Below are positions 1 to 45,759 of a stretch of 45,759 nucleotides of DNA, one piece after another. Position numbers and translations under genes: made by a program. The notes beneath the pieces were generated by a model. The model saw nothing but the letters and a program-made list of their open reading frames with translations. It did not search any database and was not told the DNA's origin. The first letter of the stretch is position 1. The number at the start of each line of letters is the position of its first letter. The DNA comes from an uncultured Ruminococcus sp. (GTDB lineage Bacteria > Bacillota > Clostridia > RUG12999): positions 1 to 45,759 of the forward strand of contig CACZWD010000015.1 in assembly GCA_902784805.1 (NCBI GenBank), given 5' to 3'.

Positions 1-814
1 AAATTTTATGTCCGAACGCGTCAAGCTTTGTAATTTTGCCTTCGGTTTCGCAAATATTTTTTCCGTCCGCGGTTCTAAGACCTTCGGAAACAGCAATAAC
101 AATATTGTTTTTGGTTTTAAAAATTTCTTCCGTTCTCTGTATAAGCCTTTTCGCTTCAAACGGCACTTCGGGTAAACATATTATATCGGGTCCGTCACAG
201 CCGTCACCTTTTGCAAGAGCTGAAGCCGCTGTCAGCCAGCCTGTATCTCTGCCCATAATTTCAATAACGGTAACGCTTTTAAGGTCGTAAACCGCTGCGT
301 CTCTTATAGTTTCTTTTGTGACAGCCGCAATATATTTTGCGGCGCTTCCGTACCCCGGAGTGTGGTCGGTACTTAAAAGGTCATTATCTATTGTTTTCGG
401 AACACCTATAAACTTCACATCACTGCCTATAAGCTTTCCGTACATAGTAAGCTTATATATTGTATCCATAGAATCATTGCCGCCTATGTATAAAAAAGCG
501 TAAATATCAAGCTCTTTAAATTTTTCAAACAGCTTTTTATATATTTCACTGTCTTTTTCGGGTTCCGGTAATTTAAAACGGCACGAACCGAGGTATGATG
601 ACGGTGTCTGACAAAGAAGGTTAAGTTCTTTTGAAGATTTAATTTTATCCTTTAAATTAACATACTTCCCCTTCAAAAAGCCCTCAATGCCGTTTACCAT
701 ACCGTAAATACTGTCATATTCATAATCCGACGCCTCCATAAAAGCTCCGGCAAGGCTCGCGTTTATAACCGCGGTCGGTCCTCCCGACTGCCCTATTATA
801 ATATTACGTGACAT
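1..814 (-). CDS. 6-phosphofructokinase, pyrophosphate-dependent type (3' end cut by window edge)
   Basis: Phosphorylates fructose 6-phosphate in glycolysis; 271 codons are visible and the C-terminus lies beyond position 1. The N-terminus reads MSRNIIIGQSGGPTAVINAS, the usual glycine-rich nucleotide/pyrophosphate loop. The donor-site motif is GGNDS (ATP enzymes have GGDGS) and the substrate motif is PKTIDND (ATP enzymes have PGTIDND). In this family Asp after GG-N/D and Lys before TIDND mark pyrophosphate as phosphoryl donor, so PPi use is inferred from these residues. The ATG at 814 follows a GAAAGGGAAG ribosome binding site, and a good promoter lies just upstream (851-879). It is transcribed separately from the addA operon behind it. 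Confidence 0.9.
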   Translation of the reverse strand, partial: MSRNIIIGQSGGPTAVINASLAGAFMEASDYEYDSIYGMVNGIEGFLKGKYVNLKDKIKSSKELNLLCQTPSSYLGSCRFKLPEPEKDSEIYKKLFEKFKELDIYAFLYIGGNDSMDTIYKLTMYGKLIGSDVKFIGVPKTIDNDLLSTDHTPGYGSAAKYIAAVTKETIRDAAVYDLKSVTVIEIMGRDTGWLTAASALAKGDGCDGPDIICLPEVPFEAKRLIQRTEEIFKTKNNIVIAVSEGLRTADGKNICETEGKITKLDAFGHKI

Positions 815-850
815 AAAAACTTCCCTTTCATTTCATTTTTCCCGAATATT

Positions 851-879
851 ATTTTACCATAAGCATTAAAGCTTGTCAA
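851..879 (-). promoter_or_regulatory. sigma-A promoter of the phosphofructokinase gene
   Basis: On the minus strand TTGACA (874-879) and TAAAAT (851-856) are separated by 17 bases, 37 bases before the start codon. Confidence 0.8.
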
Positions 880-910
880 CAAAACAATTGTTTTTTCGCA
901 ATAAAATTCC

Positions 911-3900
911 TTAAAACTCTACTTTTTTAAGCTTTCCGCGTCTCAAAAAGTACAAATATGTTCCGCCGACTTTTTTGCCTGTGATTTTTTCCGCCGCAAC
1001 ACTGTAAAGCTCAAGCTGTCTGCGGTACAAATCTTCAAGCTCGGCATCGCTCATATTTTTGCTTTCGGTTTTATAATCAATTATATAGCATTTGTCCTCA
1101 TAAACAAACAAACAGTCAATTATACCCTGCAAAAGCACATTTTCTTCTTTAAGGCTTTCGTCATTAGTCGGAACATCACCGCTTACGCTTATATTAAAAG
1201 GTATCTCACGGTATATCGGAAAACCTTTTTCGGCGGATTTTCTGAGCCGCTCACAAATATCCGAATTTAAAAAGCGTAAAATTACACCGTTATCCAAAGT
1301 GTCAAGCTCTTTCTCGGTCGCAAACGCCTCTTTTATCAGCATCTTTTTACAAGCCGAAAGCCCGGCTTCAAAATCAGCAGCCGTAAAATCAATGAAACGC
1401 AAAATCAAATGATAAAGCGTACCGGTTTCAGCCGCGCTCAGCTTCTCGCCCCGCATAAATACAGGAAGCTTTTCGTCAAATTTTTTAAGCACCGAACGAC
1501 TTTCTCCATTCTCGGCATCAAACCTGTGCTTCAGCTCCGTTACCGAATATTTTGAAGCAAGACCGCAGCTTTTGATATACGGATATTTATAAGAAAGTCT
1601 CCGGGCAACCTCTGCCTCGGTTTGTGCCGAAGCGCAAAAGGTTTTGTCTTCGTATTTAAACAAAAGGGCTTCGCTTTTTTCCTTTAAATCTTCGGGGCTT
1701 ACTACACTTGCTTTTAACCCCGATGCCTTATCCGAAACAGATAGAACAAGCCAATCAAAAAATGAATTTGCTTCATCGGGACTTTTCGTACCCACATAAC
1801 CCTTCTCATACGCTTCAAGAAGCGCTTCGGATTTTTTATCGCCCTGCATAGTCAAAAACAGCTTCTCTCTCGCTCTTGTCATGGCAACATATAGTACTCT
1901 CATCTCTTCGGATAAAAAATCAAGCTTGATTTTGTATGTAACGGCATATTTTGACACCAGCGGATACTTTATTTTTTTCCCGGCATCAAAGCAGCTGCAG
2001 CCTATACCGTAATTTTTATCAAAAAACAATTCGCCTTTTGTGTAATCCCCGCCGTTAAACTTGTTTCCTATCCCCATAACAAACACAATGGGAAACTCAA
2101 GCCCTTTGGATTTATGTATGCTCATAATCCTTACAACGTTGCAGGCATCCGAAAGAGTTTTCGCGGTTTCGTTTCCTCTTTCTTTGCCTTGCTGCTCATT
2201 AATATATTTTAAAAACGCGAACAGCCCTTTAACATCAGCGTTTTCAAAACGTCTCCCGTGTTCCGTAAACAGCTCAATATTCGCAAGACGGTTTTTGCCG
2301 CCCGGTAGCGCCGAAATATACGCTTCAAACGCTGTGTCTTCCATTATGCGGGCAATCAAAGCCGTAACGGGCGCTACTCTCGAAAATGCGCGCCAGCCCG
2401 CTATCATATCAATAAATTTTTTGCATTTTTCCGCAAGCTCATCTTCGCCCTTTGAACACTCTTTAACCGCGTTATAAAAATACGCTTTTTCCTTACATTT
2501 TCTGATTTCTAAAAGCTCATTTTCATCAAAGCCGCCCGGAAGGCTTCTCATAAAGCCGATAAGCGGTATATCCTGCAGCGGATTATCCGTAATCATAAGC
2601 ATTGAAATCAGCAGTTCCGTTTCATGAGCGTCAAAAAGTCCGCTGCCAACGTCCGAAAAATAAGGAATATCAAAAGCTTTAAACTCTGCTTCAATATCTT
2701 CCGTTCTGCCTCTCGGGCTTCTGAGAAGCACGGCAAAATCTCTGTATTCGGCAGGCCGGTATTTCTTTTTCCCGACATCAAACACCATAAATTTACCGAC
2801 TGTTTCACGTATTTTGCAGGCAACAAGCCTTGCTTCAAGCCCTATTTTCGTATCAAGAACATCATCGTCCGCTTCAAGTGTACTTACAGAAAGAATTTCG
2901 GGATTTCTTATATAACCATCATTTTCAAAAGGCGGATATTCAAATCCCGCTTTAAGTGCTTCTTCATCGGTATAGTTAATATCACCAAGCTTTTCACTCA
3001 TTATTTTTTCAAAAAGGTTGTTTACAAGGTTTACAACCTCTTTTCGGCTACGGAAATTTTTATTCAGCATAATTTTCTGCTGTAAACCGCTGTCCGAATA
3101 TGAATGGAGCTTACCTATAAAAATTGACGGTTCCGCCTGTCTGAACTTATATATGCTTTGTTTGACATCGCCCACCATAAACATATTATGACTTTTCCCG
3201 TCCGTGCGCCTTGCTATTGCCGCAAAAATTGCCTCCTGTACCGAGTTGCAATCCTGATATTCATCAACATATATTTCATCAAATTTTTCACGCAATTCTT
3301 CCGCAACCGGTAATTTTTCGTCCTGTAAAAGTGATAGCGCAATATGCTCAAAATCGCCAAAATCAATTACGTTTTTTTCTTTTTTTTCCAGCGCGAATTT
3401 ATCACCGAAGCTTTTTACGCACTCATAAAAGAGTTTTAAATACGGATAAACTTTTTTAAGTCCCGATATTATTTCGGCTGATGAAAATATTTCCGTTTCG
3501 GCAATAATACTGTCAACCTTTTTTTTCAGTTTATCTCTTTTCGCTTTTATTAAAGCTGATATTTCTTCATCACAGTCTTTGTTTTTCCTGCCTATACTGC
3601 CCCATTTGCAGTCTCCCGCGGTCTTTCTTATATCCTCCCACCTTCCGCCAAGCACTGCAATCATTTTTGCTGTTTTATTGCAGTCATCATAAAGCGCGTC
3701 CGTATATCCCGTAACATTTCCGATATCCGCAAGCTTTATAAGCTCTTCGTTTTCGTTTTTTATATCGGAAAATGCACGCCTGTATTTTTCTTTTAAAAGC
3801 TCAACCCATTCAAGACTATCCGCAATTTCTTCTTCATTTTCACCATATTTTTCATAAAGTCTTACGACATTGTATTTTTCAGTCTGTTCTTCAAGCCATA

Positions 3901-4462
3901 AAAGCGGATTTTCAAAGCTTCTTATGTATTTATACCTTTTAATTATTTCGCCCGCGAGCTTCTCATCGTTTTCGCATGAAAGCCATCTTGCCATATCCGA
4001 AAACGCTTTTCCGTATAAGCCGTACATTTCATTTACAACCTCAATTGCAAGCTTTGCCTGCATAAGCTCGCCTTCCGTACTGTCAAGAATACCAAAAGAC
4101 GGGTCCATATCTATAAGATGAAAATTACTTTTTATTATATTCAGGCAAAAACTGTGAATTGTCATTATGCTTGCTTTTGAAATCATTGTAAGCTGCCTTG
4201 CCGCAAGCTCGCTTTCAGGATTTTTCACAAGGTTTTCACGCAGCTTATCTATTATTCTCTGACGCATTTCCGCAGCCGCAGCGTTTGTAAAAGTTACAAT
4301 AAGGAGCTTTTCAACCGGCACAGGGTTTTCCTCATCTGTAACACGTTTAAGTACCCGTTCCGACAAAACCGCTGTCTTACCCGAACCTGCCGCGGCCGAA
4401 ACAAGAAGGTCGCAGTCACGCTTTTCTATTGCTTCTTGCTGCTGAGTTGTCCATCTTGGCAT
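911..4462 (-). CDS. addA: AddA, ATP-dependent helicase/nuclease subunit A
   Basis: Large subunit of the AddAB helicase-nuclease, the Gram-positive counterpart of RecBCD; it resects double-strand breaks and stops at Chi. 1183 residues. The UvrD-like helicase core shows Walker A GSGKT (residues 26-30), Walker B/motif II VDEYQD and motif VI MTRAREKL. The C-terminal RecB-type nuclease shows a conserved His (TGTLYHLILRF) and the GIIDC...IIDYKTE active-site strand. The ATG at 4462 is preferred over one 36 bases upstream because it overlaps the addB stop codon as TAATG and sits 7 bases behind AGGAGGAG. Coupled translation with addB is therefore likely. No clear terminator was seen after the stop codon. 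Confidence 0.96.
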   Translation of the reverse strand: MPRWTTQQQEAIEKRDCDLLVSAAAGSGKTAVLSERVLKRVTDEENPVPVEKLLIVTFTNAAAAEMRQRIIDKLRENLVKNPESELAARQLTMISKASIMTIHSFCLNIIKSNFHLIDMDPSFGILDSTEGELMQAKLAIEVVNEMYGLYGKAFSDMARWLSCENDEKLAGEIIKRYKYIRSFENPLLWLEEQTEKYNVVRLYEKYGENEEEIADSLEWVELLKEKYRRAFSDIKNENEELIKLADIGNVTGYTDALYDDCNKTAKMIAVLGGRWEDIRKTAGDCKWGSIGRKNKDCDEEISALIKAKRDKLKKKVDSIIAETEIFSSAEIISGLKKVYPYLKLFYECVKSFGDKFALEKKEKNVIDFGDFEHIALSLLQDEKLPVAEELREKFDEIYVDEYQDCNSVQEAIFAAIARRTDGKSHNMFMVGDVKQSIYKFRQAEPSIFIGKLHSYSDSGLQQKIMLNKNFRSRKEVVNLVNNLFEKIMSEKLGDINYTDEEALKAGFEYPPFENDGYIRNPEILSVSTLEADDDVLDTKIGLEARLVACKIRETVGKFMVFDVGKKKYRPAEYRDFAVLLRSPRGRTEDIEAEFKAFDIPYFSDVGSGLFDAHETELLISMLMITDNPLQDIPLIGFMRSLPGGFDENELLEIRKCKEKAYFYNAVKECSKGEDELAEKCKKFIDMIAGWRAFSRVAPVTALIARIMEDTAFEAYISALPGGKNRLANIELFTEHGRRFENADVKGLFAFLKYINEQQGKERGNETAKTLSDACNVVRIMSIHKSKGLEFPIVFVMGIGNKFNGGDYTKGELFFDKNYGIGCSCFDAGKKIKYPLVSKYAVTYKIKLDFLSEEMRVLYVAMTRAREKLFLTMQGDKKSEALLEAYEKGYVGTKSPDEANSFFDWLVLSVSDKASGLKASVVSPEDLKEKSEALLFKYEDKTFCASAQTEAEVARRLSYKYPYIKSCGLASKYSVTELKHRFDAENGESRSVLKKFDEKLPVFMRGEKLSAAETGTLYHLILRFIDFTAADFEAGLSACKKMLIKEAFATEKELDTLDNGVILRFLNSDICERLRKSAEKGFPIYREIPFNISVSGDVPTNDESLKEENVLLQGIIDCLFVYEDKCYIIDYKTESKNMSDAELEDLYRRQLELYSVAAEKITGKKVGGTYLYFLRRGKLKKVEF

Positions 4463-7400
4463 TACTGCTCTCCTCCTTCTTCCGATATTTTTTCCCACGC
4501 CGTAAAATTATCCATTTTTTTAAGGCGTTCATAACTGTTGCAAAGCGCCCCGTCAAAATGGCATACTGATTTATAATCACAATATTTGCACGGGCTGTAA
4601 TCGCCTAATTTTACCGGTCTGACGTCAATTTTTCCGGCAAGCATTTCAGCGCTTATCTTTTTTAAAGTTCGTTTAATGTGCTTGTTCATTTTTTCAAATT
4701 GCTCAAAGCTCGCAATTTTTGAATAAGCTCCAAAACTGCCGTCGGCTTTGATTTTTACCGGAAGCAGACTTTTGCCGTCCCCAATATTACTATCCATTTT
4801 TCTGATTATTTCGGCGTCGGCAGCGAGCAGCCCGTCTGCCTTGTATTCTGCCTCATTAAGCGTTTTGGCTTCCTCCCGCGTCAAGTCTCTTCCCGTTTTT
4901 ACAATCGGGTCAAAAAGCCTGAAATATAACATTCCTGCGCTTATACCGTACTCCTGCTCCGTAAGACTTTCAAGATACACGGCAAGCTGTAAGCTTAATC
5001 CGTAATATACCTTCGCAATACTAAAATTCTGCTCGCCCGACTTATAATCAATAACTCTTATAAATTTCCGTCCGTTTTCGTCGGTGTAAATATCGCTTCT
5101 GTCAATTTTCCCCCGTAACTTAACCTTTTTCCCACCGACAACCAATTCAATAGCGTTATATTTTCCGCCGTCGCCAAAGCTTATTTCATATCCCATAGGA
5201 ATAAATTCTCCGGCTTTAAGCTGCGCCGCAATCATACAAGCGGAGGTTTTAACCGTTTCTTTAAGGCGTAAAGCCGCCCAGATTTGCCTTTCTTCGGGTT
5301 TTTCAAACTCACGGAAAAAATCATTAATTTTCTCGTCCGCAATCTTTTCGGCGTTTTCGTTTATCCATTCGTCCGCAGCTTCCTGCCAGCTGCCAATTTC
5401 GTTTTTAACTTTATATGAAAGCGCTTCTATTACGCTGTGCATAACAGAACCCGCGTTTGCGCTTTGCATTACAGCCTCGGCTCTCGGTGAAACATCAAGC
5501 ATATAGCTGACATAATACATAAACGGGCATCTTCTGTAACTTTCAAGCCTCGAAACCGAGGTGCGCATATCACCTTTATATATCTCACTGAGAATTGACT
5601 CAGACAGTTTTTTCGTTTCGTTCCTATATTCAGCGCTTTTTTCTACCATTTCGTATTTCAGATTGCTGTGGTGTTTAAACCATTTTTCAAGAGCATCCGT
5701 AATTTCGGCGGTTTTCGCTTCCGGTTTTCGCTTCTGCCGAGCAAGCACCTCAAGCGCTGTCTTGCTCGTAACAATTTTATCTATACCGTCCCGGTCTTCC
5801 GTTACAGTATCAAGCTCACAAACCCTCGGCAGCAAATTCTTTACTTTTCGGAGAAGTGAGGAAGGAGCCAACGATTCACCGACGTTATCGGTCAAAGGAT
5901 ATGTAAGATATAGTTTCTCTGAAGGTGATAAAAGCGCGTCATATACTGTAAATTCTTCATCAAGCATACGGCTTACGGTATCGGGTGCCATATTAAGCCC
6001 AAGCTCTTCAAGCTTTTTCCTTTCATCATCTTTAATTATTCCCTCACCGGAAAAAATTTCCGGGAAAACGCCTTCGTTTACGCCAATAATAAACATTATT
6101 TTCGCGTTATGCGCCTTGCTTCTTTTTACATCGGTAATCGTCACGCTATCTGCCGAAGTCGGAATAATTCCAACCTTATGCGCTTCAAATGCCGCTTTGA
6201 GCATAGCTTCAAATTCCGCAATGTCCGTTTCCGTATTGTCACCCGAAACAGCATATATTTCATCAAAAGAAGCTATCACAGCATCATATATCTGCGTATA
6301 TCTTGCCGCCAGATCCGCGTTTTCTGTTTCCGACAGCCTTCTTGCGTTTTCCTCAATTCTATCGTAAAAATTAATTTCCGCCATAAAATTAAGCATTGCA
6401 GCTATATAGGCTCTGACAGTCTTTCCTTCTTTAAGGCTTTTTTCAAGAGCAATAACCGGTTCACTTATTTTCTTTCTTATGAGGTTAATTTCTTTTACGG
6501 TTTCCTCATCAAAGCCTTTTGGAGTATATTTCCATTCCTTGTCACTTTTCCAGCTTGAGCCTCTTATACCCGTACATAAGATATAGTTTTCAAGCAAATC
6601 GGTTTCATCGGCCTGCGCATTATGCCAGCCTGTTTTAAGATATGCGAATATACTGTCATAATCCCAATTTTTAAGTATAAAAACTTCAGCCGCAATATTT
6701 TTATATGTATCAATATTCCGTGCCGCAACAGTAAAATCCCGAAACCGCAAATTACAGTCACGCACATAGGATATAATTGTCCTTGCAGCGTAATTAAGCT
6801 CAGCATTAAAATTTAATGCGCTGACAATTTCGATATTCTTAACCTCGCCGCCAAAAGGTACAAAAGTGCTGTTACGAAGATTTTTTTCGAGATGCAAAAA
6901 TGCCGCATCTTTTAATAAAGTATTTGACAAAAAAACAGGCTTTTCCGCTTTTATACCGTATTTTTTACATAATTCTGTCAATTTCTCCGCGGTTTTTATC
7001 TGTCCCCCAAAAATAGTTCTGCCGCTCCTCGGCATAGTCAGTCTGTCTGCGCAAAGTGTAATTTTTACATCCGCTTGCTTTGCCAGCTCACCAATAACCG
7101 CAAGCTCCTGCGGAGTAAAGCCTTCAAATTCATCTATTAAAAAAACACTATTCTTGAAATATCCTCCGGATTTTGCTATTATTCCCGCAAGTAATGTAAG
7201 CTCATCTTCGGGGTCGGTAAATACATTCATTGTTTCTTTAACATATTCGCCATAAATCTTTGCGATATCCTGCATTTTGACTTTAAGAAAAGTATTGTCT
7301 TCAAGCTTGTCCGCAATTTCTTTAATTTTTTCGGCAGAATTATTATACCTTTTAAATTCCGAAAAAAGCGTAGCCAAAATATCAGTAAATCCGGCATACT

Positions 7401-7734
7401 TTGAGGCTGATTTCAGCATTTTAAGACTATCGCCGCATTTTCGCGCGGCACGTGAAATAAGTATCTTTTTCCCCGGTTCGCTGAGTCTCGGCAAAAGAGC
7501 ACCGCCTATATTACTTATAACATAATGAAAAAGCCTCTTAAACGATAAAACCTCAACTGTTTTGGGACTTATTATGCCAAGCCTTTCTACAAGCGTCTTT
7601 TCGGTTTCATACGAATATTGTTCCGGAACAATAAAAAAAACTTTTTTATCTGTTTCTTTCCAGACTTTTTCTGCAATTTTAAGTTGGTATTCACTTTTCC
7701 CGCTGTTTTTTACGCCATAAATAATTTGTATCAT
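4462..7734 (-). CDS. addB: AddB, ATP-dependent helicase/nuclease subunit B
   Basis: Partner of AddA; carries the second RecB-type nuclease and the Chi-recognising inactivated helicase fold. 1090 residues, slightly shorter than the Bacillus protein. The N-terminus has the Walker A loop GVKNSGKS. The [4Fe-4S] cluster ligands are visible: one Cys in SYRRCPFMYY (about residue 770) and three at the C-terminus in CKYCDYKSVC (residues 1049, 1052, 1058). The nuclease strand is VIDYKSG. The ATG at 7734 has only a weak GGGGTTGG site in front. The gene overlaps addA at its stop codon and follows the LUD gene by 21 bases, so the three genes form one operon. Confidence 0.95.
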   Translation of the reverse strand: MIQIIYGVKNSGKSEYQLKIAEKVWKETDKKVFFIVPEQYSYETEKTLVERLGIISPKTVEVLSFKRLFHYVISNIGGALLPRLSEPGKKILISRAARKCGDSLKMLKSASKYAGFTDILATLFSEFKRYNNSAEKIKEIADKLEDNTFLKVKMQDIAKIYGEYVKETMNVFTDPEDELTLLAGIIAKSGGYFKNSVFLIDEFEGFTPQELAVIGELAKQADVKITLCADRLTMPRSGRTIFGGQIKTAEKLTELCKKYGIKAEKPVFLSNTLLKDAAFLHLEKNLRNSTFVPFGGEVKNIEIVSALNFNAELNYAARTIISYVRDCNLRFRDFTVAARNIDTYKNIAAEVFILKNWDYDSIFAYLKTGWHNAQADETDLLENYILCTGIRGSSWKSDKEWKYTPKGFDEETVKEINLIRKKISEPVIALEKSLKEGKTVRAYIAAMLNFMAEINFYDRIEENARRLSETENADLAARYTQIYDAVIASFDEIYAVSGDNTETDIAEFEAMLKAAFEAHKVGIIPTSADSVTITDVKRSKAHNAKIMFIIGVNEGVFPEIFSGEGIIKDDERKKLEELGLNMAPDTVSRMLDEEFTVYDALLSPSEKLYLTYPLTDNVGESLAPSSLLRKVKNLLPRVCELDTVTEDRDGIDKIVTSKTALEVLARQKRKPEAKTAEITDALEKWFKHHSNLKYEMVEKSAEYRNETKKLSESILSEIYKGDMRTSVSRLESYRRCPFMYYVSYMLDVSPRAEAVMQSANAGSVMHSVIEALSYKVKNEIGSWQEAADEWINENAEKIADEKINDFFREFEKPEERQIWAALRLKETVKTSACMIAAQLKAGEFIPMGYEISFGDGGKYNAIELVVGGKKVKLRGKIDRSDIYTDENGRKFIRVIDYKSGEQNFSIAKVYYGLSLQLAVYLESLTEQEYGISAGMLYFRLFDPIVKTGRDLTREEAKTLNEAEYKADGLLAADAEIIRKMDSNIGDGKSLLPVKIKADGSFGAYSKIASFEQFEKMNKHIKRTLKKISAEMLAGKIDVRPVKLGDYSPCKYCDYKSVCHFDGALCNSYERLKKMDNFTAWEKISEEGGEQ

Positions 7735-7755
7735 TAAACCAACCCCGCAAAAAAA

Positions 7756-8394
7756 TTAATAACCTACGTCTTCTCCGACAAAAATAACATTTATCCTGCC
7801 TTTAACTCTCTGCATATCACATATAAGCCTTGTACAGCATATTCTGCCGTCGCTCGTGCATCCGTCATAGCTTGCGTCATTTACCGCGCAATGTCCTTTA
7901 ATTTTACAATATGTATCACACGAAAGGCGGACACAATTTTTTGGACAAGCAATATTTTTAACTCTTAAAACCGCCTCATCTATATTTTTGACAATTTTGT
8001 TTTTACCCACAACCATAATAACTTTTTCGGGACCGAAAGCGATTGCCGCAACACGGTTTGCGTTACCGTCAACATTATAAAGTTCTCCTTCCTCCGTAAC
8101 GGCATTTGAGCTGCAAAGATAAGCATCGGCAAAAAAAGATTCTCTGTAAATTTTTCCAATTCCTTCCCTCGATAAACCTTCTTTATATCTGTCAATAAAA
8201 TTATATCTTCCGCTCCTTAAATGCTCAATCACACCACATTCAAAAAGGCTCATCGAACCTCCGACAGCAACACTTGCTCCTTCCTTTAAAATACTTTCAA
8301 TAATCGGAACAACATCTTCCTTTTTTTCCGCGTAAAAAGCGTTCATTCTGTTTTTTTCAATCGCCTGCATAGTTCTTTTAATTATTTCTTCCAT
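7756..8394 (-). CDS. LUD-domain protein (LutC/YkgG family, lactate-utilization-like)
   Basis: 212 residues matching the LUD fold: an N-terminal helix, the VAVGGSMSLFECGVIEHL segment, then the AYLCSSNAVTEEGELYNVDG core that is typical of the family. The C-terminal 60 residues are rich in Cys (about ten), which could bind a metal or Fe-S cluster. LutC-type proteins take part in L-lactate oxidation with Fe-S partners. Here no lutA/lutB neighbours are present; instead the gene is first in an operon with addB-addA, so the physiological role is open. The ATG at 8394 has GAAAGGA about 12 bases upstream. Confidence 0.8.
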   Translation of the reverse strand: MEEIIKRTMQAIEKNRMNAFYAEKKEDVVPIIESILKEGASVAVGGSMSLFECGVIEHLRSGRYNFIDRYKEGLSREGIGKIYRESFFADAYLCSSNAVTEEGELYNVDGNANRVAAIAFGPEKVIMVVGKNKIVKNIDEAVLRVKNIACPKNCVRLSCDTYCKIKGHCAVNDASYDGCTSDGRICCTRLICDMQRVKGRINVIFVGEDVGY

Positions 8395-8452
8395 TTTTTA
8401 TAACCATTCCTTTCTAAGGCATAAAACAACAAATAACATAATCCCCATATCC

Positions 8453-8490
8453 AAAAAACACCTCCAAAAGAATATCCTTCGGAGGTGTTT
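8453..8490 (-). terminator. Rho-independent terminator of the SLH gene
   Basis: On the minus strand a 10-bp stem AAACACCTCC/GGAGGTGTTT (8456-8465 with 8481-8490) is followed by a run of T, 18 bases after the stop codon of the SLH gene. Confidence 0.88.
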
Positions 8491-8508
8491 AGGCATTAAA
8501 TCAATTTT

Positions 8509-10608
8509 TTATACAAGAAGTGTAAACTCATCTGTAAGCTTTGTCCATTTCTCATATACATCGCTTTCCGCTTTTTCGTAATCATGCGGATTTGTTGCTT
8601 CAAGAATTTCGTAATAATACCAGCTTCCTTCAACATTATCGGGCCACTGTTTAGCATCATCAAGAAGTCCGTCAGCGCCTACACGGCGGTCAAGAAGTCT
8701 GTTGGTTATTGCAATTGCCTCTGCTCTTGTTATAAGTGCGTCAGGTCTGAATGTACCGTCTTCATAACCGCTTATCCAACCATTTGCCATAGCTGTAAGA
8801 ATCCTCTCTTCTGCCCAGTGTCCGGCTATATCACTGTATGTTCCGGAAATTGCATTTGTTTTTGTTCCAAGTGATGAAGCTATAGTAACAAACTCTGCTC
8901 TTGTTATATAGTTGCCGGGTCTGAACGAACCATCCTCATAACCTCTTACAAAGTTACCCTTTGCCATTGTTGATATAGCTCTGTCTGACCATCTTTCCGC
9001 TTCAACGTCGGTAAAGCTGTTTTCTGTTGTAAGAATTGTGTTGCGGAACTCATCATTAAGAAGTCGATAGAATATTACTGTTACCTCTTCACGCGTGATG
9101 TTAGCTTCAGGTCTTACATTACCGTCAGGATATCCTATAATATACGCAACGTGGTCTCCGGAGTTAAGAACTTCGGGAGCACTATATTTTACATATTTAC
9201 CATATACGGTAGTGTCTGCCGTAACAGTAATCTTATTGTCAACCTTTATTGTCATTTCGGGGTCTTTATACCAACCGTCAAATGCGTAACCTTCTTTTGT
9301 TGGTACCTTAACATCTCCGAAGCTCAAAGTAAACGGCGATTTTCCTTCTTTAGCTTTTACAACGCCTTCTTCACCGTCAACAACAAAGTTTACGGAAACT
9401 GTTCTTGAAGAACCTCCGCCACCAGTTGTTTCACGTGCAAATACCGCATAAAGCACTGTATCATCATCAAATGTTTGTTCTCCCGTTATAACAGAGCCGT
9501 CCGGGGTTTTAGACCAGCCTTTAAATCTATAACCATCCTTCTGACCAGGAATAGTATCATAATCATCAAGGTTAACAATAACTTCGCCTTCGCCATACTT
9601 CGGAGGGAATACACCGGTATAACCTGTACCGTCCTTTGCGGGATCATCAATATATTTACCATCTATAACAAATATTACTTTTTTAACTCCGTCTTTTCTA
9701 AGCTCATATGTTGCGCTTATTTTTCCTTTTTTAACAGAATCAATTTCGTATTCCGGCTTATAATTGGCAAGCTCATCTTCTCCGCCGGCTTTCTGAACGG
9801 CTTCATATTTTGTTGTACGCTTAACATCACTAGAAACACTGTACTCTGTCTTTCCACTAAAATATCCATAAACTGTGCCAAACACATAACCGTTTGCTGC
9901 TATATCCGCGCCAACATTTGCTGTAATCTTATCGGCAATAGCCATTTCAAGCGTAATATCAGAAAGATATTCTTCATAGCTACCTGCTGCGTATAAACCG
10001 TAAAGCGGACTTGCTGCATCAATATTTACAAGATCGCCTGCTTTAAGAGCCGTGCCACCTATCGGTGATTTTACATAAACGGTTATTGTAAGTGTGTTTG
10101 TTGCCGCATCCCAATCACGAGATACAACGCCTGTTTCCGGATTTACCTCTGTATATACCTTTGCAGACTCGGCGTTTGCAAAAGAAAATCCGTACATATC
10201 CGTTGCAGGATTCTTTATACTATCGCTTACAAGACCACCCAATTCGGCAGGGAAAACAATTTTAATTTCAAATGAACCCTTAACATCAACGCTGTATAAA
10301 TCAGCATCAGTAAAGCCTAAAGGTTTATAATACTGGTTTGCATAATTAATATATGCCTCAAACTCATCTCTCACAGGCTTCATATCTATTTGAGCCTTGT
10401 AAATAAAATCTGCAGTTGCGGCTGCGTAGTTTGTATCAAGATGATACTCCTCAAACGCACCCTTATCAACACGCTGAATCTGAATGTCTGTCGGCACTTC
10501 AACCGTTTCTTTAAGGCTGATTGCAGGATCAGCATCCGCAAAAGCAACCGTCAGAACACTCATGAGCATAGCTGTTACGATAAAAATCGAAAACAATGTT
10601 TTTTTCAT
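8509..10608 (-). CDS. Secreted cell-wall protein with InlB-type B-repeats and three SLH domains
   Basis: 699 residues. A Sec signal peptide (residues 1-26, MKKTLFSIFIVTAM... ending AFADA) precedes a beta-rich N-terminal region of about 300 residues that I do not recognise. Two Listeria/Bacteroides-type repeats follow, recognisable by GYRFKGWSKTPDG and GYAFDGWYKDPEM and separated by a Gly/Ser stretch. Three SLH motifs then anchor the protein to cell-wall polymer (IIGYPDGNVRPEANITRE, VRGYEDGSFRPGNYITRAE, ISGYEDGTFRPDALITRAE). The gene is a single unit with its own consensus promoter and terminator, and the ATG at 10608 follows AGGAG. It is probably an abundant envelope protein; its ligand is unknown. 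Confidence 0.9.
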   Translation of the reverse strand: MKKTLFSIFIVTAMLMSVLTVAFADADPAISLKETVEVPTDIQIQRVDKGAFEEYHLDTNYAAATADFIYKAQIDMKPVRDEFEAYINYANQYYKPLGFTDADLYSVDVKGSFEIKIVFPAELGGLVSDSIKNPATDMYGFSFANAESAKVYTEVNPETGVVSRDWDAATNTLTITVYVKSPIGGTALKAGDLVNIDAASPLYGLYAAGSYEEYLSDITLEMAIADKITANVGADIAANGYVFGTVYGYFSGKTEYSVSSDVKRTTKYEAVQKAGGEDELANYKPEYEIDSVKKGKISATYELRKDGVKKVIFVIDGKYIDDPAKDGTGYTGVFPPKYGEGEVIVNLDDYDTIPGQKDGYRFKGWSKTPDGSVITGEQTFDDDTVLYAVFARETTGGGGSSRTVSVNFVVDGEEGVVKAKEGKSPFTLSFGDVKVPTKEGYAFDGWYKDPEMTIKVDNKITVTADTTVYGKYVKYSAPEVLNSGDHVAYIIGYPDGNVRPEANITREEVTVIFYRLLNDEFRNTILTTENSFTDVEAERWSDRAISTMAKGNFVRGYEDGSFRPGNYITRAEFVTIASSLGTKTNAISGTYSDIAGHWAEERILTAMANGWISGYEDGTFRPDALITRAEAIAITNRLLDRRVGADGLLDDAKQWPDNVEGSWYYYEILEATNPHDYEKAESDVYEKWTKLTDEFTLLV

Positions 10609-10661
10609 GAAACTTCTCTCCTAACACGTAAAATTTTAATAATAATTTCATAATATTTTAT

Positions 10662-10690
10662 ATTATATCATAAAAAGATATCAAAGTCAA
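10662..10690 (-). promoter_or_regulatory. sigma-A promoter of the SLH/B-repeat gene
   Basis: Minus-strand TTGACT (10685-10690), 17-base spacer, TATAAT (10662-10667), about 54 bases before the ATG. Confidence 0.85.
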
Positions 10691-10786
10691 TACGTTTTAA
10701 GAAAAAATCAATACTTTTTTAAATTTTTTATTTGCCTTTTTATACCGTTTCTTAAACTGTAATACCATTACACTTTCCAAACAAAC

Positions 10787-11440
10787 TTATACTGTCCGAA
10801 AAAGCGCTTCCCCGTTTTCGTCTAGAAGCTGCGTACGTAAAATCAGTACTCTTTCTGCTTTAAAAGACGGAATGTATTTTTCAAGCCCTTCTATTAAAAG
10901 CTCCGGTTTAAGGTTTTCCGCTCCTGCTTTAAGCCTAACATTAAGCATGCCTTTATCGATTTCTTTAAATTCAAGCACAAACGGCTTAATATCCGTTTCG
11001 GTTATACCACGTTTTGTCTTTTTATTAACTTTAATTTCCGTTAACATTTTAAAAAAAGCTTCAAGACCTTCCTTTGGAAACTCTCCTTCAATTTTTATTG
11101 CATAATCGGCGCTTTTTAGACTCGCAAAATTATTTTTGCCATCAATTTCCATGATGTCTCTCACAATGAATCCCTGCGGCATTTTCTTATTCAGTCTTTC
11201 TTTAAAAATGTGCGGTTCAACATGTTCCGAGGTCGTAATTTCGACAAGCTCCGCGCAGCTTGCAACGCCCACGCCGAGAGGGTGCGCAAAGGTCATAAGC
11301 GGATGCGGATTAAACCCTGCGCTGTACCCCATGGGAAGCTCCGCACGGCGCATGGCACGGTCGAACACTCTTATAAGGTCGAGATGCGAAACAAATTTAA
11401 CGCTGTCATCTTTTTCAAACTTTAAAATATATTTACTCAT
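10787..11440 (-). CDS. TIGR03936 family protein (DUF2344), radical-SAM-associated
   Basis: 217 residues; starts MSKYILKFEKDDSVKFVSHL, with the family hallmark YSAGFNPHPLMTFAHPLGVG. No enzyme activity is established for this family; members occur next to or fused to TIGR03960-type radical SAM proteins and are often near ribonuclease G and rplU. The ATG at 11440 overlaps the end of the upstream radical SAM gene by 8 bases (ATGAGTAA) and has GGAGGTG in front, so I reject the longer frame from 11470. Here no rng or rplU gene follows; the next gene is an unrelated SLH gene. The pair is likely translated together. Confidence 0.85.
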   Translation of the reverse strand: MSKYILKFEKDDSVKFVSHLDLIRVFDRAMRRAELPMGYSAGFNPHPLMTFAHPLGVGVASCAELVEITTSEHVEPHIFKERLNKKMPQGFIVRDIMEIDGKNNFASLKSADYAIKIEGEFPKEGLEAFFKMLTEIKVNKKTKRGITETDIKPFVLEFKEIDKGMLNVRLKAGAENLKPELLIEGLEKYIPSFKAERVLILRTQLLDENGEALFRTV

Positions 11441-13283
11441 AACAGACACCTCCGCCAAAGCTTGCCGCACCGCAGCCGCTGCATTTTTGCCTGCAATTCG
11501 GCGTGACCTCTGCCCTATACGCTTTTTTGCACTCGTTTTCGAGGAATTTTTTTGTAACGCCGATATCCATCATATCCCACGGAAAAACCTCGTCAAACTC
11601 ACGCTTTCTCTGTGAATAAAACTCCGGCACAAGCCCTGCTTCGTCAAAGGCTTCAAGCCATTTATCGTATTTAAAAAACTCGTCCCAGCCGTCAAATTTA
11701 CAGCCTTTTTTATGCGCAATTTCAATAACCTTCGAAAGCCGCCTGTCGCCCCTCGCGAAAACGCCTTCAAGACAGCTCACCTGCGACATATGGTAGTTAT
11801 AGGTTATTGCACGGGTACGTATGCTGTCTTTTAAAAGCTGTTGTTTTCTTTTAAGCTCCTCCATTGAGTTCTGCGGTTCCCATTGAAACGGCGTAAACGG
11901 TTTCGGAACAAATGAGGACACGCTGACCGTTACGTTTATTCGGTTTGCTTTTTTGGGAGACTCACATTTTTTAAAGCAGTCAAGCACCTTATATCCCGTC
12001 CGTGCAATGCCGATAATATCGTCGTCGGTTTCGGTCGGAAGCCCCATCATAAAATAAAGCTTTACGTTTGACCAGCCTTCTTCAAAAACAAGCTTCGCGC
12101 TTCTTAATATATCTTCTTCGGTAACTCCCTTATTAAGCACATCACGCAGTCTTTGCGTACCTGCTTCTGGCGCAAATGTAAGCCCGCTTTTACGCACGGT
12201 CTGCACTCGTTTTAAAATGTCAAGGCTCATATTATCTATGCGAAGCGACGGAAGCGAAAGGCTGACCTTTTTCTTTTCCGCCATATCAATAAGCCCGTCC
12301 GCAAGCTTTTTAAAATCCCTATAATCGCTCGTACTGAGCGAAGAAAGCGACATTTCCTCATAGCCGGTACTGTTAATCAGCTTTTCCGCAAGCTCACACA
12401 GATTTTCGGCGCTTCGTTCCCTCACAGGGCGATATATCATACCTGCCTGACAAAAGCGACAGCCTCTTATACAGCCGCGGAAAATTTCAAGCATAACCCT
12501 GTTATGCACAATATCCATAAAAGGCACAACAAACGCGTCGGGATAATACACCTTATCCATATCGTGAATAATTCTCTTGCGGATTTTTTCAGGGATACCT
12601 TCCCTGTTTGGTTTTACAGCTTCGACTGTGCCGTCCTTGTTATATGACACGTCGTAAAACGACGGCACATATATTCCTTCGATTTCTCTTGCTATTTTAT
12701 AAAGAAAATCCTTTTTCCTGCCGCCGGATTTTTTATGCACGGCGTAAGCGTCAAGCACTTCCTCCCAAATTTCTTCTCCCTCGCCTATCAAAAAGAAATC
12801 AATAAAATCGGCAATAGGCTCGGCATTATATGCGCAAGGTCCTCCCGCGCAAACAAGCGGGTCTTCTTCGCTCCTGTCGCTGCTGTAAAACGGAATATCG
12901 GCAAGTTCCAGCATATTTAATATATTTGAATATGAAAGCTCGTACTGAAGCGTAAATCCCACAAAATCAAACTCTTTAAGACTGTCACGGCTTTCAAGTC
13001 CGTAAAGGGGTATGCCTTTTTCACGCATCTGCGTTTCCATATCATCCCACGGCGTAAAAACACGCTCAACCCAAGTGTCTTTGCGACGGTTAAGCTGATG
13101 ATAAAGAATTTTAAGACCGAGATGCGACATTCCGACTTCATAAACATCCGGAAAACAAAAAGCAAATCGGGATGTAATATCTGCCGCACGCTTAACTATA
13201 CTGTTAAGCTCTCCGCCTGTATATCTTGACGGCTTTTGAACAAGCGGCAGCACGGAGTCAAGCTTTTTTGATATTTCTTCCAT
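11433..13283 (-). CDS. TIGR03960 family B12-binding/radical SAM protein
   Basis: 616 residues. The first half holds a B12-binding-like domain (GMSHLGLKILYHQLN) and the LVCAGGPCAYNAEPIADFID segment. The radical SAM CxxxCxxC cluster motif is in RGCIRGCRFCQAG (about residues 272-282), followed by FAPEAGTQRLRDVLNKGV and the MMGLPTETDDDI strand typical of MiaB-like enzymes. The C-terminal 30 residues carry six more Cys in a CRQKCSGCGAA-like cluster. The reaction is not known. It has its own promoter, divergent from yqeG, and overlaps the downstream TIGR03936 gene by 8 bases. Confidence 0.9.
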   Translation of the reverse strand: MEEISKKLDSVLPLVQKPSRYTGGELNSIVKRAADITSRFAFCFPDVYEVGMSHLGLKILYHQLNRRKDTWVERVFTPWDDMETQMREKGIPLYGLESRDSLKEFDFVGFTLQYELSYSNILNMLELADIPFYSSDRSEEDPLVCAGGPCAYNAEPIADFIDFFLIGEGEEIWEEVLDAYAVHKKSGGRKKDFLYKIAREIEGIYVPSFYDVSYNKDGTVEAVKPNREGIPEKIRKRIIHDMDKVYYPDAFVVPFMDIVHNRVMLEIFRGCIRGCRFCQAGMIYRPVRERSAENLCELAEKLINSTGYEEMSLSSLSTSDYRDFKKLADGLIDMAEKKKVSLSLPSLRIDNMSLDILKRVQTVRKSGLTFAPEAGTQRLRDVLNKGVTEEDILRSAKLVFEEGWSNVKLYFMMGLPTETDDDIIGIARTGYKVLDCFKKCESPKKANRINVTVSVSSFVPKPFTPFQWEPQNSMEELKRKQQLLKDSIRTRAITYNYHMSQVSCLEGVFARGDRRLSKVIEIAHKKGCKFDGWDEFFKYDKWLEAFDEAGLVPEFYSQRKREFDEVFPWDMMDIGVTKKFLENECKKAYRAEVTPNCRQKCSGCGAASFGGGVCYE

Positions 13284-13314
13284 AGCTGCTGTACCTTTCT
13301 TTTTTCATACAAAC

Positions 13315-13343
13315 ATTATACACCATTAAGTCATTTTTTGCAA
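13315..13343 (-). promoter_or_regulatory. sigma-A promoter of the radical SAM operon
   Basis: Minus-strand TTGCAA (13338-13343), 17-base spacer, TATAAT (13315-13320). The start of the divergent yqeG promoter lies only 9 bases away. Confidence 0.8.
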
Positions 13344-13351
13344 GAATAATC

Positions 13352-13380
13352 TTGATTTTTTTTACTTTTTGGTGTAAAAT
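13352..13380 (+). promoter_or_regulatory. sigma-A promoter of yqeG
   Basis: TTGATT (13352-13357), 17-base spacer, TAAAAT (13375-13380). A small GGAGC/GCTCC hairpin (13398-13410) lies in the short leader. Confidence 0.7.
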
Positions 13381-13435
13381 ATAACCTGAGCAAAGCAGGA
13401 GCGTTGCTCCGATTTAAATTATGGGGGTATTACTT

Positions 13436-13921
13436 ATGTTTTTTCCGAATGAATATCACGGCAGTGTTTCCGATATTGACCTTGAAAAGCTTTGGCAATG
13501 CGGCAAACGCGGCATACTTTGCGATATTGACAATACGCTTTGACGTGACGAACAGCTCGAAATTGAGCCTGAATCGTACAAATTTATAGAAAAAGCGAAA
13601 GAAATCGGCTTTAAAATATGCCTTATGTCAAATAATGATGAACAAAGGGTTTCCCCCGTCGCAAAAGAGCTTGAGCTTTCATATAACGCGAAATCGGGAA
13701 AACCAAAACCCGCCGCTTATCTCGGCAGCCTTAAAAGGATTGGTGTTGAGCCGAATGATGCCGTTATGGTCGGCGATCAACTTTTTACCGATATTTTCGG
13801 AGCAAACAAGATTGGTATTTACTCCGTTCTGGTAAAACCCATACATAAAAAAGAAATTTTACAAATCAGACTGAAGCGTCCTTTTGAAAAAATTCTTCTT
13901 TTTTTCTACAAATTACGCTGA
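13436..13921 (+). pseudogene. yqeG: YqeG-family HAD phosphatase interrupted by an in-frame TGA
   Basis: The frame from ATG 13436 (behind GGGGGT) encodes a YqeG-type HAD-IIIA phosphatase: MFFPNEYHGSVSDIDLEKLW, then the catalytic motif LCDIDNTL, then SNNDEQR (motif II), SGKPKP (motif III Lys) and VMVGDQLFTDIFGANKIG (motif IV). Codon 36 (13541-13543) is TGA, directly after DIDNTL, where homologues usually have Val. Without it the protein would be 161 residues, near the usual 165-175. An ATG at 13625 in the same frame could only give a product lacking the nucleophile Asp. Trp is TGG here and other genes in the window end in TGA, so stop reassignment is unlikely. A nonsense mutation or sequence error is the simplest reading. 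Confidence 0.8.
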
Positions 13922-14000
13922 GCTGTTATGCAAAATTCATACATTTAGACCTGTTTTTAAGTCTAAATTTAGCCGTTATTTAGAAAATTTGAAAAACTTA

Positions 14001-14029
14001 TTGACTTTTTTAAAAAACACATATATAAT
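14001..14029 (+). promoter_or_regulatory. sigma-A promoter of the HPr gene
   Basis: TTGACT (14001-14006), 17-base spacer, TATAAT (14024-14029), 66 bases before the ATG. Confidence 0.85.
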
Positions 14030-14095
14030 AAATACAAAAGATGTTGTGTTTGTAGCAGTTTATTTATGTTTTCGCTTAAATAAGGAGTGAATTTA

Positions 14096-14359
14096 ATGTA
14101 TTCAAGTGAAGTTGTTATAAATCGTGAAGAAGGTTTGCACGCTCGTCCCGCTACTTTCTTTATTCAAAAAGCAAACCAATTCGAGTCATCAATCTGGATT
14201 GAAACCGACAGACGCAAGGTAAACGCAAAAAGTTTGCTTGGTGTTTTATCTCTCGGCATTATGAAAGGTTCCCCGATAAATATTATCGCAAACGGTTCCG
14301 ATGAGCAGGAGGCTGTTGATTCGCTTGTTGCTCTTGTTAAGTCAAATTTTGTCGAGTAA
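14096..14359 (+). CDS. ptsH: HPr phosphocarrier protein
   Basis: 87 residues, full family length. HPr passes phosphate from enzyme I to sugar-specific IIA proteins; in Firmicutes it is also phosphorylated on Ser46 by HPr kinase for catabolite control. Both sites are present in canonical positions: His15 in EEGLHARPATFF and Ser46 in NAKSLLGVLSLGI, so this is not the His-less paralogue Crh. The ATG at 14096 follows AAGGAG by 8 bases; a GTG 9 bases upstream overlaps that site and is rejected. No enzyme I gene is nearby. The gene has its own promoter and a very strong terminator right behind it. Confidence 0.92.
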   Translation: MYSSEVVINREEGLHARPATFFIQKANQFESSIWIETDRRKVNAKSLLGVLSLGIMKGSPINIIANGSDEQEAVDSLVALVKSNFVE

Positions 14360-14383
14360 TTTTACAAAAACACAAATCACGGG

Positions 14384-14427
14384 GGATATATTTATAAAGC
14401 GTTGTCTTTGTGAATATATCCTTTTTT
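14384..14427 (+). terminator. Strong intrinsic terminator between HPr and uvrC
   Basis: A 16-bp stem (14384-14399 with 14406-14421, two G-T pairs), loop CGTTGT, then six T. It ends only 19 bases before the uvrC start codon. Confidence 0.9.
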
Positions 14428-14446
14428 GTTTGAAAGGGTGTATAGC

Positions 14447-16282
14447 TTGACACTTGAAGAAAAAATAAAAGGTCTGCCCGAATGTCCCGGAGTTTATATT
14501 ATGAAAGATAACGGCGGAAACATTATTTACGTCGGAAAATCCAAATGTCTTAAAAACCGCGTCAGTCAGTATTTTCATAAAAATTCATTGCATACGCCCA
14601 AGGTAGCAAGTATGGTTCAGGCAATCTGCGATTTTGAGTATATTATGACAGATACCGAATGGGAAGCGCTTGTTCTTGAATGTAACCTCATAAAAAAGCA
14701 CAAGCCATACTATAATATACTTTTAAAAGACAGCAAAGCCTATCCTTATATTAAGCTTACGCTGGGCGAGCCGTATCCGAGGCTGCTGCTCGCAAGAAAA
14801 ATCGAAAAGGACGGCGGCAAATATTTTGGTCCTTACAGCGGCGGCATAGTACGGGATACGCTCGACACTCTGCGTAAAACCTTCAAGCTTCGTACCTGCC
14901 GTAAAATTTTCCCACGTGATATCGGCAAATCAAGACCTTGCCTTAATCATCATATAGGGCTTTGCGTAGCCCCCTGCACAGGAAAAATTTCACAGGAGGA
15001 ATACCGCGCAATAACCGATGAAATTGTGGATTTTCTCGAAGGCAGACATTCTCAGCTTATTTCAAGGCTCGAAAAACAAATGTATGAATTATCGGACGCT
15101 ATGCTCTTTGAGTCCGCCGCTGCGGTACGCGATAAAATAAATCACCTTAAAGGCATCGCGGAAAAACAGAAAATTACAAATATCGGCGGTGGTGATAAAG
15201 ATGTCGTTGCTGTTGTAAACGGTGCCGGTATCGCAAATGCGCAGGTTTTTTCGTTTCGTGACGGCAAGCTTCTGGGGCGTGAGGAGCTTTGGCTCAGCGG
15301 TGTAAATTATGAAGATGACACTCAGGTCGCGGCAGATTTTATCGCGCAGTTTTATATTTCCTGTGAATATATACCGAAAGAAATTTTAATCAACATAACG
15401 CCTAATGATTACGACTCCATTGTAAAATGGCTGTCCGAGAAAAAAGGAAGCGCCGTTAAGCTTCACGTACCCGAAAGAGGCATTGGCAGACAAACTATGG
15501 AAATGGCTGTGAAAAACGGGCAAAAAGCCGTTCATGATTACCACGAAAGCGCAAAGGGCGACCGTGCGAGAAATGTGCTTGCCGCAAACGAGCTTGCGAA
15601 AGCGCTTGAATTATCTTCTCCGCTTAACAGAATTGAAGCTTACGATATATCAACCACCGCAGGTGAAAATTCTGTCGGCAGTATGGCGGTTTTTGAGGAC
15701 GGTGAGCTCAACAAAAGCGAATACCGTCATTTTAAAATAAAAACCGTTGAGGGCGTAAATGATTACGGCTCGCTTGACGAAGTGCTTTCACGGCGCTTTG
15801 CGAGATACAAAGACGGCGACGCCGCTTTTTCCAAAATTCCCGACCTTATTCTTGCAGACGGCGGTATAGCTCAGGCAGGTGTAATAGACTCTGCGGTAAA
15901 AAAAATGGGCTTGACTGTACCTGTTTACGGTATGGTTAAAGACGCGCACCATAAAACACGCGCGCTTTTAAGCCTTGACGGTGAAATCATATCGGTATCA
16001 AACGAAGCTTTCAGGCTTATATCAATGATACAAGAAGAAGTACACCGCATCGCAATCGGTTATCACAGAAAACTGCGCGGAAAAAGCCTTATCCGCTCCG
16101 AGCTTGAAAATATTCCCGGCATAGGAGCGAAACGCCGCGCGGCGCTTATAAAGCATTTCAAGAGCATAAAAGCGGTAGCGGCGGCAAGTGTTGATGAGCT
16201 TTGCGAGGTTAAGGAAATAAACCGTCCCGCCGCCGAACAGATATACGCTTATTTCAGAAAAAAAGACAACCCGCAACCGTGA
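14447..16282 (+). CDS. uvrC: UvrABC excinuclease subunit C
   Basis: Makes both incisions around bulky DNA lesions after UvrA/UvrB damage recognition. 611 residues. Order: GIY-YIG nuclease for the 3' cut (GVYIMKDNGGNIIYVGKSK, residues 15-33), Cys-containing linker, UVR motif for UvrB binding (about 195-230), RNase H-like nuclease for the 5' cut (IEAYDISTTAGENSVGSMAV, then LILADGG), and C-terminal tandem helix-hairpin-helix (IPGIGAKRRAALIKHF). I place the start at the TTG at 14447, 8 bases behind GAAAGGG; an upstream in-frame TTG at 14426 lies within the T-run of the terminator. It is followed by the RluA gene after 16 bases. Confidence 0.95.
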   Translation: MTLEEKIKGLPECPGVYIMKDNGGNIIYVGKSKCLKNRVSQYFHKNSLHTPKVASMVQAICDFEYIMTDTEWEALVLECNLIKKHKPYYNILLKDSKAYPYIKLTLGEPYPRLLLARKIEKDGGKYFGPYSGGIVRDTLDTLRKTFKLRTCRKIFPRDIGKSRPCLNHHIGLCVAPCTGKISQEEYRAITDEIVDFLEGRHSQLISRLEKQMYELSDAMLFESAAAVRDKINHLKGIAEKQKITNIGGGDKDVVAVVNGAGIANAQVFSFRDGKLLGREELWLSGVNYEDDTQVAADFIAQFYISCEYIPKEILINITPNDYDSIVKWLSEKKGSAVKLHVPERGIGRQTMEMAVKNGQKAVHDYHESAKGDRARNVLAANELAKALELSSPLNRIEAYDISTTAGENSVGSMAVFEDGELNKSEYRHFKIKTVEGVNDYGSLDEVLSRRFARYKDGDAAFSKIPDLILADGGIAQAGVIDSAVKKMGLTVPVYGMVKDAHHKTRALLSLDGEIISVSNEAFRLISMIQEEVHRIAIGYHRKLRGKSLIRSELENIPGIGAKRRAALIKHFKSIKAVAAASVDELCEVKEINRPAAEQIYAYFRKKDNPQP

Positions 16283-16298
16283 CGGAAAGGAAGAACAA

Positions 16299-17258
16299 AT
16301 GAAAGAATATATTATAAACAAAAACGATTCCGGTCAGCGGCTTGATAAATTCACCTCAAAGGTCTGCCCTTCGTTACCTCAATCTCTCCTATATAAATAT
16401 ATACGTTTAAAGCGCATAAAGGTAAATTCTAAAAAAAGCGAGCTTTCTTACAGATTATGTGAAGGAGATATTGTCAGCTTATATATAAACGATGAGTTTT
16501 TCGGTGAAGCAAAGACTGATTTTTTGTCGCTTAAAGGCGGACTTAATATTATTTATGAAGATGAAAACCTGCTTCTTGCCGATAAACCCTCCGGGCTTGT
16601 TGTTCACGAGGACGACCGCGGCTCAACCGATACTCTTATAGGTCGGATACTAAAATATCTTTATGAAAAAAACGAATATGAGCCAAAAACCGAAAATTCT
16701 TTTACCCCTTCGCTTTGCAACCGTATCGACCGTAACACGGCAGGTATTGTAATTGCCGCCAAAAACGCGGAAACTCTGCGTATCATAAATGAGAAAATTA
16801 AAAAACGTGAAATAAAAAAATTCTATCTTTGCCTGGTAAAAGGCAGTATCAATCCCGCATCCGGCACTCTTACGGGCTGGCTGTCAAAGGACGAAAACGC
16901 AAAACAGGTAAAAATTTACAATACTCAGCATACGGGCTGCAAAACAATCATTACAAGCTACAAAACACTTAAAAAATTTGAAGGATACAGCCTTTTGGAG
17001 GTTGAGCTTAAAACAGGCAGAACACATCAGATAAGAGCGCACTTTGCTTCTGTAGGGCATCCGCTCCTCGGCGACGGAAAATACGGTGATTATGCGCTTA
17101 ACCGAAAGCTTGGGCTTTCGTCACAGGCGCTTTACTCCTATAAGCTCACTTTTGCCTTTGAAGGCGCGCCGACAAGCCTCAATTACTTAAACGGCAAAAC
17201 CTTTGAGGCAAAAAATGTATGGTTTAAAAACGGTCTGCAGTCCCAAACCGGCACATAA
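16299..17258 (+). CDS. RluA-family RNA pseudouridine synthase
   Basis: 319 residues. An N-terminal S4-like RNA-binding domain (DSGQRLDKFTSKV...KRIKVNSKK, residues 10-47) precedes the catalytic domain. The catalytic motif reads NRIDRNTAGIV with Asp144; most homologues have HRLD-TSG, so His and Ser are replaced here, but the Asp is kept. The RTHQIRAHFASVGHPLLGDGKYG motif is intact. It isomerises uridines in rRNA or tRNA; the exact target cannot be told from sequence. AAAGGA precedes the ATG, and co-transcription with uvrC is likely. It converges on the HTH gene with a gap of only six bases. Confidence 0.9.
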   Translation: MKEYIINKNDSGQRLDKFTSKVCPSLPQSLLYKYIRLKRIKVNSKKSELSYRLCEGDIVSLYINDEFFGEAKTDFLSLKGGLNIIYEDENLLLADKPSGLVVHEDDRGSTDTLIGRILKYLYEKNEYEPKTENSFTPSLCNRIDRNTAGIVIAAKNAETLRIINEKIKKREIKKFYLCLVKGSINPASGTLTGWLSKDENAKQVKIYNTQHTGCKTIITSYKTLKKFEGYSLLEVELKTGRTHQIRAHFASVGHPLLGDGKYGDYALNRKLGLSSQALYSYKLTFAFEGAPTSLNYLNGKTFEAKNVWFKNGLQSQTGT

Positions 17259-17264
17259 GATTTT

Positions 17265-17468
17265 TTAATCTTCGTCAACATAAATAAGTATATCCTCTAC
17301 TCTGCAATCTAAAATTTTACAAAGGTCATTAAGTGTTATTGTACTGATTGGTTTGTTGTGTTTTAAACGGTCAATCAGACTGCGGCTGATATTATATTTT
17401 GTAATCAGCTTGTAGGTAGATATATTTTTCTCCTTAATGGTTTTGTAAAACGGCTCATATGTTATCAT
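17265..17468 (-). CDS. Small XRE/Cro-type helix-turn-helix regulator
   Basis: 67 residues, essentially a lone HTH domain: YEPFYKTIKEKNISTYKLIT, then recognition region KYNISRSLIDRLKHNKPIST, then TLNDLCKILDCRVEDILIYV, the signature of the short Cro/C1-like family. The ATG at 17468 has GGAG seven bases upstream and is chosen over in-frame starts at 17480 and 17501. It is divergent from the SLH gene at 17768, and the two promoters overlap on a palindrome (17683-17700). This suggests it regulates itself and the SLH gene; that is inference. Its predicted leader of about 190 bases is highly structured. Confidence 0.85.
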   Translation of the reverse strand: MITYEPFYKTIKEKNISTYKLITKYNISRSLIDRLKHNKPISTITLNDLCKILDCRVEDILIYVDED

Positions 17469-17513
17469 AATAATCTCCATTCCGCCGCTCCGCACCGGCA
17501 CAAATAGTAATTA

Positions 17514-17557
17514 AATATTCTCTTATCAGCGGAGCAAAGGAATGATAAGAGATTATT
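17514..17557. repeat. Inverted repeat 1 in the HTH leader
   Basis: 15-base arms (17514-17528 and 17543-17557) with one mismatch around the perfect core CTCTTATCA/TGATAAGAG; loop of 14 bases. It has no T-run, so it is not a typical terminator. Confidence 0.75.
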
Positions 17558-17562
17558 CTGCC

Positions 17563-17586
17563 CATGTTCGTTTCCGAACGAACGTG
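17563..17586. repeat. Inverted repeat 2 in the HTH leader
   Basis: Arms CATGTTCGTT and AACGAACGTG pair over 10 bases (one G-T pair) with a 4-base loop. TGCCC (17559-17563) and GGGCA (17601-17605) could form an outer helix around it. Confidence 0.65.
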
Positions 17587-17623
17587 AGGAAAATTTGCAC
17601 GGGCAATAAATTCCGCCGGAGGC

Positions 17624-17648
17624 TAACGTGAAAGGAACTTTCACGTTA
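17624..17648. repeat. Inverted repeat 3 at the 5' end of the HTH leader
   Basis: Perfect 11-bp arms TAACGTGAAAG/CTTTCACGTTA with a 3-base loop. It lies a few bases after the predicted minus-strand transcription start. Confidence 0.75.
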
Positions 17649-17662
17649 ATCACCTCAACAAT

Positions 17663-17691
17663 ATAATAAAATATGCTTGAAGTATTGACAA
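17663..17691 (-). promoter_or_regulatory. Predicted promoter of the HTH regulator
   Basis: Minus-strand TTGTCA (17686-17691), 17-base spacer, TATTAT (17663-17668). Its -35 box overlaps the -35 box of the divergent SLH promoter by five bases. Confidence 0.6.
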
Positions 17692-17700
17692 TTGTCTATA
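17683..17700. promoter_or_regulatory. Palindromic candidate operator over both divergent -35 boxes
   Basis: TATTGACAATTGTCTATA is an 18-base palindrome with eight of nine pairs matching; the core GACAATTGTC is perfect. Its centre lies at 17691/17692, inside the -35 region of both promoters. It is a plausible binding site for the HTH protein encoded alongside. Confidence 0.6.
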
Positions 17701-17713
17701 AATAGAGTATAAT
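17685..17713 (+). promoter_or_regulatory. Perfect-consensus sigma-A promoter of the SLH repeat gene
   Basis: TTGACA (17685-17690), 17-base spacer, TATAAT (17708-17713). It is followed by AAGGAGG before the ATG at 17768, so high expression is expected unless repressed. Confidence 0.92.
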
Positions 17714-17767
17714 TATATTATGTTGTTATTTTTAAAAAATAATTTTGAAAAATAAGGAGGAAACACT

Positions 17768-18514
17768 ATGAGAAACTTAACTAAAATTCTCGCATCGGTA
17801 GTCGCACTTTCAATAATCCTGGGTGTTGCAGCTTTCGCTAAATCATACCCTGATGTTGACAGTAATGCCGACTACGCAGAAGCAGTAAACGCTATCAGTG
17901 ACCTCGGCATTGCAAAAGGCGATGAAAACGGTGACTTTAATGCTGATAAAACACTCACAAGAGCAGAAGGCACAGCCTTCGTACTCAGACTTTTAGGTCT
18001 TGAGGAAGCCGCGAAAGCAGCAGCCGGCACAGCCACGGATTTTTCTGACGTGCCGCCCGACCACTGGGCGGCAGGTTATGTATCGGTTGCGGCGGCAAAC
18101 GGCATTGTTTCCGGTATGGGCAAAGGCACATTTGTTCCAAACGGTGAACTCACTTACGCACAGATAGTAAGAATGCTTGTTTCGGCTCTTGGTTATGAAT
18201 CGCTTGCGTCGGAGCTTGGTGAATGGCCCGGCAACTATATGTCAGCGGCAAGCAAAATCAAGCTTACGGTCGGTATCACGGGCAGCGCCAATGACGCTGT
18301 AACAAGAGGAACAACAGCAAGACTTATCTATGCGGCTCTGACAATTACCAAAACAGAAAGGAGCGATACAGACGTTTCGGGCGGCAATGTTCCCGCAAGC
18401 GTTGATTTTGACGGTAAAATGTTTACGGTATCAAAGGTGAGGTTCAGTATATGGCTTCCGATGACAAAGACATTACAAAGCTTTACGGCATTAAGCTTAG
18501 CGGCGCCGCAATAG
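17768..18514 (+). CDS. SLH-domain surface protein, 5' part of a frameshifted gene
   Basis: 248 residues before a premature stop. A signal peptide (residues 1-24, ending AAFA) is followed by two clear SLH motifs (residues about 27-75 with KGDENGDFNADKTLTRAE, and 92-140 with VSGMGKGTFVPNGELTYAQ) and a weaker third up to about residue 195. After FDGKMFTVSKV (18404-18438) the frame shifts, and the last 25 or so residues are out of frame. Comparison with the two downstream repeat copies shows that about 61 bases are missing at 18436-18441. A truncated wall-bound protein with the SLH region only may still be made. Confidence 0.85.
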   Translation: MRNLTKILASVVALSIILGVAAFAKSYPDVDSNADYAEAVNAISDLGIAKGDENGDFNADKTLTRAEGTAFVLRLLGLEEAAKAAAGTATDFSDVPPDHWAAGYVSVAAANGIVSGMGKGTFVPNGELTYAQIVRMLVSALGYESLASELGEWPGNYMSAASKIKLTVGITGSANDAVTRGTTARLIYAALTITKTERSDTDVSGGNVPASVDFDGKMFTVSKVRFSIWLPMTKTLQSFTALSLAAPQ

Positions 18515-20043
18515 CAAAAGGAGCGGAAATTGACGTAAATGACATTAAAAAGGGCGATATACTTTATATATCGGCAGGCTCCGACAGTGTTATAACAACA
18601 GGTGTTGTATATAACAACGTATTGAAGCCGAAAGGTGTTATGGCTACGGCAGCCGACATTATAACAGGCGGCAACAACAAGGGCGGATTCGTTATGGGCT
18701 ATGTTCTCGGAGTAAACAACTCTACTGTATTCCTCGGAACAGCTAAAAATCCGCAATTTGACTCAAACAACCCCGGCAGCGCGTACAGCTTCACAACAAG
18801 CGAAGGTACGCTTATAACCGTATATGACAGTTCTAAAAAGAATCCTCTTAATAAAGGTACAGTTTCGGATATTACTAAAAACGGCACGCTTGTATTCGTA
18901 AGACTTAACGGCAGTGGAAAAGCAATTGAAGTTTTGGTACTCATTGATTCTTCGGAGATTAAAATTGAAAACGATGAAACAGAGATTACAGACGATACCG
19001 CTCCGGAAAACGGTGGCGCTGAAAGCAATATTTCCGCAAAAATTGATTTTAACAGCAATATGTTTACGGTATCAAAGGTTTCTATGACAAGTGTAGATGA
19101 TGACGATTATACGCTTCTTACAGGTTATCAGAATGGTGAGGAAGTTCAGTATTTTGTTTCTGATGATACAGATGTAACAAAGCTTTATGAAATTGACCTT
19201 ACAGGAACAAATGTAAAAGAAGGCGCGCCGTTTGCTCTTAAAAGCGGTAACAAGCATAACATAAAGAAAGGTGATATATTCTTCATAACGGCAGGCAGGG
19301 ATAATATAATCTCCGCGGCGGTAAGATACGATAACGTACTTAATCCCGCACACATTAACGCTACGGCAACCGACATTGTAACAGACGGCAATAATAATGG
19401 CAGTCTTGTTGCAGGCTATGTTCTCGGCGTGAAAAATTCTGAGGTATTCCTTGGAAAAGCCCAAAATCCGAAATTTGACTCAAACAATCCGGGCAGCGCG
19501 TACAGCTTCACAATAAGTGACAGCACGCTTGTAACCGTGTATGACAGTTCTAAAAAGAATCCTCTTGATGAAGGTAAAGTCTCGGATATAGCTAAAAACG
19601 GCGCACTTGTATTCGTAAGACTTAACAATAGCGGCAAAGCAATTGAAGCCTTAGTATTTGTTGATTCTTCAGAAATTCAAAAAGTAAGCGATAATGATAA
19701 AACAAATGTTACAGACACTACTGTTCCTGCAAACGTTGACAATGAAGCGGATATTCCCGCAAGCGCTGATTTTGACGGCGAGATGTTTACGGTATCAAAG
19801 ATTTCCAAAACAGCTGTAAATGATGACGTTTATACACTTCTTACAGGTTACCGTGGCGGTGAAGAAGTACAGTATTTGGCATCAAGCGACAAAGACATTA
19901 CGGCACTTTATAACGGCAAGCTTAACGGCGCTACATTAACAAAAGGCGCAGAAATTGATGTTGCCGATATTAAGAAGGGCGATATCCTTTATATTACGGC
20001 AAACTCCGACAATGTAATTGTTACCGGTATCAGGCAGATAAAA
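18404..20043 (+). repeat. Two and a half degenerate coding repeats of about 0.7 kb
   Basis: Units start at 18404, 19045 and 19768, each with GATTTTxxCxGxxxxATGTTTACGGTATCAAAG. Periods are 641 and 723 bases; adding the missing 61 bases to the first makes it 702. Each full unit encodes MFTVSKV..., YTLLTGYQNGEEVQY, IKKGDIL/F, VLGVxNSxVFLG, FDSNNPGSAYSF, VYDSSKKNPL and GKAIEALVFVDSSEI blocks. The third unit stops after the IKKGDILYI block. Confidence 0.85.
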
Positions 20044-20046
20044 TAA
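18451..20046 (+). pseudogene. SLH-domain surface protein, 3' repeat part displaced by a frameshift
   Basis: 531 codons open from the internal Met at 18451, in the frame the gene would have had before the deletion. It contains the rest of repeat 1, all of repeat 2 and half of repeat 3, and I recognise no catalytic motif. It lacks a signal peptide and SLH anchors, so even if the GAGG 8 bases upstream of ATG 18451 allowed reinitiation the product would stay in the cytoplasm. It ends at 20046, followed by a terminator at 20089-20123. The repeats look like beta-rich surface modules. Either the gene is broken, it varies by repeat recombination, or the assembly collapsed here. Confidence 0.75.
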
Positions 20047-20088
20047 ACGCACACCGATTGTCAACTTTTATCGTTTTAAGAGTAAGAA

Positions 20089-20123
20089 TGGGGACGTGAC
20101 AAAAATGTCATATCCCCATTTTT
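20089..20123 (+). terminator. Terminator of the SLH repeat gene
   Basis: 12-base arms (20089-20100 and 20107-20118, one mismatch, one G-T pair) around AAAAAT, then five T. Confidence 0.85.
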
Positions 20124-20170
20124 AAACTCTGAATATTATATCTTCCCGTGACAGTATGAATGTCAGACTA

Positions 20171-21049
20171 TCACTTTACACCGATTGAACTTTTAAGCTG
20201 AAGAACGTTTGATGGTCCTATAATCGGCAGCACTTCAAAGCTGCTCTCACGGACAAGCATTTTAAGCGCTGTATGTGAAATTGTATCGCCGTTTCTCACC
20301 GCAGCGGCTTTAACTTTATTAAAAATTCCTATCGTTTTTTCATTTAGGTATCTGTCCTTGGCTTTTTTTGAAAGCCCGCCTTCCGCATATTTCTCAAAAA
20401 AACCTTTTGCCTGTGATGAAAAAGCGAAAAGCGGAAACTTATTTTTTTCATAATACTCTTTTTCTTTTCCTTCAACACACACAAGTGTATCGTCCCACAC
20501 ATACGAGCGCACGGCAAGATTATAAAGCGATTGGCTTGCAAAAAAGCCTTGCTGTCCGCTTTTCTTCGCGTATCTGTTTGCCTCCGCTATTCTGTTGGAG
20601 CTCCAGTTTGATGCTCCGAAAAAGCGGATTTTACCTTTTTCCACTATACTGTTCAATGTGTCAATTACAGGCTCTACGGGTAAATGTATATCATCTCTGT
20701 GAAGCCATATTATATCAATATACTCCGTTTTAAGCGCTTTAAGGCTTGCGTTGATATCGGCTTCAATGCTCTCGCGGTCAAGCCTGCTTTTTGCTATATC
20801 GCCGCCCTCCGGAAACGCGCACTTCGTGGATATAAAAAGCTTATCCCTCATCTGCTCCGAAAAACTGCCGACAAGCTCCTCGCTTTTACCGCCGCAGTAA
20901 CTTCTCGCCGTGTCAAGCACATTTCCGCCAAAGCTCACATATGCGTCCATAATTTCAAACGCTGTTTTTTCGGAAATCCTCTCGCCATACCCGTCCGTGC
21001 CGAGAACAAGCCTTGATAAATTCATACCTTCTATATTTACGTATTCCAT
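20171..21049 (-). CDS. Aldo/keto reductase
   Basis: 292 residues with the complete AKR catalytic tetrad: Asp46 and Tyr51 in VLDTARSY, Lys76 in ISTKCAF and His117 in IIWLHRDD. NAD(P)H-dependent reduction of a carbonyl substrate is expected; the substrate cannot be read from the sequence. The C-terminal IIGPSNVLQLKSSIGV segment matches the NADP phosphate-binding part of the fold. The ATG at 21049 has GGAGG five bases upstream; the ATG at 21061 overlaps that site and is rejected. It follows the LtrA-like gene by 17 bases and is probably co-transcribed with it. Confidence 0.9.
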   Translation of the reverse strand: MEYVNIEGMNLSRLVLGTDGYGERISEKTAFEIMDAYVSFGGNVLDTARSYCGGKSEELVGSFSEQMRDKLFISTKCAFPEGGDIAKSRLDRESIEADINASLKALKTEYIDIIWLHRDDIHLPVEPVIDTLNSIVEKGKIRFFGASNWSSNRIAEANRYAKKSGQQGFFASQSLYNLAVRSYVWDDTLVCVEGKEKEYYEKNKFPLFAFSSQAKGFFEKYAEGGLSKKAKDRYLNEKTIGIFNKVKAAAVRNGDTISHTALKMLVRESSFEVLPIIGPSNVLQLKSSIGVK

Positions 21050-21066
21050 AAAAACCTCCATGCTTT

Positions 21067-22197
21067 TCAGCTTTCGTCCGTGAAATTGCTTTGCCTATGT
21101 ATAAGCGCCAATATGCCGAAAACATATAAAACCGTAATTGCAATATTTACATGCATATATCTATCGCAAATAAACATTAATGCCGCAAAACCGACAGCGG
21201 ATATACCAAGAAAAAGCGCAATTTTCGCACTGAAACCAAAGCCGTGTTTTGCGTACTTTTCCGTAAGGAACAAAAAAGTAAAATATATCAGAAAAGAAAC
21301 TGTTAAAAACAGCGTTTTCGAAATCAGATTTACCGATTCTTCTCTCATAAAACCGAGAGCTACCGATATATTATTGAGAGCAAAAATCAAGAAAATATGA
21401 ATAATCATATAAAAAACACCGCTCGTTTTCATTTCACGGTTAATTATTTTGTTGTACAGCGTACCGTATGAAAGGAACAGCCCCACAATAATAAGAAACG
21501 CCATAAGAGAAAAATAAACGGTATTCAGCGTAATTTCTCCTTCAAAATACGACGCAATTGCTATAATCATTTCCCCGAAAGTAAATACAACATAAAGCAT
21601 TGCCCGTTCTGTAAGATGCGCAAAATCTGCGGAAACAACAGTGTCTTTCTTTTCGGATATTATCATTGCGGATATTCCGAAAAATATCGGAATATATATG
21701 GCGGAAATACCGGTAAACCTATAAATCAAAACGTTTGTTCCTACAAGAATTGCTTCGATAAAAACAATTGCGGCTTTATTTTTAAGCCGTTTCGTTTCAT
21801 ATGCGTTCTCTTTGTGATTTTTCAGTTCTATCAAGTGCTGAACGCCAATATTTATAAGAATTAGTGCCCACGCGACGTTATATTTATAAAACGATCCTTC
21901 CCAATAACGTATGCTCGTACCATCGGCAATGAAATAAAGAAGATACATATTTATAATTAAAAAAATATGGTCTCTCATACTGTTTCTGCCATACGTGTTT
22001 ATATAAAAAGTTGAATAATTCCATATTTGTATTACAGCAAGCATACTAAAAACATAGGCAAGAAACACGCCTCCTGAAACAAAGCCGTTTTCGATGTGGT
22101 GCAGCTGCGCATTATTGACGCCCGCAATATAAACAAAAATCAGGTCGTAAACATGTTCAAGATATTCCACACGTTTTTCTTTAACCGTTTCTCTCAT
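21067..22197 (-). CDS. LtrA-like multipass membrane protein (low temperature requirement family)
   Basis: 376 residues with about ten hydrophobic segments. Family marks are the N-terminal EYLEHVYDLIFVYIAG and the central HLTERAMLYVVFTFGEMIIA, close to the LtrA consensus HLTERxGLFxIIxLGE. LtrA was named for growth of Listeria at low temperature; its molecular role is not established. The start ATG at 22197 has only a weak AAAGAG site. An imperfect terminator-like hairpin (22261-22292) separates it from thrS, so it may receive readthrough from thrS. The aldo/keto reductase follows. Confidence 0.75.
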   Translation of the reverse strand: MRETVKEKRVEYLEHVYDLIFVYIAGVNNAQLHHIENGFVSGGVFLAYVFSMLAVIQIWNYSTFYINTYGRNSMRDHIFLIINMYLLYFIADGTSIRYWEGSFYKYNVAWALILINIGVQHLIELKNHKENAYETKRLKNKAAIVFIEAILVGTNVLIYRFTGISAIYIPIFFGISAMIISEKKDTVVSADFAHLTERAMLYVVFTFGEMIIAIASYFEGEITLNTVYFSLMAFLIIVGLFLSYGTLYNKIINREMKTSGVFYMIIHIFLIFALNNISVALGFMREESVNLISKTLFLTVSFLIYFTFLFLTEKYAKHGFGFSAKIALFLGISAVGFAALMFICDRYMHVNIAITVLYVFGILALIHRQSNFTDES

Positions 22198-22260
22198 TTT
22201 AGTTTTTATATAATTATCTGCTCTTTAAATAATTATACTTCTCCTTCTTTTTTTAAATTT

Positions 22261-22292
22261 GGGGCTGTGATAAAACAAAAAGTCACAGCCCC
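22261..22292 (-). terminator. Hairpin after thrS, probable weak terminator
   Basis: Perfect 10-bp GGGGCTGTGA/TCACAGCCCC stem with a 12-base loop, 8 bases after the thrS stop. The minus-strand tail is AAATTTAAAA, not a T-run, so termination may be partial. Confidence 0.5.
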
Positions 22293-22300
22293 GTTTAAAT

Positions 22301-24064
22301 TTAAATCCTGTCTTTTATTTCTTTTGTAATTTTAGTGACAAACTCATCAATCGTCATAGTTTCCGTCTGCGCGGTATCACGGTTGCGAACGGCAACCGTG
22401 CCGCTTTCGGCTTCCTTCTGACCTATTACAAGCATATAAGGTATGCGGTGAACAACCTGAGCTTCCCTTATCATATAGCCGATTTTTTCATTTCTGTCGT
22501 CAAGCTCACAGCGAACGCCCGCTTCACGAAGCTTTTCGTAAACCTCTTTGGCGTAAGCGTCGCTCTTTTCGGAAACCACAAGAACTCTCGCCTGAACGGG
22601 AGCAAGCCAAACAGGGAATTTGCCCGCGAAATGTTCGGTTAATATACCTATAAATCTCTCTATTGAGCCGAAGCATACCCTGTGAATCATTATCGGGCGC
22701 TGTCTTTCACCATTTTCATCAACATATTCAAGCTCAAAATTGAGCGGCATCTGGAAATCAAGCTGAATTGTACCGCACTGCCAGGTTCTGCCAAGGCAGT
22801 CCTCAAGGTGAAAGTCTATTTTAGGACCGTAAAAAGCTCCGTCGCCCTCGTTTATTATATACGGAAGATTAAGCTTTTCAAGCGCTTCTTTAAGACCGTT
22901 TGTTGCCGCCTCCCAATCCTCATCACTTCCCATACTGTCTTCGGGACGTGTCGAAAGCTCTATAAAATATTTAAAGCCGAATTTTGTATATACTTCATTA
23001 ATAAGATGCACAACACCGATAATTTCGTCTGTAATCTGTTCACGGCGCATAAATATATGCGCGTCGTCCTGCGTAAAGCAGCGCACACGGAACAAGCCGT
23101 GAAGGGCGCCTTTAAGCTCGTGACGGTGTACTATACCAAGCTCCGCTTCACGAATCGGAAGCTCACGGTAGCTGTGTGGTTTGGAGGCATATACCATTAC
23201 GCCGCCGGGGCAGTTCATCGGCTTAACGCAGTAAACGTCCTCATCAATAATTGTAGAATACATATTATCTTTATAATGATCCCAATGCCCGCTTGTTTCC
23301 CAGAGATGACGGTTCATAATGAGAGGCGTTGAAATTTCTACATAATTTTCACGGGTATGAATTTCTCTCCAATATTCAATGAGAGCGTTTTTAAGCGCCA
23401 TACCTTTCGGAAGAAAGAACGGAAATCCGGGAGCCTCCTCGCTCATCATAAACAAACCCATTTCTTTGCCAATCTTTCTGTGGTCACGCTTTTCGGCTTC
23501 CTCAAGCATTTTAAGATGCTCCTCAAGTTCCGCCTGCGAAGCGAAAGCTGTGCCGTTTATACGGGTAAGCATGGTATTGTTCTTATCATTTTTCCAGTAA
23601 GCGCCCGACTGTCCCATAATTTTAAACGCTTTCAGCGCTTTTGTATAACAAAGGTGCGGACCTACGCACATATCAATATATTCACCCTGCTCATAAAAGC
23701 TTATGGGAGCGCTGTCATCAAGGTCACCGATATGCTCAACCTTATATTTTTCTCCCCTGCTTTCCATAAGCTTTAAAGCCTCATCGCGCGGAAGAATATA
23801 CGTTTTTACCGGTATATTTTCCTTAACAATTTTTTTCATTTCTTTTTCAATATTTTGTAAATCCTCATCGGAAAGCTTTTTATCGCCGAGGTCAACATCA
23901 TAATAAAAGCCTTTTTCGTTTGCGGGACCGTAAGCAAACATAGCGTCCGGATACAGCCTCTTTATTGCCTGCGCCATAATATGCGCCGCGGTGTGACGGA
24001 TAATGTGCAGCTCTTCCTCCTGCGGACATTCTCCTACATGCCCGTCATTATAAATTACCTTCAT
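22301..24064 (-). CDS. thrS: Threonyl-tRNA synthetase, form without TGS domain
   Basis: Charges tRNA-Thr. 587 residues, shorter than the usual 640 because the N-terminal TGS domain is missing; the protein starts almost directly with the editing domain (HTAAHIMAQAI at about residues 24-34, and CVGPHLC). The class II catalytic core has the Zn ligands Cys in KPMNCPGG and His in HRHELKGAL, motif 2 FRVRCFTQDDAHIF, and motif 3 GSIERFIGI. The C-terminal anticodon domain carries PVWLAPVQARVLVVS. RBS AAGGAG precedes the ATG at 24064. Expression is controlled by a T-box leader upstream. Confidence 0.96.
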   Translation of the reverse strand: MKVIYNDGHVGECPQEEELHIIRHTAAHIMAQAIKRLYPDAMFAYGPANEKGFYYDVDLGDKKLSDEDLQNIEKEMKKIVKENIPVKTYILPRDEALKLMESRGEKYKVEHIGDLDDSAPISFYEQGEYIDMCVGPHLCYTKALKAFKIMGQSGAYWKNDKNNTMLTRINGTAFASQAELEEHLKMLEEAEKRDHRKIGKEMGLFMMSEEAPGFPFFLPKGMALKNALIEYWREIHTRENYVEISTPLIMNRHLWETSGHWDHYKDNMYSTIIDEDVYCVKPMNCPGGVMVYASKPHSYRELPIREAELGIVHRHELKGALHGLFRVRCFTQDDAHIFMRREQITDEIIGVVHLINEVYTKFGFKYFIELSTRPEDSMGSDEDWEAATNGLKEALEKLNLPYIINEGDGAFYGPKIDFHLEDCLGRTWQCGTIQLDFQMPLNFELEYVDENGERQRPIMIHRVCFGSIERFIGILTEHFAGKFPVWLAPVQARVLVVSEKSDAYAKEVYEKLREAGVRCELDDRNEKIGYMIREAQVVHRIPYMLVIGQKEAESGTVAVRNRDTAQTETMTIDEFVTKITKEIKDRI

Positions 24065-24325
24065 CTCAAAAACTCCTTTTTAAAAATAAGAATAAAATAA
24101 CCCTTAAAGCTTTCGCTTCAAGGGTGCATACAACACGGTTCCACCTTGGTTTTTCACTTATTTTGCCACTCACGCGGGTTCACGGCGACACATACTTTAT
24201 TTTCCGTGCCGCGGCTCCGGAACGGTCTTCACCCGAAACAGTCATAAAGGGCTTTCAGCAATCGTCCTTCTCTCTGCAATGCTCCATTTAGGCTACTTTT
24301 TCCTTCACAGCTTTTATTAAATTTC
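24065..24325 (-). ncRNA. T-box riboswitch leader of thrS
   Basis: The minus-strand leader of about 260 bases contains the T-box core AGGTGGAACCGTG (24134-24146), which pairs with uncharged tRNA ends. It is followed by a terminator hairpin ACCCTTGAAGC/GCTTTAAGGGT (24100-24125) and a T-rich tail. Upstream lies the stem I region with AGAGAGAAGGAC and GCTGAAAG. A candidate specifier codon is ACC (Thr) at 24224-24226; I chose it by eye and have not folded the RNA. When tRNA-Thr is uncharged the antiterminator should form and thrS is expressed. Confidence 0.9.
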
Positions 24326-24331
24326 AAAAAT

Positions 24332-24360
24332 ATTGTATCACAAAAAAAACAGTTTGTCAA
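24332..24360 (-). promoter_or_regulatory. sigma-A promoter of thrS
   Basis: Minus-strand TTGACA (24355-24360), 17-base spacer, TACAAT (24332-24337). Confidence 0.88.
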
Positions 24361-24379
24361 GCCTCATTTTTTGCTTTTT

Positions 24380-24409
24380 TTGTATATTTTTTTTTGCTCT
24401 GATTATAAT
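24380..24409 (+). promoter_or_regulatory. Likely promoter of the GH18-SLH gene
   Basis: TATAAT (24404-24409) with a weak -35 TTGTAT (24380-24385) at 18 bases. Confidence 0.5.
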
Positions 24410-24445
24410 TAATAATAAATACGTTTAAAGAGAAAAGGTATATAC

Positions 24446-26173
24446 ATGATTGATTTTGAGCTTTCACGGGAGTTTGACGGAACATACAACCTTGTTATCT
24501 ACTTACGACAATTTAATTATGAGTTTGCGCAGGATATTTACGGAAGCGATGAACTTCGTGATTTCGCAAAAAATTTTGCCGCAAAACATAGAACAATATT
24601 TATAAAAACCGTAAAGCTTGTATTTTCATACGGTGTTGTAATTACTTTGCCTTTTTCGTCCCTTATCCGTGCCGATGCCGCCGAACCCTTCGCAATGAGT
24701 TATGTATATTTCGGCAGTACCGAAAACCAAATTGAAAACGTCAGACGCTCATCAAAAGTTATTGATACCGTATCTCCGGCGTATTTTAATCTGCACTCGG
24801 ACGGCTCTCTCGACCTATCCTCAATCAGTATTGATTTTATAAGAGAGTTACAAGAAACAGATTTAAAAATTGTGCCCTTTTTAAGCAATCATTGGAACAG
24901 AAGTACAGGAAATGCCGCCCTTGACAAAGGAGAAAGTCTCGCTAAAACCATTGCGGCGGCAATAGAAAAATATAATCTCGACGGCATAAATGTAGATATT
25001 GAAAATGTTGACCATACGTACCGTGATAAATATACCGCTTTTGTTAAAGCGTTACGAGAAAACATACCGCCCGAAAAGGAGGTTTCGGTCGCGGTCGCTC
25101 CAAACCCTTACGGCTGGACAAACGGCTGGCAAGGCTCTTACGACTATGCCAAGCTCGGATATTATGCCGACTATCTTATGATGATGACTTATGACGAACA
25201 TTATGAAAGCGGTGAGCCGGGACCTGTTTCAAGCATAGACTTTGTACGCAACTCGATAGACTATGCTCTCGAATACGTTTCTCCCGAAAAGCTTGTTATA
25301 GGCGTACCGTTTTACGGCAGAATATGGGGCGGAAATCTAAAAGGCGAAGGCGCCTCGCTCAACAAAATAGAAAACATAATAAACACTTACAGGGCGGAAG
25401 TTTTTTATGACGCCGCCCATGAATCCGTGTGCGCAAAATTTACGGTTTTCAAAGATTCGCCCGAAACATATGTAAACGGCAAACCTCTTTTGCCCGATAC
25501 GTATGTAATATGGTACGAAAATGAAACCTCCCTCGCAAAAAAATTTAAGCTTGCGGCGGATTATGGGCTGAAAGGTGTCGGCAATTGGAGTACGGGACAA
25601 GAAAAGGACAGTTCTGTATGGGATTATTATGAGTTGTGGCTAAACGGAATATATTTTTGTGATATAATAAATCACTTCGCGAAGGACGATATAATAAAGG
25701 TTTGTCTTGACGGCGTAATGATTGGAAAAAGCGACACCGAATTTGCTCCGTCCGACAAGCTTACAAGAGGCGAAGCCGCCGTAATAATCGCCAGGCTTTT
25801 AGGTATAAGCCCCGAAAATGAAACCGTTTTCCCCGATACAAAAAATCATTTCGCGGACGGCTATATATCAGCGCTTTATAAAAGAGGACTTGTAAACGGC
25901 TTTGATGACGGCACTTTTAAACCCAACCGCCATATATCAAGAGCCGAAACCGCTGTCATGTTTGCCCGCATCACGGAGCCTGCCTTTCATACCTACGTTA
26001 TAAATTATAATGATGTAACACCTTCGTTATGGTCTTTTGATGAAATATCCGCTTTGACTGCCGCCGGCATAATGCAAGGCTATTCGGACGGCACATTTAA
26101 GCCCGCAAACGCCGTATCAAGAGGTGAAATGGCGGCGCTTGTAAACAGAATAAAAAAAGCGGCCGTAAAATGA
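24446..26173 (+). CDS. Glycoside hydrolase family 18 protein with C-terminal SLH domains
   Basis: 575 residues. A charged N-terminal 50 residues precede one hydrophobic segment (52-74, FIKTVKLVFSYGVVITLPFS) that probably acts as an internal signal or membrane anchor. The GH18 barrel follows (about 82-400) with catalytic DGINVDIE (179-186, Glu186) and the substrate-side MMMTYDEHY. Such proteins (SleL/YaaH-like) cleave N-acetylglucosamine-containing cell-wall glycan. Three SLH motifs occupy about 405-575 (MIGKSDTEFAPSDKLTRGE, VNGFDDGTFKPNRHISRAE, MQGYSDGTFKPANAVSRGE). AAAAGG precedes the ATG. The last codons overlap the terminator of the converging operon. Confidence 0.9.
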   Translation: MIDFELSREFDGTYNLVIYLRQFNYEFAQDIYGSDELRDFAKNFAAKHRTIFIKTVKLVFSYGVVITLPFSSLIRADAAEPFAMSYVYFGSTENQIENVRRSSKVIDTVSPAYFNLHSDGSLDLSSISIDFIRELQETDLKIVPFLSNHWNRSTGNAALDKGESLAKTIAAAIEKYNLDGINVDIENVDHTYRDKYTAFVKALRENIPPEKEVSVAVAPNPYGWTNGWQGSYDYAKLGYYADYLMMMTYDEHYESGEPGPVSSIDFVRNSIDYALEYVSPEKLVIGVPFYGRIWGGNLKGEGASLNKIENIINTYRAEVFYDAAHESVCAKFTVFKDSPETYVNGKPLLPDTYVIWYENETSLAKKFKLAADYGLKGVGNWSTGQEKDSSVWDYYELWLNGIYFCDIINHFAKDDIIKVCLDGVMIGKSDTEFAPSDKLTRGEAAVIIARLLGISPENETVFPDTKNHFADGYISALYKRGLVNGFDDGTFKPNRHISRAETAVMFARITEPAFHTYVINYNDVTPSLWSFDEISALTAAGIMQGYSDGTFKPANAVSRGEMAALVNRIKKAAVK

Positions 26174-26180
26174 CCGCTTT
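26152..26180 (-). terminator. Terminator of the pheST-thiI operon, embedded in the end of the GH18 gene
   Basis: AAAGCGG (26156-26162) and CCGCTTT (26174-26180) form a 7-bp stem. On the minus strand it is followed by a run of seven T, six bases after the stop codon at 26186. Confidence 0.8.
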
Positions 26181-26185
26181 ACCTC

Positions 26186-27118
26186 TTAAACGCTTAAAAC
26201 CGATATTTTTTTAATTATAAGCTCACCGCTTGTAACAGCAACGGCGGCATATTTAATATCATATACATTAAAGCTCGCGATTTTAAAAGTATTTATACTT
26301 TCTTGCAGCTCAAATGCCGTTACCGACCCTTCTTTTACAGGGTTTAGCGTTTCTTCGCGGCTTGTGCCGACAGCAATATTTACCCAGCTGTCCTTGTTAG
26401 CGACAAGCTCCGTAAATATATGTCCCGTGACACAAGAGTTTAATTCCGCAAGCACGTATCCGCCTTCGCGCACAATTATTTCTCCTTCAGAGTTAATATC
26501 CTCAATTTTTATTTTACGGGCTTTGTAATATTCTTCCGTATCCTTCGGAACATCGGTGCCGGTCGTTTCATCCGCAAGCAAGCTTTCAAGCATACCGCTT
26601 TCCTTAAAAACTCCGGCGGAAATATTCTTTAACGGCTCCAGCTTTTTTATGTATAAAAGCTCCGGTTTCACGTCAGTAAGCTGCGTGGAATCAAACATTT
26701 CGTCATCCTCCTGCCAATGCTTTTCCTCTCTTGTAAGCTTCCAGATATCCGCACCGTTTTTCTGACCATAAAGAATAACGCCTTTAAAATCGTACCCGCT
26801 CGCGAAAATAAGCTCTCCGTCTTTAACCGCTTCGGCGCAAATATAGTTTGGAAGCGTTTCATTTCCGAGAGCGTCAATCGCAACAATACTGTTTTCACCG
26901 TGAAGCTCAATATCAATTTCAAAAATACTCTCTTTATCCGCGGCTTTGGTATTGCTCCCGACAAGCATACCGTCCGCAAACACCCGAAACGGGCACGGGG
27001 AAGCAATGCGAAGCGTTATCTCGCCTTGCATCTCGGTTTTCACCTTAAAGCCCGCCATAATGTTTTTTTCGTTTTCACAGCCCTGCGGCCATATGGGTTT
27101 TGCCTTTATAAATTCCAT
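26186..27118 (-). CDS. Unknown protein resembling the N-terminal beta-sandwich part of alpha-L-rhamnosidases
   Basis: 310 residues, no signal peptide, no membrane segment. The start (PIWPQGCENEKNIMAGFKV) and the stretch RVFADGMLVGSN resemble the carbohydrate-binding N-terminal domain of GH78 proteins. The second half (YVLAELNSCVTGHIFTELVA, then SWVNIAVGTSREETLNP) resembles the following beta-sandwich. The catalytic (alpha/alpha)6 barrel is absent, so no enzyme activity can be claimed. It is the last gene of the pheST-thiI operon, 38 bases after thiI, with a GGGGGAAGG site before ATG 27118. The family assignment is from pattern recognition only. Confidence 0.6.
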   Translation of the reverse strand: MEFIKAKPIWPQGCENEKNIMAGFKVKTEMQGEITLRIASPCPFRVFADGMLVGSNTKAADKESIFEIDIELHGENSIVAIDALGNETLPNYICAEAVKDGELIFASGYDFKGVILYGQKNGADIWKLTREEKHWQEDDEMFDSTQLTDVKPELLYIKKLEPLKNISAGVFKESGMLESLLADETTGTDVPKDTEEYYKARKIKIEDINSEGEIIVREGGYVLAELNSCVTGHIFTELVANKDSWVNIAVGTSREETLNPVKEGSVTAFELQESINTFKIASFNVYDIKYAAVAVTSGELIIKKISVLSV

Positions 27119-27156
27119 TTTAAAGCCTTCCCCCTTCGCAAAAGGTTTGAAAATTT

Positions 27157-28326
27157 TTAGCTTACATCAATTACTTTTGTTTCCTCAACCGCGGCTTTTA
27201 CAAGACCGTCAAAATCAAGCTTTTTCTCGGCAAGCTCTATACGTTCCATTCTCGGCTTGGTATCGGGATGCTTCGGCACAAAAAGCGTACAGCAATCCTC
27301 ATACGGCAAAACAGAGGTTTCGTAGGTGCCTATTTTTCTCGCGTAATCCATAATTTCTATTTTATCCATACCCGAAAGCGGGCGTAAAATCAGCATATCC
27401 GTCACGCTGCTTGTAACAACCATACTCTGAAGCGTCTGGCTCGCGACCTGCCCGAGACTTTCACCCGTTATAAGTACGGATGCGCCGCACTGTTTTGCGA
27501 TTATTTCAGAGATTTTCGTCATAAAGCGCCGCATAATAATTGTAAGATATTCTTCGGGACAATTATCACGAATGGCAAGCTGAATATCCGTAAACGGAAC
27601 AATGTGCAGCCTTATTCTTCCGGAATATTCCGAAACAAGCCTTGCAAGCTCAATAACCTTTTCCTTTGCCCGTTCAGACGTGTAAGGATAGCTGAAAAAA
27701 TTGACCGCTTCAAGCTTCAGACCCCTTCTTGCCATCATCCAGCCCGCAACAGGCGAATCTATCCCTCCGGAAAGAAGAAGCAGCCCTTTACCGCTTGTGC
27801 CGGACGGCACGCCGCCCGCGCCCTGAAGCTTTTCACAATATATATATGCGTATTCCTCACGAATATCAACATTAACCGTAACTTGCGGATTAATAACATC
27901 AACTTTAAGATTTTTAAAGCTCTCAAGAAGCACGCCGCCGAGAAGCGCGCATATTTCGGGCGATTTCATCGGAAATTTTTTATCCGCCCTCTTTGCTTCA
28001 ACTTTAAACGTTTCCGCGTTTTCAAGACGCGCCGCCATTTTTTCCTTCGCGACGCGGCAAATATCCTCAAAATTTTTTTCCGCGCGGTACGCGGGCGATA
28101 TTGTCGCCACTCCAAAAACTTTTTTGGAAACTTCAAAGGCGCCTTCCATATCGGCGCCACTTTCTTTCGGAGTAACATATATGGTTGACTGCGCCGACCA
28201 TATTTCAAACCTGCCGTATTTTTTCAGCGCCCATTTTAAATTATTTTTCAGCTTATCCTCAAAGCTTTTCCGGTTATTTCCCTTTAAAACAAGCTCTCCG
28301 CATTTAAGCATTAATAAATCTGCCAT
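27157..28326 (-). CDS. thiI: ThiI, tRNA 4-thiouridine synthase (no rhodanese domain)
   Basis: 389 residues. The N-terminal ferredoxin-like and THUMP domains (about 1-165) bind tRNA. The PP-loop adenylation site is SGGIDS (186-191), followed by FFSYPYTSERA and ITGESLGQVASQTLQS. The DCCTLF segment carries the conserved catalytic Cys of this family. The C-terminal rhodanese domain of the E. coli enzyme is missing, as in Bacillus, where a dedicated cysteine desulfurase delivers sulfur directly. That partner is the gene immediately upstream. The ATG at 28326 is five bases after the desulfurase stop, and its AGAGGA site overlaps that stop. Confidence 0.95.
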   Translation of the reverse strand: MADLLMLKCGELVLKGNNRKSFEDKLKNNLKWALKKYGRFEIWSAQSTIYVTPKESGADMEGAFEVSKKVFGVATISPAYRAEKNFEDICRVAKEKMAARLENAETFKVEAKRADKKFPMKSPEICALLGGVLLESFKNLKVDVINPQVTVNVDIREEYAYIYCEKLQGAGGVPSGTSGKGLLLLSGGIDSPVAGWMMARRGLKLEAVNFFSYPYTSERAKEKVIELARLVSEYSGRIRLHIVPFTDIQLAIRDNCPEEYLTIIMRRFMTKISEIIAKQCGASVLITGESLGQVASQTLQSMVVTSSVTDMLILRPLSGMDKIEIMDYARKIGTYETSVLPYEDCCTLFVPKHPDTKPRMERIELAEKKLDFDGLVKAAVEETKVIDVS

Positions 28327-28331
28327 AATTA

Positions 28332-29483
28332 CTATCCTCTGTAAAACTTTCTTATTTTCGGTACTTCTTCAAGTAAAACCTTAACTGTATATTTTGCTTC
28401 GTCCATGGTATTATATCCGGAAAAACTAAACCTCAGACTTCCGTCAATTTCACCGTTTTTAAGCCCCATTGCCGTAAGCACCTTTGAAGGTGACGGGTGA
28501 TTTGACGAACAAGCCGAGCCTGAACTTACAAAAATCCCCCTTGCTTCAAGACTGTGAAGCAGTATTTCGGAGCGCAGCCCCGTAAACGTTATGTTAAGAA
28601 TATTTGAAACTGTGCTTTCTCCGTTTGTAAAGCAGCCGTCAAGACAGCTCAAAACGCTGTTCGATATATATTTTTTTATCTCCGCTGTTTTTTTATTTGT
28701 TTCTTCCCTTTCAGCCATAGCTTTTTCGCTTGCCGCGCCAAATGCCGCGATACCCGGTACATTTTCCGTACCGGAACGAAAATTCTTTTCCTGCCCTCCG
28801 CCGAAAATACCCGTTTTTATACTCACTCCGTTTTTTATGTAAAGCGCTCCTATACCTTTCGGCGCGTGAATTTTATGCCCGCTTACCGAAGCGAAATCCA
28901 CGCCGAGCATAGCGGGCGAAACCCCTGTTTTTCCGTAAGACTGCACCATATCCGAATGAGCAAAAGCTCTCGGCGATGCCTTTTTAACCATATTTACAGC
29001 TTCGCGTACAGGCATAATACAGCCTGTTTCATTATTTACATGCATCATTGATATCAAAATAATTTTCTCGCTCATATACTTTTTCAACATATCCATATCA
29101 GGCTGACCGTTTTTTAACAAATCAATATATATAAGCTTAAAATTATGCTCACTTTTAAGGTTTTCAAGCACCTCCAGAACAGAAGGGTGCTCCGCCTTTG
29201 TTGTAATGACGGTATCTCCCCATTTCAACCCTTTTTTTACCGCACCCGAAAGCGCAAGATTGTTACTTTCCGTGGCGCAGGAAGTAAAATAAATTTCTTC
29301 CGCTTTTACTCCCCAAAGCGCAGCAACGCTTTCACGCCCCCGACGCATAATTTTTTCAGCTTCAAGTCCTTTATTATGCAGTGACGAGGGATTGCCGTAC
29401 TCCATTGTCATTGCGCTTAAAGCGGCATCGGCAGCTTCTTTGCAAACCATTGTTGTTGCGGCGTTATCAAAATAAATCTCCAA
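28332..29483 (-). CDS. Cysteine desulfurase (NifS/IscS family), likely sulfur donor for ThiI
   Basis: 383 residues, PLP-dependent. It starts MEIYFDNAATT, with PLP Lys204 in SVSGHKIHAPKG and persulfide Cys325 in SSGSACSSNHPSPS. The active-site loop is of the long IscS/NifS kind (group I). It moves sulfur from cysteine to an acceptor. The position directly before thiI, with a five-base gap, matches the NifZ-ThiI pairs of Bacillus, so tRNA thiolation is the inferred main role. No iscU or nifU is next to it. The start is a TTG at 29483 behind AGGAGCAGGA. Confidence 0.93.
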   Translation of the reverse strand: MEIYFDNAATTMVCKEAADAALSAMTMEYGNPSSLHNKGLEAEKIMRRGRESVAALWGVKAEEIYFTSCATESNNLALSGAVKKGLKWGDTVITTKAEHPSVLEVLENLKSEHNFKLIYIDLLKNGQPDMDMLKKYMSEKIILISMMHVNNETGCIMPVREAVNMVKKASPRAFAHSDMVQSYGKTGVSPAMLGVDFASVSGHKIHAPKGIGALYIKNGVSIKTGIFGGGQEKNFRSGTENVPGIAAFGAASEKAMAEREETNKKTAEIKKYISNSVLSCLDGCFTNGESTVSNILNITFTGLRSEILLHSLEARGIFVSSGSACSSNHPSPSKVLTAMGLKNGEIDGSLRFSFSGYNTMDEAKYTVKVLLEEVPKIRKFYRG

Positions 29484-29496
29484 AAAAATCCTGCTC

Positions 29497-30246
29497 CTAA
29501 CTGCGTTTTCTTTTTTGCATATTGTACATTATTTTTACAAGCGGCTTCTCGGGCACAAAATGTCTGAAAAAAAGCGCCGCTTTTATAAGCCTTCCCGGCA
29601 CAATTACCATTTTACCTTTGAACATTTTATTAACGGCGTATTTAGCTACATACTCGCTTGAAAGCCCATCAATTCCAAAGCGTACCCCGGCAACCTTATT
29701 AAACTCCGTATTTACAGGTCCGGGACAAAGAACCGATATATGCACATTTTTCCCGCCGCGCCGCATTTCCTCGTTAATCGCTTCCGTAAGCCTCAATACA
29801 TAAGCTTTTGTGGCATAATAACATGAAAGCAGCGGTCCGGCGAAAAAACCCGCGACCGATGCCACATTCATAATATATCCGCTATTTCTCGCGGCAAAAT
29901 CCTTAACATAAAGCTTTGTGAGAATATGCGTGCCGATTATATTTGTCCTTATCATTTCGAGCTCACGTTCAAGCGGAACATCGGTAAATTTTCCAAATGC
30001 GCCGAAACCGGCGTTGTTTATAAGCACGTCTATGTTTCTGTCTTTAAGCTCCTCGTAAAGCTTAAAAACATTTTCTTTTTTTGATAAATCCGCTTCAAAA
30101 ATCTCACAATTATTAAGCTCACGCGCGAGCTCTTCAAGTCTTTCACGCCTTCTTGCGACAAGTAAAAGCCTATGTCCTTGCCCGGACAAATATCTTGCCA
30201 TATCTCTGCCTATTCCCGAGCTTGCGCCTGTAATAAGTATAAGCAT
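29497..30246 (-). CDS. SDR-family oxidoreductase (DltE-like)
   Basis: 249 residues, classical short-chain dehydrogenase. TGASSGIG (residues 6-13) binds the cofactor, NNAG (76-79) stabilises the fold, and Ser/Tyr/Lys sit in NVASVAGF and YYATK. The Arg-rich patch RRRERLEEL after the second strand suggests NADP(H). The substrate is unknown. The C-terminus is basic and hydrophobic (AALFFRHFVPEKPLVKIMYN), which may bring it to the membrane. AAGGAG precedes the ATG at 30246; neighbours are 13 and 18 bases away within the pheST-thiI operon. Confidence 0.9.
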   Translation of the reverse strand: MLILITGASSGIGRDMARYLSGQGHRLLLVARRRERLEELARELNNCEIFEADLSKKENVFKLYEELKDRNIDVLINNAGFGAFGKFTDVPLERELEMIRTNIIGTHILTKLYVKDFAARNSGYIMNVASVAGFFAGPLLSCYYATKAYVLRLTEAINEEMRRGGKNVHISVLCPGPVNTEFNKVAGVRFGIDGLSSEYVAKYAVNKMFKGKMVIVPGRLIKAALFFRHFVPEKPLVKIMYNMQKRKRS

Positions 30247-30264
30247 ATAATTTCTCCTTATGCC

Positions 30265-31203
30265 TTACGGCAGCTGAAAAACACTTTTATCGTAAAACGG
30301 CTGTGTCCAAAGCATTGAGCCATATTCGCTTGTTACCTGAATACGAACATATTTTTCTTTTCCGTTCAGCTCATAACGCAGCTCCTCACCGAATTTCGTA
30401 AGAAGCACTCTCCCCTGCTCACCGAAAACGGTAAACCTGCACCTGTCTCCAAAAGTAGGCACTTCTTCCTTAGCGGAAAGCGTAATAACATTATCGTTAA
30501 AAGATACGTTTTTAATAAGAAGTCCGTTTGAAACATAAAATCTGCCTCTTTTAAGAGCATTGATAATATCTTTTTTGCTTCTTGACGGTGCGTAAACCAC
30601 GGTAAAAGCACGTGACAAATCTTCCCAGCGATGAAAATCGTCCGTTCCTATTCCCCAAATAAGCTTTCCGTGGGTAAGAAAATAATCCCACACGTCGGTC
30701 GCAAGACCGCTGCCGCCTATACGAAAAGCCTTGCCGTTTAAAATCTCAATACCAGCAATACCTGACAAATAATCTATCTCAAGAGGCGACCAGCACCTTT
30801 TTAGATTGTATTTTCCGTCACTTGTCAGGTCGTCTCCTGTAGGTATAGCTCGGTTTGGATGGCATATAAATGTTATTCCCCCATCACGTATTGCAGAGTC
30901 AATGACCTTCTGATGGTTTCCGAAAACCACATTTTTTGTATTAAGTACAAGCATTTCTTTGCTCTGGCAATATTCATACCCGTCAATAAGAGTCATATCA
31001 AACTCATCTTCATAAACGGATGCGTCTGTATGCATATCGCAGTTTGTTATCGCAAGTATACTGTAACCACATTCACGGTACAAACCTATAACCTCTTTTA
31101 AATCGTGTCTTCCCGGCGTACCTTTTCCTGTTCCGCAATGTGTATGAAAATTCGCCTTGTACCATGTCATTGTTTCAATGCCTTCATACGGATTGGTAAA
31201 CAT
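30265..31203 (-). CDS. PHP-domain metal-dependent phosphoesterase-like protein
   Basis: 312 residues. The PHP metal ligands can be seen in order: HTH in KANFHTHCG (about 18-24), the NCDMHTD segment, CHPNRAI and GTDDFHRW. The last 90 residues form a beta-rich tail (ISLNGL-like, EVPTFGDRCRFTVFGEQG). PHP proteins hydrolyse phosphomonoesters such as nucleotides or histidinol phosphate; this one is not a polymerase PHP or HisK by length, and its substrate is open. GGAAGGG lies 10 bases before ATG 31203; an inner ATG at 31170 is possible. It follows pheT by 55 bases. Confidence 0.85.
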   Translation of the reverse strand: MFTNPYEGIETMTWYKANFHTHCGTGKGTPGRHDLKEVIGLYRECGYSILAITNCDMHTDASVYEDEFDMTLIDGYEYCQSKEMLVLNTKNVVFGNHQKVIDSAIRDGGITFICHPNRAIPTGDDLTSDGKYNLKRCWSPLEIDYLSGIAGIEILNGKAFRIGGSGLATDVWDYFLTHGKLIWGIGTDDFHRWEDLSRAFTVVYAPSRSKKDIINALKRGRFYVSNGLLIKNVSFNDNVITLSAKEEVPTFGDRCRFTVFGEQGRVLLTKFGEELRYELNGKEKYVRIQVTSEYGSMLWTQPFYDKSVFQLP

Positions 31204-31258
31204 TACGCATCATCCCTTCCGCAAAAACCAGACAGGCTGCCGCCCCGGCGGCAAAAGA

Positions 31259-33640
31259 CTATCTGAGTTTTCCGCCAAGTTTATTTTCAATATTTTTCAC
31301 AATTTTATTCATCGCGTTTGTAATTTCTTCTTCCGTGAGAGTGCCCTCCGCGGAACGCATTGTAAGCGCGTAAGCTACACTCTTTTTGTCATCAGGTATC
31401 TGCTTTCCTTTATAAACATCAAAAAGCTGAAGCTTTTCGAGAATTTTACCGCAGGATTCCTTTATAACCTTTTCAATTTCGCTGACCGGAACGCCGCTGT
31501 CAATAATAACAGCAAGGTCTCGTGTAACAGCAGGGAATTTCGGAAGCGGTTTAAATTTCTTTTCCGTATCAACGGCTGCCGCGAAGGACGCAAAATCAAT
31601 TTCGGCAACATAAACCTTGCTTTCAAAACCGTATTTTTTTGAAACAAGCGGATGTATTTCGCCCATTATTCCCGCATTTTTTCCGTTAATTAACACATCG
31701 GCGCATCTTCCGGGGTGGAAGGTTAGATTTTCCTTGTTTGCCGTATATTCCATACATTTAACGCACGCGGCCTCACAAAGCTCTTCTATAACACCCTTTA
31801 ATACAAAGAAATCCACCTTGTCACCGTACATACCTATTGTAATTTTATTATGCTCGTCCGGAAGCTTATCCTCCGTAGTCGGAATATATGTTTTCCCGAT
31901 TTCAAAAAGCTTTGCCGATTCATTTCTGAGATTATTGTTCCTCGCAAGCGTTTCGAGCATTGAGCCTATTGTCGTGGTTCTCATAACGGAGTTTTCCTCA
32001 CCGAGAGGGTTTGATATTACCGTCATTTTGCGCAAAGCGCTGTCCTCGGGAATATTCATCATATCAAGCGTTTTCGGACTTATAAACGAATAAGTCATTA
32101 TTTCGTAAAGTCCAAGTCCCGCAAGAATATTTTTCACTTTTATTTCCGTATTTTTTAACATATCCCTTCCGCCGGGCGTGGTTTCTCCCCGAAGAAGCGT
32201 TGACGGAATTTTATCGTAGCCGTAAATTCTGACAACCTCTTCCGCAATATCAGCCATAAACTCAATATCCTGCCTGTATGTCGGCGCAAGACATTTGCCG
32301 TCTTTTACCTCAAAATCAAGCTTTTTAAGAGTATCAACCATAAACTGCTCTGAAATATCCGTACCGAGAAAAGCGTTTATTTTATCGGGATTTACCTCAA
32401 TCCACTCTCTCTTATCCTCCGCGTTATTTATATCAATTATACCGTCAACGACCTCGCCCGCGCCAAGCATTTCAACAAGCTGGCAGGCTCTGTCGGACGC
32501 CTCTTTTACCATAAACGGGTCAAGGAATTTTTCATAAAGTGCCGATGCGTCGGTTCTCATGCCGAGCTTTTTCGCGGTAAGCCTAATGCTCTTGCCGTCA
32601 AAGTTTGCGGTTTCAAACACAATCGTTTTTGTATCGTCTTTAATCTCGGAGTTTTCTCCGCCCATAACGCCCGCAACGGCAACCGCTTTTTTTGCGTCAC
32701 ATATAACAAGCATGGAAGGGTCAAGCTTTCTGTCAACTCCGTCCAGCGTTGTAATTGTTTCGTTATTCTCCGCGTTTCTGACTATTATTTTGCTTCCTTC
32801 AAGATACGAAATGTCAAAAGCGTGCATCGGCTGACCGTATTCAAGAAGAATATAGTTAGTGATATCGACGATATTGTTTATTGAACGAAGCCCGCAGCCC
32901 TGAAGTCTTTCAACAAGCCATTTCGGTGAAGGACCTATTTTTACGTTTTTAACAACTCTTGCGGTATATCTTTTGCAAAGCTCCGTATTTTTAACCTCAA
33001 CGGAAAGTATATCGTTTATATTTCCGCCGCTGCCTTTAACTGAAACCTCGGGGAGCTTAAGCGGTTTATCAAACGTAACCGCCGTTTCCCTTGCAAGACC
33101 GATAACGCTTAAACAATCCTGCCTGTTAGGGGTAATTTCAAATTCGATAATATGCTTATCAAGCCCTAAAACCTTTTTTATATCCGTTCCGGGCTGAACG
33201 TCATCAACAACTGTCATTATTCCGTTTTCGTTTGCGCCCTCGTAATCGTTTATGCCGAGTCCAAGCTCCTCGTGCGAACACATCATTCCCTGTGAAAGCA
33301 CGCCGCGAAGCTTGCCCTTTGTGATTTCAACGCCGCCCGGCAGCTTTGATTTATGAAGCGCGACAGGCACCAGCTGACCTTCATAAACATTTTTTGCTCC
33401 CGTTACTATCTGCAAATTTTCATCCTGTCCCACATCAAGCTGACAAACCACAAGCTTATCCGCGTCGGGATGTTTTTCTATTTTAAGTATTTTTCCGACA
33501 ACAACATTTTGTATCTCATCGCCGGGATTTTCGATTCCTTCAACCTTTGAGCCGGACATTGTCATTTTATCCGCGTATTCCTTAGGCGTTACTCCTTTTA
33601 TATCAACAAGCTCGCCTATCCATTCCATTGAAACTTTCAT
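31259..33640 (-). CDS. pheT: Phenylalanyl-tRNA synthetase beta subunit
   Basis: 793 residues, full bacterial length. Order: N-terminal tRNA-binding OB fold (about 40-150, EKHPDADKLVVCQLDVG), B3/B4 editing domain (about 210-370), B5 domain, catalytic-like core with the SNPLGEENSVMRTT segment, and C-terminal FDX-ACB anticodon-binding domain (KFPAVTRDLAVIID). Forms the alpha2-beta2 enzyme with PheS and removes mischarged Tyr-tRNA-Phe. GGAGG lies 10 bases before ATG 33640. It follows pheS by 27 bases. Confidence 0.96.
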   Translation of the reverse strand: MKVSMEWIGELVDIKGVTPKEYADKMTMSGSKVEGIENPGDEIQNVVVGKILKIEKHPDADKLVVCQLDVGQDENLQIVTGAKNVYEGQLVPVALHKSKLPGGVEITKGKLRGVLSQGMMCSHEELGLGINDYEGANENGIMTVVDDVQPGTDIKKVLGLDKHIIEFEITPNRQDCLSVIGLARETAVTFDKPLKLPEVSVKGSGGNINDILSVEVKNTELCKRYTARVVKNVKIGPSPKWLVERLQGCGLRSINNIVDITNYILLEYGQPMHAFDISYLEGSKIIVRNAENNETITTLDGVDRKLDPSMLVICDAKKAVAVAGVMGGENSEIKDDTKTIVFETANFDGKSIRLTAKKLGMRTDASALYEKFLDPFMVKEASDRACQLVEMLGAGEVVDGIIDINNAEDKREWIEVNPDKINAFLGTDISEQFMVDTLKKLDFEVKDGKCLAPTYRQDIEFMADIAEEVVRIYGYDKIPSTLLRGETTPGGRDMLKNTEIKVKNILAGLGLYEIMTYSFISPKTLDMMNIPEDSALRKMTVISNPLGEENSVMRTTTIGSMLETLARNNNLRNESAKLFEIGKTYIPTTEDKLPDEHNKITIGMYGDKVDFFVLKGVIEELCEAACVKCMEYTANKENLTFHPGRCADVLINGKNAGIMGEIHPLVSKKYGFESKVYVAEIDFASFAAAVDTEKKFKPLPKFPAVTRDLAVIIDSGVPVSEIEKVIKESCGKILEKLQLFDVYKGKQIPDDKKSVAYALTMRSAEGTLTEEEITNAMNKIVKNIENKLGGKLR

Positions 33641-33667
33641 ATATTTTCTTCCTCCAAGTCTGATTAA

Positions 33668-34702
33668 TTAAAACTGCTTTAAAAATCTTACGTCGTTCTC
33701 ATAGAAAAGCCTTAAATCATTTACCGAAAATCTTCCCATAACAACACGCTCAATACCCATTCCAAAGGCAAAGCCGCTATATACTTCCGGGTCTATGCCG
33801 CAGCCCTTAAGAACCTTCGGGTGTACCATACCGGCACCCAGAATTTCAATCCAGCCTTCGCCCTTACATATGCGGCAGCCCTTGCCCCCGCAGTTAAAGC
33901 AGCAAAGGTCAACCTCCGCCGACGGCTCGGTAAAATTAAAATGATGAGGACGAAGCTTGATTCTTGCGTTTTCACCGTAAAGCTTTTTGGCAAACAGTTC
34001 AAGCGTTCCTTTAAGGTCGGTCATTGTAACGCCTTTATCAACGACAAGCCCTTCCATCTGATGAAAAAGCGGGCTGTGCGTTGCGTCAACGGCGTCCGAG
34101 CGATATACTCTTCCCGGTGACACAATCCTTATAGGAGGTCTTGTTTTTTCCATTACACGCACCTGTACCGGTGAAGTCTGAGTTCTCAGCACTATATTCT
34201 CGTTTATATAAAACGTATCCTGTGTATCTCTTGCAGGGTGATTCTTAGGTATATTGAGCTTCTCAAAATTATAAAGGTCATATTCAACCTCGGGACCGTC
34301 AACCACCTGAAAACCGAGTCCCACAAATATGTCTGTCATCTCGTTTAACACCTGTGTAATCGGGTGAAGTCTGCCCGCTTCACTGTGTTTGCCCGGCATT
34401 GTAACGTCAATTTCCTCTGCCCTGAGCTTATATTCAAGTTCCGCGTTTTCAATTTCTTTTTTTGTCTTATCAATAAGCTTTTCAACTTCACTTCGCACTT
34501 CGTTGGCAAGCTGACCTATAACAGGTCTTTCCTCCGCAGAAAGCGCTCCCATACCTCTCAGAACAGAAGTAATTTCTCCCTTTTTGCCGAGAAATTTAAC
34601 CCTAACAGCTTCAAGAGCTTCCGCCCTGCTTTCTTTGTTTTGCGCAAGCGCTGCAATTTCCTCCCGCGCCATACGCCCTATTTGCTCTAATTTTTCTCTC
34701 AT
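33668..34702 (-). CDS. pheS: Phenylalanyl-tRNA synthetase alpha subunit
   Basis: 344 residues. An N-terminal coiled coil (1-90) binds tRNA, followed by the class II catalytic core: [21 protein letters not shown], motif 2 [15 protein letters not shown], and motif 3 [13 protein letters not shown]. The Cys-rich insert [18 protein letters not shown] is common in Firmicute PheS. I place the start at ATG 34702, six bases after GGAGG; a longer frame from 34753 would begin at about the transcription start and is rejected. The leader is only about 50 bases and has no T-box. Confidence 0.95.
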
Positions 34703-34755
34703 AACAATCCTCCATAAGCATATATAAATAAGTATGTTAAATTTTACATACATAT

Positions 34756-34784
34756 ATTTTACAGCAAAAAAGCCGATATGTCAA
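34756..34784 (-). promoter_or_regulatory. sigma-A promoter of the pheST operon
   Basis: Minus-strand TTGACA (34779-34784), 17-base spacer, TAAAAT (34756-34761). It is the only strong promoter seen for the seven-gene operon down to 26186. Confidence 0.88.
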
Positions 34785-34821
34785 TAAAATTCCGAATTTT
34801 TTGTTAATTTTTTGAAATCCA

Positions 34822-34850
34822 TTGACTTTTTATTGCTTATATAATATAAT
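34822..34850 (+). promoter_or_regulatory. sigma-A promoter of the MmeI-like gene
   Basis: TTGACT (34822-34827), 17-base spacer, TATAAT (34845-34850), divergent from the pheST promoter. Confidence 0.85.
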
Positions 34851-34911
34851 TTAAAATATACAGAAGAAAATAGCCTGTTATTGAGATTTTATTGAAAAGG
34901 GGACCCTATAA

Positions 34912-37698
34912 ATGACAGAAATTCAGCAGAAATTAGCAGCAAAAAATTTTGCGGACAAATGGGAAAACAGAGGCTATGAAAAAGGAGAAAGTCAGCCGTT
35001 TTGGCTGTCTTTGCTTCAAGATGTTTACGGTGTAAACAACGTAGCTGAATATATAAAATTTGAGCAGCAGGTACATATTGACAATACTGCATTTATTGAC
35101 GGATACATAGAAAAAACAAGAGTTATGATTGAACAGAAAAGCATAGATAAAGACTTGCGCAAGCCGATAAAACAGTCGGACGGCACACTTCTGAACGCTT
35201 TTCAGCAAGCAAAACGATATATAATGGAACTTCCTGTTTCAAAACATCCCCGTTGGGTTATTACCTGCAATTTTAAATCTTTTTTAATTTACGATATGGA
35301 AAATCCTTCAGGTGAACCAGAAGAACTTTTACTTAAAAATCTTCCGGAAGAATTTTATCGTCTTGCATTTCTTGTTGACAAAGAAAATGAATATATAAAA
35401 AAAGAAACCGAAATATCCGTAAAAGCCGGAGAGCTTGTAGGAAGGCTCTATGATTTAATTTTAAAACAATATAAAAATCCGGAAGACGTGCATACACTAA
35501 AAAGTCTTAATATGCTTTGCGTTCGTATTGTTTTTTGTCTGTATGCCGAAGATGCCGGCATATTCGGAAAGCATCTTATGTTTCACGATTACCTTAAACA
35601 ATACCCTGCCAAAGATGTCCGCGGTAAACTTATTGAATTATTTAAAATACTTGACACAAAAATTGAGGACAGGGACGCATACTTAAACGACGATTTAGCT
35701 GCGTTTCCTTACGTGAACGGCGGACTTTTTGCAGATGAGGATATAGAAATACCGAATTTTAATCAAGAAATTATGGATTTGCTTTTGAATGAAGCAAGTA
35801 TCGGTTTTGATTGGTCTGAAATCAGCCCGACAATTTTCGGCGCTGTATTTGAAAGCACATTAAATCCCGAAACAAGACGCAGCGGCGGTATGCACTACAC
35901 TTCAATAGAAAATATCCACAAAGTTATAAACCCGTTGTTTTTAAACGAATTAAGAGCGGAATTTGAAAAAATCAAAGCAATATCTGTAATAAAAAACCGT
36001 AACAGCAAGTTGGACGCTTTTCAAAGCAGGCTTGCGGATTTAAAATTTCTCGACCCTGCCTGTGGCAGCGGAAATTTTCTCACTGAAACATATTTATCGT
36101 TGAGAAAATTGGAAAATGAAATAATCGCATTAAAAAATGACAATCAGATTCTTATCGGCAGAGAGGATATAATCAAAGTGTCAATAGGTCAGTTTTACGG
36201 TATTGAGATAAACGATTTTGCCGTTACGGTAGCGAAAACGGCTTTATGGATTGCGGAAAGCCAAATGATGAAGCAAACAGAAGACATAATCCACACAAGT
36301 CTTGATTTTCTTCCTCTTAAATCCTACGCGAATATTGTTGAAGGTAACGCTCTCAAAACGGATTGGAATGAGGTCGTGTCAAAATATGAGCTAAACTACA
36401 TTATGGGAAATCCGCCGTTTATAGGCGCTCGTATTATGAATAAAGAACAAAAGGACGATATACTGAATGTCTTTAGGGAAACAAAGAGTGTGGGTAATCT
36501 TGATTATGTATCGGGCTGGTATGTTAAAGCAGCAAATTACATTGATAATACAACCATAAAATGTGCCTTTGTTTCTACAAATTCAATTACTCAAGGTGAA
36601 CAATCGGCTATACTTTGGAAGCCTATTATGGAAAAGGGTATTAAAATTGACTTTGCATGGCGAACATTCAAATGGAACAGTGAAGCAAGCGAAAAGGCGG
36701 CAGTACATTGTGTAATAATAGGCTTTAGCGATAAATCTGTTAAAACAAAAAAAATACTGTTTCACAATGACCAGCAATACAATCTTGTCGAAAATATAAA
36801 CGCTTATTTGATTGACGCACCCGATATATTTGTTTTGTCTCGAAAGAAACCTATCGCAAATGTTCCGCCTATTGATTTTGGAAATATGCCAAATGACAAC
36901 GGATTTTTGAGTGATTTCAGTGATGAAGAAAAAAAACAAATTACAAATCAATACCCAAATGCCGAAAAAATGTTTAAACGGTTTGTCGGGGCAACTGAAT
37001 TTTTGCATAATAAAACACGGTGGTGTCTTTGGTTGGTTGGTGTTTCGCCCTCGGAAATCAAAGAAATTCCTCCTGTCTATGAAGTCGTGAATAATGTTCG
37101 TAATATTCGCAATTCAAGCAGCAGAGAGGCAACAAGAAAATTAGCTCTCACACCTTATTTATTCGGAGAAATACGACAACCAGATGACGAGTACATAATT
37201 ATACCACTTCATTCTTCTGAAAACAGAAAATATATTCCTGTTGGATATATGCAAAAAGATGTTATTTGCAGTAACGCTAATAGCCTATTACCCCACGCAA
37301 ATCTATATTATTTTGGCGTTTTAATGTCAAATGTTCATAATGCTTGGGTAAGAGCGGTTTGCGGGCGAATTAAAAGTGATTACAGATATTCAAATACAAT
37401 TGTATATAACAATTTCCCGTGGTGCAGTCCTACGCCGGAACAAAAAGCAAAAATCGAGCAGACCGCAAAAGCTATACTTGACGCAAGAGCGTTATACCCC
37501 GACAGCTCGCTTGCGGATTTATATGACGAGGTAACAATGCCGCCCGAATTAAGAAAAGCGCATCAACAGAATGACCGTGCCGTTATGGAGGCTTACGGTA
37601 TTTTCCCGAAGGACGAAGCGTTTAAGAGCGAGTCGGCTTGTGTTGCTTTACTTATGAAAATGTATATTAAAATAACAAATAAGGCTAATAGGAGTTGA
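34912..37698 (+). CDS. MmeI-like type IIL restriction-modification enzyme (single polypeptide)
   Basis: 928 residues, very close to MmeI length. The N-terminal nuclease shows a PD-ExK arrangement: Asp63 in AFIDGYIEK and Glu74-x-Lys76 in VMIEQKS, like Asp70/Glu80-x-Lys82 of MmeI. A helical connector with FPYVNGGLF and FGAVFESTLNPETRRSGGMHYTS leads into the methyltransferase: SAM motif DPACGSGNF (381-389) and catalytic NPPF (500-503), typical of N6-adenine methylation. The target recognition region is about 620-830. Such enzymes cut a fixed distance from an asymmetric site and methylate one strand for protection, so no separate methylase is needed. The ATG follows AAAAGGGGA. There is no mobility gene beside it. 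Confidence 0.88.
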   Translation: MTEIQQKLAAKNFADKWENRGYEKGESQPFWLSLLQDVYGVNNVAEYIKFEQQVHIDNTAFIDGYIEKTRVMIEQKSIDKDLRKPIKQSDGTLLNAFQQAKRYIMELPVSKHPRWVITCNFKSFLIYDMENPSGEPEELLLKNLPEEFYRLAFLVDKENEYIKKETEISVKAGELVGRLYDLILKQYKNPEDVHTLKSLNMLCVRIVFCLYAEDAGIFGKHLMFHDYLKQYPAKDVRGKLIELFKILDTKIEDRDAYLNDDLAAFPYVNGGLFADEDIEIPNFNQEIMDLLLNEASIGFDWSEISPTIFGAVFESTLNPETRRSGGMHYTSIENIHKVINPLFLNELRAEFEKIKAISVIKNRNSKLDAFQSRLADLKFLDPACGSGNFLTETYLSLRKLENEIIALKNDNQILIGREDIIKVSIGQFYGIEINDFAVTVAKTALWIAESQMMKQTEDIIHTSLDFLPLKSYANIVEGNALKTDWNEVVSKYELNYIMGNPPFIGARIMNKEQKDDILNVFRETKSVGNLDYVSGWYVKAANYIDNTTIKCAFVSTNSITQGEQSAILWKPIMEKGIKIDFAWRTFKWNSEASEKAAVHCVIIGFSDKSVKTKKILFHNDQQYNLVENINAYLIDAPDIFVLSRKKPIANVPPIDFGNMPNDNGFLSDFSDEEKKQITNQYPNAEKMFKRFVGATEFLHNKTRWCLWLVGVSPSEIKEIPPVYEVVNNVRNIRNSSSREATRKLALTPYLFGEIRQPDDEYIIIPLHSSENRKYIPVGYMQKDVICSNANSLLPHANLYYFGVLMSNVHNAWVRAVCGRIKSDYRYSNTIVYNNFPWCSPTPEQKAKIEQTAKAILDARALYPDSSLADLYDEVTMPPELRKAHQQNDRAVMEAYGIFPKDEAFKSESACVALLMKMYIKITNKANRS

Positions 37699-37706
37699 AT
37701 TTTACA

Positions 37707-37976
37707 ATGAAAAACAAACCTTCCCCTTTTCGCCGGCTTTTACTTATCCCCTTACAAATTATCATTGGCTTTCTGTTTATTTTGGCAGGTCTTTTTCTCG
37801 ACCGTCTGATGTTTATAAAGCCGACAGGCAAAGGGCACGGTATCCCCTTTTTCACTGTGATTTTTATGCTTATTGCCGCAGCGGTGACGGTTATTGTTGT
37901 TATAACGGCATTGACGCTTACCTTTTACGATTTTCATAAGCAACGCAAAATGAGAGTTAATAAAATTCAGGAATAA
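37707..37976 (+). CDS. Small two-helix membrane protein of unknown function
   Basis: 89 residues. Basic start (MKNKPSPFRR), first hydrophobic stretch LLLIPLQIIIGFLFILAGLF, a short loop, second stretch FFTVIFMLIAAAVTVIVVITAL, and a basic tail FHKQRKMRVNKIQE. I do not recognise a family. AGGAG (37690-37694) overlaps the end of the MmeI-like gene and is 12 bases before ATG 37707; a TTG at 37695 is too close to that site. It is probably read from the upstream gene's transcript. Confidence 0.7.
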   Translation: MKNKPSPFRRLLLIPLQIIIGFLFILAGLFLDRLMFIKPTGKGHGIPFFTVIFMLIAAAVTVIVVITALTLTFYDFHKQRKMRVNKIQE

Positions 37977-37991
37977 ATATTTAAAAAATAT

Positions 37992-38019
37992 TTGCAATTT
38001 CTGTATTTTATGGTATAAT
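37992..38019 (+). promoter_or_regulatory. Promoter of murA
   Basis: TTGCAA (37992-37997), 16-base spacer, TATAAT (38014-38019). Confidence 0.7.
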
Positions 38020-38083
38020 AATAAGTGGCGTATTAAATATTTTTTTGAATTTACCGATATTATAAATAAAGGCGGTGCATTTT

Positions 38084-39352
38084 TTGGATAAATTTATTAT
38101 AAACGGTGGTAAAAAGCTTTTTGGCGAAGTGGATATAAGCGGAGCAAAAAACGCGGCTGTCGCAATACTTCCCGCGGCGCTCCTTAACCGCGGTGTAAGC
38201 GTAATTGAAAATATTCCCGATGTTCAGGATATAAATTATTTGGTTGACGTTCTCGGCAGGCTCGGTGCGAAAGTTGAACGGTTGAGCCGAAACTCCGTAA
38301 AAATAGACGCAAGTGGCGAAATACTAACCGTTGCTGATTTTGAGGTGCTTAATCATCTTCGTGCCTCTTACTATCTTGTAGGAGCGCTTCTCGGAAGGTT
38401 TGGTAAAGCTGAGGTTACAATGCCGGGCGGCTGCAATTTCGGAGAACGTCCTGTTGATTTACATATGAAAGGCTTTGCCGCTATGGGCGCCGATGTCAGT
38501 ATAAGTAGTGTATTTAAAGCAAAAAAACAGCTTCCTTTAAAAGCAGCGAATATTTACCTTGATACCGTAAGTGTTGGTGCAACAATTAATATTATGATAG
38601 CCGCTGTTCTTGCGGAAGGCACAACGATAATTGAAAATGTCGCAAAAGAACCGCACATTGTTGATGTCGCAAACTTTTTAAACGCTATGGGCGCTGATGT
38701 TAAAGGCGCCGGAACAGATGTAATAAGAATAAACGGTGTAAAAGAGCTTAACAAAAACATAACCTATACTCTTATTCCCGACCAAATAGAAGCCGGTACG
38801 TTTATGATTGCCGCGGCAGGCGCCGGAGGAAATGTGCTTATTAGAAATATAATTCCAAAGCATATGGAGGCAATAAGCGCCAAACTTGAGGAAATGAAAA
38901 TAACAGTTGAAGAATACAGTGATTCAATACGTATTATAAGTGACGGAAAAATTGGCAAAGCTAATCTCAAAACGTTGCCATATCCCGGTTTTCCAACCGA
39001 TATGCAACCGATTGCGGTTGCGCTTTTAACAGTTGCCGGCGGCACAAGTATTGTTACTGAAGGCGTGTGGGAAAACCGTTTTCAATATGTTGATGAACTT
39101 AGACGTATGGGCGCGCACATAACCGTTAACGGCCGAATGGCGGTTATTGAAGGCGTTGACCGGCTGAAAGGCGGAATTATCAACGCTACTGATTTACGAG
39201 CGGGAGCGGCCATGGTGGTTGCCGGTCTTATGGCAAATGGTAAAACCACCGTTAAAAATATTAAATACATTGACAGAGGCTACGAGCATTTTGAAGAAAA
39301 ACTCCGCGCAATAGGCGCCGATATTCAGCGTGACTCTGATTATTCAAATTAA
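38084..39352 (+). CDS. murA: UDP-N-acetylglucosamine 1-carboxyvinyltransferase
   Basis: First committed step of peptidoglycan synthesis: transfers enolpyruvate from PEP to UDP-GlcNAc. 422 residues. Lys22 in SGAKNAAVAIL and the fosfomycin-target Cys117 in PGGCNFGERPVDLHMKG are both present, so fosfomycin sensitivity at the target is expected. The segment YPGFPTDMQP and the C-terminal RAGAAMVVAGLMANGKT are canonical. The TTG at 38084 lies six bases behind AAAGGCGGTG; a GTG at 38075 falls inside that site. Low-GC Gram-positives often have two murA paralogues; which one this is cannot be told. The WalJ-like gene follows after 22 bases. Confidence 0.95.
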   Translation: MDKFIINGGKKLFGEVDISGAKNAAVAILPAALLNRGVSVIENIPDVQDINYLVDVLGRLGAKVERLSRNSVKIDASGEILTVADFEVLNHLRASYYLVGALLGRFGKAEVTMPGGCNFGERPVDLHMKGFAAMGADVSISSVFKAKKQLPLKAANIYLDTVSVGATINIMIAAVLAEGTTIIENVAKEPHIVDVANFLNAMGADVKGAGTDVIRINGVKELNKNITYTLIPDQIEAGTFMIAAAGAGGNVLIRNIIPKHMEAISAKLEEMKITVEEYSDSIRIISDGKIGKANLKTLPYPGFPTDMQPIAVALLTVAGGTSIVTEGVWENRFQYVDELRRMGAHITVNGRMAVIEGVDRLKGGIINATDLRAGAAMVVAGLMANGKTTVKNIKYIDRGYEHFEEKLRAIGADIQRDSDYSN

Positions 39353-39374
39353 ATTACCTGCTAACGGAGGGTAT

Positions 39375-40154
39375 ATGTTGCTTAAATTTTTTACACTTTC
39401 AAGCGGAAGCAGCGGAAATTCCACTTTTATAAGATACAACAATACCAAAATTCTGATAGATTGCGGTATAAGCGCGAAACGTATACGCGAGCGATTAAAA
39501 TATATTGATGAATCTGCCGTTGACGCGGTTTTAATTACACATGAGCACAGCGACCACGTGTGTGGACTGCGTGTGTTCTCTAAAAATTGTCCTGTACCCG
39601 TCTATGCGACGACTCCTACTTGGGATATGCTCCATGGGTTAAGTGAAAATATTCCTATATTTAATAGGCAAATTGCCGTTCCCGGACAGACTTTTTGCGT
39701 GGGTGACATTGACGTTACTCCCGTATTAACATCTCACGACAGCGCAATGAGCGTAGGCTATATATTTAACTGCGGCGGCACAAAGTTTGCCGTTGCGACG
39801 GATAACGGCAGGCTAACGAGTGACTTTGCCGAAAGCCTTAAGGGTTGCGATACCGCTCTGATTGAAGCAAATTACGATGAGAAAATGCTTGAAAACGGAC
39901 CTTACCCCTATCCTCTAAAAAAACGCATCGCCTCACATCTGGGGCATATGAGCAATAAACAAGCGGCAACTCTCGCCTGTGCGCTTACAAGAAGCGGCAC
40001 AAAAAGGATTATTTTAGCTCATTTGAGCAAAGAAAACAACACTCCCGAAACCGCTTACAATACAGTAATGCGCGCGCTTGAAAATGAGCGTTTATCTGTT
40101 TCTCTAAAAGTAGCGGAAAGATACAGCCCGACCGATTTGCTTTTTGCAAAATAA
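39375..40154 (+). CDS. walJ: MBL-fold metallo-hydrolase, YycJ/WalJ type
   Basis: 259 residues. Metallo-beta-lactamase fold with SGSSGNSTFIRY at the start, metal ligands THEHSDH (55-61), a later His in LTSHDSAMS and the Asp in ATDNGRLT, and a final His in ILAHLSKENN. YycJ/WalJ proteins belong to the WalRK cell-wall regulon in Bacillus and have been linked to DNA exonuclease activity. Here the walRK genes are not adjacent; the gene lies in a murA-walJ-Rrf2 cluster. GGAGGG precedes ATG 39375; the longer frame from 39330 overlaps murA and is rejected. Confidence 0.87.
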   Translation: MLLKFFTLSSGSSGNSTFIRYNNTKILIDCGISAKRIRERLKYIDESAVDAVLITHEHSDHVCGLRVFSKNCPVPVYATTPTWDMLHGLSENIPIFNRQIAVPGQTFCVGDIDVTPVLTSHDSAMSVGYIFNCGGTKFAVATDNGRLTSDFAESLKGCDTALIEANYDEKMLENGPYPYPLKKRIASHLGHMSNKQAATLACALTRSGTKRIILAHLSKENNTPETAYNTVMRALENERLSVSLKVAERYSPTDLLFAK

Positions 40155-40197
40155 AAGTACCGATACAGTTGTGCCTCGGAAAGGAATGGTTATAAAT

Positions 40198-40629
40198 ATG
40201 AAGATATCAACAAAAGGAAGATACGCAATGCGTCTTATGTTAGATCTTGCCGAAAATAACAACGGCGGCTTTATATCGCTTAAAGACGTTGCGGAGCGTC
40301 AGGGAATTTCAAAAAAATATCTTGAACAAATTGTTCCTGTATTAAACAAATCCGATATTCTCCAGACTAACAGAGGCTTTCAAGGTGGCTATAAGCTTGC
40401 CAGAGAACCCGAAAAATATACTGTTGCCGAAATTCTTATGCTTACCGAAGGCAGCCTCGCGCCCGTTGCTTGCCTTGATAACGAACTCAACGAATGTGAA
40501 CGCAGTGCCGACTGCGCAATGTTGCCTGTTTGGAAAGGCTTAAACGATGTAATATATAAATATTTAAACAGCATAACCTTGCAGGATATACTTGATAAAA
40601 GAAGTTACATCAATAATTATATAATATAA
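40198..40629 (+). CDS. Rrf2-family transcriptional regulator, IscR-like with three Cys
   Basis: 143 residues. Winged helix at the N-terminus (MKISTKGRYAMRLMLDLAEN, GISKKYLEQIV, GGYKLAREP). Cys92, Cys100 and Cys106 have positions close to the [2Fe-2S] ligands of IscR (92, 98, 104), so Fe-S sensing is inferred; CymR-type regulators lack these Cys. Usual targets are isc/suf or cysteine genes, but no such genes lie next to it. The thiI-linked cysteine desulfurase is 11 kb away. The ATG at 40198 is used by most family members; GGAAAGGA is 12 bases upstream. Confidence 0.88.
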   Translation: MKISTKGRYAMRLMLDLAENNNGGFISLKDVAERQGISKKYLEQIVPVLNKSDILQTNRGFQGGYKLAREPEKYTVAEILMLTEGSLAPVACLDNELNECERSADCAMLPVWKGLNDVIYKYLNSITLQDILDKRSYINNYII

Positions 40630-40749
40630 CCTAAGCGCACATGTCCCTGCCTCTAAGACTGGATCCATTTCAGAATTTCAATGAGAATTTTAATCTCCTA
40701 CTGAAACCCTAAAGGGAGCTAACGCTCCTTGCGCATACGTAATTTATGG

Positions 40750-40783
40750 CAAGCTCTTGCCTTGTTAGAAAGGCAAGAGCTTG
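40750..40783. repeat. Perfect 14-bp inverted repeat
   Basis: CAAGCTCTTGCCTT (40750-40763) and AAGGCAAGAGCTTG (40770-40783) around GTTAGA. There is no T-run; it could terminate the Rrf2 transcript weakly or be part of a dispersed element. Confidence 0.75.
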
Positions 40784-40793
40784 TTCCGATTTA

Positions 40794-40842
40794 AATAAAA
40801 TCAACAATTAAAAATTCGTGTTGCCGCAAGGTTGATTTTATT
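40794..40842. repeat. Perfect 12-bp inverted repeat with inner hairpin
   Basis: AATAAAATCAAC (40794-40805) and GTTGATTTTATT (40831-40842). The 25-base interior contains TTGCCGCAA, which can pair on itself. Confidence 0.7.
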
Positions 40843-40895
40843 GTTTCATACCACTGCGACACAACCAGCGCCTTGTGTGTGATATAAACAGTATT

Positions 40896-40923
40896 AAAAG
40901 CGCCTTTTTGACAAGGCGCTTTT
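40896..40923. terminator. Bidirectional terminator between converging genes
   Basis: AAAAGCGCCTT (40896-40906) and AAGGCGCTTTT (40913-40923) form an 11-bp stem whose outer ends give T-runs in both directions. It is 21 bases after the SLH stop codon on the minus strand. Confidence 0.8.
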
Positions 40924-40944
40924 AGCTTTATATAATTTACATTT

Positions 40945-41967
40945 TCAGGAAACCGCATAAAACAATCTTTTAACGGATATTACCGCCTGCTCGGCAGTAT
41001 AGCCAGTTTTTGGCGAGAAGTTTCCATCTCCAACTCCGCCCATAACGGCATATCCTGCTGCATTATCCTTTACTCCGGCAATTTTATACACACTTTCTTT
41101 TGCCCAATCGCTGATAAGCACGTCATCTGCAAATACATCCACCGAATTTACTTCAAAATTGGGGCTTAAGAGATTTAACAATCTTGCAAGCATTGTTGCC
41201 GCCTGTTCACGGGTAAGCACGCCTTTAGGGTCAAAAACGCTCTCCGCAATTCCGTTTATAATACCGCAATTGCTTACAAATTCTATCTCCAAATCACCGT
41301 CTGTATCGTTAAATTTAAAAGAGTAATTCTTATCTATATTATCGACATATTTATTATAATCTAAAAAATTAGAAAGAACAAGCGCTATAATATGCGCAAA
41401 TTCACCTCTTGTAATATTCCTCACAAAATCGCCGCTTTTTATAAGCTCATCTGTAATTATATTGCCCATATGCGCCTGCAAAAGCTCACTTTCCGCCCAC
41501 GGGCTGACTTTTACGTTTTCACCTAAAGCAGATTTAATATTATATATTTTAACCTCACCAACAATAATTATAAGAGTCGAATATCCTCCTTCGGCAGAAT
41601 CAAGGAAAAGAAGATATGCTCCATCGGATATTTCTGTTTCGGGAAATTTTCCTTCATTGAATATTTTTGACGCCATCGCAATATTCTCCGGCAGCATACA
41701 TTCAAAGTCCGTATCGTTCAAAAGCGTTACGTTTATTTCGCAAAGCATACCGTTAAGAGCGTCACCCAAAATCGTCATTTTAACCGGAGCGTCAAATAAA
41801 AGTATATCAACGCCTTTTAAATTCTTATAAGTTCCCTCGCTGCTGAAAACAGCAGTGGATTTTACAGATTCAAACGTATAAGTTTTTCCTTCCATTCCGT
41901 CAGCGAATACAAAAACAAAATTCATAATAACACACAAAACCAGAACCACTGAAACAATTTTTTTCAT
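40945..41967 (-). CDS. Secreted SLH-domain protein
   Basis: 340 residues. Signal peptide at 1-22 (MKKIVSVVLVLCVIMNFVFVFA). The region 25-165 is beta-rich and unrecognised (GKTYTFESVKSTAVF). The C-terminal half carries diverged SLH motifs: LIKSGDFVRNITRGEFAHI, INGIAESVFDPKGVLTREQ and VMGGVGDGNFSPKTGYTAEQ. It is therefore wall-anchored through its C-terminus, like the other SLH proteins here, but smaller. GAGGTG precedes the ATG, and a good promoter lies at 42001-42030. Single-gene unit with terminator. Confidence 0.88.
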   Translation of the reverse strand: MKKIVSVVLVLCVIMNFVFVFADGMEGKTYTFESVKSTAVFSSEGTYKNLKGVDILLFDAPVKMTILGDALNGMLCEINVTLLNDTDFECMLPENIAMASKIFNEGKFPETEISDGAYLLFLDSAEGGYSTLIIIVGEVKIYNIKSALGENVKVSPWAESELLQAHMGNIITDELIKSGDFVRNITRGEFAHIIALVLSNFLDYNKYVDNIDKNYSFKFNDTDGDLEIEFVSNCGIINGIAESVFDPKGVLTREQAATMLARLLNLLSPNFEVNSVDVFADDVLISDWAKESVYKIAGVKDNAAGYAVMGGVGDGNFSPKTGYTAEQAVISVKRLFYAVS

Positions 41968-42000
41968 TATAATTACACCTCTTTTGTGATTTATAAGTTT

Positions 42001-42030
42001 ATTATACTATACAAAAGCGCAGATTGTCAA
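42001..42030 (-). promoter_or_regulatory. sigma-A promoter of the SLH gene
   Basis: Minus-strand TTGACA (42025-42030), 18-base spacer, TATAAT (42001-42006). Confidence 0.85.
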
Positions 42031-42143
42031 GAAAAAATAGTGTAAAAAATGAATTTGCCTCACGAGAAAACAAGAGAAAATAAAAGAAAAATCGTAAAAA
42101 TATTAGATTTTAAAACGCAAATTAAAAAAATTCCAAAAAACTC

Positions 42144-42172
42144 TTGACAAATTATTACTACCGTGGTATAAT
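42144..42172 (+). promoter_or_regulatory. sigma-A promoter of rplM-rpsI
   Basis: Perfect TTGACA (42144-42149), 17-base spacer, perfect TATAAT (42167-42172). Confidence 0.92.
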
Positions 42173-42179
42173 ATAACCT

Positions 42180-42240
42180 GTTAATAAAAGATTATAAATT
42201 ATTTGTGCCGTATAATATGGCACACGAAAATGGAGGTAAA
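42180..42240 (+). ncRNA. Candidate L13 leader RNA
   Basis: The short leader contains TGTGCC (42204-42209) and GGCACA (42219-42224), a 6-bp hairpin just before the GGAGGT site. Firmicute rplM-rpsI operons commonly carry a small L13 leader for feedback control; the match to that family is by position and hairpin only. Confidence 0.5.
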
Positions 42241-42246
42241 AACATT

Positions 42247-42684
42247 ATGTCAACTTATATGGCAAAACCTGCTGACGTTGAAAGAAAATGGTATATACTT
42301 GACGCAGAAGGCAAATCGCTCGGCCGCACAGCAGCCGCTGCAGCAATGCTTCTTCGCGGCAAGCATAAACCTACTTTCACGCCTCATGTAGATTGCGGCG
42401 ACCACGTTATTATTATCAACGCCGAAAAAGCTGTACTTACAGGCAAAAAACTTACAGACAAGTATCATATCCACCACACAGGCTGGATTGGCGGTCTTAA
42501 AATGGTTCAGTATAAAGAGCTTATGGTTAAAAATCCCGAACTTGCGTTTAAATACGCGGTTGAGGGTATGCTTCCCCACAACACAATAGGCAGAAAAGCT
42601 GCTACAAGGCTTCGTGTTTATAAGGGCGCAGAGCATGAGCATGCAGCTCAAAAGCCTGAGGCATGGACTCAGGAAATTAAGTAA
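42247..42684 (+). CDS. rplM: 50S ribosomal protein L13
   Basis: 145 residues, normal length. Clear motifs: [68 protein letters not shown] and [11 protein letters not shown]. The ATG at 42247 has GGAGGT 8 bases upstream; a start at 42205 would fall inside the leader hairpin. An early assembly protein of the large subunit. Followed by rpsI after 14 bases, the standard arrangement. Confidence 0.97.
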
Positions 42685-42698
42685 GGAGGGATAGAACA

Positions 42699-43094
42699 AT
42701 GGCAGCAATTCAATATTACGGAACAGGAAGAAGAAAAAGTTCTGTCGCTCGTGTAAGACTTATTCCCGGAAAAGGTAACATTACAATAAATGACAGAACA
42801 ATAGATGATTATTTCGGTCTTGAAACCCTTAAGGTTATTGTTAAACAGCCTCTTGCCGCAACAGGCACCGAAGGCAAGTTTGACGTAGTTGTTAAGGTTC
42901 ATGGCGGCGGTTTCACAGGTCAGGCAGGCGCAATCCGTCACGGTATTGCGAGAGCGCTTCTTAATGTAGATGAAGAAAGCTACAGATTAGTGCTTAAAAA
43001 AGCCGGCTATCTCACTCGTGACCCTCGTATGAAGGAAAGAAAGAAGTACGGCTTGAAGGCAGCTCGTCGTGCACCGCAGTTCTCAAAGAGATAA
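42699..43094 (+). CDS. rpsI: 30S ribosomal protein S9
   Basis: 131 residues. [19 protein letters not shown] at the start, [19 protein letters not shown] in the middle, and the conserved C-terminal tail ending APQFSKR, which reaches the P-site tRNA. AGGAGG precedes the ATG. The gene is intact. The mobile-looking DNA begins within about 80 bases of its stop codon, after the operon terminator. Confidence 0.97.
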
Positions 43095-43114
43095 AAATAC
43101 AATTACAAATGCTC

Positions 43115-43149
43115 AAAAATCCCACAACCAAGCGGTTTGTGGGATTTTT
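43115..43149 (+). terminator. Terminator of rplM-rpsI
   Basis: 13-base arms AAAAATCCCACAA (43115-43127) and TTGTGGGATTTTT (43137-43149). Confidence 0.92.
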
Positions 43150-43173
43150 CTATGCCCGAAAATCTTTGATGAG

Positions 43174-43369
43174 TTTGTCTTAATTTGACGAAATTTAACC
43201 CAAAATAAATCAATTTGCTGGGGTTTATAAGGGGTGAAAATGCCTTTTTTGAGGTCAATGGGGTTTATAAAAGGGTGAAAATTGAGTTGTTTTTTTGGGG
43301 TTAGTATAACATTTTCGACTACTCGTTATTTTCATTTGATGGTTTTGTAAGAATTTGACCGAATTTAAC
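43174..43369. repeat. Nested direct repeats at the presumed element boundary
   Basis: Outer pair: 43174-43199 and 43344-43369, 21 of 26 bases identical, core AATTTGAC. Inner pair: 43219-43241 and 43259-43282, TGGGGTTTATAA followed by GGGTGAAAAT, differing by a two-base insertion or deletion. The order B-A-A-B in a 200-base gene-free stretch resembles arm-type binding sites of a tyrosine integrase, or an att region. Confidence 0.65.
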
Positions 43370-43433
43370 AAAACAAAAATAGTTTTATAGTTTTTTCATA
43401 ATAATTTTTATGAATCACGAAAGGAGGGGTTGT

Positions 43434-44333
43434 ATGTACCAAGTATTAAACTACGATGATAAAGACACCAAAAGAAAAAAGCATCAGCCTACACTTATGC
43501 AAATTGAATTTAGCACCTTGAAAAAAATCATATTTACATTTGTTATTATGTCTGTGCTAATAGCATTCGTGTATTTTTATAATATCCCCGATCCTAATAT
43601 GATTCTTATTGCCGGATTGGTTTTGTGTTCTGCTGTTTTCGGATACGGTGGTGGAATTACGGCAGGCGTAATTATGCTTTTATATACCCTGTTTTTCTTT
43701 TCGACGGAACACAGCTTTATCCATTTTACAGAACAGAACATACAAAAGGTGTTTGTGACTATTATTGGAATTGTAGCTGATTTGCTTTTGGTATGTTCCT
43801 TAAAGCGTGAAGAAATAAAGGCGTTTAAAGATGTAAAATTTCTTACCGAAAAATTGCAGAACGAAAATGAAAATCTGCAAATCATTTCAATGCAAGATGT
43901 TTTAACAGGACTTCAAAACAGACTTGCACTACGACGGGACTATGATTCGTATAAAAACCGTGAGCTTACAGTTATGATGCTTGATTTAGATAATTTCAAA
44001 ATAATCAATGATACTTACGGTCATGCTGAGGGCGACAAAGTTTTGAAAAAAACAGGTGAGCTTCTTGCAAAAACTTTTGGCAAAGATTATTGCTACCGAT
44101 ACGGCGGTGATGAATTTCTTGTCCTCTGCCCTGACTTGTCAGAAAGTGAATTTATAGAAAAGCTCAACGACATGATGAAATCAAAACCAAGTTTTAATAT
44201 AAATGAAATATCTGTAAATGTAGAGTTTTCATTCGGTTATGTTCACGATTTAGTGAGAGATATAGAAGATTTAAGACAGTTCTTTTCTCTTGCGGATCAG
44301 CGTATGTATGCGGCAAAAAATGCCAAGCAATAA
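43434..44333 (+). CDS. Membrane-bound diguanylate cyclase (GGDEF)
   Basis: 299 residues. Four hydrophobic segments (about 28-115, starting IIFTFVIMSVLIAFVYFY) form a membrane sensor module, then a short coiled coil (EKLQNENENL) and a GGDEF domain: DVLTGLQNR, LDLDNFKIINDTYGHAEGD and the exact active-site YRYGGDEFLVL. All catalytic residues are present, so c-di-GMP synthesis is expected. The inhibitory site RxxD five residues before GGDEF is not kept (FGKD), so product feedback may be absent. AAAGGAGGGG precedes ATG 43434. It has its own terminator and is probably cargo of the element. Confidence 0.9.
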   Translation: MYQVLNYDDKDTKRKKHQPTLMQIEFSTLKKIIFTFVIMSVLIAFVYFYNIPDPNMILIAGLVLCSAVFGYGGGITAGVIMLLYTLFFFSTEHSFIHFTEQNIQKVFVTIIGIVADLLLVCSLKREEIKAFKDVKFLTEKLQNENENLQIISMQDVLTGLQNRLALRRDYDSYKNRELTVMMLDLDNFKIINDTYGHAEGDKVLKKTGELLAKTFGKDYCYRYGGDEFLVLCPDLSESEFIEKLNDMMKSKPSFNINEISVNVEFSFGYVHDLVRDIEDLRQFFSLADQRMYAAKNAKQ

Positions 44334-44363
44334 TGGTCTTTATATATAATATAATGCTTTTGT

Positions 44364-44412
44364 AAGCGTGTTTACTTTGCTCTTTTTAAGAGATAGTGAA
44401 CACGCTTTTTTT
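44364..44412 (+). terminator. Terminator after the diguanylate cyclase gene
   Basis: AAGCGTGTT...AACACGCTT outer stem with an inner CTCTT/AAGAG hairpin, followed by T-rich tail to 44412. Confidence 0.85.
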
Positions 44413-44447
44413 ATTGCCAAAATTTTAAAGAAAGGAAGGAAACAAAA

Positions 44448-44633
44448 ATGCTTTACAACAAATGCGATGACCGTAATAACCAAAGCGGTTGCTATGATCC
44501 GACTGCGTACAACGCATTAAGAAAAATTAAAAAGGATGAACGCCGGGCGCTCATTCAAAAGATGAATGCCCTTGCCAATCAAAACGGTTATCAGATTATC
44601 AGTATTATCAAACTTCGTGAAATAGACTTTTAA
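44448..44633 (+). CDS. Small protein upstream of the replication initiator
   Basis: 61 residues (MLYNKCDDRNNQSGCYDPTA...). The middle is a charged helix (NALRKIKKDERRALIQKMNAL), and the end GYQIISIIKLREIDF is beta-like. Similar short proteins sit directly before the initiator in Clostridial conjugative elements; no function is known to me. GAAAGGAAGG precedes the ATG. The initiator follows after 35 bases. Confidence 0.7.
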   Translation: MLYNKCDDRNNQSGCYDPTAYNALRKIKKDERRALIQKMNALANQNGYQIISIIKLREIDF

Positions 44634-44668
44634 ATGGTTTTTATTCTGAATGAAAGGAGGTCAAGGAG

Positions 44669-45523
44669 TTGTATGAATATTTTTACGGAGAGGAATCAAA
44701 TCAGTTTTCGTTTTACAGAATACCAAAAATACTGTTTACTGATGAAGCTTTTAAAAGTATATCACCGGAGGCAAAAATTCTGTACGGCATACTGCTTGAC
44801 AGAATGAGCCTGTCACAGAAAAACGGTTGGACAGACGATTGCGGCAGAGTGTATATAGTTTTTACCGTTGAAGAAATAATGTCCTCTCTCGGCTGTCAGA
44901 ACCAAAAGGCAAACAAACTTATGTATGAGCTTGAGAAAAAGTGTGGTCTTATTGAACGCAAACGGCAGGGCTTGGGAAAACCAAATCTCATATATGTTAA
45001 GAATTTTATTGATAATTCAAAATCACACATCAAGAAATGTGAAAATCACACTTCTGGAAATGTGAAAAACACACATCAAGAAATGTTAAAATCACACACT
45101 AATAATACTGATATAAATAATACTGATTTTAGTGATACTGATAATCCTTTCCTTTCGGAAACGGATGAGCGATTGAGCTATCGTGACATCATCAAAGAAA
45201 ATATTGATTATGACATTCTTATTAAAAATTATCCGTTTGAAACAGATACCATAAATGAGATGCTTGAACTGATTTTAGATACCGTTTGCTCTAAAAGACA
45301 GTATATACGAATAGCCGGAGATGATAAGCCACATTCGGTTGTAAAAAGTCAACTGCTCAAAATTACAAGTGAACATATATCGTACTGTATTGACTGTTTG
45401 AAAGAAAGTACAGCAGATGTCAAAAATATCCGTCAATACATACTTGCCACTTTATATAATGCTCCACTTACCATTTCCAATTATTACGGAATGAAAGTAA
45501 GACACGATATGGCAACAGGATAG
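44669..45523 (+). CDS. RepA_N-type replication initiator with DUF6017-like C-terminus
   Basis: 284 residues. The N-terminal winged-helix domain (about 1-115) has the family pattern: FYRIPKILFTDEAFKSISPE, AKILYGILLDRMSLS, RVYIVFTVEEIMSSLGCQ and LIERKRQGLGKPNLIYVKNF. A low-complexity linker (about 117-165, rich in N, T, H, D) is encoded by 23-bp tandem repeats. The C-terminal domain (YRDIIKENIDYDILIKNYPF...RIAGDDKPHSVVKSQ...LATLYNAP) is the DUF6017-like part found in Tn1549-type elements. It probably starts replication of the excised circle. The start is TTG 44669, 8 bases behind AAGGAGG; the nearby ATG at 44673 is out of frame. Confidence 0.87.
   Translation: MYEYFYGEESNQFSFYRIPKILFTDEAFKSISPEAKILYGILLDRMSLSQKNGWTDDCGRVYIVFTVEEIMSSLGCQNQKANKLMYELEKKCGLIERKRQGLGKPNLIYVKNFIDNSKSHIKKCENHTSGNVKNTHQEMLKSHTNNTDINNTDFSDTDNPFLSETDERLSYRDIIKENIDYDILIKNYPFETDTINEMLELILDTVCSKRQYIRIAGDDKPHSVVKSQLLKITSEHISYCIDCLKESTADVKNIRQYILATLYNAPLTISNYYGMKVRHDMATG
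45023..45091 (+). repeat. Three tandem 23-bp iteron-like repeats inside the initiator gene
   Basis: Units 45023-45045, 45046-45068 and 45069-45091, consensus TCACACATCAAGAAATGTG plus AAAA, with two to three mismatches each; a partial fourth begins at 45092. The period of 23 shifts the reading frame each time, so the encoded peptide is not repeated. The DNA itself is what is conserved. Confidence 0.85.
45104..45142 (+). repeat. AT-rich 15-bp repeats next to the iterons
   Basis: AATACTGAT at 45104 and 45119 and GATACTGAT at 45134, spaced by 15, inside a very AT-rich stretch. It could serve as the unwinding region of an origin, or simply encode the NTD-rich linker since 15 keeps the frame. Confidence 0.6.
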
Positions 45524-45535
45524 GAGGTGAAAAAT

Positions 45536-45759
45536 ATGCCAAAGAATAAAGAATTTGATCCTACAAAAATATTAGAAGTTAAACTTTCAGAATTGCATCC
45601 GTTCAAAAATCATCCGTTTAAGGTTTTAGACGATGATTTAATGCAGCAGACAGTAGATAGCATCCCATCTTCGCCCGGAAGCATTACATCCAAAATAACC
45701 AGCTCCGGAACTTGCTTTTTAATTGCAGACCAAAATTCTTCGTCATTTTCAAATCCTTT
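45536..45759 (+). CDS. ParB-like protein, N-terminus only, disrupted near codon 43
   Basis: The ATG at 45536 behind AGGAGGTGA opens a frame whose first 43 residues match ParB/Spo0J N-termini (LSELHPFKNHPFKVLDDDLM, QQTVDSI). In homologues this continues with KEYGVLVP-like sequence. Here, after SI (about 45664), the frame reads PSSPGSITSKITSSGT, which is not ParB and is instead the reverse complement of a response-regulator domain. The frame runs open to the window edge. The first part is convincing; everything after about 45661 should not be annotated as ParB. Confidence 0.75.
   Translation, partial: MPKNKEFDPTKILEVKLSELHPFKNHPFKVLDDDLMQQTVDSIPSSPGSITSKITSSGTCFLIADQNSSSFSNP
45661..45759 (-). 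pseudogene. Response-regulator receiver-domain fragment in reverse orientation
   Basis: On the minus strand 33 codons read KGFENDEEFWSAIKKQ then VPELVILDVMLPGEDGM. This is the phospho-acceptor strand (Asp in LVILDVMLPG) of an OmpR-type receiver domain. It enters from the right edge and stops at the ParB junction, where the expected next helix is missing. It is either part of a real gene cut by a rearrangement, or foreign sequence joined in assembly. Confidence 0.7.

Follow-up and report, generated by a model that had tools for sequence, protein, structure and literature searches.

The window, i.e., the whole 45,759-nucleotide stretch that was analysed, is an entire contig (C15), one of 66 in its genome, and carries a RepA_N initiator gene (rep) at its right end. 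The features considered here are as follows.

42699-43094: rpsI.
43074-43097, plus strand: attL core CCGCAGTTCTCAAAGAGATAAAAA at the rpsI 3' end, the left boundary of an integrated element (identity jump; attR copy).
43410-44333, plus strand: GGDEF (diguanylate cyclase) gene at the left end of the element, between rpsI and rep (Pfam PF00990, 109 bits).
44448-44633, plus strand: 61-aa open reading frame (ORF) upstream of rep, found by ORF reading and outside any Pfam family.
44598-44607, minus strand: AT-block motif TAATACTGAT, repeated exactly but in inverted orientation within the 61-aa ORF that precedes rep, possibly by chance.
44669-45523, plus strand: rep, RepA_N initiator of 284 aa with a TTG start (Pfam).
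44894-44908, plus strand: recognition-helix motif of rep, codons 76-80 (C Q N Q K), in which Q79 tracks the inner half-site bases.
45019-45029, plus strand: putative upstream half iteron AAAATCACACA (TRF, 3.5 copies).
45030-45052, plus strand: putative iteron 1, TCAAGA AATGTG AAAAT CACACT (TRF, sequence reading).
45053-45075, plus strand: putative iteron 2, TCTGGA AATGTG AAAAA CACACA (TRF, sequence reading).
45076-45098, plus strand: putative iteron 3, TCAAGA AATGTT AAAAT CACACA (TRF, sequence reading).
45101-45143, plus strand: AT-rich repeats of 15 bp, AATAATACTGAT..., a candidate for strand opening or for the binding of a host factor (TRF, pSK41 identity, codon bias).
45536-45663, plus strand: start of parB, cut by the contig end; relatives match only to 45663.

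The N-terminal domain (NTD) of the initiator belongs to Pfam family RepA_N (PF06970, aa 14-88, 104 bits vs. a cut-off of 30) and matches the RepA NTDs 4pta, 4pt7, 4pql, and 5kbj in the PDB (E about 1e-26), and its C-terminal domain (CTD) is DUF6017 (PF19481, aa 170-284, 157 bits). The linker between these two domains holds the 23-bp units (45019-45098) and, right behind them, the 15-bp AT-rich repeats, just where the sequence-only reading had placed them. The rep ORF is intact, and a 99% identical copy was found in another host. Homologues of the 61-aa ORF also lie upstream of rep in four relatives (L133, L128, L134, and L013), and the inverted motif copy within it is present in near-identical elements, not clearly in L013. 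With regard to antisense-RNA control upstream of rep, no Rfam family reached its cut-off and promoter matches did not exceed those in shuffled sequences; no DnaA box was found near the rep gene. An intact ParB_N gene follows rep in one relative (L148). The final 96 bases of the contig (45664-45759) have no match in any relative; the matches all end at 45663, within parB. On the minus strand these bases resemble part of a response regulator, they have no second copy elsewhere in their own genome, and a chimeric contig end or a rearrangement is their probable cause.

The element is integrated at the 3' end of rpsI, with both attL and attR recognisable. Specifically, identity to three related sequences (L002, L003, and L004) rises from 55-77% over rplM-rpsI to 98-100% from about 43090, and a second rpsI 3' end with the exact 24-bp core lies in the same genome (attR; G000:C9, ~18274-18320). 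A duplicate rpsI 3' end was also found at the far end of a related element in the genome of L003, where two recombinase- or integrase-like genes (named from their sequence, not Pfam) lie next to attR. The GGDEF gene is 97-100% identical in relatives from unrelated hosts. After it, at 44364-44407, an inverted repeat of 13 bp with a T run behind it looks terminator-like by eye and is absent from the scan output. The window holds only the left 2.6 kb of the element. A closely related element (G017:C5; L148, L149) encodes a relaxase, a coupling protein, a VirB4-like ATPase, and TrbL/VirB6, in the order rep, parB, DUF3801, coupling protein, TrbL, VirB4-like, NlpC/P60, CD1107-like, topoisomerase, and relaxase. 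By these conjugation genes, read in the relative, the window element is classed as an integrative and conjugative element (ICE) of the Tn1549 type. RepA_N genes are known in such elements, and the source consulted names the ConjTn1549 and Tn5252 families and TnGBS1/2 (PMC4701971).

Tandem-repeat analysis of 45019-45098 gave a period of 23 with 3.5 copies, 84% matches, and a score of 125, the highest in the window; an array of 3.5 units is at the low end of the range, as other arrays had 4-8. The three adjacent full units are near-identical, as noted from the letters alone, although they differ pairwise by 2 to 4 bases and not by 2 to 3 as counted then. Their first bases fall in codon phases 1, 0, and 2, so that each unit is translated differently and the description of the array as out of frame holds. 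The lag-23 self-match score was 40 in the window linker vs. a maximum of 14 among 60 codon shuffles of that linker, i.e., beyond what chance would give. The units are semi-palindromic, with arms converging on a poly-A tract (AATGTG-AAAAT-CACACA). Iteron 3 has TTA (T at 45087) where the repeat consensus would give an in-frame TGA stop, and we attribute its departure at this base to that stop. Across its own genome (1.67 Mb), no further iteron site was found at 0 mismatches, and the five sites at 2 mismatches represent background.

When the rep gene was searched against a plasmid collection at the nucleotide level, it recovered staphylococcal plasmids of the pSK41 family, which aligned only over 45017-45142; viral contigs yielded no relative with the query used. 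The array and AT block share 81% DNA identity with pSK41 over 125 bp, ungapped and at the same place in rep. By segment, the NTD is 55% identical and the CTD 43%, against 79% for the iterons and 84% for the AT block; the window CTD (DUF6017) and the pSK41 CTD have no clear sequence relation (23% over the alignment). The iterons are 79% identical as DNA but 54% identical as amino acids, and their differences are spread over the codon positions (7/6/4), whereas NTD and CTD differences from a closer relative (L006) crowd at the third position. The origin of pSK41 lies centrally within rep, the location that the sequence-only reading gave for RepA_N plasmids, and the NTD binds its four Rep boxes (PMC5703833). 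A pSK41 Rep deleted for its central domain is still functional, i.e., the linker protein is dispensable (PMC5703833). The pSK41 CTD binds and recruits DnaG. By sequence, the window array is the counterpart of this experimentally established origin, which supports the proposal that an origin lies inside the initiator gene.

Similar repeats are widespread. Among 82 distinct RepA_N genes (<85% identical, mostly Clostridia), 72 had a linker repeat above all 60 codon shuffles, i.e., most of the sampled genes carry one. The best lag among those 72 was 23 in 44 genes, 46 in 8, 22 in 5, 48 in 3, and 24 in 2, which puts 52/72 at a lag of 23 or 46; the repeat sequences differ widely. Adjacent units were 69% alike as DNA and 12% alike as peptide (42 arrays), which, together with the pSK41 comparison, bears out the expectation that alignment would find the DNA kept while the peptide varies. 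The units follow a common plan (TCAAGA, a 6-bp arm, AAAAT, and the inverted arm), with grammar scores above the 99.9% point of shuffled consensuses in 31/64, where only the excess over shuffles counts because the template positions also set the register. Lactobacillales plasmids (L244-L262) carry the same A-tract dyads at a spacing of 54 or 42 bp instead of 23, and since these are multiples of three, their reading frame repeats too. We had considered the Lactobacillales at 54-bp spacing as iteron-free, which was rejected when sequence reading showed the dyads, and a universal 23-bp spacing in RepA_N was dropped for the same dyads. In reps that share the CTD and lack the RepA_N NTD, the lag was 15, 30, or 45 in 24/26; one that was tested has an HTH_36 NTD. 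The related element in L003 holds a second initiator (9772-10617), in which an HTH_36 NTD is joined to the same CTD (DUF6017) and the linker repeats are 15 bp long. On a chromosome, it mirrors the hybrid Rep of plasmid pPR9, for which the NTD and its sites are described as travelling together (PMC5703833).

Each half-site base was tested against all NTD columns. At half-site positions 4, 5, and 6 the strongest association was with column 79 (window numbering; z 8.3, 7.1, and 7.6), whose residue paired with the inner arm bases as follows: Q with TG, E with CG, K usually with C, and D usually with GG. A second set, drawn from Bacilli plasmids, phage-like contigs, and other genomes, was <85% identical to the first. 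Here the Q/E/D/G rule from the first set was right in 11/12 (permutation mean 3.0; 0/200,000 reached 11), and all residue-79 rules, N and K included, were right in 12/21 (p about 5e-6). The K79 misses all have T or S at position 80 and the bases GTA, so that the K79 rule needs residue 80; an N79 rule was dropped, with 1 clear hit of about 4. With both sets pooled, TG occurred in 20/20 Q proteins and was absent in 39/42 others. Well-supported tree branches provided 3 independent pairs only, too few for significance, and nearly all of these agree with the rule. It is also obeyed by both the window (Q79, TGTG) and pSK41 (K, TGTC). These associations suggest that residue 79 of the recognition helix matches the inner half-site bases, and this co-variation supports the NTD as the likely binder of the window iterons. 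The residue-79 rule and the constraint on the AT block detailed below go further than what our search of the open-access literature turned up.

The AT-rich repeats (period 15, 2.9 copies, score 58) raise a different question, as their period, unlike that of the 23-bp units, is a multiple of three. It is possible that they are a protein feature, an Asn/Thr/Asp-rich flexible linker outside the origin. In 55 arrays the block encodes such a peptide, with N-N-T-D-[IF] recurring, and the TACTGA-type motif sits in codon phase 2 in 73/73, so part of its conservation could be at the protein level. Synonymous codon choice points the other way, leaning to ACT, AAT, GAT, and AGT (Thr, Asn, Asp, and Ser) with no shift in ATT, ATA, TTT, and GAA (Ile, Phe, and Glu). 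ACT outnumbers ACA 101 to 10 and makes up 80% of Thr codons inside the block vs. 20% elsewhere (odds ratio 16); in GC-richer genes the counts are 27/39 in the block vs. 25/206 (odds ratio 16). The strong preference for ACT and the rarity of the equally AT-rich ACA argue that a particular DNA sequence is kept, i.e., the repeats appear to be constrained as DNA also, and we regard an exclusively protein-level role outside the origin as rather unlikely.

For the 23-bp units themselves, a decayed or neutral tandem duplication without current function would fit the frequency of repeats in disordered linkers and the presence of 3.5 units only. An in-frame duplication would have a period that is a multiple of three; 23 is not, yet a range of genes show this period with sequences that differ. 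Moreover, distant genes are most alike in their DNA exactly in the array, and the rep ORF is intact and 99% identical in another host, which makes this reading highly improbable. The repeats could instead bind RepA to control transfer or the expression of rep (by autorepression or roadblock), in an ICE without autonomous replication whose RepA_N protein was repurposed after capture. ICEs are able to spread vertically without replication of their own, and repurposing of RepA_N by conjugative elements is a speculation of Weaver et al., as quoted in PMC7145576. Against a purely regulatory or transfer role, the whole origin layout is kept, including the AT block and with pSK41-like spacing and sequence, the iterons co-vary with the recognition helix, and parB follows rep in a relative. 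In addition, TnGBS1/2, which are RepA_N ICEs, are reported in PMC4701971 to need replication for maintenance before integration. We therefore judge this role unlikely, and consider it very likely that the 23-bp units are RepA iterons and that the initiator gene carries, in its own coding sequence, the replication origin to which they belong, as in pSK41.

How such an origin might work can be outlined as follows. The half-sites (TGTG/CACA) of each unit form an inverted pair on either side of a bendable A-tract and would be bound by the winged-helix NTD from the first 112 codons, whose Q79, in the recognition helix, would face the inner bases. Which peptide the units encode in the linker would matter little, as long as the reading frame stays open. 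The 15-bp repeats may add a further DNA element to the origin, most likely for strand opening or the docking of a host replication factor. The synonymous-codon bias lends support to the sequence-only suggestion for this block, although strand opening there is a guess. The DUF6017 CTD would recruit the host primosome, as the unrelated pSK41 CTD recruits DnaG. Given the position of rep at the left end of a Tn1549-type ICE in rpsI, the origin would serve the excised circle, keeping or multiplying it before reintegration or transfer. Since the iteron sites match the proven origin of a staphylococcal resistance plasmid, the element can probably replicate on its own once excised; replication as a circle from its own origin, as proposed in the sequence-only reading, is what we infer here.

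The layout is of a known kind, and we take the array for a RepA_N origin that an ICE has retained in working order. The literature leaves open whether RepA_N genes on chromosomes still function as replicons or have been repurposed for transfer. A complete origin layout kept in an integrated element of gut Clostridia, with one carried by most sampled RepA_N genes, points to ICEs that replicate as circles, with a bearing on ICE persistence and mutual exclusion. With the residue-79 rule, iteron specificity and incompatibility could be tested through single substitutions, and the common AT motif offers a concrete target for how RepA_N origins open. In broader terms, we see about an even chance that a single origin grammar is common to the RepA_N initiators of Bacillota (arm-AAAAT-arm'-TCAAGA, with a 23-bp spacing in Clostridia and staphylococci and with the same dyads at 42/54 bp in Lactobacillales), that its specificity lies largely in one recognition-helix residue, such that incompatibility groups could be read and predicted from sequence, and that the sequence-specific AATACTGAT block, conserved in bacteria as far apart as staphylococci and gut Clostridia, serves integrated ICEs as much as plasmids as another shared part of the origin.

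Among known systems, pSK41 (Staphylococcus aureus, NC_005024) shares with the window the RepA_N NTD, an origin in the rep linker, and 23-bp boxes with inverted arms around an A-tract, followed by 15-bp GATACTGATTTTATT repeats. It differs in being a plasmid and not integrated, in its four boxes with arms TGTC/GACA and a K at the position of Q79, in its unrelated, DnaG-binding CTD, and in its antisense-RNA control upstream of rep. The pTZ2162 RepA NTD with iteron DNA (PDB 5KBJ) is a homologous winged-helix domain with a half-site that differs from that of the window; a plasmid relative with the pTZ2162 helix (L242) has arms GTTCG/CGAAC around AAAAT and E at the position of Q79. The RepA_N ICEs (ConjTn1549, Tn5252, and TnGBS1/2) likewise combine RepA_N with a partition gene on an integrated conjugative element; their descriptions, in the portions of PMC4701971 consulted, mention no in-gene iteron array, and rpsI integration and the DUF6017 CTD are features of the window element. 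The PLE satellite of Vibrio cholerae is likewise a chromosomal element with a RepA_N initiator and iterons, and it replicates once excised (PMC7145576), but its iterons lie in a non-coding region and it is a phage satellite of a Gram-negative host.
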